Shown: positions 1 through 64,000 of the stretch, in pieces
Layout of the letters: each line of letters opens with the position of its first letter
Numbering within the stretch: position 1 is the stretch's first letter
DNA from: Bacteroidota bacterium
GTDB lineage: Bacteria; Bacteroidota; Ignavibacteria; Ignavibacteriales; Ignavibacteriaceae
Direction of reading: 5' to 3'
Length of the DNA: 64,000 nucleotides
Assembly: GCA_021824145.1 (NCBI GenBank)
Contig: JAKALM010000001.1
Span: forward strand, 372,001-436,000
Notes under the pieces: model-generated
The model's database searches: none
What the model saw: only the letters and a program-made list of their open reading frames with translations
Told to the model about the DNA's origin: nothing
Program-made: the position numbers and the translations under genes

Positions 1-1
1 T

Positions 2-1204
2 TTAATGAAAAACGGCGCAAGCATGGCTTCAGTGCAATTGGGTAAATCAGCTATAGAGACGCTAAAAAACATTCCGCTTAATATTAAAGAAATAAAACCA
101 ACTTTTTTATTAAGTGTTCCGGTACTGGCTAAAAATTTTAGAAAAAGTATTGAAAAAGGAATTCATGATAAAGGCACAAGAGTGGAAAAGCTTTTTAAGA
201 AAGCGCTTAAATTTGCTTACAGTTATAATAAAGAAGGATGGAACAGAGGAAATGGAAGTCAAAAATTTTTAAAACCATTGTACATTTTTTATGATAAATT
301 AATCTTCAGCAAAATAAGAGAAAACTTTGGCGGAAGATTAGAATTTTTTATTGGAGGCGGCGCTTTGCTTGATATTGAATTGCAGCGTTTTTTTTATGCC
401 ATCGGAATACCAATGTTTCAAGGTTATGGTTTGACTGAAGCTGCACCTATAATTTCAGCTAATGTTCCAAAGAAACATAAACTTGGTTCGTCTGGGAAAA
501 TTGTGCCGGATTTACAATTAAAAATTTGCGATGAAAAAGGAACTGAACTACCGATTGGTGAAAAAGGAGAGGTTGTTGTAAAAGGTGAAAATGTAATGGC
601 TGGCTACTGGAAAAATGAAAAAGCAACAAAGGAAGTTCTTAAAGATGGCTGGCTGTTTACGGGCGATTTAGGCTATCTTGATAAAGATGGATTTTTATTT
701 GTGTTGGGTCGAAATAAGAGTTTGTTAATAAGCAGTGATGGTGAGAAATTTAGTCCTGAAGGAATTGAAGAAGCAATTTCGGAGCATTCAATTTTTATTG
801 ATCAAGTTATGCTTTATAATAATCAGTCGCCATATACCGCAGCGTTGGTTGTTTTAAATAAAGATGCTATTATTAAATTTTTGAAGACAAATAATTATTC
901 TGTTGATGAAAGAGAAGGCCACGAATTTATTCTAAAAACTATTCAAGAAGAAATTAACCAATACAATGATGGAGGAAAGTATGGAGAGCTTTTCCCAAAA
1001 CGCTGGATACCTTCTGCAATAGCAATTCTTGGTGAGCCATTTACAGAACAAAATCATTTTTTAAACAGCACTTTAAAAATGGTTAGAGGGAAGATTACTG
1101 AATATTACCGCAATAGAATTGATTTTCTTTATACACAAGAAGGAAAAAACATACTCAACCATCAAAATTTAACAATTATGGGGAGATTATGCCAAGGTGA
1201 ATAA
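2..1204 (+). CDS. Long-chain acyl-CoA synthetase (AMP-binding), 3' part
   Basis: Activates fatty acids to acyl-CoA through an acyl-adenylate at the inner face of the membrane. The frame is open to the left window edge, so the N-terminal portion of this normally 550-650 residue family (including the P-loop-like A3 motif) is missing; the Met at base 5 is internal. Visible are the adenylate-forming motif GYGLTEAAPIISAN near residue 140 of the visible part, the GDLGYLDKDGFLFVLGR block (A7/A8) near residue 220, and a FadD-type C-terminal domain ending in a region that carries the late lysine (STLKMVRGK). It is followed by about 130 bp of AT-rich spacer before the next gene on the same strand. Exact chain-length preference cannot be read from the sequence. 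Confidence 0.9.
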   Translation, partial: LMKNGASMASVQLGKSAIETLKNIPLNIKEIKPTFLLSVPVLAKNFRKSIEKGIHDKGTRVEKLFKKALKFAYSYNKEGWNRGNGSQKFLKPLYIFYDKLIFSKIRENFGGRLEFFIGGGALLDIELQRFFYAIGIPMFQGYGLTEAAPIISANVPKKHKLGSSGKIVPDLQLKICDEKGTELPIGEKGEVVVKGENVMAGYWKNEKATKEVLKDGWLFTGDLGYLDKDGFLFVLGRNKSLLISSDGEKFSPEGIEEAISEHSIFIDQVMLYNNQSPYTAALVVLNKDAIIKFLKTNNYSVDEREGHEFILKTIQEEINQYNDGGKYGELFPKRWIPSAIAILGEPFTEQNHFLNSTLKMVRGKITEYYRNRIDFLYTQEGKNILNHQNLTIMGRLCQGE

Positions 1205-1335
1205 TCTTTAGTAAGGATTGTTTAGATATTAAAAATAATTTAATGATATTTCCCAAATGAATAATAATTCTGGTATATATTATATAAAAAATCTTTTGTT
1301 TTTTTATAAATTCCATTTATTCTTATTAATTCTTA

Positions 1336-2088
1336 ATGAATAAAACCTTAATAATAGCTCACCGAGGCGAATCTTATGAAGCTCCTGAAAATACACTTGC
1401 TTCAATTAATCTTGCATGGAATAGAAATGCCGATGCTGTTGAGATAGATGTTCATTTAACTAGTGATAATAAAATTGCAGTCATTCACGACAGTAATACA
1501 AGCAGAACAGGAAATTGCAATAAAAAAATAAAATCTGTAACACTTGATGAACTAAAAAAAATAGATGTTGGTAAGTTTAAAGGTGATCAATGGATAGATG
1601 AGAATATACCATCGCTTGACGAAGTATTTGAAACAATTCCAGACAATAAAAAAATATTTATAGAAATTAAATGTGGTAAAGAAATTATATCTGCACTTTC
1701 TCAAATATTATTACAATCAAAACTAAAAGCGGATCAGATTAGATTTATATGTTTTAATTTAGAAACACTTTCAGAATTGAAAAAAATATTTCCTCAATAC
1801 GAAATGTACTGGCTTCGAAATATCGAACGCAAAAAAATTATATTTTGGAGATTAAACTCAGATAAAATGATTAAAAAAGTTTTAGAAAATAAACTTGATG
1901 GCTTGAATATTAGAGGCAGCAAATTAATTAATAAAAATTTTGTAGAAAAAGTTAAAAAAGCTGGATTAAAATTGTTTGTGTGGACAATTAACAATCCAGC
2001 AGAAGCCGAAAAATTTCTAAAACTTGAAGTAGATGGAATTACAACAGATCGCCCATTTTGGTTAAAGCAAATCCTAAAATTTGATTAA
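1336..2088 (+). CDS. Glycerophosphodiester phosphodiesterase
   Basis: Hydrolyses glycerophosphodiesters (lipid head-group remnants) to glycerol-3-phosphate plus an alcohol. The N-terminus carries the GDPD signature: IAHRGESYEAPENTLAS (residues about 7-23), the metal-binding EIDVHLT (about 37-43) and the catalytic second histidine in VIHDSNTSRTG. The C-terminal block (VWTINNPAEAEKFLKLEVDG, then TTDRP) is the usual closing motif. At 250 residues it is a standard single-domain bacterial enzyme with no signal peptide, so probably cytoplasmic. It converges on the aldolase gene that ends at 2119. No clear Shine-Dalgarno sequence precedes the ATG; the start was chosen because the conserved HRGE motif follows at once. 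Confidence 0.92.
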   Translation: MNKTLIIAHRGESYEAPENTLASINLAWNRNADAVEIDVHLTSDNKIAVIHDSNTSRTGNCNKKIKSVTLDELKKIDVGKFKGDQWIDENIPSLDEVFETIPDNKKIFIEIKCGKEIISALSQILLQSKLKADQIRFICFNLETLSELKKIFPQYEMYWLRNIERKKIIFWRLNSDKMIKKVLENKLDGLNIRGSKLINKNFVEKVKKAGLKLFVWTINNPAEAEKFLKLEVDGITTDRPFWLKQILKFD

Positions 2089-2118
2089 AAGTAAAAAATT
2101 TATAGTCCAATTAAATTT

Positions 2119-2997
2119 CTATAACAAATTACTTTTCTTTAAAATTGAAATAAGATCTTCTCTTTCTAATTTTGTAAGTGAAGTTAATGGTAAACGCGGT
2201 TCGCCTCCAAAATATCCAAGTAAATCCATTGCTGCTTTTAAACCCGACACACCATATTTTGATGTTACAGCTTTATTTAGTGAAATTAAATTCATCTGGA
2301 GTTTCTTTGCTTCTTCCAATCTTCCTTGATTAACATCTTCAAAAATTTTTATACACTCATTCGGTGCAATATTTGCAAGAGCTAAAATTCCTCCACTAGC
2401 ACCGGCAGATAATCCTGGATACAATATTGAAGCAGTGCCTACAAATGTTAAGAAATTAGAAGAAGTCAAATGAATTATTTCTGTAAGGTTAGCAATATTT
2501 TCTTCACTATTTTTAATTCCTATTATATTTTGATGCTCTGAAAGTTTTGCAACTGTTTCTGGTTCAATACTAACGCCAGTAAATTTTGGAACATTATAAA
2601 TGATGAGCGGAATTGATATACTGTCTGCAATTGTTGAAAAGTATTTTATAAATGCTTCATGTTTCATTTGAGATTTATAAAATGAAGGAGTTAAAATTAA
2701 TGCGGCATCTGCTCCAAGATTTGCAGCTTCAATAGATAATGAGATAGTCTCTTTGATTGAATCTGAGCCCGTGCCCGCAATTAATTTCTTGTCATCGGAT
2801 TTATTTTTTTTTACAAATTCAATCAGCTTTAACTTTTCGTTCCGAGTTAAGAAAACACTTTCCCCATTAGAGCCAAACACAACATAACCGCTTAATTTTG
2901 TTTTATTCCATTTCGAAATATTTTCTCCAAGCTTATTAAAGGCGATCTCATCATTTTCAAATGGAGTTGTAATTGGCGGCATTATTCCTTTTAACAT
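2119..2997 (-). CDS. DapA/NAL-family aldolase, 4-hydroxy-2-oxoglutarate aldolase-like
   Basis: Class I (Schiff-base) aldolase of the dihydrodipicolinate synthase/N-acetylneuraminate lyase superfamily, 292 residues. Lys162 in GIKNS is the expected Schiff-base lysine and Tyr134 in IIYNVP the catalytic tyrosine. The pyruvate-binding loop reads GSNGE (42-46), as in mitochondrial HOGA1, rather than the GTTGE of DapA. From memory the whole C-terminal half, including GLKAAMDLLGYFGG and the preceding AVTSKYGV, follows HOGA1 closely. HOGA splits 4-hydroxy-2-oxoglutarate into pyruvate and glyoxylate, the last step of hydroxyproline breakdown. It lies 25 bp downstream of the proline dehydrogenase gene with an AGGAA ribosome site, so the two are probably one operon. 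A plain DapA or other keto-acid aldolase remains possible. Confidence 0.85.
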   Translation of the reverse strand: MLKGIMPPITTPFENDEIAFNKLGENISKWNKTKLSGYVVFGSNGESVFLTRNEKLKLIEFVKKNKSDDKKLIAGTGSDSIKETISLSIEAANLGADAALILTPSFYKSQMKHEAFIKYFSTIADSISIPLIIYNVPKFTGVSIEPETVAKLSEHQNIIGIKNSEENIANLTEIIHLTSSNFLTFVGTASILYPGLSAGASGGILALANIAPNECIKIFEDVNQGRLEEAKKLQMNLISLNKAVTSKYGVSGLKAAMDLLGYFGGEPRLPLTSLTKLEREDLISILKKSNLL

Positions 2998-3022
2998 TTT
3001 TATATTTTCCTATTAATAAATT

Positions 3023-3952
3023 TTATTTTGAATAAATATTTTTTAATACAAAACCAACATTTGCTGGCCTTTCCGCTAATCGTCGCATGTACCACGAATA
3101 CCAAGCAGTTCCATAGCTAATTAAAACTTTTAGTTTATATCCTTCTTTAACCAGTAGAAGTTGTTCTCTTGGTTTGATCCCATATAGCATATGAAATTCA
3201 ATTTGTTCGTGTTGGACTTTTAAATCGGCAGAAATCTTTTTTATTTGATTAATAATTTTAAGATCATGAGTTCCAAATACAGTTTTAATATCGCATTCTT
3301 TTATTTGAGCTAAAAGTATTTTTGCAACTTTAAGATAATTTTTATCAACATCACTTTTGGCTTTGAAGGCAATATTTTGTGGTTCCATGTAAGCTCCTTT
3401 AACTAAACGGATATTAGGCTTAATATCAAGAAGCGATAGGAGATCATTTTCAGTTTGTTTTAAATAGGCTTGGAGACAAATTCCAATATTTTTACTATTG
3501 GATTTTGCACGACGATAAAAATCTAAAGTTGTTTTTGTGTAAGAACTGCTTTCCATATCAATCCAAACAAAATTAGAAAACTCACTCGCTTTTTGTGCAA
3601 TCTGATTAAAATAATCTAAGGATTTATTAAGCGAAAGGTCAAGTCCAATTTGTGTTAACTTGAGAGAGATTTCAGAATTTATCTTTTCACTATAAATTTT
3701 TTCAAGCACTTCTAAATAATGATTTTTAACATTTTCAGCTTCCTTTATTTCGTTTATGTTTTCACCAAGATGGGTGAATACAGTTGAAACGCCTTGCTCC
3801 ATAAAATCTTTAGTGGCTTTTATTGCATCGCTGAGATTTTCGCCGGGCATAAATTTTCTTACTGCTTTCTTAACAAATTTATAACTTGGAACGTGTTTCA
3901 ACATCCATGTATTCTTCGATGCCCAAAGCAATAGATTTCGTGAAATTCCCAT
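3023..3952 (-). CDS. Proline dehydrogenase family flavoenzyme (monofunctional)
   Basis: FAD-dependent oxidation of proline (or 4-hydroxyproline) to the pyrroline carboxylate, feeding electrons to quinone. The 309-residue (beta/alpha)8 domain shows RLVKGAY (182-188), EFHMLYG (252-258) and YMRRLAERPAN (288-298), whose Arg290-Arg291 pair binds the substrate carboxylate. Position 277, where related enzymes read R-V-Y-V-P-Y-G, is Leu here (KVLISYG). That tyrosine (Tyr540 in E. coli PutA) enforces preference for proline over hydroxyproline. The start is supported by a GGAG-rich ribosome site just upstream. First gene of a probable two-gene operon with the 4-hydroxy-2-oxoglutarate-aldolase-like gene; no P5C dehydrogenase is in the window. 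Family assignment is firm; substrate preference is inferred. Confidence 0.93.
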   Translation of the reverse strand: MGISRNLLLWASKNTWMLKHVPSYKFVKKAVRKFMPGENLSDAIKATKDFMEQGVSTVFTHLGENINEIKEAENVKNHYLEVLEKIYSEKINSEISLKLTQIGLDLSLNKSLDYFNQIAQKASEFSNFVWIDMESSSYTKTTLDFYRRAKSNSKNIGICLQAYLKQTENDLLSLLDIKPNIRLVKGAYMEPQNIAFKAKSDVDKNYLKVAKILLAQIKECDIKTVFGTHDLKIINQIKKISADLKVQHEQIEFHMLYGIKPREQLLLVKEGYKLKVLISYGTAWYSWYMRRLAERPANVGFVLKNIYSK

Positions 3953-4179
3953 TCTTTCTTACTCCAAAATTGTTTTAGGAATTAGTCATAATAGGATCAA
4001 CTGCCAAAGTTAAATTTTAATATATTGTTTAATCTAAGAACTAATAATTAAACCTCAAATGATTTTTTAGTCATTTGTATCAACTTTAACAACATGATCA
4101 ATTGATATTCTGAAATTAAAATTTTTAATTATATTTAATTATTCTACGCGATTTTTTTTAAAATATAAAAAAGGAAAAA

Positions 4180-4539
4180 ATGAAAGATGTTCTAAAACTT
4201 GAAGAATTAGGAATGTTTTGCCTTTCAATAATTCTATACAATATGCTTGGATATTCTTGGTGGATATTTGTACTTCTAATTCTCACACCCGATATTTCAA
4301 TGCTTGGCTATTTGATTAATTCAAAAGTTGGCGGCATTATTTATAATATTTTTCATCACAAGGGTATTGCTGTTGTGCTATATTTAATTGGAACTTTGAA
4401 TTACAATTATGTCTTAGTTATTGCAGGAATAATTATTTTTGGGCACTCAAGCATTGATAGATTTCTTGGATACGGTTTGAAATATTTAGATTCTTTCAAA
4501 CATACAAATCTTGGAATGATAGGTAATAAAAGTGAATAA
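4180..4539 (+). CDS. DUF4260 family small membrane protein
   Basis: 119-residue integral membrane protein. It has the hallmarks of DUF4260: an E-x-x-G start helix, SWWIFVLLILTPDISMLGYL at about residues 26-45, YNIFHHKG around 55-62 and the terminal block FGHSSIDRFLGYGLKYLDSF with a following T-x-LG. Three to four transmembrane helices can be drawn. The conserved Asp, His and Arg residues lie near helix ends and could bind a polar ligand, but no function is established for the family. An AAAAGGAAAAA ribosome site precedes the ATG. It is followed by thioredoxin 84 bp downstream on the same strand. Confidence 0.85.
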   Translation: MKDVLKLEELGMFCLSIILYNMLGYSWWIFVLLILTPDISMLGYLINSKVGGIIYNIFHHKGIAVVLYLIGTLNYNYVLVIAGIIIFGHSSIDRFLGYGLKYLDSFKHTNLGMIGNKSE

Positions 4540-4623
4540 AATATCATCATAAAAGTCTTTCTTTTCAAATTCGAATCTTTACCAAAATTTTATCATCATA
4601 TTAGAAAAAGGAAAGGAAATATT

Positions 4624-4959
4624 ATGAAATACACAGTTGAAGGAACGGATTTAAATTTTGCTCAAGAAGTTTTAAATTCTGATGTTCCGGTTTTAGTTGA
4701 TTTCTGGGCGCCATGGTGTGGCCCTTGCAGAATGGTTGCTCCAATTGTTGATGAGATTGCACAAGAATATCAAGGTAAGCTAAAAGTAGTAAAATTAAAT
4801 ACGGATGAAAATCAAGAAATTGCTGTTAAATATGGGATTAGAAGTATTCCAACAATTGGAATATTTAATAATGGTCAAGTAGTGGATGGAATCATCGGTG
4901 CAGTTCCGAAGCAAATGCTTATTAACAAAATTACTCCATTCATTCAAAAAATAAATTAA
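4624..4959 (+). CDS. trxA: Thioredoxin
   Basis: General cytoplasmic dithiol-disulfide oxidoreductase reduced by thioredoxin reductase. The 111-residue protein is a single thioredoxin fold with the classical active site WCGPC at residues 31-35, the buried Asp in VDFWAPW upstream, and the cis-proline loop [10 protein letters not shown] near residues 72-81. There is no signal peptide, so it is the cytosolic type and not a TlpA-like exported thioredoxin. A GGAAAGGAAAT ribosome-binding sequence lies just before the ATG. A strong hairpin immediately after the stop codon ends the transcript. Confidence 0.97.
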
Positions 4960-4966
4960 AATTTAA

Positions 4967-4985
4967 GGGCAAGAATTTCTTGCCC
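4967..4985. terminator. Bidirectional terminator between trxA and the TPM gene
   Basis: Perfect 9-bp inverted repeat GGGCAAGAA / TTCTTGCCC with a 1-nt centre, starting 7 bp after the thioredoxin stop. It is followed by a T-rich tract on the plus strand and by AAATTTTAAT-type sequence on the minus strand. It sits exactly between two convergent genes, so it can serve both. Confidence 0.8.
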
Positions 4986-4987
4986 GT

Positions 4988-5449
4988 TTAATTTTCAATT
5001 CTTACTCTATCCGAAATTTCGTTTATATCATCTGGCTTTAAAGGAAAATGTTCACTTAAAATTTTTCCTATTTCATCAATACCAAACAAAATTCCTTTGC
5101 AAAAATCACCTCGAACAAACATGCTTTGCATTTTATCTTTAATACTGTGCCACGTATTCTCAGAAACCTTTTCATTTATTCCACTGTCTGCAAGAATATA
5201 AAATTGCCGTCCTTCAAGTAAAATAAAAATTAAAATTCCAGTTTTATCTTTTGTCTTGTCAATTCCGAGTCGGAAAAAATCCTCCTCAGCAAGTTCTCTA
5301 ATTGATTTTTTCTTTTTTAAAAAATGACGACGTTCTTTAATAGTAACACAGATTTCTCCCGCAGTAATTTTTTCAGTTTCTTTTATTTTGTTAGAAATCC
5401 GGAGAAGTTCATCGTCATTTAGAAAGTGATAAATTAATCGTGGTTCCAT
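4988..5449 (-). CDS. TPM-domain protein
   Basis: 153-residue protein made almost entirely of one TPM domain. This fold is seen in plant thylakoid acid phosphatase TLP18.3 and in many bacterial envelope proteins. Recognisable elements are KIKETEKITAGEICVTIKER at the start, the FRLGIDKTKDKTGILIFIL strand-turn and FYILADSGINEKV. Unlike many TPM proteins it has no signal peptide or transmembrane helix, so it looks cytoplasmic or peripheral. Role unknown; phosphatase activity of the plant relative has not been generalised. It converges on trxA. Confidence 0.8.
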   Translation of the reverse strand: MEPRLIYHFLNDDELLRISNKIKETEKITAGEICVTIKERRHFLKKKKSIRELAEEDFFRLGIDKTKDKTGILIFILLEGRQFYILADSGINEKVSENTWHSIKDKMQSMFVRGDFCKGILFGIDEIGKILSEHFPLKPDDINEISDRVRIEN

Positions 5450-5578
5450 TATAAAAGCCTTTGGCTTAAATGAAATAATTTTTCAAAAGAAAGGTATTAA
5501 AGAGAATTAAATTTTACAAGATTGTAATGATGATTGTCAATATTCTAGTGCCGCTAGAAATTAGCAGCGCCTAAAAAA

Positions 5579-6526
5579 TTACTTTTTTATCGTAATATCA
5601 CCACCTGAAGTTTTAGCAATGAAATCTTTTCCGCCATTGTTAAAATCAGCTTCATAAGTGCTTGAAGAAATTTTTTGAACATTATTTCCTACAAAACCGC
5701 AATGAATTTCTCCGCCAGAAGCGTATAGATTTGCATTTGCATTAAAATCATTCGGAAGTTTAACTGAAATATTTCCGCCCGAAGAGACTAATTTAATTCC
5801 CATATTTTGTCCGGTATAATTTAATTTTATTTCTCCGCCGGATGTGTGCGCATCAATTTGTCCGTTGCTTCCCTCAAGAATTATATCACCGCCGGAAGAT
5901 GAAGCTGAAACGTTTCCATTAAATCCTTTAGCTTTAATATCGCCTCCAGAAGTTTTTAAGTCTAGATTACCGGAATTATTATTTATTTCAATGTCGCCGC
6001 CGGAAGTAGATACTAAAGTACTTCCGGAAGTATTTTGAAGGCTAATATCTCCGCCTGAGGAATGAAGATCAGTGCTTCCATTTAGATCATTCAACGAAAT
6101 ATCTCCGCCGCTGCTGGATATTTTGGCATTATAATTTTTCGGTATAACAACTTCGAATCTTAGTTTTATTCCACCGCCAAAATTAAAGAAATTCCATCCG
6201 TCTTTATTCTCAGCTGTAATTTCAACTCCATCAACAGTATTTTCAAAATTGAATCTTACTTTTTTACTTGCTCTTTCATTGCCAAGAATTTTAACATATA
6301 CTTTTGATTCGTCGGAAGTGGTAATCGCCACATCTCCGAAAGAAGCTTTTAATAAAAGATTTTTACCGGGTGAAGTATCAAAAGTTTTTTCTTTAATAAT
6401 TTTATAATCTGAATAATCTCCATCAAATTGAGTATAATGCCCACAGGCAGAAAAAATTGCACTTAAAAATAAAATGATGGGAAGCCAAGTAAATTCTTTT
6501 CTGAATTGTATCTTATATTTCATCAT
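5579..6526 (-). CDS. DUF4097-family beta-repeat lipoprotein
   Basis: 315-residue exported lipoprotein. A hydrophobic signal ends in the lipobox LSAIFSAC with Cys28 as the lipidated residue. The body is DUF4097-type beta-repeat structure. From residue 142 to 231 there are five consecutive repeats of exactly 18 residues, each ending in a small-residue turn S-G-G followed by D-I or E-I (for example DISLQNTSGSTLVSTSGG). This predicts a regular right-handed beta-helix or beta-roll. Further, less regular SGG turns follow to the C-terminus. Such proteins often sit beside anti-sigma or stress modules but none is adjacent here. Function unknown. Confidence 0.85.
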   Translation of the reverse strand: MMKYKIQFRKEFTWLPIILFLSAIFSACGHYTQFDGDYSDYKIIKEKTFDTSPGKNLLLKASFGDVAITTSDESKVYVKILGNERASKKVRFNFENTVDGVEITAENKDGWNFFNFGGGIKLRFEVVIPKNYNAKISSSGGDISLNDLNGSTDLHSSGGDISLQNTSGSTLVSTSGGDIEINNNSGNLDLKTSGGDIKAKGFNGNVSASSSGGDIILEGSNGQIDAHTSGGEIKLNYTGQNMGIKLVSSGGNISVKLPNDFNANANLYASGGEIHCGFVGNNVQKISSSTYEADFNNGGKDFIAKTSGGDITIKK

Positions 6527-6609
6527 TATTCTCCTAGAATCTTTTATAGATTATTAGACTTCAGCTTTGTGAAAAAGGTTACTAAAAAAATATTTTGTAA
6601 AATATAAAT

Positions 6610-7322
6610 ATGATTAAGTAACTTCCTTTAGACTAGCTTTACGCAAGCAAAAAACAGCTCTTCACATATACTCATTAGCGCTACTCTGGTGAACTGGCTT
6701 TGCGAAATGGAGCGAATAAATTTTTCTTGCTCACCTTGTAATTTAGAACATGCGTAGTCTCCAGTGAATATTTCCAATGATTTTAAATCAAAGCCTGATC
6801 GAATTAAGTTCAATTATAAAGCTGCCTAAATAAACTTAGTTAACAATGGCCATACTATTAAGCAAAATTATACAGACGGAAGAAGCGGCATAATAAGTGG
6901 TAAAATTTTTAAGTAAGTGAAATCCATTTTCACATTCCAAGCGAACACATAATTAACGGAATGCATTACTATCTCGAATTAGATTTAGTTCACAAAAATG
7001 GAAAGGCTAAAATTGCAGTCGCCGGCGTGTTTATCAAAATCGGCAAATTCAATAAATCATTGCAAAAATTATTTGATGATTTCCATGCTGAAATAAATAA
7101 ACTGGTTCTAGAACAAAATTAAAAAATTAATGCTGATGAATTTATACCATCAAATCAAAAATATTATCATTGATTCAGAGCGCTTATCACGCCATCATAT
7201 AATGAAAAAATTGATTGGAACATTTTCAAAACGGGCAAATAAATAAGTTTAAAACTCTTATTTGTGAAAATTACAATTCGGCACAAAAACTAAATGATAG
7301 ATTTTTACTGGAATCTGAATAA
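6610..7322 (+). pseudogene. Decayed alpha-carbonic anhydrase gene
   Basis: No intact frame exists, but a nearly full-length alpha-carbonic anhydrase can be followed across frames on the plus strand. From an ATG at 6610: THxRYSGEL (the HW.YSGE block, with TAG where W is expected), then an xSPVNI block at 6755-6772 (TAG replacing the Q of QSPVNI), FNYK at 6809-6820 and VNNGHTI around 6839-6856. Next come HFHIPSEH at 6925-6948 with two zinc-ligand histidines, LVHKNGKAKIAVAGVF, a shifted ITPSYNEKIDW near 7180-7210, and a C-terminal LNDRFLLESE ending at TAA 7320-7322. I count at least four in-frame stops and several frameshifts. The total length of about 237 codons matches the family. The intact enzyme interconverts CO2 and bicarbonate, usually in the periplasm. 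Confidence 0.88.
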
Positions 7323-7389
7323 AGAATATTTGGCAAGATGTTTTAGAACACAAGCTAAATTTTTTGCATTCTAATAATTATTAAAAATA

Positions 7390-7418
7390 TTGACAAAACA
7401 TTTTTCAATTGATATAAT
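7390..7418 (+). promoter_or_regulatory. Perfect sigma70-type promoter of the metal-efflux cluster
   Basis: TTGACA at 7390-7395 and TATAAT at 7413-7418, separated by exactly 17 bp. It lies about 60 bp upstream of the first gene of the heavy-metal efflux cluster and on the right strand. Both hexamers match the sigma70 consensus completely. Confidence 0.7.
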
Positions 7419-7479
7419 TGCCCAGTTTGATGTAGAACTTTTCCTTTTTTGAATAATTTTAGAATTGAAACAATTAAGC

Positions 7480-7896
7480 ATGAATAAGTTTATTAAATCC
7501 GGATCTCGTCTGCTCTCGGTTATGGTATGCTTTTTTGTTTTAACAATGTTTGTTGATCAAGCAAACATACTTGATATTGTAATCGGCAATAATCAAAATA
7601 TAGATATTGAACATCCAGAGGAAGTTGACCTTTCACTACTTCAATCAAAACCATCTGCCAATCATCAATCTTTTAAACGGAATGTAATTTCCAGTAAAAC
7701 AGATTTTGGTAAAACAAAAACTAAAAAGAAGAATTCTAAGAGAATAATAATTGATGAAGATAGTCCTTTAACAGAAGCAGTTGGTATAAAAATTTCTACT
7801 TTAGCAGAATCATTTCAAGGGGAAAATACTGAGCCATATCATTTCATTTCAATTCAAGAATCCATTTACTTGCAAAATAGGTCTCTCTTAATCTAG
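7480..7896 (+). CDS. Hypothetical exported protein heading the metal-efflux cluster
   Basis: 138 residues from the ATG at 7480; a TTG five codons upstream could also start it. I do not recognise the family. The N-terminus has a basic stretch followed by a hydrophobic helix (LLSVMVCFFVLTMFV, about residues 9-23), consistent with an uncleaved signal anchor or signal peptide. The rest is polar, with a lysine-rich patch (KTKTKKKNSKR, about 82-92) and an acidic DEDSPLTEA segment. It lacks Cys and has few His, so it is not an obvious metal chaperone. It lies right behind the consensus promoter and 164 bp before the outer-membrane factor gene, so it is probably co-transcribed with the pump. Confidence 0.55.
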   Translation: MNKFIKSGSRLLSVMVCFFVLTMFVDQANILDIVIGNNQNIDIEHPEEVDLSLLQSKPSANHQSFKRNVISSKTDFGKTKTKKKNSKRIIIDEDSPLTEAVGIKISTLAESFQGENTEPYHFISIQESIYLQNRSLLI

Positions 7897-7977
7897 AATT
7901 TCCAACCATACAAATCGTATCATTTAACCTAGACAACTTCTAATTCTGAACATTGTTTTGAGTTAGGGTGTTTCTAT

Positions 7978-8020
7978 GCAAAAGCAATTTTGTTGCTCAT
8001 AATATATGCTGAGCTTTTGC
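7978..8020 (+). other. Possible mRNA hairpin before the efflux outer-membrane gene
   Basis: GCAAAAGC (7978-7985) pairs with GCTTTTGC (8013-8020) around an AT-rich loop that itself contains AGCAA and TTGCT. It lies in the 164-bp gap between the hypothetical gene and the TolC-like gene. It could adjust expression of the distal genes; no T-tract follows, so it is not a classical terminator. Confidence 0.3.
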
Positions 8021-8060
8021 CCTGTAAATATCCCAAATAATTAAATGAATAATTATTGTA

Positions 8061-9389
8061 TTGGAAATTCAATTGAAAAATTATTTTGTACTATTAAAGT
8101 ATTTTATCAAGATCATTTTATTTGCCCCGTTATTTATTTCTTCTGCATTACCGCAAAACAATTTTGCCGAAGATACAATAAAAATAAATTTAGAAACTGC
8201 AGAGCAAATTTTTCTACAGCATAACCTTCAGTTGCTCGCTGCAAAGTATAATATAAATGCAAACAAAGCTTCGATCATTCAAGCTCGTCTTTGGAATAAT
8301 CCGAACTTTTCTATTGGGCAAAATATTTATAATAAGTTTACCGGTAAATATTTTGATTTTTCAAAAACCGGAAATACAGACTTACAATTACAACAGCTTT
8401 TTCTACTTGCGGGAAAAAGGAATGATCAAATAAAACTTGCGCAGATAAATTCTGAAACTGCTGAAGATTCTTTTTATGATTTGTTGAGAACTTTGAAGTT
8501 TGAACTAAGAACTAATTTTTATGATTTATATTTTTTACAGAAATCAAAAAAATTTTACGACAAAACCATTCCATCAGTTCAAAAAACTGTAGATGCCGCT
8601 CAAAGAATTTATGAACAGCACGCGATTCTATTATCTGAGGTTCTAAGATTAAAGTCTCTCTTATTTTCTCTTCAAAACGAGCGGCTCGGAATAGAAAATC
8701 AAATTTCCGATATTCAAAATAATTTGAATGTTCTTTTATCAGATTCGACAAATTCTCATTCATATTTTGATCCGCAATTGAATGTTGTGTTTTATGATAG
8801 TCTGAATGCAAATTATATTTCTCTCAACGACGCTTTGGAAACAGCTTTGGAAAACCGTCCGGATGTAAAGATTGCCGCTTCGAATGTAGCTTATGAAAAA
8901 ACGAATCTCGCACTTCAAAAGGCTCTCGCAATTCCTGATTTAACTATTGGTGGTTCGTATTCACGGAACGGCAGTTATATCCCGGATTATTTGGCTCTTA
9001 CATTATCTGTTGACCTTCCGATATTTAATCGTAATCAAGGTAACATACAAGTTTCAGAAAATACGCTGGAAGAAAATAAAATCTTGTTGAACCAGACTAA
9101 GCAGGCAGTAAAGAAAGAAGTTGTATCGGCATATGATAAAGCTCTTGAGACTGACAATCTGTATAAAAATTTTGACAGAACTTTCCCAAATCAATATGAA
9201 AAACTTGCTTCTGGTATGATTGCCAATTATGAAAGCCGAAACATGACTATCATTGAATTTACAGATTTTTATGAATCATACAGAACAAGCATGTTGCAAA
9301 TGATTCAACTTCAGAACAGCAGAATAGATGCATTTGAACAATTAAACTATGCGGTTGGAAAAGATATTCTTTTTCCAAAGCATAATTGA
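8061..9389 (+). CDS. CzcC/CusC-like TolC-family outer-membrane efflux protein
   Basis: Outer-membrane channel of a tripartite metal-export pump. About 440 residues with an N-terminal signal (FIKIILFAPLFISSALPQ), followed by the two OEP repeats: long coiled-coil helices such as IQARLWNNPNFSIGQNIYNK (about 70-90) and the second-half helix starting ENRPDVKIAASNVAYEKTNL. The beginning LETAEQIFLQHNLQLLAAKY is the standard first OEP motif. No in-frame ATG precedes the signal peptide, so the start must be a TTG (8061, or 8073). The adaptor gene follows 35 bp downstream. Confidence 0.9.
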   Translation: MEIQLKNYFVLLKYFIKIILFAPLFISSALPQNNFAEDTIKINLETAEQIFLQHNLQLLAAKYNINANKASIIQARLWNNPNFSIGQNIYNKFTGKYFDFSKTGNTDLQLQQLFLLAGKRNDQIKLAQINSETAEDSFYDLLRTLKFELRTNFYDLYFLQKSKKFYDKTIPSVQKTVDAAQRIYEQHAILLSEVLRLKSLLFSLQNERLGIENQISDIQNNLNVLLSDSTNSHSYFDPQLNVVFYDSLNANYISLNDALETALENRPDVKIAASNVAYEKTNLALQKALAIPDLTIGGSYSRNGSYIPDYLALTLSVDLPIFNRNQGNIQVSENTLEENKILLNQTKQAVKKEVVSAYDKALETDNLYKNFDRTFPNQYEKLASGMIANYESRNMTIIEFTDFYESYRTSMLQMIQLQNSRIDAFEQLNYAVGKDILFPKHN

Positions 9390-9424
9390 TTTTTAAGATT
9401 TTGAAATTTTATAGGAGCTATAAA

Positions 9425-10423
9425 ATGAAAAGATTAATTGAAAAATTTATCATCGGAATTTTTATTACAACTATTTTTCTAATGTTTGGTTTCCTGGTGA
9501 ATGGATGCAGTGTTGCAAGCGGCAAACAATCACCCGTCCAAAAACCTGATAAAATTTCTGTTACCAATAATGGAAAAACAATTACATTTTCAGAAAATAA
9601 TTCTGGACTGCAAGAATTTAAATCATCGCCAGTAGAAAAAGGATCGGCAACTTTATCAGTTCTTGCGCCTGCCCGGATTGTAGCTAGCATTACACCATCG
9701 GAAAATAATTCCGATAAAATAATTTTATTCGATTCACCTGATGTCACTTCACTTTACTCACAGTATAGGCAAAGCAAAGCAAATGTTGAGCTGACTTCAA
9801 AAAATTTAGCAAGAATAAAACAGATGTACCAAAATTTAGGAGTAACTGCTAAAGATTTAAACCAAGCTGAAACAGATGCTTCAACCGCAAAAACTACCTT
9901 TGAAGAAATGGAAGGAAGATTGAAAGTATTAGGTTTTAATCCTTCAGAACTCGAATCAATTAATGGAAGGACTGTTTGGCTGATGGCAGATGTTCCCGAA
10001 GCACAGCTTCATGAAATTACCAGAGGAGAAAATGTGAAAATTACATTTGCAGCTTTTCCGGATAAAGTATTTTTCGGAAGGACGGAAGAAATTGGAGAAA
10101 TAATTGATCCAACTACAAGAGAAGTTAAAGTAAGAATTTCTTTATCAAACCATGAAAATAAATTTTTACCCGGAATGTTTGCCCAAGTTGATTTTGGAAA
10201 TAAAATTAATGAAGCATTTATTCTTCCTCTAACAGCGGTTGTAACTGTTGAGGGGAAAAATTATGTGTTTATCCAAACTTCAACAAATAGTTTTGAAAGA
10301 AAGCAAGTAACTCTTGCAAACTCCGATGCTTCCAAATTAGTTGTACTTGATGGAATAAATGCTGGAGATAAAGTAATTATATCAGGTGCTATGCTTTTGA
10401 AAGGATTGAGCTTCGGCTATTAA
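9425..10423 (+). CDS. Periplasmic adaptor lipoprotein of RND metal efflux (CzcB/CusB-like)
   Basis: Membrane-fusion protein linking the inner-membrane pump to the outer-membrane channel. The ATG at 9425 is chosen because an AGGAG ribosome site (9413-9417) lies 7 bp upstream; the open frame runs further 5' without one. The 332-residue product has a lipobox (FLVNGC), so it is anchored by lipid. It carries a short helical hairpin (SQYRQSKANVELTSKNLARI and the partner helix TAKDLNQAETDASTAKTTFE), then a beta-barrel domain (VWLMADVPEAQLHEI) and the conserved DPTTREVKVRISLSN...LPGMFAQVDF block. No histidine-rich metal-binding extension is present. Confidence 0.92.
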   Translation: MKRLIEKFIIGIFITTIFLMFGFLVNGCSVASGKQSPVQKPDKISVTNNGKTITFSENNSGLQEFKSSPVEKGSATLSVLAPARIVASITPSENNSDKIILFDSPDVTSLYSQYRQSKANVELTSKNLARIKQMYQNLGVTAKDLNQAETDASTAKTTFEEMEGRLKVLGFNPSELESINGRTVWLMADVPEAQLHEITRGENVKITFAAFPDKVFFGRTEEIGEIIDPTTREVKVRISLSNHENKFLPGMFAQVDFGNKINEAFILPLTAVVTVEGKNYVFIQTSTNSFERKQVTLANSDASKLVVLDGINAGDKVIISGAMLLKGLSFGY

Positions 10424-10494
10424 TAAATTTTTCCAATTAAAAAATTTAATTCAGATGGTGAGAAATTTTATTCATCACTTAAAATGAAATTTAT

Positions 10495-13400
10495 ATGATT
10501 CGTAAACTTTTAAGTTTCTCTCTTAATCAACGGCTTGCTACAATTACTATTGTAGTTTGTTTTATTGCTGCTGGCATTTACTCATGGATAGAATTAAAAA
10601 AGGAAGCTTACCCAGATGTTGGTGATACTCAGGTTGAAGTGATAACAACCTATCCTGGACAAGCTGCGCAAGATGTTGAGCAGCAAGTTACCCTGCCGAT
10701 AGAACGTGTATTAAATGGTGTCCCCCGCGTAATCAACAGAAGGTCAAAAACTATTTTCGGATTGTCTGTTATCGATTTGACATTTGAAGATGGAACTGAT
10801 GATTACTTCGCGCGTCAACAAGTTTTAGAAAAATTAAATGATGCAGTACTTCCGCCTGGAGTAAATCCTTCGCTTGGACCTTTGACCGGTCCGGTTGATG
10901 AAATTTTTAGATATGTGATTGAGTCAAATGTTAATTACACACCGATGCAATTAAGAACACTTCAAGATTGGGAAATAATTCCTCGGTTTCTTCAAGTGCC
11001 CGGTGTTGCTGATGTTGTAAATTTTGGAGGCTTAGTTCAACAATATCATGTAATAACTTCCCCGGAAAAACTTTTTCGATATAACTTAACATTGCAAAAT
11101 GTTATCGATGCAATTCAAGCAAATAATATTAATACAGGCGGCAATATTATTAGAAGAGGGGAGCAGGGTTTTGTTGTCCGTGGGATTGGTGCTATCCGAA
11201 CGAAGAATGACATTGAAAACATAGTATTGAAAGCCGATAACGGTATTCCAATTTATATAAAAGATGTTGCATCAGTTGAAGAATATCCAAAGCCGCCGAC
11301 AGGAATTCTCGGTTACACGCTTCGGCCAAATGATTCAACTAAGATTGATGTTAATTCTGGTGTACAAGGTTTGGTTGCAATGAGACGCGGCGAAAATCCG
11401 TCTGAAGTAATAAAAGCTCTCAAAGAAAAAGTGAAAGATATAAATGAGAATGTACTTCCTGAAGGAGTTCATTTAAGAATTACTTACGATCGCAGCCAGT
11501 TGGTTAATTATACTATTGATACTGTTTCCAGTACTTTATTGGAAGGATTTACAATTGTAATTCTAGTTTTAATATTTTTTATCGGGAGTGTTCGTTCTGC
11601 GCTTGTGGTTGCTACTACAATTCCAATTTCATTACTCTTTGCTTTCACCATGATGAAACTGACGGGAATTCCTGCAAATCTTTTATCGCTTGGCGCAATT
11701 GATTTCGGAATAATTGTTGACGGTGCAGTAGTCATGGTTGAAAATATTATGAGGCGCTATCGGGATGCAACTCCTGAAGAAAAAAGTCAAGGTATTATTC
11801 GCTTAACATTAACCGCAGCCCAAGAAGTTGGAAGAGAAATTTTCTTTTCAATAACAATTATCATACTTGCATATCTTCCTATTTTTTCTTTCCAGAGAGT
11901 TGAAGGAAAACTTTTCTCGCCGATGGCATACACATTATCTTTCGCAATTGCGGGTTCAATGATTTTGGCTTTAACTGCTATACCGGTTTTTATGACGATG
12001 ATTTACCGTAAGTATTTTAGCACTGAAACTCCCGGAAAAATTGAATGGCATAATCCTGTTTATTATTGGCTTGAAAAAAAATACGGCAGAGCGATAGAAT
12101 TTTTAACAAGACATTCATTATCTGCTGTTATCATTTCTTTTGCTGTTGTAGTTATAGTTATCTTATTTGGAGCTCGAAATATCGGCACAGAATTTTTACC
12201 AGAACTTGATGAAGGTGCATTTAATATCCGCTGTTTTTTCCCGGTAGGAATTACGCTTCAAGATGCTTCAAAATATTGTTCTGTAATTAGGAACGTCATT
12301 AGCAATCATAAACAAGTTAATGTAGTCTTAACTCAATTAGGCCGCAACGATGATGGTACCGATCCCTATGGTCCAAACCGGCTTGAAATATTAGTTGGAT
12401 TAAAAGATTATTCAACTTGGATTAAAGATACAAGTAAAGAAGTTCTTCTGATAAAAATGAAGCATGAACTTGAACAGGCAATTCCTGGTGCGCAATTTTC
12501 ATTTTCCCAGCCAATACTTGATAACGTTACCGAAGCAGTTACTGGAAGTGTTGCAGATCTTGCAGTTCTTATTAATGGTCAGGATTTAAATTTTATGAGA
12601 CGTGAAGCAGATTCAATTCTTACAATTATAAAAAAAATTCCTGGCGCAAGCGAATCCGGCATAGAACAGGAGGGAGATCAGGCGCAGCTTTCCGTTAATC
12701 TTAACCGGGAAGCTGCTGCTCGATTTGGTATAAATGTAAGTGATGTTCAAAGAATGATTGAAGCGGCAATTGGCGGGAAACCCATAAGCACTCTTTACGA
12801 TGATAAAGGACGAAGGTTTGATATAGTTGTAAGATATTCTTCTGATTATCGCAGTTCAATTCAAGCGGTTGAGAATATGTTAGTTCCATCTCCAACCGGA
12901 GCTCGAATTCCAATGGCACAGCTTGCCTCAATTAACTTACTCGATGGGCCCACCATAATTCAGCGTGAAAATGGTGAGCGGCAAATTTCTGTGCGCACAA
13001 ATATTCGCGGAAGAGATCAAGGCGGATTTGTTGAAGAAGCACAAAAAAAAGTAAATTCAGCTATTCATCTTCCTAAAGGCTATTCAATTGAATGGGGAGG
13101 ACAATTTGAAAATCTTGCCAGAGCGGGTAAGCGGCTAATTGTTGTTATTCCAATTACAATTGGGATAGTATTTTTAATTTTATTTTCCATGTTCAGAAAT
13201 ATCAAACACGTCGGCGTAGCAATGTCGAGCATTCCTTTTGCATTAATCGGAGGAATTCTTGCGCTTCTAATTAGAGGTTATAATTTTAATGTGTCTGCAG
13301 GAGTTGGATTTATTTCTTTATTTGGTGTTTCAATAATTGCTGGAGTGCTTTACGTTTCTCGAACAAATCGTTTGATTGAAGATTTGGGAATGAGTGTTCA

Positions 13401-13641
13401 AGATGCCGTAAAAAAAGCTGCTATAATACAGCTCAGGCCTAACTTAATGACGATGCTTTTGGCATTATTAGGATTGATTCCTGCTGCACGGGCAACCGGC
13501 ATAGGCTCTGATATTCAAAGGCCGTTAGCAACAGTTATAGTGGGCGGTCTTTGTACTGCTCTTTTGTTAACGCTTCTTACTTTGCCTTCGCTTTATCTTT
13601 TGATGGAAGGTAGGAAAAATAAAAGCAAATTAATCGATTAA
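10495..13641 (+). CDS. czcA: Heavy-metal efflux RND pump, CzcA family
   Basis: Proton-driven inner-membrane pump exporting divalent metal from periplasm or cytoplasm through the adaptor and outer-membrane channel. At 1048 residues it is a full-length RND protein with two halves of one plus five TM helices and two large periplasmic loops. TM4 reads [17 protein letters not shown] (about residues 401-417). The DFG...DG.....EN pattern with two acidic residues is the HME1/HME2 signature (Co/Zn/Cd or Co/Ni); CusA-type Cu/Ag pumps lack this DFG pattern. The N-terminus ([19 protein letters not shown], then [19 protein letters not shown]) is typical. It lies 71 bp after the adaptor gene and is followed by the DUF190 gene. 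Exact metal specificity is inferred from the motif. Confidence 0.95.
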
Positions 13642-13704
13642 TAAAATCAATTTGAATTTAGTTAAACAAACAAATTTAGTTTTTAATATTTCAGGAGAAA
13701 ATAA

Positions 13705-14004
13705 ATGATTGAAGTTAATCTCTTTCTTGACGAAAGTGATATTTTCCAGGACAAACCAGCGCATGAATATATTATGCGCTATCTTATGCATAATTCTATA
13801 ATTGGTGCTTCTGTATTTTCTGCTCTTATGGGTTACGGACATAAGCATCATCTTCATCATCCGAAGAAAATTGGGAATGTTGATGAAAATCCGATTATGA
13901 TTTTGTTTGTTGATGAGGAGGAAAAAGTTCAACAAGTTCTTGTACACTTAAAAGAAGTAGTGAATCAAGGACTTATTACAATCAAAAAAGCTGAAAAAAT
14001 TTAA
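13705..14004 (+). CDS. DUF190 PII-like protein with histidine-rich loop
   Basis: 99-residue protein of the DUF190 family, which has the ferredoxin-like trimeric PII/CutA fold. The core pattern is clear: EVNLFLDESD, HEYIMRYLMHNSIIGASVFSA, then a glycine turn and a mobile loop, then NPIMILFVDEEEKV. The loop reads GYGHKHHLHHPKK (44-56), placing five histidines (46, 48, 49, 51, 52) where PII proteins have their ligand-sensing T-loop. A good AGGAG ribosome site precedes it, 63 bp after czcA. Context suggests a metal-sensing or pump-regulating subunit; PII-like proteins encoded beside heavy-metal RND pumps are known. Direct metal binding is inferred. Confidence 0.85.
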   Translation: MIEVNLFLDESDIFQDKPAHEYIMRYLMHNSIIGASVFSALMGYGHKHHLHHPKKIGNVDENPIMILFVDEEEKVQQVLVHLKEVVNQGLITIKKAEKI

Positions 14005-14039
14005 ATTTATAAATAAGAATATTTTTTGGGATCTAAATA

Positions 14040-14915
14040 ATGTACAATCAAACATTTATTATTGTTTTAATTTTTCTTTTATCAGTGTCTGGTTTTAAAA
14101 CGGTTTATGGACAAGCAATATCAAAAAATAATATTAAAAGAAATTTGAAAATTGATTCAGACATCCTTTCACTTAATTTAGCTCAAACAAAATCACCAGA
14201 AATTAATCCAAATATTAAGGAGAAAAAATCGTCGTTTCTTGCGGGAGTTTTATCTGCGGTTTTACCAGGTGCCGGAGAATTTTATGCGAAAAGATATTTG
14301 AAGGCAGGTATTTTGATAGCTGTGGAAGCTGCTGCAATTACAACTTATAAAATCTATTATCAAAAAGGCGATCATCAAACTTCTTTTTTTCAAGACTACG
14401 CTAATTTACATTGGAGCGCAGCCCGTTATGCACAGTGGACTATAAATAATTCAAAGTATATTAATCCGAGTGTCGATCCTTCGCAATACCATGTTTTTTA
14501 TAGTAATGGAAGTGTAAACTGGAGTGAGTTAAATCGACTTGAAAACGATTTAGGCGGAGGATACTCGCATCAGTTAGCTCCTTTTGGTACACAAGACTAT
14601 TATGAAATTATTGGAAAGTATCCGCAATTTAGCCACGGTTGGGATTCTTCAATTCAAACCGATACTGACTTTCATATTTTAACTCAACAATTCTTATGGT
14701 ATGCACATCAAAGAGGACTTGCTAATAGTTATTACACAACCGGAACCACAGCTCTAATTGCGATATACATAAATCATTTTTTAAGTATACTTGACGCAGT
14801 TTGGAGTACTCATAATTATAATAATTCAATTGCAATGTCTTTTAGGATAGATGATTCAAATATGTTGGGTGATATAAATTTGATTCCTACTTTAAATTTT
14901 AGTTATAATTTTTAG
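14040..14915 (+). CDS. Exported membrane protein of unknown function (DUF5683-like)
   Basis: 291 residues with a clear signal peptide (FIIVLIFLLSVSGFKTVYGQ). After a polar linker comes SFLAGVLSAVLPGAGEFYAKRYLKAGILIAVEAAAITTY. This P-G-x-G-x-F-Y-x-x-R-Y-x-x-G pattern is that of DUF5683 and related small membrane-repeat proteins, forming one hairpin of hydrophobic helices. The middle is aromatic-rich and a second hydrophobic stretch (TGTTALIAIYINHFLSILDAVWS, about 243-265) precedes a short beta-like tail ending in Phe, suggesting the outer face of the envelope. Role not known. It starts 36 bp after the DUF190 gene but does not resemble a pump component. Confidence 0.7.
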   Translation: MYNQTFIIVLIFLLSVSGFKTVYGQAISKNNIKRNLKIDSDILSLNLAQTKSPEINPNIKEKKSSFLAGVLSAVLPGAGEFYAKRYLKAGILIAVEAAAITTYKIYYQKGDHQTSFFQDYANLHWSAARYAQWTINNSKYINPSVDPSQYHVFYSNGSVNWSELNRLENDLGGGYSHQLAPFGTQDYYEIIGKYPQFSHGWDSSIQTDTDFHILTQQFLWYAHQRGLANSYYTTGTTALIAIYINHFLSILDAVWSTHNYNNSIAMSFRIDDSNMLGDINLIPTLNFSYNF

Positions 14916-15062
14916 CAGTGCTTATATAAAATGGAAACGCTTTAATCTATTATCAAACATGATTGTTTTATTTATAAAGTATGTATAAGTTTTACAACCA
15001 ATTTCATAAAATAATTATTGCCAAAGAGTAGGCACACTAAAATTATAGAACGAATTAGATTA

Positions 15063-15647
15063 ATGAAAAAATTTTTAATATTTCTTTTTGCCGGATTTTT
15101 ATTGATAACTACAAAATCCTTTTCACAACAGAATATTAACAGTGCTTTTGGTGCACCTGTAATCAAATTTACATCGTTGGTTGGGCAGAATGCTGTGTTA
15201 GCTGGGGGAAGGTTTGGTTGGGTGATAAACAAAAGCATTGTGCTTGGTGGAGGTATTTACGGGCTTGTTAATTCGGTGAACACAAACGTTACCGATCCGA
15301 TTAGCGGACAAAATTTACTGCTCGGTTTTAATTGTGGTGGACTTGAATTTGAGTACGTATTTTTTTCTGAAAAACCTATTCATGCTTCTGTAGATATGCT
15401 TTTTGCAGGCGGTGGTGTTACTTATGCAGTTGGAAACAAAAATGTTCCGCATACAAGTTATTTCAGTCAAAATCTTTTAGTCTGGGAACCTCAGATTAAT
15501 ATTGAATTCAAAATTGTCGATTGGTTTCATCTGGCAGCTGGCGCAAGCTATAGAATGATTACAAGCTACAAAGACTATTACGGAGTCAGCAGTAATGACC
15601 TTAAAGGATTAACAGGTTTGCTCACTTTTAAATTTGGTAAATATTAA
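15063..15647 (+). CDS. Predicted outer-membrane beta-barrel protein
   Basis: 194 residues from the ATG at 15063, chosen because it begins a classical signal peptide (MKKFLIFLFAGFLLITTKSFSQQ); the open frame extends 45 bp further upstream without one. The mature part is made of alternating hydrophobic/polar strands (VIKFTSLVGQNAVLAGGRFG, SIVLGGGIYGLVNS, HASVDMLFAGGGVTYAVG, WFHLAAGASYRMI) and ends FKFGKY with a terminal aromatic. This is what an eight-stranded outer-membrane barrel looks like. No named family recognised. The stop codon is followed by a run of 13 T. Confidence 0.65.
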   Translation: MKKFLIFLFAGFLLITTKSFSQQNINSAFGAPVIKFTSLVGQNAVLAGGRFGWVINKSIVLGGGIYGLVNSVNTNVTDPISGQNLLLGFNCGGLEFEYVFFSEKPIHASVDMLFAGGGVTYAVGNKNVPHTSYFSQNLLVWEPQINIEFKIVDWFHLAAGASYRMITSYKDYYGVSSNDLKGLTGLLTFKFGKY

Positions 15648-15680
15648 TTTTTTTTTTTTTGATTTAACAATGTAACACAA

Positions 15681-16763
15681 ATGAAATTTTTTAACTTACA
15701 ACTTTATCGAGTTATAATTGCAAAATTATTTCTAACATTTACGGTTATATTTTTATTAATTTTTATGACTGATTTCAATAGTTTTGCTCAAACAGAAAAA
15801 TCATTTCCAAATAGTGATTCAACTCTGGTAGAAACAAAAAATGATTCCACATTGTTTGTTCCACTCTCACAATTTATGTATGCTAATCATCGTCGGTACA
15901 CAATGGATGGCTCTTTGCCAAGGCTTAATACACAGATTAAACCGACAACAACTGCAATACTCGGTGGAGTATATTTAGGAGCAATTGTCTTTCTTCATAT
16001 TCACCAACAAAATGCTTGGTGGAGCGGCCAACGTGGTAATTTTCATTTCGAAGAAGATTGGATGTCTGCTTTGCAAGTGGATAAAGCTGGCCATTCATTT
16101 GGTGGTTATTTTACTTCTTATGTTATGAGCGAAGGACTCATGGCTTCGGGATTTTCTTGGAAAGACGCTACACTATGGGGAAGTATATTCGGCTTAGCTT
16201 ATCAAACTTATGTTGAATCGGAAGATGGTTTTGCAACGCAATGGGGATTTAGTCCATCCGACTGGTACTTCGATGCTATTGGCCCGCTTTTTTTCTTATC
16301 GCAATATTATGTTCCAGCCCTTCAAAATATAACTCCAAAGTGGCAGTACATTCCTTCAGAATGGACTGGTGAACCGGTAATGCAGCGTGTTCGTACTTTT
16401 ATTGATGATTATAATAGTTCAACATTTTGGTGGTCTATAAATGTTTATAACATTATGCCGGATAGTTGGAAAAAGTATTGGCTGCCATGGTTAAACATTG
16501 CAATTGGTTATGGTGCAGATGCTATTGATGTAAAAGCTGATCCAAATGGCCCGCCAGATCAATTATCTGAAAGGAGATATGTAATTGGTTTAGATTACGA
16601 CCTTGTTAAACTTCTTCCAGATGGCGGTTCATTTTGGAATTGGTTTAAACAGACATTAAACTATATTAAATTTCCTGCGCCGGCGATAGAATTTACACCG
16701 AGTAATACAAAATTTAAATTACTTTATCCTTTTAGAATTAATTTAGGAAATTTTTCTTTTTAA
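15681..16763 (+). CDS. DUF2279-family exported protein
   Basis: 360 residues with an N-terminal hydrophobic segment (LTFTVIFLLIFMTDFNSFAQ) functioning as a signal peptide. The conserved DUF2279 (YfiM-like) part includes WWSGQRGNFHFEEDWMSA, VDKAGHSFGGYFTSYVMSE and LAYQTYVESEDGF, with a conserved Asp-x-x-x-His that could be catalytic or metal binding. It continues with WGFSPSDWYFDAIGPLFF and a C-terminal region rich in aromatic strands. A membrane/periplasm location is likely. The family has no established function. It follows the barrel protein with only 33 bp between, so the two may be one transcript. Confidence 0.8.
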   Translation: MKFFNLQLYRVIIAKLFLTFTVIFLLIFMTDFNSFAQTEKSFPNSDSTLVETKNDSTLFVPLSQFMYANHRRYTMDGSLPRLNTQIKPTTTAILGGVYLGAIVFLHIHQQNAWWSGQRGNFHFEEDWMSALQVDKAGHSFGGYFTSYVMSEGLMASGFSWKDATLWGSIFGLAYQTYVESEDGFATQWGFSPSDWYFDAIGPLFFLSQYYVPALQNITPKWQYIPSEWTGEPVMQRVRTFIDDYNSSTFWWSINVYNIMPDSWKKYWLPWLNIAIGYGADAIDVKADPNGPPDQLSERRYVIGLDYDLVKLLPDGGSFWNWFKQTLNYIKFPAPAIEFTPSNTKFKLLYPFRINLGNFSF

Positions 16764-16782
16764 CTTTTATAATTCATCAAAT

Positions 16783-17232
16783 ATGAAAATTAATTTTAAA
16801 GCAGCCGGTAAAGCTGATGCTGAGCTAATAGTTGAGATGATGAGAACTTTCTATTATCACGAACAACTTGAATTTAATTATGAAAATAATTTGAAAATTG
16901 TTCACCAGCTTTTGCTTAATCATGAAATTGGAAATATTTTTCTAATTTTTTATGATGAAAAACTCATTGGTTATGTGGTTTTTACTTATGGTTTCAGTAT
17001 AGAATATGAAGGGATATTAACGCTGATTGATGAAATTTATATTCAAGAAGAATTTAGAAATAAAGGAATCGGAACAATGACTTTGAATTATGTAGAAGAA
17101 ATTTGCAAAGCTAAAGGAATTAAAACAATTCATCTTCAAGTTAAAAATTTTAATCCGCAAGCTAAAAAACTATATAATTCTTTGGGTTATAAAGACATTG
17201 ATCGAGTTTTTATGAAAAAAATAGCTCTATAA
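16783..17232 (+). CDS. GNAT-family N-acetyltransferase
   Basis: 149-residue single-domain acetyltransferase. The acetyl-CoA site is seen in IQEEFRNKGIGTMTLNYVEEIC (about residues 87-108; the R-x-x-G-I-G signature is embedded) preceded by the beta4 strand LIDEIYI. Motif B appears as IHLQVKNFNPQAKKLYNSLGYKD. The N-terminal ATEAD-like strand (INFKAAGKADAELIVEMM) is normal for the family. The acceptor substrate cannot be predicted. It begins 20 bp after the DUF2279 gene and is terminated by a strong hairpin. Confidence 0.9.
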   Translation: MKINFKAAGKADAELIVEMMRTFYYHEQLEFNYENNLKIVHQLLLNHEIGNIFLIFYDEKLIGYVVFTYGFSIEYEGILTLIDEIYIQEEFRNKGIGTMTLNYVEEICKAKGIKTIHLQVKNFNPQAKKLYNSLGYKDIDRVFMKKIAL

Positions 17233-17245
17233 AAATTAATAAATT

Positions 17246-17282
17246 AAGCATGACTGTATAATTTTATAATACAATCATGCTT
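17246..17282. terminator. Terminator between convergent genes
   Basis: A 14-bp arm AAGCATGACTGTAT (17246-17259) pairs with ATACAATCATGCTT (17269-17282), with one G:U wobble. T-rich sequence follows on the plus side and A/T-rich on the minus side. It separates the acetyltransferase from the convergent cytochrome gene. Confidence 0.75.
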
Positions 17283-17295
17283 TTAATAACTCATA

Positions 17296-18420
17296 TTATT
17301 TTGCTGGTTTGTTGAAAACATTAATATCTACTGCTTCATTAGCTGAGATATTTGTATACTTTAAATTCTGATTACGTTCATAATCTGATATGTGCATTTT
17401 AAATGGAAATAAAATACCGTTTACGCTTCGGTAATCACTGTAATCAGTTTGATTTTGAAGTTCACCAAGTAATGTTTTATCATATTGGATTTGTCGAATA
17501 AGCAAACCAGAATAAACATCAAAATAAAACTTAAATCTTCTTATATCAGAGTATTTTGCATCCACAACATAAACTGTATCGTTATTTACAATTTGTACAT
17601 CACTAAATTTTAAAGCTGAGAAATTTTTTAAGAAATTAATTGGTGCATAAAAATCTGCACTTAATTCCACGTCTTGTAAATCTCCGCCATCCAATTCCTG
17701 GGCGCCGCGTGGATTTTTCATCCAGCCGATTGTTCCGTTAAATCCTCTTTCAAATTCCCCAAAAGGAAGTTTAGTTGTTGATAAATAATATGATGGCGCT
17801 TTTTGAATAATTGAGATTGGAGCTGTCCTATTATTTCCCATATCAATAATGCCCTCAATCTTAAGTGAGGTTAATTTCATAAATGCATCTTTACCGCCAA
17901 TTGCGTTTTGGTATTTAGAAATGATTTCTTCTGGTGTATTAAGTCTATTCGTAACTTTAATTTCTTCATCATCTGACTTTTCTTCATTTCTTCTTTCTTT
18001 CATCATTGCTTCAGTCATAATAGCTGGAATAGTTTCTGGATTAGCATCTCCTCGATGACACGTAAAGCAAGTAACAATTTGTTTACCTTCAAAATTGTTT
18101 TTGTTGATTGCATTCATCATTTCAATCATTTTACGAGTTTTTCGTTTCTCAGGCTTTTGGTCGCTATCGTTATGCCCACGGACATGACAGTTGGAGCATT
18201 CAAATCCAAGTGATGCTTCAAAGAAATGCATAGTTGGCATAAGCTGTGATGCGGGCATTCCCTTAAGAACTTTTATATTTTTATAAACTTCGTCTGTGGT
18301 CTTTTCTTTACCGCCTTGTTGATAGTCAGAATTTTGGTTTGTCCATCCGGTTGTAAGAAATAGAATTGATATTCCGGATATAAAAATGGAGAGCTTGTAC
18401 AATGATTTATTCGAAATCAT
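17296..18420 (-). CDS. Reaction-centre-type c cytochrome fused to a LolA-like domain
   Basis: 374-residue exported protein. After a signal peptide, residues about 45-130 match the photosynthetic reaction-centre cytochrome c subunit family seen widely in non-phototrophs: KNIKVLKGMPASQLMPTMHF, then CSNCH (75-79) and CFTCH (118-122), i.e. two covalent hemes with candidate axial Met in the LMPTMHFF helix. After an acidic/charged linker (about 140-160) the C-terminal half begins ISKYQNAIGGKDAFMKLTSL and continues as an all-beta domain resembling outer-membrane lipoprotein carrier/MucB-type folds (GFNGTIGWMKNP, YDKTLLGELQNQTDYSDYR, NGILFPFKMHISDY). The intact phototrophic family binds four hemes; here two. 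Function unknown; periplasmic electron transfer is likely. Confidence 0.85.
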   Translation of the reverse strand: MISNKSLYKLSIFISGISILFLTTGWTNQNSDYQQGGKEKTTDEVYKNIKVLKGMPASQLMPTMHFFEASLGFECSNCHVRGHNDSDQKPEKRKTRKMIEMMNAINKNNFEGKQIVTCFTCHRGDANPETIPAIMTEAMMKERRNEEKSDDEEIKVTNRLNTPEEIISKYQNAIGGKDAFMKLTSLKIEGIIDMGNNRTAPISIIQKAPSYYLSTTKLPFGEFERGFNGTIGWMKNPRGAQELDGGDLQDVELSADFYAPINFLKNFSALKFSDVQIVNNDTVYVVDAKYSDIRRFKFYFDVYSGLLIRQIQYDKTLLGELQNQTDYSDYRSVNGILFPFKMHISDYERNQNLKYTNISANEAVDINVFNKPAK

Positions 18421-18723
18421 TTATATACCTCTTGGTAAGTTAGTAATATGGAAATTAAATTATTTATCCGCAAGATAAAGATTTCAGCTTCAGAATAAAG
18501 TGACGGCGGTAAAGTTAAATCAACAATTTTAAGTATTAATAAAAATGATGAATGGCTATTTATGGAAAATGTATTTTAATATATTGTCAATTGAAAATAT
18601 CTCTTATCATCTACTTTTTGGGTTAAATTCTGTCTGGATAAATAATAAGTTTTAGGAAATACTTTTAATTCAATATATAATTTTTAATTTCATATCATTC
18701 ACTATTTAATAAGAGGAATAATT
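18421..18723. other. Divergent intergenic region
   Basis: About 300 bp between the minus-strand cytochrome and the plus-strand tricorn homologue. It is AT-rich and presumably holds both promoters; I see no consensus pair, palindrome or RNA structure I would defend. An AAGAGGAA ribosome site sits at its right end. Confidence 0.5.
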
Positions 18724-21700
18724 ATGAATCGTTTCTTCAATTCATTTGCTCTTGCTTTGATGTTTACTGCATCTGTATTGGCACAAGACAAACTTCAAAA
18801 GCCGGATGCGCTTATGCTTCGCTTTCCAGATGTAAGCAAAGATAAAATTGTTTTTGTTTATGCTGGTGATATTTGGACTGTCTCAAAAGATGGAGGAATT
18901 GCAACTCGTTTGAGTACAGCCAAAGGGCAAGAATATTTCCCTAAATTTTCCCCAGATGGTAAACAAATTGCATTTACAGGAAACTACGACGGTAATATGG
19001 ATGTTTATGTTATGCCATCAATAGGAGGAATTCCCAAAAGATTAACACACAATCCGTCCGTTGATTTTGTTGTTGATTGGTATCCAAACGGAAAAGATAT
19101 TCTTTACCGCTCCGGAATGTACAGCCCTTCAAATAGATTTAACAGATTATTCAAAGAATCAGCCGAAGGCGGAATGCCAGATCAGCTTCCCATGAAAGTT
19201 GCAGAAATTGGTTCCTTCAATTCAGATGCGAGTAAGCTAGTGTTTGAAACAGCTTCCTTAGAATTTAGAACTTGGAAACGTTATCGCGGCGGCTGGGCAA
19301 GTAAACTTTGGATTTACGATTTTAAAAATAATACTGCAGAGCAAATAACTTTCGATAAGGCAAGTGATGCTGTTCCTATGTGGTATAAAAATACAATATA
19401 TTTCTTATCAGATAGAGACGAAAATAAAATCGGAAATATTTGGGCTTATGATGTTAATACAAAACAACTGCGAGAAGTTACTCACTTTACCGATTTCGAT
19501 GTAAAGTGGCCGAGCCTCGGTCCGAACGACATTGTTTTTGAAAAAGGCGGGGAAGTTTTCCTTTTAGATTTAGCTACAGAAAAAACTCAGCCGGTTGATA
19601 TTAAAGTTCCCGCCGATCTTCCGCAGGATAGACCGCAGCTTAAAAATCTTTCTGGTTTAATAAATGATTATTCACTTTCACCAACTGGCAAACGCGCTTT
19701 ATTCGGTGCAAGGGGCGAAGTAATTACAGTTCCGGAAAAACACGGAATGGTTCAAGATTTAACAAATACTTCAGGAGTAGCTGAAAGATTTCCAGCATGG
19801 TCCCCAGATGGGAAATTTGTAGCTTACTTTTCAGATAAAACCGGGGAGTATGAACTTTATATTCGTTCCGGTGATGGCAGCGGCGAAGAAAAGCAAATTA
19901 CACACGACGGGCATTGTTTTAGATACAATCCCAAATGGTCACCTAACAGCAAATGGATTGCATTCAGCGATAAGACAGGCAGCATTTATGTAGTAAATAT
20001 TGATGATGGTAAACCAAAATTAGTAGATAAAAATAATTGGGACTTTCACGTGCATTATAATTGGTCTTCAGATAGTAAATGGCTCGCTTACGATAAAGGT
20101 ATGAACGAACTAGCGAATTCAGTTTTTATTTATGGACTTGAAGATGGAAAAACTCATCAAGTAACAACAGGTTATTACAACAGCTATTCACCAGTATTCG
20201 ATCCAAGCGGAAAATATCTTTATTATTATTCGAACGATAATTTTCATCCGGTTTACAGTGATATGGATGCAACTTGGGTTTATCCTAATTCAACAAGTAT
20301 AATTGCAGTTACACTTCAAAAAGATGAATTATCTCCACTTACTCCTCAAAATGATGAAGAATCAGCAAAACAAGATTCATCAAAGAAAAAAACTGAAGAT
20401 TTGAATTCTAAAAAAGATGAAAGCAAAAAAGAAAAATCGGAAGAAGGTGGAAAGCTAGTTAAAATTGATTTTGAAAATATTGATCAGCGTGCAGTAAAGC
20501 TGCCGATTGATTATGGAAATTTTGGTTCTCTTTATGCAGTTGATGGCAAGGTGCTTTATCAGAAAGAACCTGCTGCCGGAGCTGCAAAACCCGGTGCGCC
20601 ATCTGGATCTGTTTACTTTTATGATTTGAAAGAGAGAGAATCTAAAGAAATAATTTCCGGTGTAAATGGTTTTGATGTTTCTGCTGATGGTAAAAAAATT
20701 ATTTATAAAAGCGGGTCAACTTATGGAATAATTGATGTTGCTGCAGGCAAGAAAGTTGGCGATGGAAAAATTGAAACTGAAAAAATGGAAACATGGATTA
20801 ATCCGCGCCAAGAATGGAATGAAATATTTGATGATGCATGGCGTATCGAACGAGATTATTTTTATGATCCCGGAATGCACGGCGTTAATTGGGTGGGAAT
20901 TAAAAAACGTTATGAATCACTTCTTCCTTATGTTGTTGATAGGAATGATTTGAATTATGTAATTGGCGAAATGATTTCTGAATTAAATTCTTCGCATACT
21001 TATGTGGGAGGCGGAGATATGGAGCAGCCTAAATCAGTAAATGTCGGTATGCTGGGATGCGATTACAAACTTGAAAATGGATTCTACAGAATTACAAAAA
21101 TTTATAGCGGTGGGCCATGGGATAACACTGAAGTTCGTTCTCCGCTTTTAGCTCCAGGTGTTGATGTTAAAGAAGGTGATTATTTGATTGCTGTAAATGG
21201 TCAACCGGTTGATATAAAAAAAGATCCATGGGCTGCATTTCAGAATTTAGCAAATGAAGTTGTTTCGCTGACAATAAATTCTAAACCAACATTGGATGGT
21301 GCAAAAAAAGTTTTAGTTAAACCTTTGGCAAGCGAAGCACGCTTACGAAATCTTGATTGGATTGAAGAGAACAGAAAAAAGGTAGAAAAAGAAACTGATG
21401 GGAAAGTTGGCTATGTTTATGTTCCAAATACTGGGGTTGATGGGCAAAGCGAATTAGTTCGTCAATACACTGCACAATATAAAAAAGAAGCAATGATAAT
21501 TGATGAGCGCTTCAATAGCGGGGGACAAATTCCTGATCGTTTTGTTGAACTTATGAATCGACCAATTTTAAGCTATTGGGCAAGACGCGATTTTCATAGC
21601 GGGCAAACTCCGGAAATTTCATGTCCAGGGCCAAAAGTTATGTTGATAAATGGTTGGTCTGGCTCTGGCGGGGATGCTTTCCCATATTACTTCAAAGAAG

Positions 21701-22005
21701 AAAAAATTGGTAAACTAATTGGTAAAAGGACGTGGGGCGGATTGATAGGTTATGGTGATAATCCTCAGCCAATCGATGGCGGATTTTTATCGGCACCAAG
21801 TTTTGGAATTTGGGATACAACGGGACACTGGACAGTGGAAGGATATGGTGTTGATCCGGATTATGAAGTGACCGATAATCCAGCAGAGCTTGCAAAAGGA
21901 AATGATCAACAGCTTGAAAAAGCTATTGAAGTAGTTAAAGAAGAGCTTAAACAGAATCCGCCGAAGGATTTACATAAACCGCCTTATCCAGATAAATCGA
22001 AATAA
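18724..22005 (+). CDS. Exported tricorn-type S41 protease
   Basis: 1093-residue peptidase related to archaeal tricorn core protease, which degrades peptides of about 6-12 residues. A signal peptide (ALALMFTASVLAQ) sends it to the periplasm. It has two beta-propeller regions made of PD40/WD40-like repeats (FSPDGKQIAFTGN, WSPDGKFVAYFSD, WSPNSKWIAFSDKTG). After a lysine/glutamate-rich linker (about 545-580) come the C1 domain, a PDZ domain (YKLENGFYRITKIYSGGPWD...GDYLIAVNGQPV) and the S41 core. Candidate catalytic residues are His in ELNSSHTYVGGG and Ser in GWSGSGGDAFPYYF. Full length for the family. A perfect hairpin follows the stop. Confidence 0.95.
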   Translation: MNRFFNSFALALMFTASVLAQDKLQKPDALMLRFPDVSKDKIVFVYAGDIWTVSKDGGIATRLSTAKGQEYFPKFSPDGKQIAFTGNYDGNMDVYVMPSIGGIPKRLTHNPSVDFVVDWYPNGKDILYRSGMYSPSNRFNRLFKESAEGGMPDQLPMKVAEIGSFNSDASKLVFETASLEFRTWKRYRGGWASKLWIYDFKNNTAEQITFDKASDAVPMWYKNTIYFLSDRDENKIGNIWAYDVNTKQLREVTHFTDFDVKWPSLGPNDIVFEKGGEVFLLDLATEKTQPVDIKVPADLPQDRPQLKNLSGLINDYSLSPTGKRALFGARGEVITVPEKHGMVQDLTNTSGVAERFPAWSPDGKFVAYFSDKTGEYELYIRSGDGSGEEKQITHDGHCFRYNPKWSPNSKWIAFSDKTGSIYVVNIDDGKPKLVDKNNWDFHVHYNWSSDSKWLAYDKGMNELANSVFIYGLEDGKTHQVTTGYYNSYSPVFDPSGKYLYYYSNDNFHPVYSDMDATWVYPNSTSIIAVTLQKDELSPLTPQNDEESAKQDSSKKKTEDLNSKKDESKKEKSEEGGKLVKIDFENIDQRAVKLPIDYGNFGSLYAVDGKVLYQKEPAAGAAKPGAPSGSVYFYDLKERESKEIISGVNGFDVSADGKKIIYKSGSTYGIIDVAAGKKVGDGKIETEKMETWINPRQEWNEIFDDAWRIERDYFYDPGMHGVNWVGIKKRYESLLPYVVDRNDLNYVIGEMISELNSSHTYVGGGDMEQPKSVNVGMLGCDYKLENGFYRITKIYSGGPWDNTEVRSPLLAPGVDVKEGDYLIAVNGQPVDIKKDPWAAFQNLANEVVSLTINSKPTLDGAKKVLVKPLASEARLRNLDWIEENRKKVEKETDGKVGYVYVPNTGVDGQSELVRQYTAQYKKEAMIIDERFNSGGQIPDRFVELMNRPILSYWARRDFHSGQTPEISCPGPKVMLINGWSGSGGDAFPYYFKEEKIGKLIGKRTWGGLIGYGDNPQPIDGGFLSAPSFGIWDTTGHWTVEGYGVDPDYEVTDNPAELAKGNDQQLEKAIEVVKEELKQNPPKDLHKPPYPDKSK

Positions 22006-22014
22006 TTATTTTAA

Positions 22015-22045
22015 TTTGCCTCTTTGTTAAATACAAAGAGGCAAA
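22015..22045 (+). terminator. Terminator of the tricorn gene
   Basis: Perfect 12-bp stem TTTGCCTCTTTG / CAAAGAGGCAAA around a 7-nt loop, 10 bp after the stop codon, followed by TATTTAG. Confidence 0.8.
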
Positions 22046-22155
22046 TATTTAGTGTGTCTTAAATATTGGGAAAGTGTAGAATTGGTATTAAAAAAATAGA
22101 GAAGTCAGAATCTGCAAGCCCACCCGTGCAGATTCATCGTCCTCTACTTTTAAAT

Positions 22156-22686
22156 TTATTTTTCAGTTGAACGAAAATATTCTAATAAACTTCTCGCATC
22201 ATCCTTAGTTAGTTGTTGATCCGGCATTATAATTTTGTATTCATCTACTAGCTTAATTAGTAATGGATCTTTCTTTTGCATCTCAGTAGTATTTAGCAGA
22301 TAATTCATTATAAATTCTGGAGTGTTTTTCTTCGTAATATTTTTGAGTGGTGGACCAACAAGTCTTGTATCCATCTGATGGCATGCAATACATTTTGTAT
22401 TAAATATTTTTTTACCTGTGGCTACAAGTTTGGGATCAATAGTACCTAATGAAACTTCTTTAACAGGCCCAATTCCTTTATCATCTGGAAATTCATATTT
22501 AGAATTAGATGAAGCTGGTGGATTTTGAGTTTGTGTTGTCGGTTGTGTTTTTTGTAAATTTTGAGTAACAGCGGCTTCCGAATTATCTGCAAAAGGCTGC
22601 TTTTGATCGTCATATTTTTTACTTGTACATGAAATATTTATAAATGCTAAAACTGTTATTAGCGAAAATAAAAATTTCAATTTCAT
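22156..22686 (-). CDS. Monoheme c-type cytochrome lipoprotein
   Basis: 176 residues. Lipobox INISC with Cys20 as the predicted lipid anchor, then a Gln/Thr/Pro/Ser-rich linker (about 35-62), then a class I cytochrome c domain: GKKIFNTKCIACHQMD with heme motif CIACH at 99-103 and a late Met ligand in IIMPDQQLT. The linker would hold the heme domain away from the membrane. It is a clear paralogue of the cytochrome at 24105-24575 (shared IGPVKEV.LG.I, LLNTTEMQKKD and MPDQQL blocks). It lies downstream of the phosphodiester glycosidase gene on the same strand. Electron partner unknown. Confidence 0.92.
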   Translation of the reverse strand: MKLKFLFSLITVLAFINISCTSKKYDDQKQPFADNSEAAVTQNLQKTQPTTQTQNPPASSNSKYEFPDDKGIGPVKEVSLGTIDPKLVATGKKIFNTKCIACHQMDTRLVGPPLKNITKKNTPEFIMNYLLNTTEMQKKDPLLIKLVDEYKIIMPDQQLTKDDARSLLEYFRSTEK

Positions 22687-22806
22687 TAATTCCTCCAGAA
22701 AAAAATACTATTCTAATATCTTTTCTTAAAGATAAAATATACTCTTTTAGTTGCTTGTGAGATTAAGCATTTTAGAGAAGAATAAATCGGAAGTTAATTA
22801 GTAGTT

Positions 22807-23991
22807 TTACCTTTTATTTTTCAAAACTATTAATAAACAACTGCCAACCGGTCTTTCCCCGGTTATATCTGAAGGGTGATTAACTAATTTTCCGTCAATA
22901 ACCATCGTTGTTGAACCGCCGCCATCAAGATTTAATCCCTGATAAACATCGTGAGCAATCATTAAATCAGCAAATTCTTTTAACGACATTCCAGAACTTG
23001 ATTCTTGTCTTCCATCAACAGTAAAGATGTAAATTGTTGTGCTATCTTTTGAGAATCCAATTCCGGTTCTTGGATGTTTTGTAACAGTAAAAGAAGGTTT
23101 TGTTCCTTCAAGTGTATCTGATGAGGCTGCTAAATTTTTTCCATTTAAAACTATTTGAGGCAAGCCGCCGGTTAATGTATAAATCTTTCCTTCATCTGGA
23201 ATGAAATGGAGTAATACTTTTACAGTATCACCAACAGAAATTTCTTTTTCTAATTTATCAGCTAGATTATTTGAAGCCGATAAAACATATCCTTGTTTAG
23301 GAATTTCTATTTCGCTTTGATTTATTATCTCTGAGGATACTATGAAAAATGATGTGTCGTTGTTTGAAGATATTGGTTTTAGAACAGCACTTAGAGCTTT
23401 CCATCCATTACGGATTTTAGGAGAATGTTCGCCTTGATAATAATTATATAAAGTAATTGAAGAACTATCTGTTCTTGAATTTATTCTGGAAATTTTTTCA
23501 ACTATTCCATTTTTTAGCAATAATTTTCCATCGAAATTAAATTTATCAATTAAAGGTTTATTATCCTTGGTTAAAGCAAATTGAGGGAATATTCGTTTAA
23601 GTTTATCATCAGAATGATCAGCAATTGCTTTTACAAAATTACCATTTGATATCATGTTGTTAATAATCTCACCGTCATTTAGCCAAAAATCAGCATTTAC
23701 TGCGGCAACTACTTTAGTCCCTTCAGCAGAAACTCTTTTTGACATTTCGCTAGTAGTTTCTTTTGCTTTTAGAAGGTTGTTGGCTTTTAATGCTTCAATT
23801 TCGTAGTTGTTATTTTTCAAATCTATTTTTAGAATATTTATAACAAGTTTGTCTTTCTTGTTAATTATTTTCTCATGGGTTATTCCTGGAAATATTTGTT
23901 CGTTAGCAGCTTCATTATTTTGGGAGAAGTTTTGAGAATTTATGATTGCTAATAAACTTAAGATCAATAAAAGTAATGTTGAATTTTTCAT
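22807..23991 (-). CDS. Phosphodiester glycosidase (NAGPA) family protein
   Basis: 394 residues with an N-terminal signal peptide (STLLLLILSLLAIINSQNFS). The catalytic core follows the NAGPA family (N-acetylglucosamine-1-phosphodiester alpha-N-acetylglucosaminidase, PF09992): VVAAVNADFW near residue 96, HPRTGIGFSKD, IFTVDGRQESSSGMSLKEFA and the near-terminal LNLDGGGSTTMVIDGKLVN. The last block has the conserved D-G-G-G-S-T loop. Bacterial members are thought to process cell-surface or exopolysaccharide phosphodiesters; the actual substrate here is unknown. It sits between the two related cytochrome genes but shares no obvious function with them. Confidence 0.88.
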   Translation of the reverse strand: MKNSTLLLLILSLLAIINSQNFSQNNEAANEQIFPGITHEKIINKKDKLVINILKIDLKNNNYEIEALKANNLLKAKETTSEMSKRVSAEGTKVVAAVNADFWLNDGEIINNMISNGNFVKAIADHSDDKLKRIFPQFALTKDNKPLIDKFNFDGKLLLKNGIVEKISRINSRTDSSSITLYNYYQGEHSPKIRNGWKALSAVLKPISSNNDTSFFIVSSEIINQSEIEIPKQGYVLSASNNLADKLEKEISVGDTVKVLLHFIPDEGKIYTLTGGLPQIVLNGKNLAASSDTLEGTKPSFTVTKHPRTGIGFSKDSTTIYIFTVDGRQESSSGMSLKEFADLMIAHDVYQGLNLDGGGSTTMVIDGKLVNHPSDITGERPVGSCLLIVLKNKR

Positions 23992-24054
23992 ATTTCAAAA
24001 AGATATTGTTCGTAAAAATAATTTAATAAATATTTTTCAAACTAATCTAATAAA

Positions 24055-24080
24055 AAAGGCGGCCAAACTAAGCCGCCTTT
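24055..24080 (-). terminator. Terminator of the 24.1-kb cytochrome gene
   Basis: Perfect 9-bp stem AAAGGCGGC / GCCGCCTTT with an 8-nt loop, ending on the minus strand in a TTTTTTA tract, about 25 bp beyond the stop codon. Confidence 0.85.
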
Positions 24081-24104
24081 CAACATATTATTTTGAATTA
24101 AGTT

Positions 24105-24575
24105 TTATTTTTCAATTGATCTAAAATATTCTAAAACTGCACGGGCTTGTTGTTCTTTCAATTGTTGATCTGGCATTATTACACCATTGTATTCTTTGAT
24201 AAGTTTTTTCAACCTTGCATCTTTCTTCTGCATTTCAGTAGTGTTTAATAAATAGTTCATTAAATATACCGGAGGTAAATTTTTTACTATCGGTTTAAGT
24301 GCAGGCCCAACCAATTTGGTGTCAAGTCTATGACAAGCCATACATTTAGTATTAAAGATTTTCTTGCCTTCATTAACTAATTTTTCATTTATTGGCCCAA
24401 GTGTTACTTCTTTAACTGGACCAATTCCGACTTCTTCTTCTGTGGCAGCTTTCTTTTCGCTCTTAACAGTATCTTTATTTGCAAACGAGCTATTAAAATT
24501 TGTAATTGCATTACTATTGTTAAAGCCAAAAAAAGAAATTAAAATTATCGAAAGCACTCCAAATAATATTTTCAT
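24105..24575 (-). CDS. Monoheme c-type cytochrome
   Basis: 156 residues with an N-terminal signal (ILFGVLSIILISFFGF), a short Lys/Glu linker and a class I cytochrome c domain: GKKIFNTKCMACHRLD with heme motif CMACH at 78-82 and Met ligand in VIMPDQQLK. Closely paralogous to the lipoprotein cytochrome at 22156-22686 but with no lipobox cysteine, so it is soluble or signal-anchored. It lies 45 bp downstream of the heme-motif porin gene, likely co-transcribed with it, and could exchange electrons with that protein. A CTCC-type ribosome site (GGAG on the coding strand) precedes the ATG. Confidence 0.92.
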   Translation of the reverse strand: MKILFGVLSIILISFFGFNNSNAITNFNSSFANKDTVKSEKKAATEEEVGIGPVKEVTLGPINEKLVNEGKKIFNTKCMACHRLDTKLVGPALKPIVKNLPPVYLMNYLLNTTEMQKKDARLKKLIKEYNGVIMPDQQLKEQQARAVLEYFRSIEK

Positions 24576-24620
24576 TATTTCTCCTTAAAAAAATTAATAA
24601 TCGTTTCGTATCTATAAAAA

Positions 24621-25964
24621 TTAAAAAACAACCCAGCCAACAACATAAAGTGTATTGTTATCCGAAGCATTTCTTCCAGAGCCATCATAATTAGAACTGC
24701 TTCCATTAAATTTATTATATAAAACATATTGAACAGAAAATTGAGTATTTAGCCAGGGTAAATAAGTTATTTGTGCTGTTGCACCGCTGCTATTTGGCTG
24801 ATTTGTGTTGTAACCAGTTACAGCAGCAGGGGCATAAAGAATAGGATCACTGTCACCAGTTGTATTAAAATAACCCAAAGTAAATGCTACGCCAACAGGT
24901 AAATTATAACTTGCATCTATTTTAAATGCATTTAATTTTAATGAAGGATTAGCTGATCCTCCAGCGGCGTAAGTTGCATCAAGAGTTTGTTTTTCAGTTA
25001 TGTAAGAAGTGTGCGCAATTAAGGTGCCGCTGTCAAAAGTCTTTTCATATTGAGCATCGAATCCAATATCTGTGTATTTATCTGAACTATTATCAGCAAT
25101 TCCTGTTGGATAAAATTGTGAAGCTATTCCGAAAGTTCCAATTTCGAGATAATCTGTTTCCCATTGCTGCTGAATAGCAAGCCGCCAATAAGGAGAATAA
25201 CCTGCCATTGTCATTGATGAATCCATTACAGTTTCAGGAATCGGACCTCCTAATTTTGTAACATGATAAAGGCTGAACTCTCCATATATTAAATTATTAT
25301 AAAGTGCATAAGCGCCTAAACCTGAAACTGAACCTCCTAGTCCAGTAATAATTGGGTTGGCGCCAGGAGTTGGAGCAACTGCTGAGGATACATAAGGAAA
25401 TCCCCATGCTGGTGTTGTATTCCAAACATCTTGAACTGTAGGATTATTGTTTAGTGTTACACCATAAAGCAAATCATTTGAAAAAAGCAAAGTATGATCT
25501 GCATATCTTAAGTCGGTATTATCTAATCCAAATTGACCAGATTGATCATCATATGTAACTTGAATGAAAGAACCAAAATTTGGTGAAATAGCACCGGCTA
25601 TGAACAAACTAAATTGCTGTGGAAATTCAGTTACATCGTTTTGAACTCCTCCAATTGATTTAGCAATTAAATTATGCGAGCCTTGAATCATTGCTGAAAT
25701 TGGAAGCATACTTAGTAGTTTTAAATTGGTATTATCTTCTTTATAGGTAGATTGAATTGTTGCAATACCAGTCATTGTATAGCCATTTAATTTAAATAAC
25801 CTTCCGAAAGGCGTCAATTCTGGAAAAACATAGTGGCACGAACTGCATGGAAGATTTGTTTGCCTTGCAAAACTTGGTATTGAATAAGACGTGTTTGATA
25901 GTAACAAAATAAATATCCCCATAACAATAGTAAAAACTTTTAAGTTTTTTACTTTTGTATGCAT
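24621..25964 (-). CDS. Porin-like outer-membrane protein with one N-terminal CxxCH heme motif
   Basis: 447 residues. After a signal peptide (FTIVMGIFILLLSNTSYS) the mature protein opens with FARQTNLPCSSCHYVFPELT: a single c-type heme motif CSSCH at 40-44 followed by TPFGRLFKLNGYTMTG. The remaining 380 residues are alternating beta-strands with many Tyr/Gly and end in a beta-strand closing with VVF, as expected for a large outer-membrane beta-barrel. The N-terminal FAR...CxxCH..FPEL.PFGR.F..NGY pattern is one I recognise from porin-like proteins of metal-reducing and environmental bacteria. The heme would sit at the periplasmic mouth or in the pore. It heads a two-gene unit with the cytochrome downstream. 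Confidence 0.8.
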   Translation of the reverse strand: MHTKVKNLKVFTIVMGIFILLLSNTSYSIPSFARQTNLPCSSCHYVFPELTPFGRLFKLNGYTMTGIATIQSTYKEDNTNLKLLSMLPISAMIQGSHNLIAKSIGGVQNDVTEFPQQFSLFIAGAISPNFGSFIQVTYDDQSGQFGLDNTDLRYADHTLLFSNDLLYGVTLNNNPTVQDVWNTTPAWGFPYVSSAVAPTPGANPIITGLGGSVSGLGAYALYNNLIYGEFSLYHVTKLGGPIPETVMDSSMTMAGYSPYWRLAIQQQWETDYLEIGTFGIASQFYPTGIADNSSDKYTDIGFDAQYEKTFDSGTLIAHTSYITEKQTLDATYAAGGSANPSLKLNAFKIDASYNLPVGVAFTLGYFNTTGDSDPILYAPAAVTGYNTNQPNSSGATAQITYLPWLNTQFSVQYVLYNKFNGSSSNYDGSGRNASDNNTLYVVGWVVF

Positions 25965-26357
25965 TGAGAACCTCCGAAAAATTAATTATGAATAAAATTT
26001 TAGCTGCTTTTTTGATTTTCTTTATAATATATTAAAAATATAAAACAAAGATTACCAAAAGTAACTTTCAATGTCGTTGCCCTGATCACTCTAATTATTA
26101 ATAGAGTAAAGCTACTTTAACTGAATTATTTATTTATAAAAGTGCTGTAGATCCTAAAGTATAGACATTAAGTGTTGTAACACTGACAAATATTATTCCA
26201 AAAAAAAACACGATTTTTTTTTGCAATGATTATATTTAATTTGAATTATTCCAAAACATGGGAATAAAAATTTAATTGTGTTTCCGTTATGAGAAAAAAT
26301 TTGAAGAAGAGATGAAAGTGTAACGACATGTACGAAGTTGTAAAAAATTATCATACG
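25965..26357. other. AT-rich intergenic region
   Basis: Nearly 400 bp upstream of the porin-cytochrome unit with homopolymer runs. A 67-codon minus-strand frame within it has no ribosome site or recognisable content. The promoter of the porin gene must lie here but I cannot pinpoint it. Confidence 0.4.
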
Positions 26358-26399
26358 AAGTGGTTTATAAGCCGATAAAATCAGCTTCAAAACCACTTC
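26358..26399 (-). terminator. Terminator of the M13 peptidase gene
   Basis: Stem GAAGTGGTTT (26358-26367) / AAACCACTTC (26390-26399), extended inside by AAGC/GCTT after a small bulge. It lies 15 bp beyond the stop codon, and a run of six T follows a few bases later on the minus strand. Confidence 0.65.
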
Positions 26400-26414
26400 A
26401 TAAATTCTATTGGT

Positions 26415-28457
26415 TTACCAAATTTTAACTAGTTTGTCACCGGATCTTCTCATTGGGTCTCCAGGTTTTACATCAAATGCCTGCCAAAATGCAGGTGTAT
26501 TGCTTAATGGCCCATCAACCCGGTATTGTTCTGGCGAATGCGGATCTACTTTAACACGAAGTCTTAATCTTTCAGGTCTGTTTTTTATTCTCCAAATTGT
26601 TGCATAAGAAATGAAAAATCTTTGAGCAGGAGTAAAACCGTCAATTGATTTTCCTGATTTGTATTCTGCAGTTTTTTTGAATGCATCAAATGAAATATTA
26701 ACTCCGCCAAGATCGGCAATATTTTCACCTTCAGTTAACTTGCCATTTACATGCAAAGTATCAACAGCAATGTAATTATCAAATTGATCGACAATTCTTT
26801 CTGCTCTTTTATTGAAATTTTCTTCATCTTGTTTTGTCCACCAATCTTTTAAGTTTCCAGATGCATCATATTGTCTACCTTGGTCATCAAAGCCGTGCGT
26901 CATTTCATGACCAATTACACACCCAATTCCACCATAATTAATTGCATCATCTGCATTGGGATTAAAAAATGGAGGCTGCAAAATTCCTGCAGGAAAAACT
27001 ATTTCGTTGTTAGACGGATTATAATATGCATTAACAGTCTGTGGCGTCATTCCCCATTCAGATTTATCGACTGGTTTTCCAATTTTAGCTAAATTCTTTT
27101 TAGTTTCATAAATTGAAGTGTTGAGAACATTTCCAAAATATGAATCTCTGGTTATTACTAAACCTTTATAACTTTTCCATTTATCGGGATATCCAATTTT
27201 TACAGTGAACGCAGCTAATTTTTTTAAAGCAGCTTTTTTGGTTTCTGGACTCATCCATTCTAAATTTTCAATTCTTGCTTTTAGAGATGCCATTAAATTG
27301 TGAACTAATTCTAATGCACGTTTTTTTGCGTATGGCGGAAAATATTCTTTCACAAATAATTTTCCAAGTTCCATACCAATTTGCCCATTTACAGTGCCCA
27401 TAACTCTTTTCCAACGCGGCTGCATTTCTTTTGTTCCGTTAAGAACTTTTCCGAAGAAATTAAATTCTGCGTCAACAAAATTATCGCTTAAATAAGGAGC
27501 TGCAGTGCGAATGATATTCCATTTTAAATATTCTTTTAGATTTTCGATTGGTGTATTCTTAACTACATTGTTTATTTCTTTTACAAAATCCGGCTGTGCA
27601 ACATTAATATCTTTCGGTTCTTTTGTGCCAATATTTGCGAAGTATTCATTCCAATTAAAATCCGGTGAAAGGCTTATTAATTCTTTCATAGTCATTTTAT
27701 GATATATCTTATTCGGATTTCTCATCTCAACACGCGGCATAGAAGCTTTAGCAAGTTGAGTTTCTAAGTTCATAATATCTTCAGCACTTTTTGAAGCTTT
27801 TGTTTCATCATATCCAATTAAACTGAATAATTTTTTAATTAATTGAGTATAATCTTCACGGATAGTTTTTGTTTTATCATCATCTTTAAGGTAATAATCT
27901 CTATCAGGCATTCCTAAGCCACTCTGAAATAATTGTGCAATATTCATTTTGCTGTTTTTTTCATCCGTCCCAGCGCCAAAAGAAAATAATGGGTTAGAAT
28001 ATCCAAGTTGAACTTTTGCTAATTCTTTATAAAAATCGTTTAGATTTTTAATTGCATCAACTGCATTTAAATCTTTTTCGATTGGCTTATAACCTTGTTT
28101 TTCAATATTTGCACTATCCATACCAGAAGCATAAAAATCTCCAACAAGCTGTTCACTGCTTCCTTTTTTTACACTTTTCAATTTTTCAACATTTGTTAAA
28201 ATATTTTTAAGCTTTGTTAAATTTTCATCCCCAAGTATATAAAAGGAACCCCATCCTGAATATGCAGCTGGTATCTCAGTATTTTTCAACCAGGTTCCAT
28301 TAACATATTGAAAAAAATCTGTTGCAGGACTTACTGAAAGGTCCATATCTTTTTTATTTATTTCATCTGCATTTTTCTCTGACTGACAAAAAGCAGAAGA
28401 AGTCAATCCAAGCATAAATATGCTTAAAATGAAAAGAATTGATTTGTGAATTTTCAT
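26415..28457 (-). CDS. pepO: M13-family zinc metallopeptidase (neprilysin-like)
   Basis: 680-residue exported endopeptidase that cleaves small peptides. Signal peptide (ILFILSIFMLGLTSSAFCQ), then DLSVSPATDFFQYVNGTWL, the standard start of bacterial M13 enzymes. The catalytic zinc motif HEMTH lies in CVIGHEMTHGFDDQGRQYD; the third zinc ligand is the Glu in EGENIADLGGV, and the substrate-backbone motif N-A-Y-Y reads VNAYYNPSNNEIVFPAGIL. The C-terminus ends in the family's W (KLVKIW). Full length, all catalytic residues present. Likely periplasmic or outer-membrane facing. Stand-alone transcription with its own terminator. Confidence 0.96.
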   Translation of the reverse strand: MKIHKSILFILSIFMLGLTSSAFCQSEKNADEINKKDMDLSVSPATDFFQYVNGTWLKNTEIPAAYSGWGSFYILGDENLTKLKNILTNVEKLKSVKKGSSEQLVGDFYASGMDSANIEKQGYKPIEKDLNAVDAIKNLNDFYKELAKVQLGYSNPLFSFGAGTDEKNSKMNIAQLFQSGLGMPDRDYYLKDDDKTKTIREDYTQLIKKLFSLIGYDETKASKSAEDIMNLETQLAKASMPRVEMRNPNKIYHKMTMKELISLSPDFNWNEYFANIGTKEPKDINVAQPDFVKEINNVVKNTPIENLKEYLKWNIIRTAAPYLSDNFVDAEFNFFGKVLNGTKEMQPRWKRVMGTVNGQIGMELGKLFVKEYFPPYAKKRALELVHNLMASLKARIENLEWMSPETKKAALKKLAAFTVKIGYPDKWKSYKGLVITRDSYFGNVLNTSIYETKKNLAKIGKPVDKSEWGMTPQTVNAYYNPSNNEIVFPAGILQPPFFNPNADDAINYGGIGCVIGHEMTHGFDDQGRQYDASGNLKDWWTKQDEENFNKRAERIVDQFDNYIAVDTLHVNGKLTEGENIADLGGVNISFDAFKKTAEYKSGKSIDGFTPAQRFFISYATIWRIKNRPERLRLRVKVDPHSPEQYRVDGPLSNTPAFWQAFDVKPGDPMRRSGDKLVKIW

Positions 28458-28582
28458 AAAATTTACCTCTGTTTATTTTATTTGTTTTTATCAAAAAATA
28501 TGTATTAAATAAATTTCGGAAAGATAAAAAATATTAATTTAATTTTTGAATAAAATGTGATGAGTTGTTTTATGATATGAAA

Positions 28583-28616
28583 GACTTATCCGAATAATAA
28601 TTTATCCGGATAAGTC
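28583..28616 (-). terminator. Hairpin after the YbaK-like gene
   Basis: Perfect 10-bp stem GACTTATCCG / CGGATAAGTC with a 14-nt loop, about 20 bp beyond the stop of the YbaK-like gene. The T-tract is weak (GTCTTTCAT), so it may be an inefficient terminator. Confidence 0.55.
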
Positions 28617-28635
28617 AGAATTGTTATTTGCAGAG

Positions 28636-29109
28636 TTATAGCATTGACTGAAATGAAAAATCTAATATTTTGGGTTTTACTAATTTTTCAAAATCTTTGT
28701 ATCGCATTTTAATTAATTGTGAATGTGAACAAGCATTAAATGCAATCTCTTCATCTTCTGTTAAACTTTTTGCAACAAAAACCTCAATTCCATAAATGTT
28801 TCCGAAGGGTGGCATAGCACCAACTTCACAATCAGGGAATTTATCCATAAATTCTTGTTCATAAGCAAGCCGAATATTTTCTGCACCGGTAAATTCTTTT
28901 AGCAAGTCGAAATCCACTTTATCTGAAGCTGGCAAAACAGCCATCGCCATTTTACCATCAATTTTTATTAAAACAGTTTTAGCTAATTCTTTACCGGGAA
29001 TATGCGCTGATGCAGCAATTTCTTGTGCTGTAAAAGCCGATGAGTGGCTTATCGTAACGTACTTGATATTGTTTATATCTAAGTAATCTTTTAATTTTTG
29101 CATTGGCAT
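28636..29109 (-). CDS. YbaK/EbsC-domain aminoacyl-tRNA deacylase-like protein
   Basis: 157 residues covering one YbaK/prolyl-tRNA editing domain. It reads: YVTISHSSAFTAQEIAASAH, KELAKTVLIKIDGKMAMAVLPA (with the conserved Lys for tRNA contact, around residue 47), then CEVGAMPPFGNIYGIEVFV, the characteristic G-A-x-x-P-F-G loop. Such proteins hydrolyse mischarged aminoacyl-tRNA such as Ala- or Cys-tRNAPro. Two ATGs occur; the first is chosen because GGAGG lies 5 bp before it. The C-terminal tail extends about 15 residues past the core domain. Confidence 0.88.
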   Translation of the reverse strand: MPMQKLKDYLDINNIKYVTISHSSAFTAQEIAASAHIPGKELAKTVLIKIDGKMAMAVLPASDKVDFDLLKEFTGAENIRLAYEQEFMDKFPDCEVGAMPPFGNIYGIEVFVAKSLTEDEEIAFNACSHSQLIKMRYKDFEKLVKPKILDFSFQSML

Positions 29110-29191
29110 GGCAACCTCCAGTATTTAAATAAGAAATATTTATTCATTACTAAAAAAGTTTTTTAATTCATAAAGTTTATACGAAAAAAAT

Positions 29192-29512
29192 TCAAACTAT
29201 AATGCTAACCTTTTCTTCAACCTCCTTTACAAGTTCTAAAAATCTTTTATATGGTATTGCAGTTAAACTCTCTGCCTGGAAAGCTCCATTTGACATACTT
29301 ATTAAAGAAACTTTAGCAGCTGTTTCCTCATCTGGAGCTTCATATATATCTAAAAAATCATATGGACCCAGCAAAGCATAGTGCGAAATGAATTTGACTT
29401 CCGGGCATTTCTTTTTTACTTGCTCTAGCCAGCTTCGCCCAAGCTGTGCGCGTTCTTTTAAATGTTTAGAAATTTCCGGAGAAAGCTTAGTCATAAGAAT
29501 GAAAGTTTTCAT
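29192..29512 (-). CDS. GYD-domain protein
   Basis: 106-residue ferredoxin-like-fold protein of the GYD family: FILMTKLSPE, then KFISHYALLGPYDFLDIYEAPDEETAAKVSL with the G-P-Y-D variant of the family's G-x-Y-D signature, then GAFQAESLTAIPYKRF. Found widely as a small cytosolic protein with no established biochemical function; the fold forms oligomers and could bind a ligand. It lies 82 bp upstream of the YbaK-like gene, same strand. Confidence 0.85.
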   Translation of the reverse strand: MKTFILMTKLSPEISKHLKERAQLGRSWLEQVKKKCPEVKFISHYALLGPYDFLDIYEAPDEETAAKVSLISMSNGAFQAESLTAIPYKRFLELVKEVEEKVSIIV

Positions 29513-29828
29513 GGCTTTTCCCTTTCCAGTATGGATCTCTTTATATGAAATTAATTCAAAAAGAATTTACCATACATCTTAAGCCGCTTTTTTATTCGAA
29601 ATGGTTTAAGGTGTTTGTGGAGTTAATTTATTCAAAAATAATATACATTGATTGATTGAGAATTTCAAAACAAAAATAAAGTGGCTCAAATTTTAGTTTA
29701 TAATTGCAAAATATATTTTGTAATGATAATTCCATTTAGGATTTTGACCACTCATGTAATAATAATTCCGTTGTTAATAATTATAATTAATTATTCAAGC
29801 AATTAAATAATGTTTACAGACGTTAAAA

Positions 29829-29849
29829 GATAATTGACGCTCAATTATC
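29829..29849. promoter_or_regulatory. Perfect inverted repeat upstream of the NTF2-fold gene
   Basis: GATAATTGA (29829-29837), 3-nt centre CGC, TCAATTATC (29841-29849), ending 36 bp before the ATG at 29886. It could be a dimeric repressor operator or a 5' leader hairpin. The rest of the 29513-29885 gap is featureless AT-rich sequence. Confidence 0.5.
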
Positions 29850-29885
29850 GGAATAAATAAATTATCTTAATTTTGAGGAGAAAAT

Positions 29886-30329
29886 ATGAAAACATTAAAG
29901 AGCCTGATTTTAATTGCGTTTTTAGCATTAACTTTTTCAGCATATGCCGAAAATAATTTCATAAAAGAAGATAAAGGTGAAATTGAACAAGTAGTTACCA
30001 ATTTTGTAAAAAATGTTGATTCTAGAAATGCAAACGATTTATCAAATTCAATTATGCCTTCTGCTTCAATTGTAGTTGTTAACGAGCTTACAAAATCTAT
30101 TGACAGTTATTCTGGGACCCAATTTGTAAATCTTGTAAAAAATGGACAAAAAGGTGGATGGCAGAGAAATGTAAGTGTTAGTACAGTTGATTCGGATGGA
30201 AATACTGCAATTGCAAAAGTTGATATTACTGATTCACGATTAAAAGAAACTGGTTACTATACATTTGTAAAAGATAACGGTGTTTGGAAAATTACCTCTG
30301 AAATAACAACTTTAAAACTCAACAAATAG
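29886..30329 (+). CDS. Exported NTF2-fold (lumazine-binding-like) protein
   Basis: 147 residues with a cleavable signal peptide (SLILIAFLALTFSAYAEN). The mature part is an NTF2-like/SnoaL-like domain of the putative lumazine-binding type: DKGEIEQVVTNFVKNVDSRN (N-terminal helix), the strand SASIVVV, and the closing TAIAKVDITDS / GYYTFVKDNGVWKITSE. These domains bind small ligands or act as chaperone-like stress proteins; the ligand cannot be deduced. Perfect GAGGAGAAAAT ribosome site. It is a single-gene transcript ending in a hairpin. Confidence 0.8.
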   Translation: MKTLKSLILIAFLALTFSAYAENNFIKEDKGEIEQVVTNFVKNVDSRNANDLSNSIMPSASIVVVNELTKSIDSYSGTQFVNLVKNGQKGGWQRNVSVSTVDSDGNTAIAKVDITDSRLKETGYYTFVKDNGVWKITSEITTLKLNK

Positions 30330-30343
30330 ATTATTACTAATTT

Positions 30344-30372
30344 AACCGGTATGAAAATCAATCATACCGGTT
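30344..30372 (+). terminator. Terminator of the NTF2-fold gene
   Basis: Perfect 11-bp stem AACCGGTATGA / TCATACCGGTT around a 7-nt loop, followed by TTGATTT. It lies between convergent genes. Confidence 0.8.
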
Positions 30373-30396
30373 TTGATTTCTATCTTACTAAAAACT

Positions 30397-31707
30397 TTAC
30401 CAGACTACAGTCCCAATTACTTTTTCTAACGCATATTTGCTGATTAAATTTTTATAAATGACTTGAAGATAAAGTAATTTTGCTTCTGCCAAAGTCGTTT
30501 CGGCATCAATCAAATCCAAATTTGTAATAACACCGTCTCTATATTTAACCACGGCTCTTGATACAGCTTCTTCTGCTTGCTTAACTTGTAATTTTGTTGT
30601 TGCAAGTTTTTCTCTATTTAACTGCAAATCCGAATATGCACTTTGAACTTCGGTTTTAATTTTTCTTTCTAGACTTAAAATTTCCTGCGAACTCGATTTT
30701 AAATTTGCTTCTGCTTCTTCAACTTTTGCATCAGTTCTGTAACCATTAAAGATTGGAATGTTTACCGAAATTGCCGCTGCCCAGTTGCCTCTTAAAACAT
30801 CGAGGTTGGGGAAAAAGCCATTCTTAAGTCCATAATTAGCACCTATTGAAATTGTAGGTCTATCTCCTAATGAATATAAATTTTGAGAAATTTTTGCACT
30901 GTTTTCTGCATCTTTTGCCAACTTGATTTCTGGCCGCATTTTATATGCTTGAATAATTAGCGAGTCTTCGTTAGCATTAAATTCATTCAATGTAAAATTT
31001 CCAGACAAATTGAATGGCTGTTCAGAATTGTATCCTATTAAATTTTGAAGATAAATTTTTTCTTTTCTCAAAGCATTTTGCAAATCAATTTTAGCATTTT
31101 GTGCTGAAGCAATGCGAACTTCAGTTGTAAGCACATCAAAATCCGTGGCACTTCCAGTAATAACTTTTTTCTTTGTTACATCAAGGTGCTTATTAAGCGT
31201 ATTTATTTGATCATCAGTTACATTAATGCTTTTCTCAAGAAACAAGATTGTATAAAAAGTTTGTATAGCACTATAAGAAAGATTTGATTTAATTAAATTT
31301 ATTTTTTCTTCTGCAGAAAGTTTATAAGATTTTATCAAATCCAAGCCAGCTTCTCTTTTGCCAAAATCATAAAGAGTGTAGCCAGCGCTTACATGCATAT
31401 CATAGTTATTAGGTGTATTAAAATTAAAATTTCCCATTCCAGGAAAACTTAAAGATATAATTGGACCGATCCATGCATAAGAAAGACTTCCATCTACCTG
31501 TGGATAATAGTTACTTTTCTGTTCTTTAATTTTTGCATCTTCAGCATTAACTTGCTCAATTGCCTGATTTATTAAAGGCTGATTAGTTAATGTTAGGTTT
31601 ATAACTTCTTTAAGTGAAAGAGAATCGGGTTTGATCTGTTGTGCTTGAACAACAGAAATTAGTCCAAATAATATCATTACAAAAATTATTTTAAAATAAA
31701 ATTTCAT
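30397..31707 (-). CDS. TolC-family outer-membrane efflux protein (emrAB operon)
   Basis: 436-residue outer-membrane channel, third transporter component of a TetR-EmrA-EmrB-TolC operon. Signal peptide (IIFVMILFGLISVVQAQ), then two OEP repeats: LKEVINLTLTNQPLINQAIEQ (first), long helices around LTTEVRIASAQNAKIDLQNA, and a second half beginning KMRPEIKLAKDAENSAKISQ with NIPIFNGYRTDAKVEEAEAN (the I-P-I-F-N-G turn is diagnostic). It lies 62 bp after the transporter gene. Confidence 0.92.
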   Translation of the reverse strand: MKFYFKIIFVMILFGLISVVQAQQIKPDSLSLKEVINLTLTNQPLINQAIEQVNAEDAKIKEQKSNYYPQVDGSLSYAWIGPIISLSFPGMGNFNFNTPNNYDMHVSAGYTLYDFGKREAGLDLIKSYKLSAEEKINLIKSNLSYSAIQTFYTILFLEKSINVTDDQINTLNKHLDVTKKKVITGSATDFDVLTTEVRIASAQNAKIDLQNALRKEKIYLQNLIGYNSEQPFNLSGNFTLNEFNANEDSLIIQAYKMRPEIKLAKDAENSAKISQNLYSLGDRPTISIGANYGLKNGFFPNLDVLRGNWAAAISVNIPIFNGYRTDAKVEEAEANLKSSSQEILSLERKIKTEVQSAYSDLQLNREKLATTKLQVKQAEEAVSRAVVKYRDGVITNLDLIDAETTLAEAKLLYLQVIYKNLISKYALEKVIGTVVW

Positions 31708-31769
31708 TTTTTTTCCGCTGAATAAAGTTTATTATTAAACTCAAATTGATTACTAAATTTTTATTCTTA

Positions 31770-33395
31770 TTAGTCCATTGCAACAAATTTTTCACCATTT
31801 GCTTTTTTCTTCTTTTTATACCTCAGGAATAAAATCGGCACAATACAAAGGATAGTTATTAATGAAGCTATAAAGAAATCATCATCAACTGCTGATACAA
31901 AAGCTTGCAGATTGATATTGTATATTATTAAAGCATTTGCTCTTAATGATGACAAAGCAATTGTTCCGCCTGCCGCATGTTGCGCAAATCTTGATAAACC
32001 AGATAAAATATTTTTAGTTACAGGGGCATATTGATTTACTGCTTGTCCGTAGATTGTAGTATGAAATATAGTTCTATCTGTTAAAAGAGTACCCATAATT
32101 GCTACACCAAAACTTCCGCCAATTTGCCTTAATACATTATACAAACCTGAAGCCTGAGCCATTCGCTCTCTTGGAATTCCTGAAAGTGCAATCGTACTAA
32201 GCGGAGTGAATATCCATCCCATTCCTAGCCCGCGCAGATAAAGTGAAATCATGATTGATGATGTTTCAGAAAAAAGTGAAAGGAAATGATTAACAAAAAG
32301 ACTTAGCGCTAATAGAATAATTCCAATAGAAGCTGGTATTTTGGGATTTACCTTGTCTGCTAAGTTGCCAGCAATTGGAGACATAGTTGCCTGTAAAAAT
32401 CCAATTGGCAAAAAAAGTGAACCAGCTTGAAATGCAGTGTAACCAAGACCATTTTGCAAATATAAAGGCAGTAAAAAAGTACTTCCAAACATTCCCATTC
32501 CGAAGATAAAAAGAACAACATTTGCCATTGCAAAGTTGAAATTTTTTAACAAACTAAGGTCAATCAATGGATGTTTAGTGTTTAATTCGGCAATCATAAA
32601 AACTACAAACCCAATCAAGGAAATTGTAAAACAAGTTACAATAAAAGGTGATGTCCAACCTCCAGTATTCCAATCAGCATTACCATCTGAAAGTGCGATA
32701 AGTAATGCACTTAAGAAAATTGCCATCGATACAAATCCAATTAAATCAAATTTTCTAGATGTTAAAGTTTTGTATTCTCTTTGAATAACCATGGTTGCAA
32801 AAACTCCGATTACTCCTACGGGGACATTTACATCAAAAATAGAATGCCATGCAAAATTATCAATCAAATAACCGCCGAGAGTTGGCCCAAGTGAAACTGA
32901 AGCGGCAGCTGCAATTGTCCAAAATCCAAGTGCTATTCCACGTCGTTCAGGAGGAAATTCCCTCATTACAATTGCCATTCCTACTGGCATCATTAAGCCG
33001 GCGCCTGCACCTTGAATTATACGGAACAAAATAAGTGCGGATTCATTCCATGATAAAGAACAAAGCAGCGATCCCAAAGTGAAGAGGCTGAGAGCAGTTG
33101 CATAAGTTTTTTTATAACCAAAATGATCTGCAATCCAGCCCGATGTTGGAAGCATAACTGCAAATACAAGTAAATAAGCTGTTGCAACCCATTTTACAGT
33201 GTCAACTCCAATTCCAAACGTTGCCATAATTTTTGCAAGCGATACATCAACAATTGTTGCATCAAGAACAGCCATAAAGGTTCCGATCATTACATTGCCA
33301 AGTACCCACCACTTATATGAAGAATGTTCGTGATGAAGAGACGAAATCTGATTGACGGCTGTACCTCTAATAGATTTTCTTTTAGAACCGAACAT
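31770..33395 (-). CDS. emrB: DHA2-family drug:H+ antiporter (EmrB-like)
   Basis: 541 residues, 14 predicted TM helices of the DHA2 major-facilitator group. The N-terminus shows NVMIGTFMAVLDATIVDVSL (the motif D1 LDxTIVNVAL type) and motif A as GWIADHFGYKKTY in the first cytoplasmic loop; a conserved arginine follows in LILFRIIQGAGAGLMMPVGM. The C-terminal tail is lysine-rich. Exports hydrophobic toxicants in complex with the EmrA adaptor and a TolC channel. It begins one base after the emrA stop, so the two are translationally coupled. Confidence 0.94.
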   Translation of the reverse strand: MFGSKRKSIRGTAVNQISSLHHEHSSYKWWVLGNVMIGTFMAVLDATIVDVSLAKIMATFGIGVDTVKWVATAYLLVFAVMLPTSGWIADHFGYKKTYATALSLFTLGSLLCSLSWNESALILFRIIQGAGAGLMMPVGMAIVMREFPPERRGIALGFWTIAAAASVSLGPTLGGYLIDNFAWHSIFDVNVPVGVIGVFATMVIQREYKTLTSRKFDLIGFVSMAIFLSALLIALSDGNADWNTGGWTSPFIVTCFTISLIGFVVFMIAELNTKHPLIDLSLLKNFNFAMANVVLFIFGMGMFGSTFLLPLYLQNGLGYTAFQAGSLFLPIGFLQATMSPIAGNLADKVNPKIPASIGIILLALSLFVNHFLSLFSETSSIMISLYLRGLGMGWIFTPLSTIALSGIPRERMAQASGLYNVLRQIGGSFGVAIMGTLLTDRTIFHTTIYGQAVNQYAPVTKNILSGLSRFAQHAAGGTIALSSLRANALIIYNINLQAFVSAVDDDFFIASLITILCIVPILFLRYKKKKKANGEKFVAMD

Positions 33396-33396
33396 T

Positions 33397-34398
33397 TTAT
33401 TTCACCTTTACAGATATTTCAACAGACATTCCAGGCCTTAGTATAGGCTGCTGTTTTCCTGTTTCTCCCAGGTCATCAATAGAAATTTTTATAGGTACTC
33501 GTTGAGTAACTTTTGTAAAATTTCCTGATGCATTATTGGGTGGAATTAAAGAAAATTCTGAAGCAGTATAATTTCCAATCTCAAAAACTTTTCCTGAAAA
33601 TTTTATGTTTGGGTAAGAGTCAACATCAATTTCTACAGGATCACCTAAGTGAAGATTAGTAAGTTTTGTTTCCTCAAGATTTGCAGTTATCCAAATATTT
33701 TTCAAATCATAAATCGTAAATATTGGTTGTCCAGGCTGAACAACATCACCTGTTAGCACCCATCTTTTGGCAACAACTCCGTTCATCGGTGCTGATATAG
33801 TTGTGTTATTTAATTGAGATTCAATTACACCAACTTGACTTTTTGCTGTTGTAATTTTTGTAAGTTCAATATTGTATTCTGCTTTAGCTGCTTCCAATGC
33901 TTTTTGTAAATGATCATATTGTTCTTTGGTAATAATTCCACTTTTAAATTGAGCTGCACCGCGATTATAATCATCTTGTGCCCGGCTTAAATTTACTTGT
34001 GCAAGTGGAACACTTTTTTGTGCAAGATCAAGGCCGGCTTTAGCGGAAGCTTCCTGTGCTTTTAGATCGCTATTGTCTAGTTTAACAAGGACTTGGTTTG
34101 CCTTAACAGTATCACCTTCGTCTGTTCCCAAGAAAATAATTCTTCCAAGCATTTTAGAACTTACCGAAACACTATTTGCATCAACATATGCATCGTCTGT
34201 AGACACGAAGTCTTGCATTTTCATATACCAATAATAACCGCCAATTACAGCTGCAATAATCAAAATAAGAAGAGGAATTATCATTCTTTTCTTTTTGAAC
34301 AAAGGGACTTCATCTATACTTTCATCGGAGCCATTATTTTTTGATGCGGTTTTAGTATTTGTCTTCATTTTATCAATTAACTCTTCATTTTGTGACAT
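33397..34398 (-). CDS. emrA: HlyD/EmrA-family membrane fusion protein
   Basis: 333 residues: a cytoplasmic N-terminal tail, one TM helix (IIPLLILIIAAVIGGYYWYM, about 39-58), then the lipoyl half-motif FVSTDDAYVDANSVSVSSKM, a coiled-coil hairpin (LDLAQKSVPLAQVNLSRAQD) and the second lipoyl half (TTISAPMNGVVAKRWVLTGD), ending in a beta-barrel domain with PGMSVEISVKV. Connects EmrB to the outer-membrane channel. It lies 39 bp downstream of the tetR-type gene. Confidence 0.94.
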   Translation of the reverse strand: MSQNEELIDKMKTNTKTASKNNGSDESIDEVPLFKKKRMIIPLLILIIAAVIGGYYWYMKMQDFVSTDDAYVDANSVSVSSKMLGRIIFLGTDEGDTVKANQVLVKLDNSDLKAQEASAKAGLDLAQKSVPLAQVNLSRAQDDYNRGAAQFKSGIITKEQYDHLQKALEAAKAEYNIELTKITTAKSQVGVIESQLNNTTISAPMNGVVAKRWVLTGDVVQPGQPIFTIYDLKNIWITANLEETKLTNLHLGDPVEIDVDSYPNIKFSGKVFEIGNYTASEFSLIPPNNASGNFTKVTQRVPIKISIDDLGETGKQQPILRPGMSVEISVKVK

Positions 34399-34437
34399 TT
34401 ATTTTATTCCTTTTCGATATTAAATACCTTAAAAAAA

Positions 34438-35049
34438 TTATTTACAACTAATTCCTTTAATTAGATATTCTGTTGCTCTTTTCATTTCACTTTCTAAATT
34501 TTTATAAGTTTCTTCATCGGCTTTGTGCTCATTCAGTAACTTGATGACTCTAAAACGTAACCCTTGTAAGATGTGAAGTAGCACTTTTGAAAAATCATCT
34601 GGAAGATCGTTACTAAATTCTTGGGCGCGTTTTCCTTCATCAATTATTTTTTCCAATAATATTAATTCTTGTTTTTCAAAGTCTTCAAATAATTTTTTGA
34701 AAACTGATTTGATATCAAAAACCGAATGAACACTCAACATACCAAGATTTACAAGTTCATGAAAATATTTTAACCGCTGTTCAACATATTCATTAAGTTT
34801 TTCTGATGCCGAAGTTTGTTCTTGAAACTTAGATTCAATGTTATTAACAAATTCATTTTGTTCTTGAATAACTACCGCTTTAAATAAATCTTCCTTTGTT
34901 GGAAAGTAATAATAAAGTGATGCTTTACCCATTTCTACATCACCAGCAATTTCGTCCATAGTAACTTTTGAAAATCCATAATGAGCAAATCTTTTTCTTG
35001 CTGCATTTAAAATAGATTTTTCCTTTTCGCTTAAAATTTTATCAGACAT
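34438..35049 (-). CDS. TetR/AcrR-family transcriptional repressor
   Basis: 203 residues, all-helical. The N-terminal DNA-binding domain is typical: SILNAARKRFAHYGFSKVTM, DEIAGDVEMGKASLYYYFPT, KEDLFKAVV (helix-turn-helix at about residues 30-50). The ligand-binding C-terminal part is divergent as usual. First gene of the tetR-emrA-emrB-tolC operon and probably its autorepressor, released by a pump substrate. A 9+9 bp inverted repeat lies 11 bp upstream of its start codon and is the obvious operator candidate. Confidence 0.92.
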   Translation of the reverse strand: MSDKILSEKEKSILNAARKRFAHYGFSKVTMDEIAGDVEMGKASLYYYFPTKEDLFKAVVIQEQNEFVNNIESKFQEQTSASEKLNEYVEQRLKYFHELVNLGMLSVHSVFDIKSVFKKLFEDFEKQELILLEKIIDEGKRAQEFSNDLPDDFSKVLLHILQGLRFRVIKLLNEHKADEETYKNLESEMKRATEYLIKGISCK

Positions 35050-35059
35050 TTTATTTTTC

Positions 35060-35090
35060 TTTTCGACTAATTTACTTGAACAGTCGAAAA
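35060..35090. promoter_or_regulatory. Candidate TetR operator upstream of the efflux operon
   Basis: TTTTCGACT (35060-35068) and AGTCGAAAA (35082-35090) form a perfect 9-bp inverted repeat with a 13-nt centre, immediately upstream of the repressor's start codon at 35049. Position and symmetry fit autoregulation. The remainder of the gap up to 35382 shows no further structure. Confidence 0.6.
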
Positions 35091-35382
35091 ATAATTGAAA
35101 TATTGAGATTTGGCAAGATATTTAATCACATGAGTTATTTTTAACTCAATTTAATCCAAAATTGTGATTTTAATTACAATAAAAATTGATGTTTTAGTTC
35201 TAAAAATTTGAATAGTTTGTTCAAAATCGTAATACGAATGTAATATTCGAATTTAAATATGTTTTAATAAGAGGTTGTTTGTGCCATTATTTTTTAAAAT
35301 TAAATTTATTTTTAATCTTTTTCTTACATTTCACCATAATAAAATTGTAGTAATTCAAACATATAATATTAGGATTAAGAAA

Positions 35383-36405
35383 ATGATTAATAAAAATTTT
35401 CTAATTGTTAGTATAATTATTTTGCTTCCATTTTTTGTAAGAGCACAATCAATACAAAAATTTGCAGAGCTTGGAAATTTTAAATTGGAAAATGGACAAA
35501 CTATAGAAAGCTGTAAAATTGGTTACCGGACATTTGGCAAATTGAATGATAAAAAATCCAATGCAATTTTATTCCCAACTTGGTTTGGTGGTAATACAGC
35601 AGGCCTTATTGGATTGATAGGCGCAGGTAAAATAGCCGACAGCACAAAATATTTTGTCATTGCTGTAGATGCACTTGGAGACGGTGTTTCTTCTTCGCCT
35701 TCCAACAGTTTACTTCAGCCAAATGAAAAATTTCCTCAATTTAACATTCGCGATATGGTGAATTCTCAATATGCATTTGTAACAAAAATTTTAAAACTCA
35801 ATCATTTGTTTTGTATTTTGGGTGGTTCAATGGGTGGAATGCAGACTTTTCAGTGGGTAGTTTCGTATCCGAATTTTATGGATAAAGCTGTTTCATGGGT
35901 TGGTTCTCCGAAGCTTACTTCATATGATTTACTTTTATGGAATACAGAACTTCAGGTATTAAGTTTAGGTCTAAAGAACAATGCATCTGAAGACATGATT
36001 ATGAAATCAATTGCTGACATTACAGATTTGAATATTGAAACTCCAGAATATCATGTTGTTAACATTAAACCAGAAGACTTTTATAATAAATTGAAAAAGT
36101 ATCAAATTAATTTTTCGAAGAACTTTAATGTTTATGATTGGCAGAGCCAATTAAAAGCTATAATAGCACATAATGTTTCTGCTCCTTTTGATAATGATAT
36201 GGACAAAGCTGCAGCAAGAGTAAAAGCTAAAGTTCTGTCAATTGTTTCTTTGCAAGATCACATGGTTAATCCGCACCCTGCAATTGAATTTGCAAAGTTA
36301 ATTCATGCTCAAAATATAGAATTGAATAACAACTGCGGCCATCTTGGGCCTGGTTGCGAAATAGGAAAAGTTGAAAGGGTAGTAAATGAATTTTTAGAAA
36401 AATAG
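35383..36405 (+). CDS. Exported alpha/beta hydrolase, homoserine O-acetyltransferase-like
   Basis: 340 residues from the ATG at 35383, chosen because it starts a signal peptide (NFLIVSIIILLPFFVRAQS) with an AGGA site 8 bp before it; the open frame extends further 5'. The fold is that of MetX: FKLENGQTIESCKIGYRTFG, oxyanion-type TWFGGNTAG, nucleophile Ser in LGGSMGGMQTFQW, and late Asp (SLQDHMVNPHPA) and His (NNCGHLGPGCE) completing the triad. MetX enzymes are cytoplasmic; a signal peptide indicates a periplasmic or surface acyltransferase/hydrolase instead. Substrate unknown. Confidence 0.85.
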   Translation: MINKNFLIVSIIILLPFFVRAQSIQKFAELGNFKLENGQTIESCKIGYRTFGKLNDKKSNAILFPTWFGGNTAGLIGLIGAGKIADSTKYFVIAVDALGDGVSSSPSNSLLQPNEKFPQFNIRDMVNSQYAFVTKILKLNHLFCILGGSMGGMQTFQWVVSYPNFMDKAVSWVGSPKLTSYDLLLWNTELQVLSLGLKNNASEDMIMKSIADITDLNIETPEYHVVNIKPEDFYNKLKKYQINFSKNFNVYDWQSQLKAIIAHNVSAPFDNDMDKAAARVKAKVLSIVSLQDHMVNPHPAIEFAKLIHAQNIELNNNCGHLGPGCEIGKVERVVNEFLEK

Positions 36406-36583
36406 AATTAAAATTTTATTCGAATAATTCATTTTTATTAAATCCTAAAGAATCTTTTAAAAATTTTTGGAATCTAAATTTTAAATATATTGTGATAGAG
36501 AGCGTTATTGCTTAAGATATGAAGGAATATATTTAAATGTTGATTAATGCTTTTTAATAAAGGTAACTGGAAAAGAGTAATAA

Positions 36584-39004
36584 ATGGAATTGAAAATTAA
36601 ACCTACTTTAGAAATTAAAAATATATCGATTGATGAAACTTATAAATTATTAGAAGCTGATGAAAAGGGGCTAAGTAATGCAGAGGTGAAAAAAAGACTT
36701 GGATTATTCGGCTATAATAAAATAGAAGAAAAAAAGAAAAATCCTGTCCTTGAATTTGTTCGGCGCTTTTGGGGCCCTATGCCATGGCTTTTAGAACTTG
36801 CTATGGCACTTTCATTATTTCTTGGCCACGATATCGAAGGTATTATAATTTTTGTTCTTCTTACAGTTAATGCAATTATTGGTTTTATGCATTCACGTGG
36901 CTCTCAAAAAGCTGTGGAACTTTTAAAACAACGTCTTGCAATTAAAGCAAAAGTCTTTAGAGATAATGAATGGACAATGGTGGAATCTGGAGAGATTGTT
37001 CCTGGCGATATTATAGTTGTAAAACTTGGAGACATAATTCCCGCAGATGCAAAAATTATTAGCGGAGATATTTCTATCGATGAATCTGCATTAACTGGAG
37101 AATCTCTTCCTGTAGAAAGTAAAATTTCAGATATTGTTTATTCTGGATCAGTGGTAAAGCGAGGTGAGGCACGCTGCATTGTTGTAAATACAGCTTCAAA
37201 TACATATTTTGGTCGAACTGCCGAATTAGTAAAGATAGCAAAGCCGAAATCTCATCAAGAAGAAATAATGCTTGCAATAGTAAAGTATATGATGTATCTC
37301 GGAATTGTCGCTTCTGTAATTGTTGCCGTTTATGCGTTCATTATTCATGTCAGCGTTTTACTCATACTAACTTTTGCTGTAATCTTTTTGATGGGTGCAG
37401 TTCCAGTTGCTCTTCCAGCGGTTATGACAATTGTTCAAGCGGCAACAGGAATAAAACTTGCTCAAGAAGGAGTTTTGGTAACACGGCTTGATTCAATTGA
37501 AGATGCGGCTTCCATCAGCGTACTTTGCCTAGATAAAACTGGGACAATTACACAGAATAAATTAACCGTTGTTGACAGCGTTCCATTTAATGGATTTTCA
37601 AAAAATGAAGTTGCTTCAGTTGCAAATCTTGCCTCACGTGCTGAAGGTATGGACTTAATAGACATTGCTATTATTGATTATGCAAAAAATATTGGAGCCA
37701 ATCATACTAATGATAAACAAATTGAATACACACCATTTAATCCAGCTATAAGAAGAACAGAAGCCATAATTGAAGCAGATGGCCATCGCTATAAAGCTGT
37801 TAAAGGTGCTGCTCAGGTTATAATTCCAATGTGCAGCGAAGTTAACAAAGCTGATTTAGATCTTGCAAATCGTACAATTGATGAACTATCTCAAAAAGGT
37901 TATCGAACGATTGCTGTAGCAAAATCTGAAAATGGCAATCTTGATAATTTGAAGCTTGTCGGGTTTCTGCCGCTAGCCGATCCACCGCGTCCTGATTCAA
38001 AATTGATGATTGAAGAAGCAAAGAAACTTGGTGTGAAATCGATAATGCTTACAGGAGATAATATTTCAATAGCAAAAGAAATTGCTCAGCAAGTTGGTTT
38101 AGGAGATAAAATTATAAAGCTGAAAGATATTGAAGGATTAAAGCCAGAAGAGCAAATAAAAATTGTAAATGAAATAAGCGGCATTGCAGAAATTTATCCA
38201 GAAGATAAATATAAAGTAGTGAAGTTATTGCAGTCTAAAGGATTTTTAGTAGGAATGACTGGTGATGGCGTAAATGATGCGCCGGCTTTGAAACAAGCTG
38301 AAATGGGAATTGCAGTTAGCAACGCAACCGATGTAGCTAAAGCATCTGCAAGTGTAGTACTTACTGAACCAGGCGTAAGCGAAATAATTGAAGCTATTAA
38401 GAGAAGCCGCGAAACATATCAAAGAATGTTAACATGGGTAATAAATAAAATTACTAAAGTCATTCAAGTAGTTGGATTGCTTTCCATTGGATTTTTTATG
38501 ATGCAGCAAATGGCTCTGTCTTTACTTGGAATGTCGCTGTTGGTTTTTGCAAATGATTTTGTAACTATGTCACTTGCAACTGATAATGTTAAACATACAG
38601 ATGATCCAAACAGTTGGAATGTTAAAAAAATTACCTTTGCTTCACTCATTATCGGATCACTCCTGGTTATACAGGGAATAGCGGCGATCATTATTGGAAG
38701 AAATTATTTTCAAATGAATATTAAAGAATTACAGGCTTTTATGTTGATTACGCTTGTGTTTACAAGTCAGTTTAGAGTTTTGATAGTAAGAGAAAGAAAT
38801 TACTTTTGGTATTCATTACCCGGAAAAGCGTTAATGACTTCTTCGTTCGCAAGCATAATTGCTTTTATCTTTCTTGGAGTTTTGGGAATTTTTATGCCAG
38901 CACTTACTTTAACTGAAGTTTTTGTTGCATTAATTTTTTCATTTGCTTTTACCTTAGCAATCGACTTTCCTAAATATTATACTTTCCGTTATTTTGGTTT
39001 ATAA
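36584..39004 (+). CDS. Plasma-membrane-type H+-ATPase (P3A P-type ATPase)
   Basis: 806 residues. ATP-driven proton export to the periplasm, the type best known from plants and fungi but present in some bacteria and archaea. Recognisable: actuator motif SALTGESLPV, TM4 with MGAVPVALPAVMT, phosphorylation site CLDKTGTITQNKL with Asp317, and the hinge GDGVNDAPALKQAEMGIAV. The TM1-2 segment MPWLLELAMALSLFLGHDIE resembles eukaryotic plasma-membrane H+-ATPases. There is no plant-type autoinhibitory C-terminus. Stand-alone gene with a strong terminator. Confidence 0.93.
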   Translation: MELKIKPTLEIKNISIDETYKLLEADEKGLSNAEVKKRLGLFGYNKIEEKKKNPVLEFVRRFWGPMPWLLELAMALSLFLGHDIEGIIIFVLLTVNAIIGFMHSRGSQKAVELLKQRLAIKAKVFRDNEWTMVESGEIVPGDIIVVKLGDIIPADAKIISGDISIDESALTGESLPVESKISDIVYSGSVVKRGEARCIVVNTASNTYFGRTAELVKIAKPKSHQEEIMLAIVKYMMYLGIVASVIVAVYAFIIHVSVLLILTFAVIFLMGAVPVALPAVMTIVQAATGIKLAQEGVLVTRLDSIEDAASISVLCLDKTGTITQNKLTVVDSVPFNGFSKNEVASVANLASRAEGMDLIDIAIIDYAKNIGANHTNDKQIEYTPFNPAIRRTEAIIEADGHRYKAVKGAAQVIIPMCSEVNKADLDLANRTIDELSQKGYRTIAVAKSENGNLDNLKLVGFLPLADPPRPDSKLMIEEAKKLGVKSIMLTGDNISIAKEIAQQVGLGDKIIKLKDIEGLKPEEQIKIVNEISGIAEIYPEDKYKVVKLLQSKGFLVGMTGDGVNDAPALKQAEMGIAVSNATDVAKASASVVLTEPGVSEIIEAIKRSRETYQRMLTWVINKITKVIQVVGLLSIGFFMMQQMALSLLGMSLLVFANDFVTMSLATDNVKHTDDPNSWNVKKITFASLIIGSLLVIQGIAAIIIGRNYFQMNIKELQAFMLITLVFTSQFRVLIVRERNYFWYSLPGKALMTSSFASIIAFIFLGVLGIFMPALTLTEVFVALIFSFAFTLAIDFPKYYTFRYFGL

Positions 39005-39012
39005 TTTAATAT

Positions 39013-39047
39013 ATCCTTGATGATAATCATTATTTATCATCAAGGAT
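39013..39047 (+). terminator. Terminator of the H+-ATPase gene
   Basis: Perfect 14-bp stem ATCCTTGATGATAA / TTATCATCAAGGAT around a 7-nt loop, 8 bp after the stop, followed by TTCTTCTCTTT. Confidence 0.85.
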
Positions 39048-39112
39048 TTCTTCTCTTTATTTCATAAAAATTATTTTATATTTTCTTATTAAATCTTTTA
39101 AGAGAGAATATT

Positions 39113-40234
39113 ATGAAAAAAATAATTGTTCTTGGTACCGGGATGATAGGCAGCGCAATTGCAATTGATCTTGCAAAAGAATTTGAAGTTACTGCGGTTG
39201 ACATCATCAGAAAGAATTTCGATTTGCTGAAAAGTAATTTTGTCAAAGTTGTTCAAGCTGACGTCTCCAAGACAAATGTAATTAAAAAGATTGTTAAAAA
39301 TTTTGATTTGGTTATTGGTGCTTTACCGAGCCATATAGGATTTCAAACGCTTAAATCAGTAATCGAAGCTAAGAAAAACGTTGTGGATATTTCTTTCTTC
39401 GATGAAGACGCTTTTGAATTAGATGGACTTGCAAAAAGAAATAATGTAATAGCTGTTGTTGATTGCGGAGTTGCCCCGGGATTAAGTAATATAATTTTGG
39501 GTTATCATAATTCTAAGATGAAAATTAATTCATTTGAATGTTATGTAGGAGGACTTCCATTTAAAAGAACTTTACCATATCAGTATAAAGCTCCATTTTC
39601 ACCCAAAGATGTAATCGAAGAATATACACGACCAGCAAGAATGGTTGAGCATGGATCTGTAATAACAAAACAGGCTCTTTCAGATTCAGAATTAATTGAT
39701 TTTGAAGAAGTTGGAACTCTTGAAGCTTTTAACACTGATGGCCTTCGAACACTATTGAAGACAATAAAAATTCCAAATATGAAAGAAAAAACTTTGCGTT
39801 ATCCAGGCCATTTAGAGATTATAAAAAATTTACGCGATTCAGGATTTTTCAGCAAAGAACAAGTTAAAATAAACGGCAAGAAAATTTCTCCTATTGATTT
39901 TTCTTCAAATATACTTTTCAATCATTGGAAGTTAGAGCCAAACGAATGGGAATTTACAATTTTGAAAATTAAAATTTCTGGAATTGAAAATGGAAGGAAA
40001 AAGGAATACACCTACAGTTTATTCGATGTCTTCGACAATGAAACGAAAACAACTTCTATGGCTAGGACAACTGGCTACACTTGTACATCAGCTGCAAGGC
40101 TAATTCTCAACGGAGAATATTTAGAAAAAGGAATTTCTCCGCCGGAATTTATTGGCACGGGGGAAAAATGTTTTAAATCACTCATCCAACAATTAAAGGA
40201 ACGCAAAATCAACATTAAATGTGTTGAAAAATAA
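39113..40234 (+). CDS. Saccharopine dehydrogenase family, lysine-6-dehydrogenase-like
   Basis: 373 residues. N-terminal Rossmann fold (IIVLGTGMIGSAIAIDLAKE) binds NAD(P). The following blocks VVDCGVAPGLSNIILGYH, CYVGGLPF, EEYTRPARMVEHG, GTLEAFNTDGLRTLL and KTLRYPGHLE match, from memory, Geobacillus L-lysine 6-dehydrogenase, which oxidises lysine to alpha-aminoadipate semialdehyde without saccharopine. Saccharopine dehydrogenase or homospermidine synthase-like activity is the alternative. It is followed 52 bp later by the NDH-2 gene on the same strand; no other lysine catabolic gene is nearby. Confidence 0.82.
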   Translation: MKKIIVLGTGMIGSAIAIDLAKEFEVTAVDIIRKNFDLLKSNFVKVVQADVSKTNVIKKIVKNFDLVIGALPSHIGFQTLKSVIEAKKNVVDISFFDEDAFELDGLAKRNNVIAVVDCGVAPGLSNIILGYHNSKMKINSFECYVGGLPFKRTLPYQYKAPFSPKDVIEEYTRPARMVEHGSVITKQALSDSELIDFEEVGTLEAFNTDGLRTLLKTIKIPNMKEKTLRYPGHLEIIKNLRDSGFFSKEQVKINGKKISPIDFSSNILFNHWKLEPNEWEFTILKIKISGIENGRKKEYTYSLFDVFDNETKTTSMARTTGYTCTSAARLILNGEYLEKGISPPEFIGTGEKCFKSLIQQLKERKINIKCVEK

Positions 40235-40286
40235 AAATAAAGTTTATTGAATTATTTAGCTTTGAAAAAGAATTCAATAAACAGAA

Positions 40287-41549
40287 ATGAATAAGAAAAA
40301 AGTTGTAATTGTTGGCGGCGGATTTGGCGGAATACTTGCGGCTAAAAATCTTAAGAAAGAAAATTTTGAAGTAATAATTGTTGATAAAACCAATCATCAT
40401 TTATTTCAGCCGCTTTTGTACCAAGTAGCCACTGCTGCGCTTTCGCCGGGGGATATTGCGGTTCCGATAAGATCTATATTTAGCGGAAGATATAACATCG
40501 AAATTATTATGTCTGAAGTATTGTCAGTAAATAAAGAAGAATCTTTTATTCAAATCACCGACAGAAAAATTTATTTTGACTATTTAATCTTAGCACCAGG
40601 CTCTTCTCACTCGTATTTTGGGAATGAAAATTGGGAAAACTACGCACCGGGACTTAAAACTTTAAATAACGCACTATTTATACGAGAAAAAATTTTACTT
40701 TCATTTGAAGAAGCAGAAATTTTAGAAAATAAAAATTTACGTGAGAGATATTTAACTTTTGTAATTATTGGCGGTGGTCCAACCGGAGTTGAAATGGCTG
40801 GCGCAATTGCCGAGATAGCAAAGCAAACAATGCTAAAAGATTTTAGAAATTTAGATCCAAAAGAAACTAAAATTTATTTAGTAGAAGCCGGCAGCAGAAT
40901 TTTACCCGCGTATTCTGAAAAGCTTTCTTCAATTGCAGAAAAAGACCTGGAAAATTTGGGAGTAAAAGTTTTGGTAAATACAAAAGTTACAAATGTCTCT
41001 GAAGATGGTGTTTTATTTGGAAATGAATTTATTCAAACCAAAAATATTATCTGGGCGGCAGGCAACGAAGCTTCTCCACTGCTTAAGTCTCTAAAAATTC
41101 CTTTAGATAGAATTGGAAGAGTTCAAGTTAAAAGAGATTTATCGATAGAAAACTTTCCAAATATTTTTGTTATTGGTGATGCAGCATATTATACAAATGA
41201 AAAAGGAGAAGCACTTCCGGGAATTGCGCCTGTAGCAATGCAAGAAGGCAAATATGTTGCTGAGTTAATTGAAAATAATTTACCGCCAGATCAAAGGAAA
41301 CCATTTATTTATTTTGATAAAGGTATTATGGCTACTATTGGTAAGGCAAAAGCTGTTGCTAAAATTCGTAATTTAGAATTTTCCCAAATGCCTGCTTGGT
41401 TTCTTTGGTCGTTCGTTCATATTTTTTTCTTGATAACTTTTAGAAATAGATTTCGTGTTATGGCGGAATGGATTTGGTATTATTTTACTTCGAGGAGAGG
41501 AGTAAGATTAATAACAAAAGCCCTGAAAAAAAATATTATTGATAAGTGA
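40287..41549 (+). CDS. ndh: Type II NADH:quinone oxidoreductase
   Basis: 420-residue non-pumping NADH dehydrogenase. FAD-binding GxGxxG motif at the N-terminus (VVIVGGGFGGILAAKNL), second NADH-binding Rossmann motif FVIIGGGPTGVEMAGAIAEI (about 156-175), the quinone-site FQPLLYQVATAALSPGDIA, and FVIGDAAYY..LPGIAPVAMQEGKYVA near residue 290-330. The C-terminal helical segment (WFLWSFVHIFFLITFRNRFR) docks to the membrane. Complete and typical. Confidence 0.95.
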   Translation: MNKKKVVIVGGGFGGILAAKNLKKENFEVIIVDKTNHHLFQPLLYQVATAALSPGDIAVPIRSIFSGRYNIEIIMSEVLSVNKEESFIQITDRKIYFDYLILAPGSSHSYFGNENWENYAPGLKTLNNALFIREKILLSFEEAEILENKNLRERYLTFVIIGGGPTGVEMAGAIAEIAKQTMLKDFRNLDPKETKIYLVEAGSRILPAYSEKLSSIAEKDLENLGVKVLVNTKVTNVSEDGVLFGNEFIQTKNIIWAAGNEASPLLKSLKIPLDRIGRVQVKRDLSIENFPNIFVIGDAAYYTNEKGEALPGIAPVAMQEGKYVAELIENNLPPDQRKPFIYFDKGIMATIGKAKAVAKIRNLEFSQMPAWFLWSFVHIFFLITFRNRFRVMAEWIWYYFTSRRGVRLITKALKKNIIDK

Positions 41550-41644
41550 AGAATATTTTTATCTTTGTAAAAAACAATCTTCCTATTGAAACCTTCTGAA
41601 ATAAAATTCATCAAATCATAAAATTATTTTATCAAAAGGAATTA

Positions 41645-41872
41645 ATGAGTTACAAAGTAATTTTCAAAAAAACTTATCCAATAGTTTTGGGTGCATTGTT
41701 GGGATTTGGATATTATCATTTTATTGGCTGTACAACTGGCTCGTGTCCAATTTCCAGCAATCCATATGTTTCAACAATTTATGGCGCGGTGATCGGTTTA
41801 ATTTATGTTTTACCGTCAAAGAAAAAGAGCAAAGATTTAAATGGAAATAATAACCAAAGAAATTCTAATTGA
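41645..41872 (+). CDS. DUF6132 small membrane protein
   Basis: 75 residues, two TM helices separated by a cysteine-containing loop: IVLGALLGFGYYHFIGCTTGSCPISSNPYVSTIYGAVIG. The C-T-T-G-S-C-P-I-x-S-N-P-Y pattern is characteristic of DUF6132 in Bacteroidota-type genomes; the two cysteines (29 and 34) might form a redox pair. AAAGGAATT ribosome site. Its last 32 nt overlap the next gene in another frame. Confidence 0.8.
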   Translation: MSYKVIFKKTYPIVLGALLGFGYYHFIGCTTGSCPISSNPYVSTIYGAVIGLIYVLPSKKKSKDLNGNNNQRNSN

Positions 41873-42056
41873 AGAACTTGTAAACAAAATCCCTCAATCA
41901 GTTGATTACTTGATGAAAAAAGGGATTGTGTGTATTCGCTGTGGAGAGCCAGTCTGGGGAACACTTGAAACTGCCGCTAAAGCAAAAGGTTTTGATGATA
42001 ATGAAATACAAAATCTTATAAATGATATAGAAAAATTTCTTCAAAATAATTTGTAG
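41841..42056 (+). CDS. DUF1858-domain redox-disulfide protein
   Basis: 71 residues with one DUF1858 domain (hybrid-cluster-protein-associated disulfide domain). Pattern: ITKEILIEELVNKIPQSVDYLM, then GIVCIRCGEPVWGTLETAAKAKG with a C-x-x-C pair at 31-34. Members are small cytosolic proteins often found beside respiratory and sulfur-handling genes; a disulfide relay or metal site is assumed, not proven. It starts inside the preceding DUF6132 gene (32-nt overlap, different frame), indicating coupled translation. Confidence 0.85.
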   Translation: MEIITKEILIEELVNKIPQSVDYLMKKGIVCIRCGEPVWGTLETAAKAKGFDDNEIQNLINDIEKFLQNNL

Positions 42057-42138
42057 ATAAAAAATCTAAATTTTTGATCTTTAATTAGTTCTTTATTACG
42101 TTGCATTAGAATTTCAAAAACCAAAAGCAGGTGAAATC

Positions 42139-43107
42139 ATGAAAGAAATAATTAAAGATTTTATCTATTCTGATTCTCCTGAACCTCATCGTGAGCGAAC
42201 AAAAGAAATTATTAAACAGCATCCTGAAGTCAGAAAATTAATAGGGCGGAATCCATTAAGCTTTATAATAATTTTATTTGTTGTAGCGCTCCAAATTACA
42301 ATTGCAATTTTGCTAAGCTCCCAACCTTGGTGGTTAGCATTGATTGTTGCATATTTTTTGGGTGCATTTGCAAATCATTGTCTCTTTGTTCTAATTCACG
42401 AAGCCGCTCATCATCTAATCTTTAAAAGAAAAAATTTTAATATTATTTCGGGCATAATTGCTGATCTTCCTAATGTTATTCCAAGTTCGGTTTCATTTAA
42501 AAGCTACCATTTAAAACATCATTCATATCAAGGAGATTATAATTTAGATGCTGATATTCCAAGCAAATGGGAAGCAAGACTAATTGGCAGCGGAATAATT
42601 GGAAAAATATTTTGGGAGTTATTTTTCCCAATTTTTCAAGGGTTACGACCTCCTAGACTTCATGAAATAAAATTCATGAATGCTTGGGTAATTATTAATA
42701 TGATTATCGTTTTCGGCTTTGATGTTTTCATGATGACCTATTTCGGTCCAATTTCATTTCTTTATTTTGTATTTTCATTTTTCTTCTCAATCGGATTTCA
42801 TCCGCTTGGGGCAAGATGGATACAGGAACATTACATCGTTAATCCGCCGCAGGAAACTTACAGCTACTATGGAATTCTAAATATTCCAGCTTTAAATGTT
42901 GGCTACCATAATGAGCATCATGATTTTCCATCAATTCCATGGAACAAACTGCCGAAGCTGAAGACAACTGCACCAGAATCTTATAATAATCTTGTGTTTC
43001 ATAAATCGTGGTTTAAACTTTGGCTGAGATTTTTATTCGATCCAAAAATTTCACTGTTCACAAGAATGGTAAGAACGAACAGAGGAGGAATGATAATAGA
43101 AAACTAA
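42139..43107 (+). CDS. Fatty-acid/sphingolipid desaturase, DEGS (dihydroceramide desaturase)-like
   Basis: 322-residue membrane di-iron desaturase. Three histidine boxes: HEAAH (87-91), HLKHH (124-128) and HNEHH (257-261). The rest tracks eukaryotic DEGS1 closely from memory: N-terminal SDSPEPHRERTKEI and HPEVRKLIG, then VSFKSYHLKHHSYQGDYNLD, HPLGARWIQEHY, ETYSYYGILNIPALNVGYHN and EHHDFPSIPWNKLP. DEGS adds the 4,5-double bond to dihydroceramide. The bacterial substrate may be a sphingolipid or another acyl chain. Its last four bases overlap the convergent antiporter gene. Confidence 0.85.
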   Translation: MKEIIKDFIYSDSPEPHRERTKEIIKQHPEVRKLIGRNPLSFIIILFVVALQITIAILLSSQPWWLALIVAYFLGAFANHCLFVLIHEAAHHLIFKRKNFNIISGIIADLPNVIPSSVSFKSYHLKHHSYQGDYNLDADIPSKWEARLIGSGIIGKIFWELFFPIFQGLRPPRLHEIKFMNAWVIINMIIVFGFDVFMMTYFGPISFLYFVFSFFFSIGFHPLGARWIQEHYIVNPPQETYSYYGILNIPALNVGYHNEHHDFPSIPWNKLPKLKTTAPESYNNLVFHKSWFKLWLRFLFDPKISLFTRMVRTNRGGMIIEN

Positions 43108-45212
43108 TTTTTCAGCGGAATATATTTCCTTAAGATTAGAAGCGAAGCTGGACATTCACGAGCTAAGCGTTCATGCCTTTTGCTAAATAAAGAAGGTTCC
43201 AATCCCCATGTTTCCGATAATCCTACAACAACTAAATCGTAATTTTGATTTGCAATTTTGATTGTTGTATCCAATGGTGAATCGCTTTCGATTGTTTGTA
43301 ATATTAAATGATCTTCAGAAAAAATCTGATTTTCTCCGATTAAAGAATTTTCCTTATTATTTTTAGTTAAATCTTTTTCATTCGTTTTAGGATTTACAAT
43401 ATGAAGCAAAGTAACTGTGGCGTTTATGTTCATAGCAATTTGATGAGCTAAAGTTAACGCGCCTGTATCATGAACTCCTTCGCGAAATGGAACTAAAATA
43501 TTTTTATATGGTGTGAACTTTCTTTCAAGATAAACACAAATATCTGCCTTGGCATTTTGCATAACTTCATTAACAGTTCCGCTTAAAATACTTTCGCTCA
43601 ATATTGGCTTATGCCAGCCCATGAGGATTGTATTGATACCTTTCATTGCTGCAATGTGAATTATATCGTCGGCAGCATTTCTGGTTGCAAAAGAAAGCGG
43701 ACTAACAGTAATCGATTTTTCACTGGCAAAGTTTAACAACGGCTGAAATACTTCTGAATTTTGCAGAGGTTCTTTTTCGTCGGCTAAATTCGAAAGAGAA
43801 ATCTCACTACTTCTTAATAAATGAAGAGCATAAACTTTCAAATCGTTTTTGGGAGCTAAAGCAGATGCAATCTTTAATAATCCAGGGCCAGAAGATGGAA
43901 ATGCTACAGGAATTAATATCCTAAAACCTGATCTACTTTTCTCGGCTTCTTCAAGTTCTTTACGTATTAATTTAGCCGGATAAATCCAATCGAAGAAGGG
44001 TGTAGTCATAAAAGTTGTAACCAAAGCCATCAATACCATCATTGTAAATAAGGGATGAGATATTACACCGAGTTCTAAACCAATTGTTAAAATTATTAAT
44101 TCCATTAATCCTCGCGTATTCATCAAAACCCCAAGCCCAATAGCCTCGCGCCATTTTAACTTTGAAAATTTAGCAGCTATTGCAGAGCCGCCTAATTTTC
44201 CAATTACTGCGGCCCCTAAAATTATTCCTAAAACTATCCACATTTCTGTTCCAGCAATTGAACCAATGTTTGTATTTAATCCAGTTAATGCAAAAAAGAT
44301 AGGTAAAAGAAGTACAACTGTTAAATCGTTAAGTTTTTCAATTATGGAATTAAGAAAGTATTTATTCCGTGGCATAATTGCTCCCATAAAGAAAGCTCCA
44401 AAAAGAGCATGTATGCCGAGCCATTCAGTAACCCAAGCAGAGGCAAACATTAAGAGAATAACAACTCCAAGAATATCATTTGTTAATTTATTGCCTTTCG
44501 TTTTAAAATAATTTTCTAGTTTAGAAATTAGAGGTCGAATAATAAATATCATCAACAGTATGAACACTATTGATCCTGAAATTGTTAGCCAAAAAGGAAT
44601 TCTTTCTGAACTAAAATTTCCTGAGGGTAAACTTTCGCGTGCAACCGTAACCAATACAGCCAAAATACCCCATGCCGCAACATCATTAACTGCAGCGGAA
44701 GCAATTGTAACAGTTCCTAAATTGGTCTTAATTAAATTTTTTTCTCCTAAAATTCTAGCTAAAACTGGGAAAGCAGTAATGCTCATTGATGCACCTATGA
44801 ACAACGCAAATGCAATAAGTGGGACAGAATTATCCGAAAGCAAGTGATAGAGATAAAAAGATAGAAATATTCCCAGAATAAAAGGAAAGAGTATACTAGT
44901 CAAACCGACTGAAAAAACAGCATTCCCCCGACCCTTTAACAACCTAGGATCCAGCTCAAGTCCAATAATAAACATGAACAAAAGAAGTCCAATTTGGCTT
45001 AACGTATTTAAAAATTTTAAGCTTGCCTCAGGAAAAATAAAAGTAAAAGTATGAGGTGCGAGTAATCCTAAAACTGAAGGGCCGAGCATAATACCGGCAA
45101 CCATTTCGCCAACTACTTGCGGTTGATGAATTTTTCTAAATATATATCCAATTATTCGTGAAGTAATTATAATTACAGCAATCTGTAATATGAGAATTAA
45201 AAGAATTTCCAT
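43104..45212 (-). CDS. CPA2 cation:proton antiporter with UspA-like C-terminus
   Basis: 702 residues. Residues 1 to about 400 form a 12-13 TM Na+/H+ exchanger domain of the CPA2/Kef type; the ion-site helix reads SAAVNDVAAWGIL with the N-D pair, and the first helices contain HQPQVVGEMVAGIMLGPSVL. The C-terminal 280 residues hold two UspA-like nucleotide-binding regions (RILIPVAFPSSGPGLLKIAS; NILVPFREGVHDTGALTLAH...DLVVVGLSETWG). Such fusions are thought to couple transport to nucleotide sensing. Minus-strand, convergent with the desaturase gene. Confidence 0.92.
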   Translation of the reverse strand: MEILLILILQIAVIIITSRIIGYIFRKIHQPQVVGEMVAGIMLGPSVLGLLAPHTFTFIFPEASLKFLNTLSQIGLLLFMFIIGLELDPRLLKGRGNAVFSVGLTSILFPFILGIFLSFYLYHLLSDNSVPLIAFALFIGASMSITAFPVLARILGEKNLIKTNLGTVTIASAAVNDVAAWGILAVLVTVARESLPSGNFSSERIPFWLTISGSIVFILLMIFIIRPLISKLENYFKTKGNKLTNDILGVVILLMFASAWVTEWLGIHALFGAFFMGAIMPRNKYFLNSIIEKLNDLTVVLLLPIFFALTGLNTNIGSIAGTEMWIVLGIILGAAVIGKLGGSAIAAKFSKLKWREAIGLGVLMNTRGLMELIILTIGLELGVISHPLFTMMVLMALVTTFMTTPFFDWIYPAKLIRKELEEAEKSRSGFRILIPVAFPSSGPGLLKIASALAPKNDLKVYALHLLRSSEISLSNLADEKEPLQNSEVFQPLLNFASEKSITVSPLSFATRNAADDIIHIAAMKGINTILMGWHKPILSESILSGTVNEVMQNAKADICVYLERKFTPYKNILVPFREGVHDTGALTLAHQIAMNINATVTLLHIVNPKTNEKDLTKNNKENSLIGENQIFSEDHLILQTIESDSPLDTTIKIANQNYDLVVVGLSETWGLEPSLFSKRHERLARECPASLLILRKYIPLKN

Positions 45213-45241
45213 TATAAATTCCTATTGTTCATTGTTAATCT

Positions 45242-45736
45242 TTATTGCTGAAAAGCTAATTGTTTGCAGCTGCTGCAATTTATAATTGACCATAAACCTG
45301 AAATTTCATTTGATAAATTTTTATGATTTAGTAATTTCAGAAACATCCTTAGTTGAATTTCATTTCCACATGAATTCTTAATATCCTTTTTTGTTGGAAT
45401 TATTAATTCAAACTTTAATGAACTGTTTTCGAGTTTGCTATTCATTACGGTATTTGAAAAATCGTCTAGCTTAATTTCTAAATACTTGCCAGCTTGCTCA
45501 ATGTTTAATTTGGGAATTCACTTTTTAAATACAATTGAATAACAATTTTTTTGCAAAGAACTTATAAACTCATTTTTAATTTTCTAATCGCCCGAAATAT
45601 TCTGCGGTGTTTTAATATTTTTACTAATACTTAAAATTATCAATAAAGCTGCAAGCATAACACTGGCTAAAATTATATAAAGAAATATTATCCGTATTAA
45701 ATATTTTGTTAAATTATTTTTACTTAGATCTTTTAT
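45242..45736 (-). pseudogene. Broken single-TM protein gene, family unknown
   Basis: A single minus-strand frame of about 165 codons reads through with two stops: TAG at 45584-45586 and TGA at 45518-45520. The 5' part encodes a transmembrane helix (YLIRIIFLYIILASVMLAAL, near codons 12-31) followed by SISKNIKTPQN, and the 3' part an unbroken stretch with KYLEIKLDDFSNTVMNSKLE and a terminal INCSSCKQLAF with a C-x-x-C. No clear start codon is visible. Continuity in one frame on both sides of both stops argues for a recently inactivated gene. I do not recognise the family. Confidence 0.6.
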
Positions 45737-46161
45737 TTAAACTATGAGAGATAAAAATGCTAAAAGCAAAAGGTATTTTTTAATATAGGAAAAGAAAGCC
45801 TACATCGAAATTATTTTAAAAGAATATAAAGTATATAAAACAAAGATGCAACAAGATATAAATTTTTGAACTTTCAATTGTGTAAGAAACTCTATTTTGA
45901 TAGTCTAAATGGTATTAAAAAATTTAATTAGTTCTTGAGAAATAAATATGGTTAGATTTTTTATAGGGAAGAAAAGGTTTTCACTTTCTAAAAAAATAAT
46001 TGCAACATTTTGAATCAATTCATGAATTTATATGTAACGAATAAGTTATTTGTTATAATTGCCTCGCAGTTTCTATATGAGAAAAAAGTTAATAATTCTT
46101 ATGACTTTGTAAAAAATTGAAATAAAAAATATAAGTGAAAATTTTTATTAACTTTAAACGC
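45737..46161. other. Featureless AT-rich spacer
   Basis: About 420 bp between the broken gene and the terminator hairpin of the DUF4382 gene. No open frame of note, repeat or RNA structure seen. Confidence 0.5.
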
Positions 46162-46162
46162 A

Positions 46163-46203
46163 AAAAAACCGTCCATCTGAACAAACAGATAGACGGTTTT
46201 TTT
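46163..46203 (-). terminator. Terminator of the DUF4382 gene
   Basis: AAAAAACCGTC-C-ATCTG / CAGAT-A-GACGGTTTTTT, a near-perfect 17-bp stem with a 6-nt loop and flanking A and T runs on either strand. Typical strong intrinsic terminator, about 23 bp beyond the DUF4382 stop. Confidence 0.9.
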
Positions 46204-46225
46204 ATCTAAATTTGTAATCAGATCA

Positions 46226-47023
46226 TTATTTAGATGATAAAGTAATTGTACCAATATTTGTATTTTGCCCGCTAGTTACAATTACATTTGAAATTGTCGT
46301 ATCCCTGAACATTGTTGTGTCGGCAGCATTTATATATAATGCATAAGAACCTGCAGGTAAAGCCATCAACTTAAAATATCCGGTTACTGCATCTGCATAC
46401 GCTGTTACAGTATCACTGTTTGCAACAGTCCATACAGTAGCTTTTGAAATAATTGGAAGAACCGTTCCAGATATTGTTCCTGAAGTAATGGTTGAAACAA
46501 GCCTAATGGTTGGCTTTAGAAGATATTTTCCATTTCCCGTTTGCACAATGGATTTGTTCGCATCGAAATCAAGCGTTAGCTCATAAGTTGTGTTGGCTTG
46601 AATATCAAATTCATTTGTTAATTTTATTCCTGTTTGTGAACCGCTTGGAACGGTTAAATCATAATTCACTCCATTTATTACAACATAACTTCCAGCGCCT
46701 AAAATCAATCTTATTTGAGTATAATGACCCGCTGGAAGCATAGTATCTCCAAGAACTGCAGATATTCCATTTCTTAGCGAAAGCAAATCGTACATATGAG
46801 GAGTGCTGTTAATAATATGCCATCCGCTTGTGGTATCACTTGTTGCATCATGAACATCAACTTCAGTTACATTAATAAAAACTGCATCAAAATTTGCAGG
46901 GGAATCTACCATGTACATTTTCATTTCACCGCTTCCCGATTGAGGAGAAGTCGGATTGTTCTTACTGCACCCGAATAAAAATAAAATGCCAATTATTGAT
47001 ATGCCTATATATGCTCTTTTCAT
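46226..47023 (-). CDS. DUF4382-domain lipoprotein
   Basis: 265 residues with a lipobox (LFLFGC, Cys19). Residues about 34-185 are a DUF4382 domain: GEMKMYMVDSPANFDAVFIN, VTEVDVH, YDLLSLRNG, LPAGHYTQIRL. This is a beta-sandwich seen in surface proteins. The rest (SGTISGTVLPIISKATVWTV ... ALPAGSYALYI) resembles a carboxypeptidase-regulatory/CNA-B-type beta domain. Probably outer-membrane surface lipoprotein; function unknown. Confidence 0.85.
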   Translation of the reverse strand: MKRAYIGISIIGILFLFGCSKNNPTSPQSGSGEMKMYMVDSPANFDAVFINVTEVDVHDATSDTTSGWHIINSTPHMYDLLSLRNGISAVLGDTMLPAGHYTQIRLILGAGSYVVINGVNYDLTVPSGSQTGIKLTNEFDIQANTTYELTLDFDANKSIVQTGNGKYLLKPTIRLVSTITSGTISGTVLPIISKATVWTVANSDTVTAYADAVTGYFKLMALPAGSYALYINAADTTMFRDTTISNVIVTSGQNTNIGTITLSSK

Positions 47024-47253
47024 TTTTTATCCCAAACTAGTTATTAGTTATAATTTATAATTTAAGTGTCCAATTTTAGTGCCATGGAAAATGCACTAAA
47101 TGAATTATTACGTTCATACTTCTGCGAATAAATTTCCATCATGCGAAATATATTCACGAATACTTTAGAGAACTTGTTTTATTTCACATTAAAATTTTTA
47201 TTTACAATAATTGTGTTATAATTTCTGTTCAGTAAAAACTTTGAATAATATTT

Positions 47254-48150
47254 ATGACTTTAGAAAAAAAAGATTTTGGAAATACTGGATTAAAAGTTAC
47301 TCCAATCGGCTTTGGAGCTGGCCATATTGGCGGAAATAAACTTTCTGAAAATGAAATATCAAATCTTCTGAATACTGCTCTTGATCTTGGAATCAATTTA
47401 ATTGATACTGCAAGAGGATACGGTTTATCCGAAGAAAGAATTGGAAAACATATTTCAAATAGAAGAAAAGAATTTGTACTTTCTACAAAAGTCGGCTACG
47501 GAATTCAAGGCTGTAACGATTGGACTTACGATTGCATAATTGCCGGAGTGGAGCAAGCATTAAAATTAATGAAAACAGATTATATTGATATTGTTCATCT
47601 TCATTCATGTCCCATCGGAACTTTGCAATATGGCGAAGTTATAAATGCATTGTTAAAAACTGTTGAAGAAGGCAAAGTTAGAATAGCGGCTTATTCGGGA
47701 GAAAACTATGAACTTGATTTCTCAATTTCTTCCGGAAAATTTAGAAGTATTGAAACTTCAGTTAATATTACTGAGCAGTACCATATTGATAATCTTTTGC
47801 AAGAAGCTAAGAGCAAAGGTATGGGAATTATAGTAAAACGTCCGATTGCTAACGTGCCGTGGAGATTTGAACAACAGCCTTATGGGGATTATTCAGAGCA
47901 GTACTGGCTGCGCTGGAAAAAAATGAATTTGGACCTTGGAATAAAAAGCATTGATAAATTGAATGAAATTGCATTACGATTTGTTGTTTTTACCGATGTT
48001 GTAGATTGTGCAATTGTAGGGACTTCAAACATCAATCATTTGAAAGAAAATATTAAGATGATAGAAAAAGGTCCGCTGCCTAAAGATATTTATTATAAAA
48101 TCAGAACTGCATTTAGAAAATATAATGAAAACTGGATTGGGCAAATTTAA
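47254..48150 (+). CDS. Aldo/keto reductase
   Basis: 298-residue NAD(P)H-dependent reductase with the TIM-barrel AKR fold. Begins KKDFGNTGLKVTPIGFGAGH; the tetrad is visible as Asp in LIDTARGYG with Tyr in the same loop, Lys in LSTKVGYG, and His in IVHLHSC. The cofactor-binding end reads CAIVGTSNINHLKENIKM. It resembles the group acting on sugars and small aldehydes; substrate not predictable. No operon partner. Confidence 0.9.
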   Translation: MTLEKKDFGNTGLKVTPIGFGAGHIGGNKLSENEISNLLNTALDLGINLIDTARGYGLSEERIGKHISNRRKEFVLSTKVGYGIQGCNDWTYDCIIAGVEQALKLMKTDYIDIVHLHSCPIGTLQYGEVINALLKTVEEGKVRIAAYSGENYELDFSISSGKFRSIETSVNITEQYHIDNLLQEAKSKGMGIIVKRPIANVPWRFEQQPYGDYSEQYWLRWKKMNLDLGIKSIDKLNEIALRFVVFTDVVDCAIVGTSNINHLKENIKMIEKGPLPKDIYYKIRTAFRKYNENWIGQI

Positions 48151-48180
48151 TCATAAAAATTTATTTAGATCATTTAGCGA

Positions 48181-48585
48181 TTAATAACTTTTAACGACTG
48201 CGTCAGCTTTTATAATTCCGGCTTTTTTAAAATAGAATTTAAATCCAATTTTGTTTCCAGTTTTCAAGTCTTTCTTTAGTTTTATCAACATTACGTGATA
48301 ACCGCCAGGCGCAAATTTAATTGTTTGATTTCCATTAATTTTTAATGATTTAATTTCTTTCATTTCCATCAAACCGTTTTTGTTCACTGTCTTATGCAAT
48401 TGGACAAGTTCAGCAGCGTTGGAAGATACTTTGAAAAGTTCATCAGAATTTGCTGAACTGTTTTTCAATTCAAAATAAAGAGCGCTGTTCATTCCTTTGC
48501 CTGCCGGCCTTACCCACGCATTATTTATTTCAATACTATTCGAATTATAATTTAGAATTGTGAGTATAGAAAGAAGAAAAATCAT
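48181..48585 (-). CDS. PCu(A)C periplasmic copper chaperone
   Basis: 134-residue Cu(I) carrier delivering copper for the CuA site of cytochrome oxidase. The ligand motif H-X10-M-X21-H-X-M fits exactly: His64, Met75, His97, Met99. Signal-like N-terminus (MIFLLSILTILNYNS), then IEINNAWVRPAGKGMNSALY, the standard start. It begins one base after the sco gene, whose 3' end carries its AGGAG ribosome site, so the two are translationally linked. Confidence 0.93.
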   Translation of the reverse strand: MIFLLSILTILNYNSNSIEINNAWVRPAGKGMNSALYFELKNSSANSDELFKVSSNAAELVQLHKTVNKNGLMEMKEIKSLKINGNQTIKFAPGGYHVMLIKLKKDLKTGNKIGFKFYFKKAGIIKADAVVKSY

Positions 48586-48586
48586 T

Positions 48587-49201
48587 TTAATCTCCTAAAA
48601 TTTTAATATCATTTACAACCGCTTGAATATTTGCTTTGCTTCCGCGGTATTCATTCCTAATCCTTCCGTTTTTATCAATTAAAGTTATTCTATCGGTGTG
48701 CGTAAAAAAGTAAATTTTTGAGCCGCTTTTTGTTTCTGTTGTATCGCCAGGTAAAGCAAGAATATTCATGTTGTTCAAAATTGATTTGATACCAACTGGA
48801 TTGCCGGTTAAAAAATTAAAATTATTATAATCGATGTCCCTTATATCTCCGAACTCTTTTAATTTTGAAGGTGTATCTCTTAGAGGGTCAAAACTTATTT
48901 CAACAAATTCTACATTGTCAATTCCTTCTTTTTTTACCTGCTGTTGTATTAACTGCATGTTGTGGGTTGTCATTGGACAAATATCCGGGCAGTTTGTATA
49001 AATAAAACTGAGCAGCAAAGTTTTGCCTTTAAAACTATCCGGAAAAATAATTCGGCTACTATCCTGATTTAATAGTACTATGTCTTTAACTCCGATTGGA
49101 ATATCTTCTGGAAGCTTTTTACCGCATCCGTAAAAAAACGTTATAAGGATGGATATAAAAAATATAATACTTATTCTCGTATGAATATTTTTTGATTTCA
49201 T
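48587..49201 (-). CDS. Sco1/SenC copper-thioredoxin lipoprotein
   Basis: 204 residues. Lipobox FFYGC (Cys26), so inner-membrane lipoprotein facing the periplasm. Sco fold with the copper/redox motif CPDIC (71-75) in FIYTNCPDICPMTTHNM and the third ligand His in YFFTHTDRITLIDKNG. Conserved EISFDPLRDTPSKLKEFG. Sco proteins work with PCu(A)C in CuA assembly or as thiol-disulfide reductants. It precedes and is coupled to the PCu(A)C gene, and is divergent from the DUF2231/two-component operon. Confidence 0.95.
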   Translation of the reverse strand: MKSKNIHTRISIIFFISILITFFYGCGKKLPEDIPIGVKDIVLLNQDSSRIIFPDSFKGKTLLLSFIYTNCPDICPMTTHNMQLIQQQVKKEGIDNVEFVEISFDPLRDTPSKLKEFGDIRDIDYNNFNFLTGNPVGIKSILNNMNILALPGDTTETKSGSKIYFFTHTDRITLIDKNGRIRNEYRGSKANIQAVVNDIKILGD

Positions 49202-49331
49202 TTTTAATCTTGAGTTTACTAATTAATAATAATTCAAAATAAGTAATTAACTAATTAAATTTACTAATAAGTTTAAGTAAATATCACTTAACAAAGAAAC
49301 CATTTTAATTTTTATGTGAATGTTAGCACTG

Positions 49332-49371
49332 TTTTAAGCAAATTTTAAGAAACTTCTTATGAAGATTTAAG
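49332..49371. promoter_or_regulatory. 11-nt phased TTTAAG repeats in the sco/two-component divergent promoter
   Basis: TTTAAG occurs at 49333, 49344 and 49366, i.e. at offsets 0, +11 and +33, with a degenerate TCTTAT at +22 (49355). The same arrangement lies upstream of the rubrerythrin gene. One helical turn spacing is characteristic of OmpR/PhoB-type response-regulator binding sites, and such a regulator is encoded 0.6 kb downstream. Confidence 0.55.
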
Positions 49372-49417
49372 ACACCTAAAACTATGTTTGTGTAAAATAT
49401 TAATTAAGGAGTTGAAA

Positions 49418-49939
49418 ATGTTTGATTTATCTTTAATACATCCTATGATTGTTCATTTTCCGATAGCGCTTTTGATAGTTGGGTTTCTCTCTGATTTACT
49501 CGGATTAATTCTAAAAAAAGATTTCTTTAGCAGAACAGGTTTCTATTTATTAATTTTGGGTACATTAGGTGTGGCTGCTGCATATTTTTCCGGCCGCTCT
49601 GCCGGCGAAGGAATGACTGAGGCAGGTGTATTAAAACAGGTTTTAGAAACTCATGAAAATGCTGCTGAACTTGCATTATGGATTGTTGCAGCCGCAGCTT
49701 TGTTAAGAATTGCTTTAGTATTTCTTAAAAAATATAAAGGCGCTTTACAATATTTAAGCATCATTGTTTTTATGATTGGAGTTCTGGCAATTGCAAGGAC
49801 TGGATATTATGGGGGCGAGCTTGTTTTTAAACATGCTGCTGGAGTTCAATTTAATATTGGGGCAAATTTCGATTCAACTTCCGAACAGACAAATATAAAT
49901 CAAAGTGAATCTGATAAAAGTAAAATGGATAATGATTAA
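49418..49939 (+). CDS. DUF2231 membrane protein preceding the two-component system
   Basis: 173 residues from the ATG at 49418, supported by an AAGGAG site 6-7 bp upstream. Four TM helices. The DUF2231 start is diagnostic: SLIHPMIVHFPIALLIVGFL, with two conserved histidines on the first helix, and later VLETHENAAELALWIVAAAA with further histidine. In several DUF2231 proteins such histidines are believed to bind heme. First gene of the operon with the response regulator 17 bp downstream, so a role in sensing or response is plausible. Confidence 0.85.
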   Translation: MFDLSLIHPMIVHFPIALLIVGFLSDLLGLILKKDFFSRTGFYLLILGTLGVAAAYFSGRSAGEGMTEAGVLKQVLETHENAAELALWIVAAAALLRIALVFLKKYKGALQYLSIIVFMIGVLAIARTGYYGGELVFKHAAGVQFNIGANFDSTSEQTNINQSESDKSKMDND

Positions 49940-49956
49940 TAAAATCTAAAATTAAA

Positions 49957-50625
49957 ATGAGAATATTAGTTGTAGAAGATGAACCGGGGATTGCCAATTT
50001 TTTAAGAGACGGTTTAACTGAAGAATCTTTTGCTGTTGATGTTGCTGAAAACGGGAATAAGGGCTTTGAGCTGGCATCAACTAATGATTATGATTTGGTA
50101 CTACTGGATTGGATGATTCCAGGTTTAAGTGGGATTGAAGTTTGCCGACAAATTAGAAAATCTAATTCTTTAGTCCCGATAATTTTTTTGACTGCAAAAG
50201 ATACAGTATCTGACACAGTGTTTGGACTTGAAGCGGGCGCAAATGATTATATCAGAAAGCCTTTTCAATTTGAAGAACTGCTGGCAAGAATTCGTGTTCA
50301 ATTAAGAACAAAAGAAGGCGAACAAAACATTCTTAGCCTTGGAAGTATAACAATGAATTTGGGAACTCATCAGGTATTTTCTAATTCAAAGGAAGTGGAA
50401 TTAACTCAAAAAGAATTTGCGCTGCTCGAGTATTTAATTAGAAATAAAAATAAAGTTTGTACTCGTACAAGAATTATTGAACATGTTTGGGATATTCATT
50501 TTGATGCTGATACTTCCGTAATTGATGTTTATATAAATTTCCTTCGCAAAAAACTTCATGATGTAAGCGCGAAGAGTTTTATTTCCACTGTTAGAGGGGT
50601 TGGATACATTGCCCGAGATTTATAA
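49957..50625 (+). CDS. OmpR-family response regulator
   Basis: 222 residues. Receiver domain with phospho-acceptor Asp51 in LVLLDWMIPG, acidic pair E7-D8 and the switch Lys in YIRKPFQFEEL. C-terminal winged-helix DNA-binding domain (VELTQKEFALLEYLIRNKNK, TRIIEHVWDIHFDADTSVID, VRGVGY). Resembles CusR/CopR-type regulators. Its stop codon overlaps the kinase start by one base (TAATG). Confidence 0.95.
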   Translation: MRILVVEDEPGIANFLRDGLTEESFAVDVAENGNKGFELASTNDYDLVLLDWMIPGLSGIEVCRQIRKSNSLVPIIFLTAKDTVSDTVFGLEAGANDYIRKPFQFEELLARIRVQLRTKEGEQNILSLGSITMNLGTHQVFSNSKEVELTQKEFALLEYLIRNKNKVCTRTRIIEHVWDIHFDADTSVIDVYINFLRKKLHDVSAKSFISTVRGVGYIARDL

Positions 50626-52001
50626 TGCAGTTTAATCTTAGAAATCGCATTTCTTTTTTCTATTTGGTTACAACCGGAATTTTGTTCGGGCTGGTTTTCT
50701 TTGTTATTTATTTTTCAGTTCGAGAAACTGTTTACAGGCACATGGATCAAGATTTAGATGCAGAATCAAATGAAGTTGAAAAAAATCTCGTTGTGTTAAA
50801 TGATCAATTCATTATTACAAATGCATTTGAATGGAACGAACGCGAGCACGGCCAGATTGAAGTTAATCCTGTCTTCATTCAGATTGTTGATACCACCGGC
50901 AAAGTGATAAAGAAAACCGGAAACTTGTTAGCAGGACAATTGAATTTCGATTATAATTTAAAAAGCAAAATATATTTTAATTCTTCACTATCTGGTTCTC
51001 CAATTAGGCAAGTTCAGCTTCCTATTAAAAATCCGCTTGGAACAACTTTGGGATATATTGTAGCGGCTATGCCTTTGGAAGAATCATCGATTGTACTTCA
51101 AAATCTTTTTGTTATTCTGATGACCACATACTGGCTGGTGCTTTTCGTTTTATTTTATATTACAAGATTTATTGCAGGTAAAAGTATTTCTCCAATAAAT
51201 AAAGTTATAGAAATTTCTGAAAGAATAACTAAAGAAAATCTGGATGAACGTATTGAACTGCCTTCTCATAAAGACGAAATCTACAAACTCACTTCAACTA
51301 TAAATAATTTGTTAAATCGTCTTGAAGATGCAGTTCTACGAGAAAAACAATTTACTTCAGATGCATCACATGAATTAAGAACACCTTTAGCTGTAATTAA
51401 GGGAACGCTTGAAGTATTAATTAGAAAACCGCGAAGTGTTGAAGATTATGAAAATAAAATTAAATATTGCATAAATGAAGTTGATAGAATGTCAACTTTA
51501 ATTGATCAGCTACTAATGCTTGCTAGATCTGAAAGTGGAAAAATAACGCCGGTAATAGGCATGATTGATCTTAATAAATGTGTTCAATCATCAATACAGC
51601 GCATGTGGAAATATATCGATGAGAAAAAACTTATAGTCAGTTTTGATGATAGTAAAAAAAATTTTGTTAGTGCTGATTCATCAATGACAGAAACTATCTT
51701 GGAAAATATTTTATCGAACGCTGTAAAATATTCACCGGAAGGAAATGAGATTCAAATTAAAATAGATTCAATTAACGGAAAGACTGTTTGCAAAATAAAA
51801 GATTTTGGGATTGGGATGACGCACGAACATACTTTAAAAATATTCGATAGATTTTACCGTGGTGATGAATCAAGAAATTTTCAAGTTGAAGGTAACGGTA
51901 TTGGCCTGGCAATAGTAAAAAAATTGGCTGACTTACAAAATATTTCCCTTGAAATTTCAAGCGAAGTTGGGAAGGGAACAGAGTTCAAAATTATTTTTTA
52001 G
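50625..52001 (+). CDS. Sensor histidine kinase
   Basis: 458 residues. Two TM helices (about 11-31 and 158-178) enclosing a periplasmic domain of about 125 residues, then a HAMP region (ISPINKVIEISERITKENLD), HisKA with His249 in DASHELRTPLAVIKG, and an HATPase domain with N-box ILENILSNAVKYSPEG and G1/G2 boxes DFGIGM and GNGIGLAIVKKLADL. Partner of the response regulator immediately upstream. The signal sensed is not evident; copper or redox stress is suggested by the divergent Sco/PCu(A)C genes. Confidence 0.95.
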   Translation: MQFNLRNRISFFYLVTTGILFGLVFFVIYFSVRETVYRHMDQDLDAESNEVEKNLVVLNDQFIITNAFEWNEREHGQIEVNPVFIQIVDTTGKVIKKTGNLLAGQLNFDYNLKSKIYFNSSLSGSPIRQVQLPIKNPLGTTLGYIVAAMPLEESSIVLQNLFVILMTTYWLVLFVLFYITRFIAGKSISPINKVIEISERITKENLDERIELPSHKDEIYKLTSTINNLLNRLEDAVLREKQFTSDASHELRTPLAVIKGTLEVLIRKPRSVEDYENKIKYCINEVDRMSTLIDQLLMLARSESGKITPVIGMIDLNKCVQSSIQRMWKYIDEKKLIVSFDDSKKNFVSADSSMTETILENILSNAVKYSPEGNEIQIKIDSINGKTVCKIKDFGIGMTHEHTLKIFDRFYRGDESRNFQVEGNGIGLAIVKKLADLQNISLEISSEVGKGTEFKIIF

Positions 52002-52219
52002 AAACCAATCATAACACATCAACTGCAAATTATTTAAATGGGTGATGTCTCATGTTAAATTCACTTTCTTATTTGAATTTCTAACTTTATAACTAATCTT
52101 ATTATTAATAATAAAAAGCTTAATCTTGTTTTGTGTCGTTTAACAATTGTGTGTTAAAATATTTAAACAATTTTTGAATATGTAAATTTTTGAATTTTGA
52201 AGAAAAACATTTATTACTA

Positions 52220-53257
52220 ATGAAGATTATAATTTTATTCTTAATTGTTATTTCTTTTAATCTTTTCTCGCAAGTAAAAGATACAACACATATTTCTAAC
52301 GCGGATTATTTTTCATTATTTAAGGATTCCGTTGAGGTACTTGAGCTTCGCAATCAACTTACAGTTTCAAAACTTAATGCTAAGTTCGACTCTTTACGAA
52401 GCGTAGTAAAGGAAAACAGCAATTTAAAATCAAAACTCAATTCATTGGAAAAGCAAGTCAACATTATAAATTCCCAAAACCAATTGTTAACTGAAAATAG
52501 AAAAAAGCTTATCGATCTTCGTTATAAGCTTGGAAAAAATATTTTGAATAATATGATTGATGGTACAAGCTATCTTAAGAATTTAAACAATTTAATAGTT
52601 ATAAAATCTAATCAAGATACTGTTTCCAATTCCGAAATATTAGAAAAACTTCACTTACAAAACTTTTGGGATAAGTTCAGCAATTATACGCCACTTCTTG
52701 GATTGGTTGTTTCGGGAGCTTCGGCTATTTTTATTCACGACCCTAGAACAGCTTCCATTGTTGGCTTAAGCAGTGTTATTGTTCCGGGATTATTTAAAAT
52801 TGCATTCGGGCATGTTAACATTTCAGATTTTGCCAGCGGACTTGAATATATTGGCCCAACCAAAAAATTATATGATGAATTTAATCAGCGCACATTCCAG
52901 ATAAGAGAATTAATTACGCAAAGCGAAACTCTTAGAGACACATTAATATCATTTGAGAATCAATATGATAATATTCCGAATATTGACTCAGCTAAAAATG
53001 TGTACTATCTGAAATTACAAGATAAAATTTCTGAATACCAAAATTTAAACAGGCTAGTGCCGCTAACAATTAATCAGATTTTGAGTTACTTCGATAAATA
53101 TAAAAACAATCCCGGATTCTCTTACGTTTATAATAAATTCGAAAATTATTCAAATGATTTGTTGAATGAATATATTGGCAATTACGCACAATCATTTAAT
53201 AAACTGAATGACCAAAATAAGCAGCTGTTGTTTAATAACGCTTTATCTTTATTATGA
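52220..53257 (+). CDS. Exported coiled-coil protein of unknown function
   Basis: 345 residues from the ATG at 52220, which starts a signal peptide (KIIILFLIVISFNLFSQ); a TTG ten codons upstream also lies in frame. A coiled coil (about 45-95) is followed by a hydrophobic stretch (YTPLLGLVVSGASAIFI and then SIVGLSSVIVPGLFKIAF) and further amphipathic helices (TFQIRELITQSETLRDTLIS). No named family recognised. It lies between the histidine kinase and rubrerythrin, on the same strand, without a clear operon link. Confidence 0.65.
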   Translation: MKIIILFLIVISFNLFSQVKDTTHISNADYFSLFKDSVEVLELRNQLTVSKLNAKFDSLRSVVKENSNLKSKLNSLEKQVNIINSQNQLLTENRKKLIDLRYKLGKNILNNMIDGTSYLKNLNNLIVIKSNQDTVSNSEILEKLHLQNFWDKFSNYTPLLGLVVSGASAIFIHDPRTASIVGLSSVIVPGLFKIAFGHVNISDFASGLEYIGPTKKLYDEFNQRTFQIRELITQSETLRDTLISFENQYDNIPNIDSAKNVYYLKLQDKISEYQNLNRLVPLTINQILSYFDKYKNNPGFSYVYNKFENYSNDLLNEYIGNYAQSFNKLNDQNKQLLFNNALSLL

Positions 53258-53410
53258 GATAACTCCTTAAAAAACAGTAGTGTTGTTAAGCATTTAAAAT
53301 GTTCAAGAAACTCAGTCCAACCTATCTTTGAAAAATCAAATACCGATTTCTCCTAACATTAGGAAGTCTTTTTTTTGCAATTCTCTAAGTTATTATCACA
53401 CTCAAATTCT

Positions 53411-53449
53411 TTTAAGCCAATTTTAAGAATTCATTAAAGACGGTTTTAG
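53411..53449. promoter_or_regulatory. 11-nt phased TTTAAG repeats upstream of rubrerythrin
   Basis: TTTAAG at 53411 and 53422 (11 nt apart), a related ATTAAA at 53433 and TTTTAG at 53444, i.e. four copies in register. The first 20 bases (TTTTAAGCCAATTTTAAGAA) differ by one base from the copy in the sco/two-component promoter. Ends about 58 bp before the ATG. Confidence 0.55.
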
Positions 53450-53506
53450 ACTGCATAAATAAATTACGGCTAACAAAAATTAAAAATATTATTAAGGAGA
53501 ATAGAT

Positions 53507-54133
53507 ATGAAGTTAAAAGCATTGTTAACATTGTTTGTTTCTTTTATTATAATGTCTGTATTAAATTATGCGGCAAACCCACCTGCAGATGAAGCAACAA
53601 TTAAAAATATTAAAGAAGCTATTACTGGCGAAACGACTGCTAGTGCTAAATACGCGGCATATGCAAAGAAAGCAAAAGAAGATGGTTATCACAAGATTGC
53701 ATTACTATTTGAAGCTGCTTCTAAATCGGAAAGTATTCATGCCGGAAATCATAGAGCAGCATTAGAACAACTTGGTGTAACAATGGAAAAAATAACGCCA
53801 AAGTTTGAAGTCAAATCAACTAAAGAAAATTTGGAAGATGCAGTTAAAGGTGAATCTTATGAAGTTTCAACAATGTATCCAAATTTTATTAAGACTGCTA
53901 ATAAAAATAAAGTTAATATTGCTTTGATTTCATTCAACTATGCATTTCAAACAGAAAAGAAACATAAAGCTTTATATCAAAATGCACTTGATCAATTAAA
54001 TGCTGGTAAACAAGACTCATTACCGATCAAATATATGGTTTGTACAACTTGTGGAAACACTTATGATGGCGAAGCGCCTAATCGCTGCGGAATATCAATG
54101 ACGCCTAAAGACAGATTCGTTACAATTGAATAA
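53507..54133 (+). CDS. Exported rubrerythrin with variant rubredoxin tail
   Basis: 208 residues with a signal peptide (LLTLFVSFIIMSVLNYAA), unusual for this normally cytosolic peroxide-scavenging di-iron protein. The four-helix domain carries the ferritin-like Glu/His sites (GETTASAKY at 41-49, ESIH at 75-78, GESYEV at 115-120, ETEKKH region at 148-153). The C-terminal rubredoxin-like knuckle reads CTTCGNTYDGEAPNRCGISM: Cys179, Cys182, Cys194, but the fourth ligand is Ser197, not Cys. It follows a strong AAGGAGAAT ribosome site and has the phased repeat in its promoter. Confidence 0.93.
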   Translation: MKLKALLTLFVSFIIMSVLNYAANPPADEATIKNIKEAITGETTASAKYAAYAKKAKEDGYHKIALLFEAASKSESIHAGNHRAALEQLGVTMEKITPKFEVKSTKENLEDAVKGESYEVSTMYPNFIKTANKNKVNIALISFNYAFQTEKKHKALYQNALDQLNAGKQDSLPIKYMVCTTCGNTYDGEAPNRCGISMTPKDRFVTIE

Positions 54134-54164
54134 GTTTTTGAGTATTTCTTAGATTTTTATTTAT

Positions 54165-54197
54165 TCGCCGTAGAAAATTTTCTGCGGCGATTTTTTT
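54165..54197 (+). terminator. Terminator of the rubrerythrin gene
   Basis: 13-bp stem TCGCCGTAGAAAA / TTTTCTGCGGCGA with one G:U pair, followed by TTTTTTT, 31 bp after the stop. A textbook intrinsic terminator. Confidence 0.92.
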
Positions 54198-54305
54198 AAT
54201 AAAAATTTTGTTTTACCTATTCTTTTAAAACTTATTTGTTAAATTTGAATCGAAAAAATCAAAGGGTTTACATAGTTCAAATGTTCCAATCGAGGTTTAC
54301 ACAAA

Positions 54306-57011
54306 ATGAAAGCAATCATTCAATTTCTGTTTATGTTTTTTCTCATCATAATTCTTCCAATTAATTTTCTTTTTTCACAAGGACAAGTTTATATAGTATT
54401 AGGTTCCGATACCGGCATTTGGGATGGACTTAACGTTGATACTTATCATGATTTTTATAGATTCGATCTTTATACTAATCCGCTTCAAAATGCTTACAAG
54501 GTAATGGATCCATCTTTTAGAAATCAAATTACCGACTCATATGGAAATACTCTAAAATTAACTTGGTGGATTATGGGCGGCAATACTTTCCGTTATGCTA
54601 CAAATACAAATGTTCCGCTAAATAATACTATGGTTCTTCACTCAATGAAGGAATATCACGAAGATATGATCAAACACTGGGGCGACGAAGTAACGCTTCA
54701 TTATCACGATTGGATTTGGTCCGATTTTAACGGCGATGGAACATATTATTGGAATCAGTCAACAAAATTTTCTGAGTTCAAAGAAGATTTTGATTTAACG
54801 ATGGAACAATTTCTTATTGAAGAAAATGTTTTCCCAGTTTCATTCCGAAGCGGCTGGCATTACATGAATAATGATTGGCAGAATTACATTGCTAACATTA
54901 TTCCTTTTGCTTTACATGATGATTATCCTAATGTCCGTCAAGATACTGTTGAGCCGCTGGATAATATTTATGATTGGTCAAAGTCTGCAAAAGAATTTGT
55001 TCCGTTTCATCCATCATCGCAAAATTATCAGTTGCCGGGCGATCTTAAATGTTATGATAACCGTTCTATTTATATGGCATCGATGGATACAACTTTAATG
55101 ACTCATATTTTTACTCAAGCACAAAGCGGGATTGACCAAGTTGTTTGCATTTGGGCGCATCTACCGGAAGATAATTTTTTGGATAACATTTCAAGGATAA
55201 ATCAAATACTTCACCAAGTTGCAGCTAACTTCCCAAATGTTAAATTTAGATACTGCACAGCAGTTGAAGCAATGCAGAGATGGATGAAATCAACGGATAC
55301 AACAAAACCGAATTTATCTTTTACTTCAGAACAAAATGGAGATATGGTTGATCTTGTAGTTAAGACCGATAAAAAAATATTTCAAGCGCAGCCATACGTC
55401 GTAGTTAAAGATATTAATGAAAATTATTCAATCATTCCTTGTTATTCTACTGGAATAAATGAATGGAAAACGTCTCAATCATTTGAGAAGAAAAATCTCG
55501 CAAAAGCCGCGTGCGCAGTTACAGATACAGTGGGCAATCTTTCAACTGCATTTATAAATTTTTTGCCTGATGATATTTATATAGATAATATTGACAGCAG
55601 TTACTCTGAGTTAAGAGGGAATTGGTCTACTTCTTCTACGGCATCTTGGGGATTAGATTCTCGGCAGGCAGTTGTTGCACCGAATGATTCTGTAAAAGTA
55701 AGATGGACTCCATCAATTACACAAACATGCCCTTATAATATTTCAGTACAGGTTCCAAAAGTTTCAAGTCCGGTCGATCATGTTACTTTTAGAATTTATT
55801 CGAATAATCAAATTGTTGATTCTGCAGTATTTAATTCTCCGCTGACTCCAAATGATTGGATTTACCTTGGCACTTTTAATTTATTATCTCAATCATCAAA
55901 TTATATTGATATGATTGCTTACAACAGCAGCCAGTCGAGTGAAATCGCATCTGCAGATGTTATAAAAATTTCAGCTTTAGTTACCGAAAGAAAATTATCT
56001 ATTCCTCAAAGCCCAATAGATTTTGGAATGGTAAGCCAGGATGATTCAGTTAGTTTAAATTTAACTTTAAAAAATACAGGCATTGGAGTTCTTTCTATCA
56101 ACGGAATTACTGCACCCACAGGCAGAGTTACAACAACTGCAAATTTTCCTTTAGCAATTACCTCAATGAGTAGTATTGTTATTCCTATTGTATTCCATCC
56201 GTCAGCAATTGGAAAAGTTAGCGATACATTATTCGTTTTAAGCGATGATTCATTGCAAGGTAAATTCGCTGTTCCGTTTACTGCAAACGTTCAGCCGTTC
56301 TTTAGATTAATTGATAATAGTGATTCTCTCAACTACAAGGAATATGGCACTTGGAGTTTCAGCAGTGCGGGAGGTTATAATGGAAGCAGCCGTTTTGCTT
56401 ATCTTCATCAATCGCCGCCTGCAAGTGCAAGATATACAACAAAACTTAACAGAAGCGGTGTTTATGATTTCTCTGAGATTGTTCCTGTAACTGTTAATGC
56501 AGCTAAAAATGCGTTATATGTTTTAAGCATAGACGGCGTTCCGTTAGATTCAATTTATGTAGATCAAAACGATGGCAGCGGTATATGGAAAACTATTGGA
56601 AGATCATTTCTTCCCGCTAATGTTCCAATTGAATTAAAGGTTATAGATTCTGGCGAGAATACACAGAATGCTGTGCTTCGTACTGATGCAGTGAAATTTG
56701 CGTTAGTTAAAGAAATTACTAACGTAAATGAATATTCATCGATGCCTAAAAAATTTGAGCTTCAGCAAAACTATCCAAATCCATTTAATCCTTCCACACA
56801 GATTAGTTATCAAATTCCTTTTGAAAGTTTTGTTACATTGAAAGTTTATGATATCCTTGGAAGAGAAATTAAAACGCTAGTTGAACAGAACCAAAAAGCA
56901 GGATTTCATATCTTGAATTTTAATGCAAGCAATTTATCAAGCGGAATTTATTTCTATCAACTAAAATCTGGAAGCTTTGTTCAAACGAAGAAGATGATTC
57001 TAATGAAATAA
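54306..57011 (+). CDS. T9SS-secreted multidomain protein with deacetylase-like N-terminus and golvesin-type domains
   Basis: 901 residues exported through Sec then T9SS. Signal peptide (FLIIILPINFLFSQ). The first 340 residues resemble the glycoside hydrolase/deacetylase superfamily (VTLHYHDWIWSDFNGDGTYY, FPVSFRSGWHYMNNDWQ, VCIWAHLPEDNF); no catalytic set can be proved. Next come two golvesin/xanthan-lyase-type carbohydrate-binding domains (RGNWSTSSTASWGLDSRQAV; YGTWSFSSAGGYNGSSRFAY) separated by a choice-of-anchor-type beta domain (IDFGMVSQDDSVSLNLTLKN). The C-terminal T9SS tail starts ELQQNYPNPFNPSTQISYQI. Likely binds or edits polysaccharide at the cell surface. Confidence 0.8.
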   Translation: MKAIIQFLFMFFLIIILPINFLFSQGQVYIVLGSDTGIWDGLNVDTYHDFYRFDLYTNPLQNAYKVMDPSFRNQITDSYGNTLKLTWWIMGGNTFRYATNTNVPLNNTMVLHSMKEYHEDMIKHWGDEVTLHYHDWIWSDFNGDGTYYWNQSTKFSEFKEDFDLTMEQFLIEENVFPVSFRSGWHYMNNDWQNYIANIIPFALHDDYPNVRQDTVEPLDNIYDWSKSAKEFVPFHPSSQNYQLPGDLKCYDNRSIYMASMDTTLMTHIFTQAQSGIDQVVCIWAHLPEDNFLDNISRINQILHQVAANFPNVKFRYCTAVEAMQRWMKSTDTTKPNLSFTSEQNGDMVDLVVKTDKKIFQAQPYVVVKDINENYSIIPCYSTGINEWKTSQSFEKKNLAKAACAVTDTVGNLSTAFINFLPDDIYIDNIDSSYSELRGNWSTSSTASWGLDSRQAVVAPNDSVKVRWTPSITQTCPYNISVQVPKVSSPVDHVTFRIYSNNQIVDSAVFNSPLTPNDWIYLGTFNLLSQSSNYIDMIAYNSSQSSEIASADVIKISALVTERKLSIPQSPIDFGMVSQDDSVSLNLTLKNTGIGVLSINGITAPTGRVTTTANFPLAITSMSSIVIPIVFHPSAIGKVSDTLFVLSDDSLQGKFAVPFTANVQPFFRLIDNSDSLNYKEYGTWSFSSAGGYNGSSRFAYLHQSPPASARYTTKLNRSGVYDFSEIVPVTVNAAKNALYVLSIDGVPLDSIYVDQNDGSGIWKTIGRSFLPANVPIELKVIDSGENTQNAVLRTDAVKFALVKEITNVNEYSSMPKKFELQQNYPNPFNPSTQISYQIPFESFVTLKVYDILGREIKTLVEQNQKAGFHILNFNASNLSSGIYFYQLKSGSFVQTKKMILMK

Positions 57012-57017
57012 TTTTTC

Positions 57018-57051
57018 TGTGGGAAGTTTATGATCAATTAAACTTCCCACA
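57018..57051. other. Stable hairpin between the two T9SS-cargo genes
   Basis: Perfect 13-bp stem TGTGGGAAGTTTA / TAAACTTCCCACA with an 8-nt loop just after the stop of the preceding gene. The plus-strand side is followed by A, not T, so it is not a canonical terminator for the plus-strand transcript; it may act as an mRNA 3' stabiliser or leak. Confidence 0.45.
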
Positions 57052-57112
57052 AAAAATAAAGGTCTAACAATAAAAATTTTGTTTATACTTAGAGAATTAA
57101 TTTAGGAATACT

Positions 57113-58501
57113 TTGAAAAAATTTTTTACTGCCCACTTACCAATTAAAATAGTTTTAATATTATTTTTTTTCTTAAACATTTCAATCCATTCACAAACTG
57201 ATCTTAAGAGTAAAATCGGACAGATGATAATGGTTGGTTTCAGCGGTACAACTGTACCGGATTCGCTTGCTTACGATTTGCAGCAAAGAAATCTTGGCGG
57301 TGTTATTTTTTATTCCAGTAACCTTCACGATCCTCAGCAGATTAAAAATTTAACATATCAATTGAAGCAGTTATCCAAGCTGCCTTTGTTTATGGCAACA
57401 GATCAAGAAGGAGGAATGGTTGCAAGGCTAACGAAAAGAAATGGATTTGACAACACATATACTGCATATCAGCTTGGAACTGTTTTTAATTCGATTGATT
57501 CAACTCGAAAGCAAACTGCCGAAATGGCGCAGTGGCTATCTTCATGCGGAATCAATATTGACTTTGCGCCTGTTGTTGATGTAGATGTTAATCCCAACAG
57601 TCCGGCAATTGGTGCTTACGGAAGAAGTTTTTCAAAAGATCCATTAACAGTTTTTAATCATGCATCTGCATTTATAGATGAAATGCATAAGAAAAATATA
57701 ATTACTACTTTAAAACATTTTCCCGGTCATGGCAGCGCAATGACGGATTCTCATTTGGGATTTACAGATATTACCAACACCTGGGCTGATTCTGAATTAA
57801 TTCCATACCAAAAACTTCTTGCAAACAATTATTCAGACATGATAATGGCAGGTCATCTTTTTAATGCCCACATTGATTCACTTTATCCAGCTTCAATTTC
57901 TTATAACACAGTTACCAGCTTATTAAAAAACAAATTGGGTTTTAAAGGGTTGGTAATAACTGACGACATGCTGATGGGTGCAATTTCTACTCAATTTACT
58001 TTTAGCAAAGCGATAGAGCTTGCAGTCAATGCCGGAGATGATATTCTTTTGTTTGCTGGAAATATTATTAATAATAAATCAATAGTAGACAGTGTTATAA
58101 ATATTATCTCGCAAAAAGTTGCCGATGGTACTATTGCAGAATCAACAATAGATACTGCCTATAATAAAATTATTGCTATGAAGCAGAAATATTTGAGCAT
58201 TACCTTGGCTGAGGATGATATTTCTGCGAAGATGATTCCAAACAATTATTCGCTTTCAAATTATCCCAATCCATTTAATCCTTCAACTAATATTGTCTTC
58301 AGCGTTGGAAGGGCAGCACATGTTATAATAAAAGTTTACAATATTACGGGTCAATTGATTAGTAACTTAGTCGATCAAGATTTTGCGAAAGGTAATTATA
58401 ATATACAATTTAATGGCTCGCGACTAGCATCTGGAATTTATTTTGTAGTTATGCAAACGCCGGATATTTTATTGACGCAAAAAATTGCTTTAATAAAGTA
58501 A
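57113..58501 (+). CDS. T9SS-secreted glycoside hydrolase family 3 (beta-N-acetylhexosaminidase-like)
   Basis: 462 residues. Starts at TTG with an AGGAA site about 7 bp upstream; signal peptide (IKIVLILFFFLNISIHSQ). The GH3 N-terminal barrel shows NLGGVIFYSSNL, DQEGGMVARLTKR, FAPVVDVDVNPNSPAIGAYGR, the NagZ-type His-Asp loop KHFPGHGSAMTDSHLG, and the nucleophile Asp in LVITDDMLMGAI. The C-terminal 85 residues are a T9SS sorting domain (NYPNPFNPSTNIVFSVG). NagZ normally acts in the cytoplasm; the exported form probably cleaves N-acetylglucosaminides outside the cell. Confidence 0.92.
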   Translation: MKKFFTAHLPIKIVLILFFFLNISIHSQTDLKSKIGQMIMVGFSGTTVPDSLAYDLQQRNLGGVIFYSSNLHDPQQIKNLTYQLKQLSKLPLFMATDQEGGMVARLTKRNGFDNTYTAYQLGTVFNSIDSTRKQTAEMAQWLSSCGINIDFAPVVDVDVNPNSPAIGAYGRSFSKDPLTVFNHASAFIDEMHKKNIITTLKHFPGHGSAMTDSHLGFTDITNTWADSELIPYQKLLANNYSDMIMAGHLFNAHIDSLYPASISYNTVTSLLKNKLGFKGLVITDDMLMGAISTQFTFSKAIELAVNAGDDILLFAGNIINNKSIVDSVINIISQKVADGTIAESTIDTAYNKIIAMKQKYLSITLAEDDISAKMIPNNYSLSNYPNPFNPSTNIVFSVGRAAHVIIKVYNITGQLISNLVDQDFAKGNYNIQFNGSRLASGIYFVVMQTPDILLTQKIALIK

Positions 58502-58592
58502 AGCAGATATGAAATTTTAGTTTAGCATTTATAATTCATTGATTGTAAATTTAAAATAGAAATAAAACTTGCTAAAAAATTAAGTGAATTAA

Positions 58593-59012
58593 ATGAAAAA
58601 ATATGTCTTGTTTTTCTCTGCAGTTTTGATGTTAATAGTTTTTACAAATGGTTGTAAGAAAGATAATTCAACAGCGCCAGCTGATACTCAATATAACAAT
58701 CCGGTTATTGCAAACACACAAAATTCATTTGCATACAGTGTGGATGCACAAGGCTTATCTTATACTGTTACACTCCCACTTCAATTTAAAAACGCAACTA
58801 TACTTAATGAAAGTTTATCAATAACTGATTTCAAAAATGGAAGCGGAAGAATTGCAATTTATGATACTACCGGCAATGCAATTATGGACCAAAAGATGAC
58901 CGGACCAACAACTTACACGAATGAATATGAAATTTTCGCTCAGCCGCAGAAAATTACCATTACATTTACTGCATTTACTGGAAAAGTTGCCATGGCATTC
59001 AGCGGCAAGTAA
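58593..59012 (+). CDS. Small lipoprotein of unknown function
   Basis: 139 residues with a lipobox (IVFTNGC, Cys21) followed by K-K-D and a Ser/Thr/Ala linker. The rest is alternating beta-strands (YSVDAQGLSYTVTLPLQF, TFTAFTGKVAMAFSGK). No family recognised. It follows the GH3 gene on the same strand and may be an accessory surface protein. Confidence 0.7.
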   Translation: MKKYVLFFSAVLMLIVFTNGCKKDNSTAPADTQYNNPVIANTQNSFAYSVDAQGLSYTVTLPLQFKNATILNESLSITDFKNGSGRIAIYDTTGNAIMDQKMTGPTTYTNEYEIFAQPQKITITFTAFTGKVAMAFSGK

Positions 59013-59193
59013 TAAAGTTAAAAGTTTTTCGGTAAACTAAAATATTTTCAAAGCTCTAAAAATGTATTACAAAAATACTCCGATAGTATTTTTGTTCGTT
59101 ACTTTCGTTGATATCCTTTGCATAGTTGGAGAGTAGCTTAACTTGGAAGAAGGAAATTTTGATTTTAACCATTCTTTTAAAAAATGATTTTTA

Positions 59194-62181
59194 TTATTTA
59201 ACTTTTCCTGGTTTGAAAATTATTCCTTTATTTTTTCGTCCATTTATTTTAACTATGATTGGCTCATCAAAGTGAAGGTGTTTTGTAAATCTCATTTCCT
59301 CAACAGCATGCCTTGAAGAAAGCCATGCCCAATCAACAAATCCTACATTGTCAATTGAAGTTACTGTAAAGTAGCCGACTCTAAATGAAGTTATGTTTTG
59401 GAAAAAGTGAGAACCTTGTGATGGAGTTACATTGAAATCTTTAAACCCAGATTCTACAATTACACTTGCACCAGAAATCATGTCCCATGTAACAGGAATT
59501 CCAAGCCATTGATCTAAGCTTCCCCATCTGCCAACACCAATAAGTAAATAAGGTTTCTGTTCATTTAAAAGTTTTGAATTCATTTTGTTTACTTCTGCAG
59601 CAGCTTCTCGACTTTTAGATCTATCAAATGATTGAATATCGACAACCACTACATCGTGAATATCATTTACAGCCCCATTACCAAGTACTTGCTGGCTTAG
59701 GCAAATTAAATCTTCTTTTTTATAATTATCAACATCAAGTTCTTCTACTTCCTGCCTAATTACAAGCGGCCTCATTTGAAGCATTGCAAAATCTTTGAGA
59801 TGGTCAGAAGGTACATCTAAATTTACTGCAAATTCTATTTCGACAGGAACACCCATTCCCCAAGATCCTAAATCCAAAAGCATATCAACTATTTCAGCAA
59901 GAGGAAATGTTTTCTGTTTTAAAATTGGAGCAAAGGTAACCACGCGGTTTCCATTTCTTGAAATTCCATCATAGACTGCATCATTTTCAACAGAGTAAGT
60001 AGAGCCAACATGATATAAAGTATTATCTTCTTCTGATTTGTTTAAAAAGTATTTTTTTACAAGCTGATCGGGTGGATGAGTTGGATCAGGATCGAGGTGG
60101 CCAAAAATATTTAAAGCATAAAATTCTTGTTGGGCATTTCTTATGGTTTCTTTTGCTGAATAAAATTGAAGTAAATGTTTTGGATACTTAGGGCAAAATC
60201 TAACTGCGTTACCACCGTCAACAACTTGTTTACCTAAACCAAGCGCAACTAAAGCAATTCCGTCAGTAGATTTTTGCGGCGGAACAGGATAAAAATTATA
60301 TGATTTAGCAACACCGGCAAAATCTGGATAAAATCTTTCATTGTGCTGCGAACCTACAAGACGCTGAACAATTACTGCCATTTTTTCTTCTTCAAGTCTA
60401 TAAGAAGTAGCTTTCATATAGTCTTGAGCTTTCTTATAAAAAGTTGAAGCATAAACACCTTTGATGCAATGAAGGAGTTCATCAAGTCGAACGTTTATAT
60501 CCGGATCATTATTTGGGATCATAAAGGTTTGGTAAACACCGGCAAACGGCTGAAACTGAGAATCTTCCAATAAGCTGGATGAGCGTACTGCTAAAGGCTC
60601 TCGAATTGTTTCTAAAAAATCTAGAAGTTTATTCTTGATGTCAATTGGGAATATTGTTGCTTCAGTAAACTTGCGTGTAATTTCAGTATCTGAATGACTG
60701 CTTAACGTAAAAACATCTAAATGATTATCTTCAAGAAATTGATCGAATACATCAGTTGCAATTACAACAGCGGAAGGAACAGATATTTCAATTCCTTCAA
60801 ACTTATGTCGGATTCTATTATTGTTAATTAAAGTGTTGATAAAGCCTAAACCTCTTGCTTTGCCGCCTAATGAGCCGCCGCCAATTCTTGCAAAACTATT
60901 TTTAGGATCGAATGATTCTTTATCAAATTCGGTAATGATTCCTCGCAGCCGCAATTCTTGATAGACTTGTAAAGCATTAATCAAATCGAATCTTAATTCT
61001 TCAGTAGATTTAAAATCTGAAACTTTTCTTGGCCGAAGTTTATCTGCAAGCCAAAATTCGGTTCTTGCTTTCAGCCATTTGGAAAAGTGGTTTTTCTCGG
61101 CATGATAAACAATACTTTCGTCAGGAACAATTTTTAATTGTTCTTCAAGTGTTTTAAGATTTGCGGCGCGACCGACGACTTTACCGTCAAAAGTCTGAAA
61201 AATAAAATCACCGAATCCAAAATTGTTTAACATAAAATCACGAAGTTCATGAAGAAGTTTTGGCGAACCTTTAAGTAAAAAAGATGCGCCTGCTTCGTGA
61301 GCCTTTTTTTCAAATTCAGGATCGCTCGATTGAAGTAAAATCGGAATGTCTTCATGCTGAGCTTTTACAGTTTTGGAAAATTTAATTCCAGCCTCGGGAT
61401 CGCGAATTCCTAAATGCCTAAAGTTGCTGTCGGTGATAATTCCTAAAATATATTCTTCATATTTGGTATAATACTCCCAAGCTTCTTCATATGTTGTGCA
61501 AAGTAAAATTTTGGGCCTTGCTCTCATTCGTAAAAATCTGTGTGTAATATTTACGCCTTCAGAAATTAGTCGCTGAGATTGTTTAAAAATCTCAGTATAA
61601 ATTAATGGAAGATAAGTTGAATAAAATTTTACGTTGTCTTCAACTAATATAACTACCTGAACTCCAACAGTAACAGTATCATTTTCAACATTAATTCTGT
61701 CTTCAGCATATTTTACGATTCCAATAATTAAACGAAAATCGCCCTGCCAAATAAAAATTCTATCAAAGATTGAGGTATCATAATTTGCAATTAATTCTTT
61801 TCTCTCTTTGTTATCGTAAGCAAGTAGTATGATTGGAATAGTTAATCCAGCTCTGCGAATCATTTGAGCAAATTTAACGGCATGCATATCTTCAATATGA
61901 AGAGTTGTAATAATTAAATCAAAATTTCCTTCAGTAACTGCTAATTCGAATGCTTCGGAACCGGTTGAGACGTGAGTAATTTCAGGTGCTTGGCTTAAAT
62001 TTAATACTTGATATTCTTCTCTTAATAATTCGTAAAGTCTTCCATCTTCTTCAAAGAGATAATAATCATAAAGACTTGAAACAAGAAGAATTTCTCTGAT
62101 TTTGTATCGCATTAATTTTTGGAATTCTTTAATGCGGCTTGTAAAAATATCTTCTATGTCCAGAAGATTAAACTTATCCAT
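59194..62181 (-). CDS. Receiver-receiver-PPDK_N fusion protein
   Basis: 995 residues. Residues about 25-150 and 175-320 look like two response-regulator receiver-like domains (KIREILLVSS ... FDLIITTLHIEDMHAVKFAQ; VVILVEDNVKFYSTYLPLIY ... ILLQSSDPEFEKKAHEAGAS). From about 430 on is a PEP/pyruvate-binding PPDK N-terminal ATP-grasp domain (IGGGSLGGKARGLGFI, EPLAVRSSSLLEDSQFQPFA). The swivelling phospho-histidine domain and the PEP barrel of PEP synthase are absent, so it cannot complete the PPDK/PpsA reaction alone. It may be a regulated phosphotransfer or ATP-dependent kinase module. Function unknown. Confidence 0.88.
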   Translation of the reverse strand: MDKFNLLDIEDIFTSRIKEFQKLMRYKIREILLVSSLYDYYLFEEDGRLYELLREEYQVLNLSQAPEITHVSTGSEAFELAVTEGNFDLIITTLHIEDMHAVKFAQMIRRAGLTIPIILLAYDNKERKELIANYDTSIFDRIFIWQGDFRLIIGIVKYAEDRINVENDTVTVGVQVVILVEDNVKFYSTYLPLIYTEIFKQSQRLISEGVNITHRFLRMRARPKILLCTTYEEAWEYYTKYEEYILGIITDSNFRHLGIRDPEAGIKFSKTVKAQHEDIPILLQSSDPEFEKKAHEAGASFLLKGSPKLLHELRDFMLNNFGFGDFIFQTFDGKVVGRAANLKTLEEQLKIVPDESIVYHAEKNHFSKWLKARTEFWLADKLRPRKVSDFKSTEELRFDLINALQVYQELRLRGIITEFDKESFDPKNSFARIGGGSLGGKARGLGFINTLINNNRIRHKFEGIEISVPSAVVIATDVFDQFLEDNHLDVFTLSSHSDTEITRKFTEATIFPIDIKNKLLDFLETIREPLAVRSSSLLEDSQFQPFAGVYQTFMIPNNDPDINVRLDELLHCIKGVYASTFYKKAQDYMKATSYRLEEEKMAVIVQRLVGSQHNERFYPDFAGVAKSYNFYPVPPQKSTDGIALVALGLGKQVVDGGNAVRFCPKYPKHLLQFYSAKETIRNAQQEFYALNIFGHLDPDPTHPPDQLVKKYFLNKSEEDNTLYHVGSTYSVENDAVYDGISRNGNRVVTFAPILKQKTFPLAEIVDMLLDLGSWGMGVPVEIEFAVNLDVPSDHLKDFAMLQMRPLVIRQEVEELDVDNYKKEDLICLSQQVLGNGAVNDIHDVVVVDIQSFDRSKSREAAAEVNKMNSKLLNEQKPYLLIGVGRWGSLDQWLGIPVTWDMISGASVIVESGFKDFNVTPSQGSHFFQNITSFRVGYFTVTSIDNVGFVDWAWLSSRHAVEEMRFTKHLHFDEPIIVKINGRKNKGIIFKPGKVK

Positions 62182-62225
62182 AGAATTAATTTTATTTTTA
62201 GGTTCGATTTTAATTAGGAATATTC

Positions 62226-62251
62226 TGCACCGGCAGAATTTAACCGGTGCA
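62226..62251 (-). terminator. Hairpin between gdhA and the receiver-PPDK_N gene
   Basis: Perfect 8-bp stem TGCACCGG / CCGGTGCA with a 10-nt loop, 30 bp after the gdhA stop. The T-tract is weak, so it may be an attenuator rather than a full terminator. Confidence 0.55.
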
Positions 62252-62280
62252 TTTTAAGAAGAATTGCGAGTAATATCAAG

Positions 62281-63621
62281 TTAGACTAAACCTTGGTCAA
62301 GCATTGCATCCGCAACTTTTAAGAAGCCAGCAATGTTGGCGCCATTAACATAATTTCCAGGTGTTCCAAATCTTTCTGATGTGGATAAACACGTTTCGTG
62401 AATTTTCGTCATTATTTGTTGTAATCGATGATCAACTTCTTCCTTTGGCCATGGCAAGCGCATACTGTCTTGAGACATTTCAAGTCCTGAAACTGCAACG
62501 CCGCCTGCGTTAGCTGCTTTTCCTGGAGCGAATAACATTCCAGCTTCTTTAAATATTTTATAAGCGTCTAAAGTTGTTGGCATATTTGCAGCTTCGCAAA
62601 CACATTTACAGCCGTTCTTGATTAATTCTTTTGCATCTTCTGGGAAAAGTTCGTTTTGTGTAGCGCAAGGCATTGCAACATCAACTTTAACTCCCCAGGG
62701 CCTTTTACCAGGATAAAACTCTACTTTAAATTTATCAGCATAATCTTGAACTTTATCATTAGCGCTTGCTCTTAACTTTAACATGTAATCAATTTTTTCT
62801 CCTTTGATTCCATCTTTATCGTAAATGAAACCATCAGGACCAGAAAGCGTAACAACTTTTCCGCCAAGCTGAGTTATTTTTTGAACTGCACCCCAAGCAA
62901 CATTTCCAAATCCCGAAATTGCAAAAACTTTTCCTTCAATATTTTCCTTTTTTGTCTTCAACATTTCTTGTGCAAAATAAACTGCGCCATAGCCGGTAGC
63001 TTCAGGTCGAATTAACGAACCGCCCCAACTCAATCCTTTTCCGGTGAGAACACCGGTAAATTCATTTTTTAATCTTTTGTATTGTCCAAACAAGAAACCA
63101 ATTTCTCTTGTGCCGACTCCGATATCTCCAGCTGGTACATCAGTATCTGGACCAATATGTCTATACAATTCAGTCATAAAACTTTGGCAGAAACGCATAA
63201 CCTCGTTGTCGCTTTTTCCTTTTGGGTCAAAATCAGAGCCGCCTTTACCGCCGCCCATTGGAAGTGTAGTTAAACTATTTTTAAATACTTGTTCAAATGC
63301 TAAGAATTTTAAAATTCCTAAATTAACAGATGGATGAAATCTCAATCCTCCTTTGTAAGGACCGATTGCGCTGTTCATTTCAATTCTAAATCCACGGTTG
63401 ATATGAATTTCTCCTTGATCGTCCATCCAAGGTACACGGAAAGTAATTATTCTTTCTGGTTCAACCATTCTTTCTAATATTTTTGCAGATCGATATTCTG
63501 GGTGGCGTTCTAAAACTGTATCCAGCGATTCAACAATTTCTTCAACTGCTTGATGAAATTCAGGTTCATTTGGATTTTTTGTTTTTACTTCAGCCAATAA
63601 TTTTTTTGAATAATCAGACAT
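62281..63621 (-). CDS. gdhA: NADP-type glutamate dehydrogenase
   Basis: 446 residues, hexameric enzyme that aminates 2-oxoglutarate. Motifs: KGGLRFHPSVNLGILKFL, LPMGGGKGGSDFDPKGKSDN with the catalytic lysine, PAGDIGVGTREIGFLFGQYK, and the Rossmann VFAISGFGNVAWGAVQKI. The loop after GPYKGGLR is typical of NADP-specific biosynthetic types. Full length. An operator-like palindrome lies in the divergent region upstream. Confidence 0.97.
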   Translation of the reverse strand: MSDYSKKLLAEVKTKNPNEPEFHQAVEEIVESLDTVLERHPEYRSAKILERMVEPERIITFRVPWMDDQGEIHINRGFRIEMNSAIGPYKGGLRFHPSVNLGILKFLAFEQVFKNSLTTLPMGGGKGGSDFDPKGKSDNEVMRFCQSFMTELYRHIGPDTDVPAGDIGVGTREIGFLFGQYKRLKNEFTGVLTGKGLSWGGSLIRPEATGYGAVYFAQEMLKTKKENIEGKVFAISGFGNVAWGAVQKITQLGGKVVTLSGPDGFIYDKDGIKGEKIDYMLKLRASANDKVQDYADKFKVEFYPGKRPWGVKVDVAMPCATQNELFPEDAKELIKNGCKCVCEAANMPTTLDAYKIFKEAGMLFAPGKAANAGGVAVSGLEMSQDSMRLPWPKEEVDHRLQQIMTKIHETCLSTSERFGTPGNYVNGANIAGFLKVADAMLDQGLV

Positions 63622-63830
63622 TGTAAGCTCTCAAGTTTTTGTTAGTAAATATGAATGTAATTTTGTTACATCATCAAATTTGATTTTTTTGTTTGACTAA
63701 AATTAGTAATTATAAAACTAAAAAGTCTAAGACGATTTTTGGTTTTTTAGAAGTAAAAAATCGAATAATTCTAAACTTATGAAACCAACTTTGCCTTACT
63801 TCATTAGTTTAAAAGGATATACTGAATGTA

Positions 63831-63850
63831 TTTCTTAATTAATTAAGAAA
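63831..63850. promoter_or_regulatory. Perfect 20-bp palindrome upstream of gdhA
   Basis: TTTCTTAATTAATTAAGAAA, uninterrupted, in the 319-bp gap between gdhA (minus) and the gene starting at 63941 (plus). A dimeric regulator site is plausible; nothing else is recognised in this gap. Confidence 0.5.
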
Positions 63851-63940
63851 ACTTATCGTTAAATTTAAATAGTATTTTTAAAGCATATTTGATAGATTTT
63901 CTAAGAAAAATTTTCAGAAAATGAAATTTCAGAGGGAAAA

Positions 63941-64000
63941 ATGGTAAACGATATAATTAAGCAGAAAATTGATCAGGCAATTCAAATCTTAAACGAAAAG
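63941..64000 (+). CDS. Start of a gene cut by the window edge
   Basis: ATG at 63941 preceded by an AGAGGG site; the 20 visible codons (MVNDIIKQKIDQAIQILNEK) form an amphipathic helix. The K-x-x-x-A-I-x-I-L-x-E-K pattern resembles the start of Xaa-Pro/M24-type aminopeptidases but is too short to assign. Confidence 0.6.
   Translation, partial: MVNDIIKQKIDQAIQILNEK

Follow-up and report, generated by a model that had tools for sequence, protein, structure and literature searches.

A linked proline dehydrogenase-type and HOGA-type aldolase gene pair as the probable core of a bacterial hydroxyproline catabolic cluster in Ignavibacteria

Collagen and plant cell-wall proteins are rich in hydroxyproline, and several routes for its catabolism have been described. 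The vertebrate pathway for 4-hydroxyproline involves PRODH2/HYPDH, ALDH4A1/P5CDH, GOT2, HOGA1 and AGXT, and 3-hydroxyproline is handled by the dehydratase L3HYPDH together with CRYM (mu-crystallin) (PMC8779045). In bacteria, one known route relies on HypD (PMC7077986). A second, the epimerase route of Proteobacteria and Streptomyces, uses 4-hydroxyproline epimerase, D-hydroxyproline dehydrogenase, P4C deaminase and KGSA dehydrogenase, as described for Colwellia BB5 (PMC7883544) and Streptomyces (PMC6608401).

The locus described here resembles the vertebrate mitochondrial and peroxisomal pathway in its enzyme families, in the inferred order of the steps and in the HOGA1-specific residues, and the clusters of related bacteria also encode members of the AGT and 3-hydroxyproline dehydratase families. 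It differs in that the bacterial genes are clustered in one locus and in that the bacterial proline dehydrogenase (PRODH) is of a minimal monofunctional type with a Leu/Trp pair in its pocket. Some relatives have a gene for HypD in this cluster, but HypD dehydrates hydroxyproline to P5C, needs neither HOGA nor AGT, and was not found near the pair of genes studied here. The epimerase route is likewise encoded by a cluster for collagen or hydroxyproline that includes prolidases and transporters. Its chemistry and its end product are different (2-oxoglutarate and not pyruvate and glyoxylate), and the PF05544 gene of the present clusters scores best as a 3-hydroxyproline dehydratase.

The window, a stretch of 64,000 nucleotides from an uncultured member of the Ignavibacteriaceae, carries the genes of a PRODH (3023 to 3952) and of an aldolase (2119 to 2997) next to each other on the minus strand. 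They are separated by a spacer of 25 bp (2998 to 3022, minus strand) and are presumably co-transcribed, with the PRODH gene first. Judged from sequence, the pair is probably (about 0.78) the core of a hydroxyproline cluster, the bacterial counterpart of the vertebrate HYPDH-P5CDH-transaminase-HOGA-AGT route for collagen-derived 4-hydroxyproline. Gene identity, key residues, clustering, co-occurrence and the presence of the HypD and P5CDH families were observed directly; the substrates of the PRODH and of the aldolase, co-transcription, the transaminase step and the use of the route in the strain of the window are inferred.

The aldolase is 292 residues long and matches the DHDPS family (PF00701) with 208 bits in a Pfam scan. 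Its best match among PDB sequences is human HOGA1 (212 bits), followed by the DapA of M. jannaschii (169 bits). When a profile of 19 PRODH-linked aldolases was compared with the PDB, HOGA1 reached 296 bits and the next match, a DapA, 201 bits, which places HOGA1 far above both the KDG aldolases and DapA. Kinetics and structure of human HOGA1 single out Lys196, Tyr168, Ser77, Asn78 and Ser198, instead of which DapA has Thr-Thr, Ala163 and Arg138 (PMC3188589). The window aldolase has Lys162, Tyr134, Ser43, Asn44, Ser164 and Phe139. Its GSNGE loop (2860 to 2874, minus strand) aligns with Gly76-Ser77-Asn78-Gly79-Glu80 of HOGA1, and the Schiff-base Lys162 and the HOGA-specific Ser164 (2506 to 2514, minus strand) align with Lys196 and Ser198, the latter being Ala in DapA (PMC3188589). 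The whole set, with the catalytic Tyr134, is invariant in the linked aldolases and in 29 of the 29 strong homologues of the class. The HOGA-type loop, in place of the GTTGE of DapA, had been pointed out in the initial annotation and is borne out by these alignments. The genome encodes a separate true DapA on another contig (C32), which has GTTGE and the diagnostic Arg and Ala.

In the tree proposed as a check of that annotation, DapA split off with a support of 100, and human HOGA1 grouped with the aldolases linked to window-type PRODHs (25 rows, support 88). The window aldolase therefore does not group with DapA. It nevertheless passes the NCBIfam DapA equivalog TIGR00674 by a small margin (209.3 against 206.15 bits), and automatic annotation would therefore read DapA. 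This pass by 3 bits, the membership of the DHDPS superfamily and the existence of HOGA-like relatives with unassigned roles are what speaks for a second DapA or a sugar-acid (2-keto-3-deoxy) aldolase that lies beside the PRODH by accident. We regard this as very improbable in view of the separate DapA in the genome, the Phe139 and Ser164 at the places of the DapA Arg138 and Ala163, and the lead of HOGA1 in the profile scores. Moreover, no recurring sugar-acid genes were seen at the loci, and the adjacency of PRODH and aldolase is conserved over several families.

Two further observations concern the aldolases. In one genome of the family (G037), the gene is broken into two open reading frames (L054, 6999 to 7933), by a frameshift or a sequencing error. 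At L316 and L318 to L326, HOGA-like aldolases (300 to 370 bits) with the Ser-Asn/Ser signature stand in varied contexts, unlinked to window-type PRODH or to AGT.

The PRODH is 309 residues long and matches Pro_dh (PF01619) with 109 bits in a Pfam scan. Against PDB sequences it scores 199 bits with the PRODH of T. thermophilus and 158 bits with that of D. radiodurans, and its profile matches among the PDB entries are 2ekg and 4h6q. The AlphaFold model (pLDDT 88.7) superimposes on 2g37 and 4h6q with a Z of 37, and the predicted fold is that of an ordinary PRODH. The catalytic Lys, Asp and Arg-Arg are kept in the alignment of window-type PRODHs. Family profile, fold and catalytic residues are thus those of the monofunctional bacterial type, as in the T. 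thermophilus and D. radiodurans enzymes. The protein does not, however, reach the NCBIfam ProDh_Thermus equivalog for proline-specific PRODH (235 bits against a cut-off of 500), and it has a Leu/Trp pocket where those two enzymes have Tyr/Tyr, in addition to the differences A36P and D60T.

The Leu of this pocket is Leu277 (codon TTA, 3122 to 3124, minus strand). It aligns with the Tyr of the YVPYG/YLPYG motif in the PRODH/PutA sequences of T. thermophilus, D. radiodurans and G. sulfurreducens, at the position of PutA Tyr540. The claim of the initial annotation that Leu stands here where characterized enzymes have Tyr is confirmed by these three alignments and by the PDB profile. A second replacement had been overlooked: Trp287 (codon TGG, 3092 to 3094, minus strand) takes the place of the other pocket Tyr, PutA Tyr552. 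The PutA numbers were obtained by alignment to the Geobacter PutA and by a count of positions within the motif, and the geometry of the substrate pocket is likewise taken from alignment. Among the structures listed for the PRODH model is 3e2q, in which PutA Y540S was crystallized with trans-4-hydroxy-L-proline. The importance of PutA Tyr540 was reportedly brought out by Ostrander in 2009 with the Y540S variant. The replacement of this Tyr that would be expected of a hydroxyproline dehydrogenase is present as Leu277, yet it is common to a much larger clade of PRODHs with Leu/Trp (L/W).

Within the family, Leu occupies position 277 in 24 of 24 orthologues of the window PRODH and Tyr in 45 of 45 canonical paralogues, so the Leu is not due to chance. 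When 78 PRODHs of the L type were set against 43 of the Y type, just four near-fixed differences emerged, A36P, D60T, Y277L and Y287W. In a tree built without columns 277 to 287, and including no eukaryotic sequence, the L/W enzymes form a clade of 78 rows (support 99) that spans Acidobacteriota, Gemmatimonadota, Chloroflexota, Actinomycetota and others. In this tree the other PRODH of the genome belongs to the Tyr-type clade and the window enzyme does not, in agreement with the earlier proposal. The HOGA-linked PRODHs form one sub-clade of 24 rows (SH-aLRT 99) inside the L/W clade, drawn from Ignavibacteria-like genomes and from metagenome-assembled genomes labelled Bacteroidetes and Deltaproteobacteria/Myxococcota. 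All 78 members of the L/W clade carry Leu277, fixed together with Trp287, and most have no HOGA neighbour. For this reason, Leu277 was rejected as a stand-alone marker of hydroxyproline use.

No consistent gene neighbour, such as P5CDH, was seen for L/W PRODHs outside the HOGA-linked sub-clade at the loci of other phyla. The loci L130 to L181, from Acidobacteriota, Gemmatimonadota and Chloroflexota, contain a large L/W clade without HOGA neighbours, often in genomes where no other PRODH was found. Since about 13 of the genomes sampled yielded no PRODH besides the L/W enzyme, L/W-type PRODHs may simply oxidize proline.

The distribution of the two genes was followed across genomes. A second, window-type PRODH occurs in 25 of 80 genomes of the family. 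The aldolase is present in 21 of these 25 and in none of the 55 others (Fisher 1e-15, with kinship ignored). Four genomes make up the remainder: in G016, G028 and G068 the PRODH gene is at the end of a contig or close to it, and in G067 the aldolase is truly absent from its side. Two of these genomes belong to one genus (g23): in G067 (L053, 6552 to 7475) the PRODH without an aldolase match is flanked by different genes, and in G068 (L064, 3 to 923) it is at the contig edge. Among 391 genomes of the class, a PRODH of the HOGA-linked clade is found in 42 of the 47 with a strong aldolase, and a strong aldolase in none of the 19 with weaker L/W PRODHs. A clean co-occurrence outside this Ignavibacteria-like class was rejected, given that some genomes with only Tyr-type PRODH have HOGA-like aldolases.

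Around the pair, a cluster conserved across the class was observed that comprises AGT, P5CDH, trans-3-hydroxyproline dehydratase, Xaa-Pro peptidases, an oligopeptide transporter and HypD. At 29 further strong-aldolase loci, the genes beside the aldolase include the window-type PRODH (24 loci), AGT (23), P5CDH (17), HypD (10), Xaa-Pro peptidase (10) and 3-hydroxyproline dehydratase (7). The class-V aminotransferase encoded downstream of the pair in relatives has as its best PDB match 1vjo, a cyanobacterial AGT (392 bits), and scores 317 bits with mouse and 301 bits with human AGT. It is thus closest to AGT among the solved class-V structures, and it stays below all NCBIfam cut-offs. Within the family, strong copies of this gene occur only in genomes with the aldolase. 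P5CDH, next along in many loci, reaches 802 bits against the TIGR01236 cut-off of 613.6. HypD (trans-4-hydroxyproline dehydratase) lies above its equivalog cut-off of 1100 bits in two representatives (1332 and 1327 bits) and is present, besides the 10 further loci, in the cluster of one member of the family (L052). The PF05544 gene has Thr in DRSPTGTG, which under the Cys/Thr rule supports its scoring as a 3-hydroxyproline dehydratase. In the L040 cluster, a gene of the mu-crystallin/OCD family adjoins it. This context of HypD, 3-hydroxyproline dehydratase, AGT, P5CDH and Xaa-Pro peptidases supports the hydroxyproline reading. HypD and the putative respiratory hydroxyproline dehydrogenase stand in one cluster at L300 (847 to 3210), L052 (5754 to 8117), L296, L302 and L335.

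The same clusters could be read differently, with the L/W PRODH as a conventional proline dehydrogenase (a respiratory or low-Km one, perhaps) for the proline of collagen peptides, HypD and the 3-hydroxyproline dehydratase handling hydroxyproline, and the aldolase acting on some other 4-hydroxy-2-oxo acid. HypD yields P5C without HOGA, P5CDH and Xaa-Pro peptidases fit proline use as well, and in many Chloroflexota, Gemmatimonadota and Acidobacteriota the L/W enzyme is the only PRODH. We nonetheless consider this account improbable, because nearly all genomes of the family already have a Tyr-type PRODH, and because HOGA and AGT, which have no role in proline breakdown, track the HOGA-linked PRODH almost perfectly and the strong aldolase is missing where the L/W PRODHs are of the weaker kind. 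In addition, the pair has no neighbouring HypD in the strain of the window or in several further strains.

The assembly of the window genome (3.48 Mb, 95% complete) encodes a second PRODH, canonical and of the Tyr type, on another contig (C7), and only the window copy is linked to the aldolase. With an ordinary PRODH and a DapA present, routine metabolism of proline and lysine does not require either of the window genes, provided that the C7 enzyme serves proline. The cluster in this strain consists of two genes only. In three congeners (G017, G018 and G021), AGT separates the aldolase from the convergent GDPD gene. The window has a gap of 30 bp at this place (2089 to 2118), and no AGT match was obtained in the whole assembly at E 1e-30. 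The strain has lost the adjacent aminotransferase gene. P5CDH was not found in the assembly by PF00171 and TIGR01236 searches, and G017 likewise has no match at the TIGR01236 level. Three candidates were rejected, namely a piperidine-6-carboxylate dehydrogenase (C16), an SSADH-like gene (C26) and a partial-match aldehyde dehydrogenase relative of 535 residues that looks AdhE-like by eye (C27). In congeners, P5CDH adjoins ychF, near serC. Since ychF is missing from the window assembly too, a gap is likelier than a loss of P5CDH, and the absence of this gene is probably an assembly gap.

These absences raise the question of whether the pair is a decaying remnant of a route that no longer works in this strain, AGT and P5CDH being gone. 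This is unlikely, as neither gene is disrupted and all catalytic residues are retained, the missing ychF suggests a gap, and other aminotransferases could use the glyoxylate. The hydroxyproline reading of the pair, as a route to glyoxylate and pyruvate, thus gains support from the trees and the cluster context; the part of the original argument that relied on the change of Tyr to Leu is not evidence by itself, and the window strain offers a cluster reduced to two genes.

Other genes of the window deserve mention. A small gene at 4988 to 5449, judged by eye to resemble a TPM domain, is found close to the cluster in the genus of the window; a similar gene is also near the cluster in another family of the order, at L301 (10016 to 10474), L303, L328 and L329. 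A tricorn-like protease (18724 to 22005) and an M13 peptidase (26415 to 28457) may have a part in peptide feeding and are unlinked to the pair.

In the proposed pathway, the L/W-type PRODH would oxidize trans-4-hydroxy-L-proline to delta1-pyrroline-3-hydroxy-5-carboxylate, with electrons passing from FAD to the respiratory chain. P5CDH, clustered in many relatives, would convert this product to erythro-4-hydroxyglutamate, and an aminotransferase would yield 4-hydroxy-2-oxoglutarate; no dedicated transaminase for this step was seen. The HOGA-type aldolase, through a Schiff base at Lys162, would cleave 4-hydroxy-2-oxoglutarate to pyruvate and glyoxylate, and the AGT-family neighbour of relatives would turn glyoxylate into glycine. 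4-Hydroxyglutamate might serve AGT as amino donor, giving net conversion of hydroxyproline to pyruvate and glycine. HypD, in some clusters, may provide a parallel anaerobic branch.

Human HYPDH has been reported to resemble PutA PRODH domains (PMC13155685). Because the bacterial enzyme is minimal and monofunctional, the dehydrogenase step looks independently evolved, and the match to the vertebrate pathway is probably convergent at step one. The likeness of the human enzymes to PutA domains argues against orthology of the window PRODH to eukaryotic PRODH2 (PMC13155685). It seems to us an even chance that a complete vertebrate-style oxidative pathway evolved independently of animals in Ignavibacteria and relatives, in one cluster of L/W hydroxyproline dehydrogenase, P5CDH, HOGA and AGT, the last supplying 4-hydroxy-2-oxoglutarate and removing glyoxylate, and that some clusters with the oxygen-sensitive HypD hold two routes for one substrate. 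No description of a bacterial HYPDH-HOGA-AGT route was found in the literature searched, which is weak evidence, as most subscription journals were outside its coverage. What is new is the bacterial assembly of the pathway and the Leu/Trp dehydrogenase, every component family being already known.

The bacterial hydroxyproline routes that we found described end in 2-oxoglutarate or P5C, and the route to pyruvate and glyoxylate or glycine, if true, would be a third way. It would mean that hydroxyproline dehydrogenase activity has more than one origin. Human HOGA1 and AGT, the products of primary hyperoxaluria genes, would gain bacterial homologues that are easy to express. PRODH2, a target of hyperoxaluria drugs without a structure as of a 2026 review (PMC13155685), would gain a functional analogue. 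Finally, many annotations as "DapA" and "proline dehydrogenase" would be corrected.
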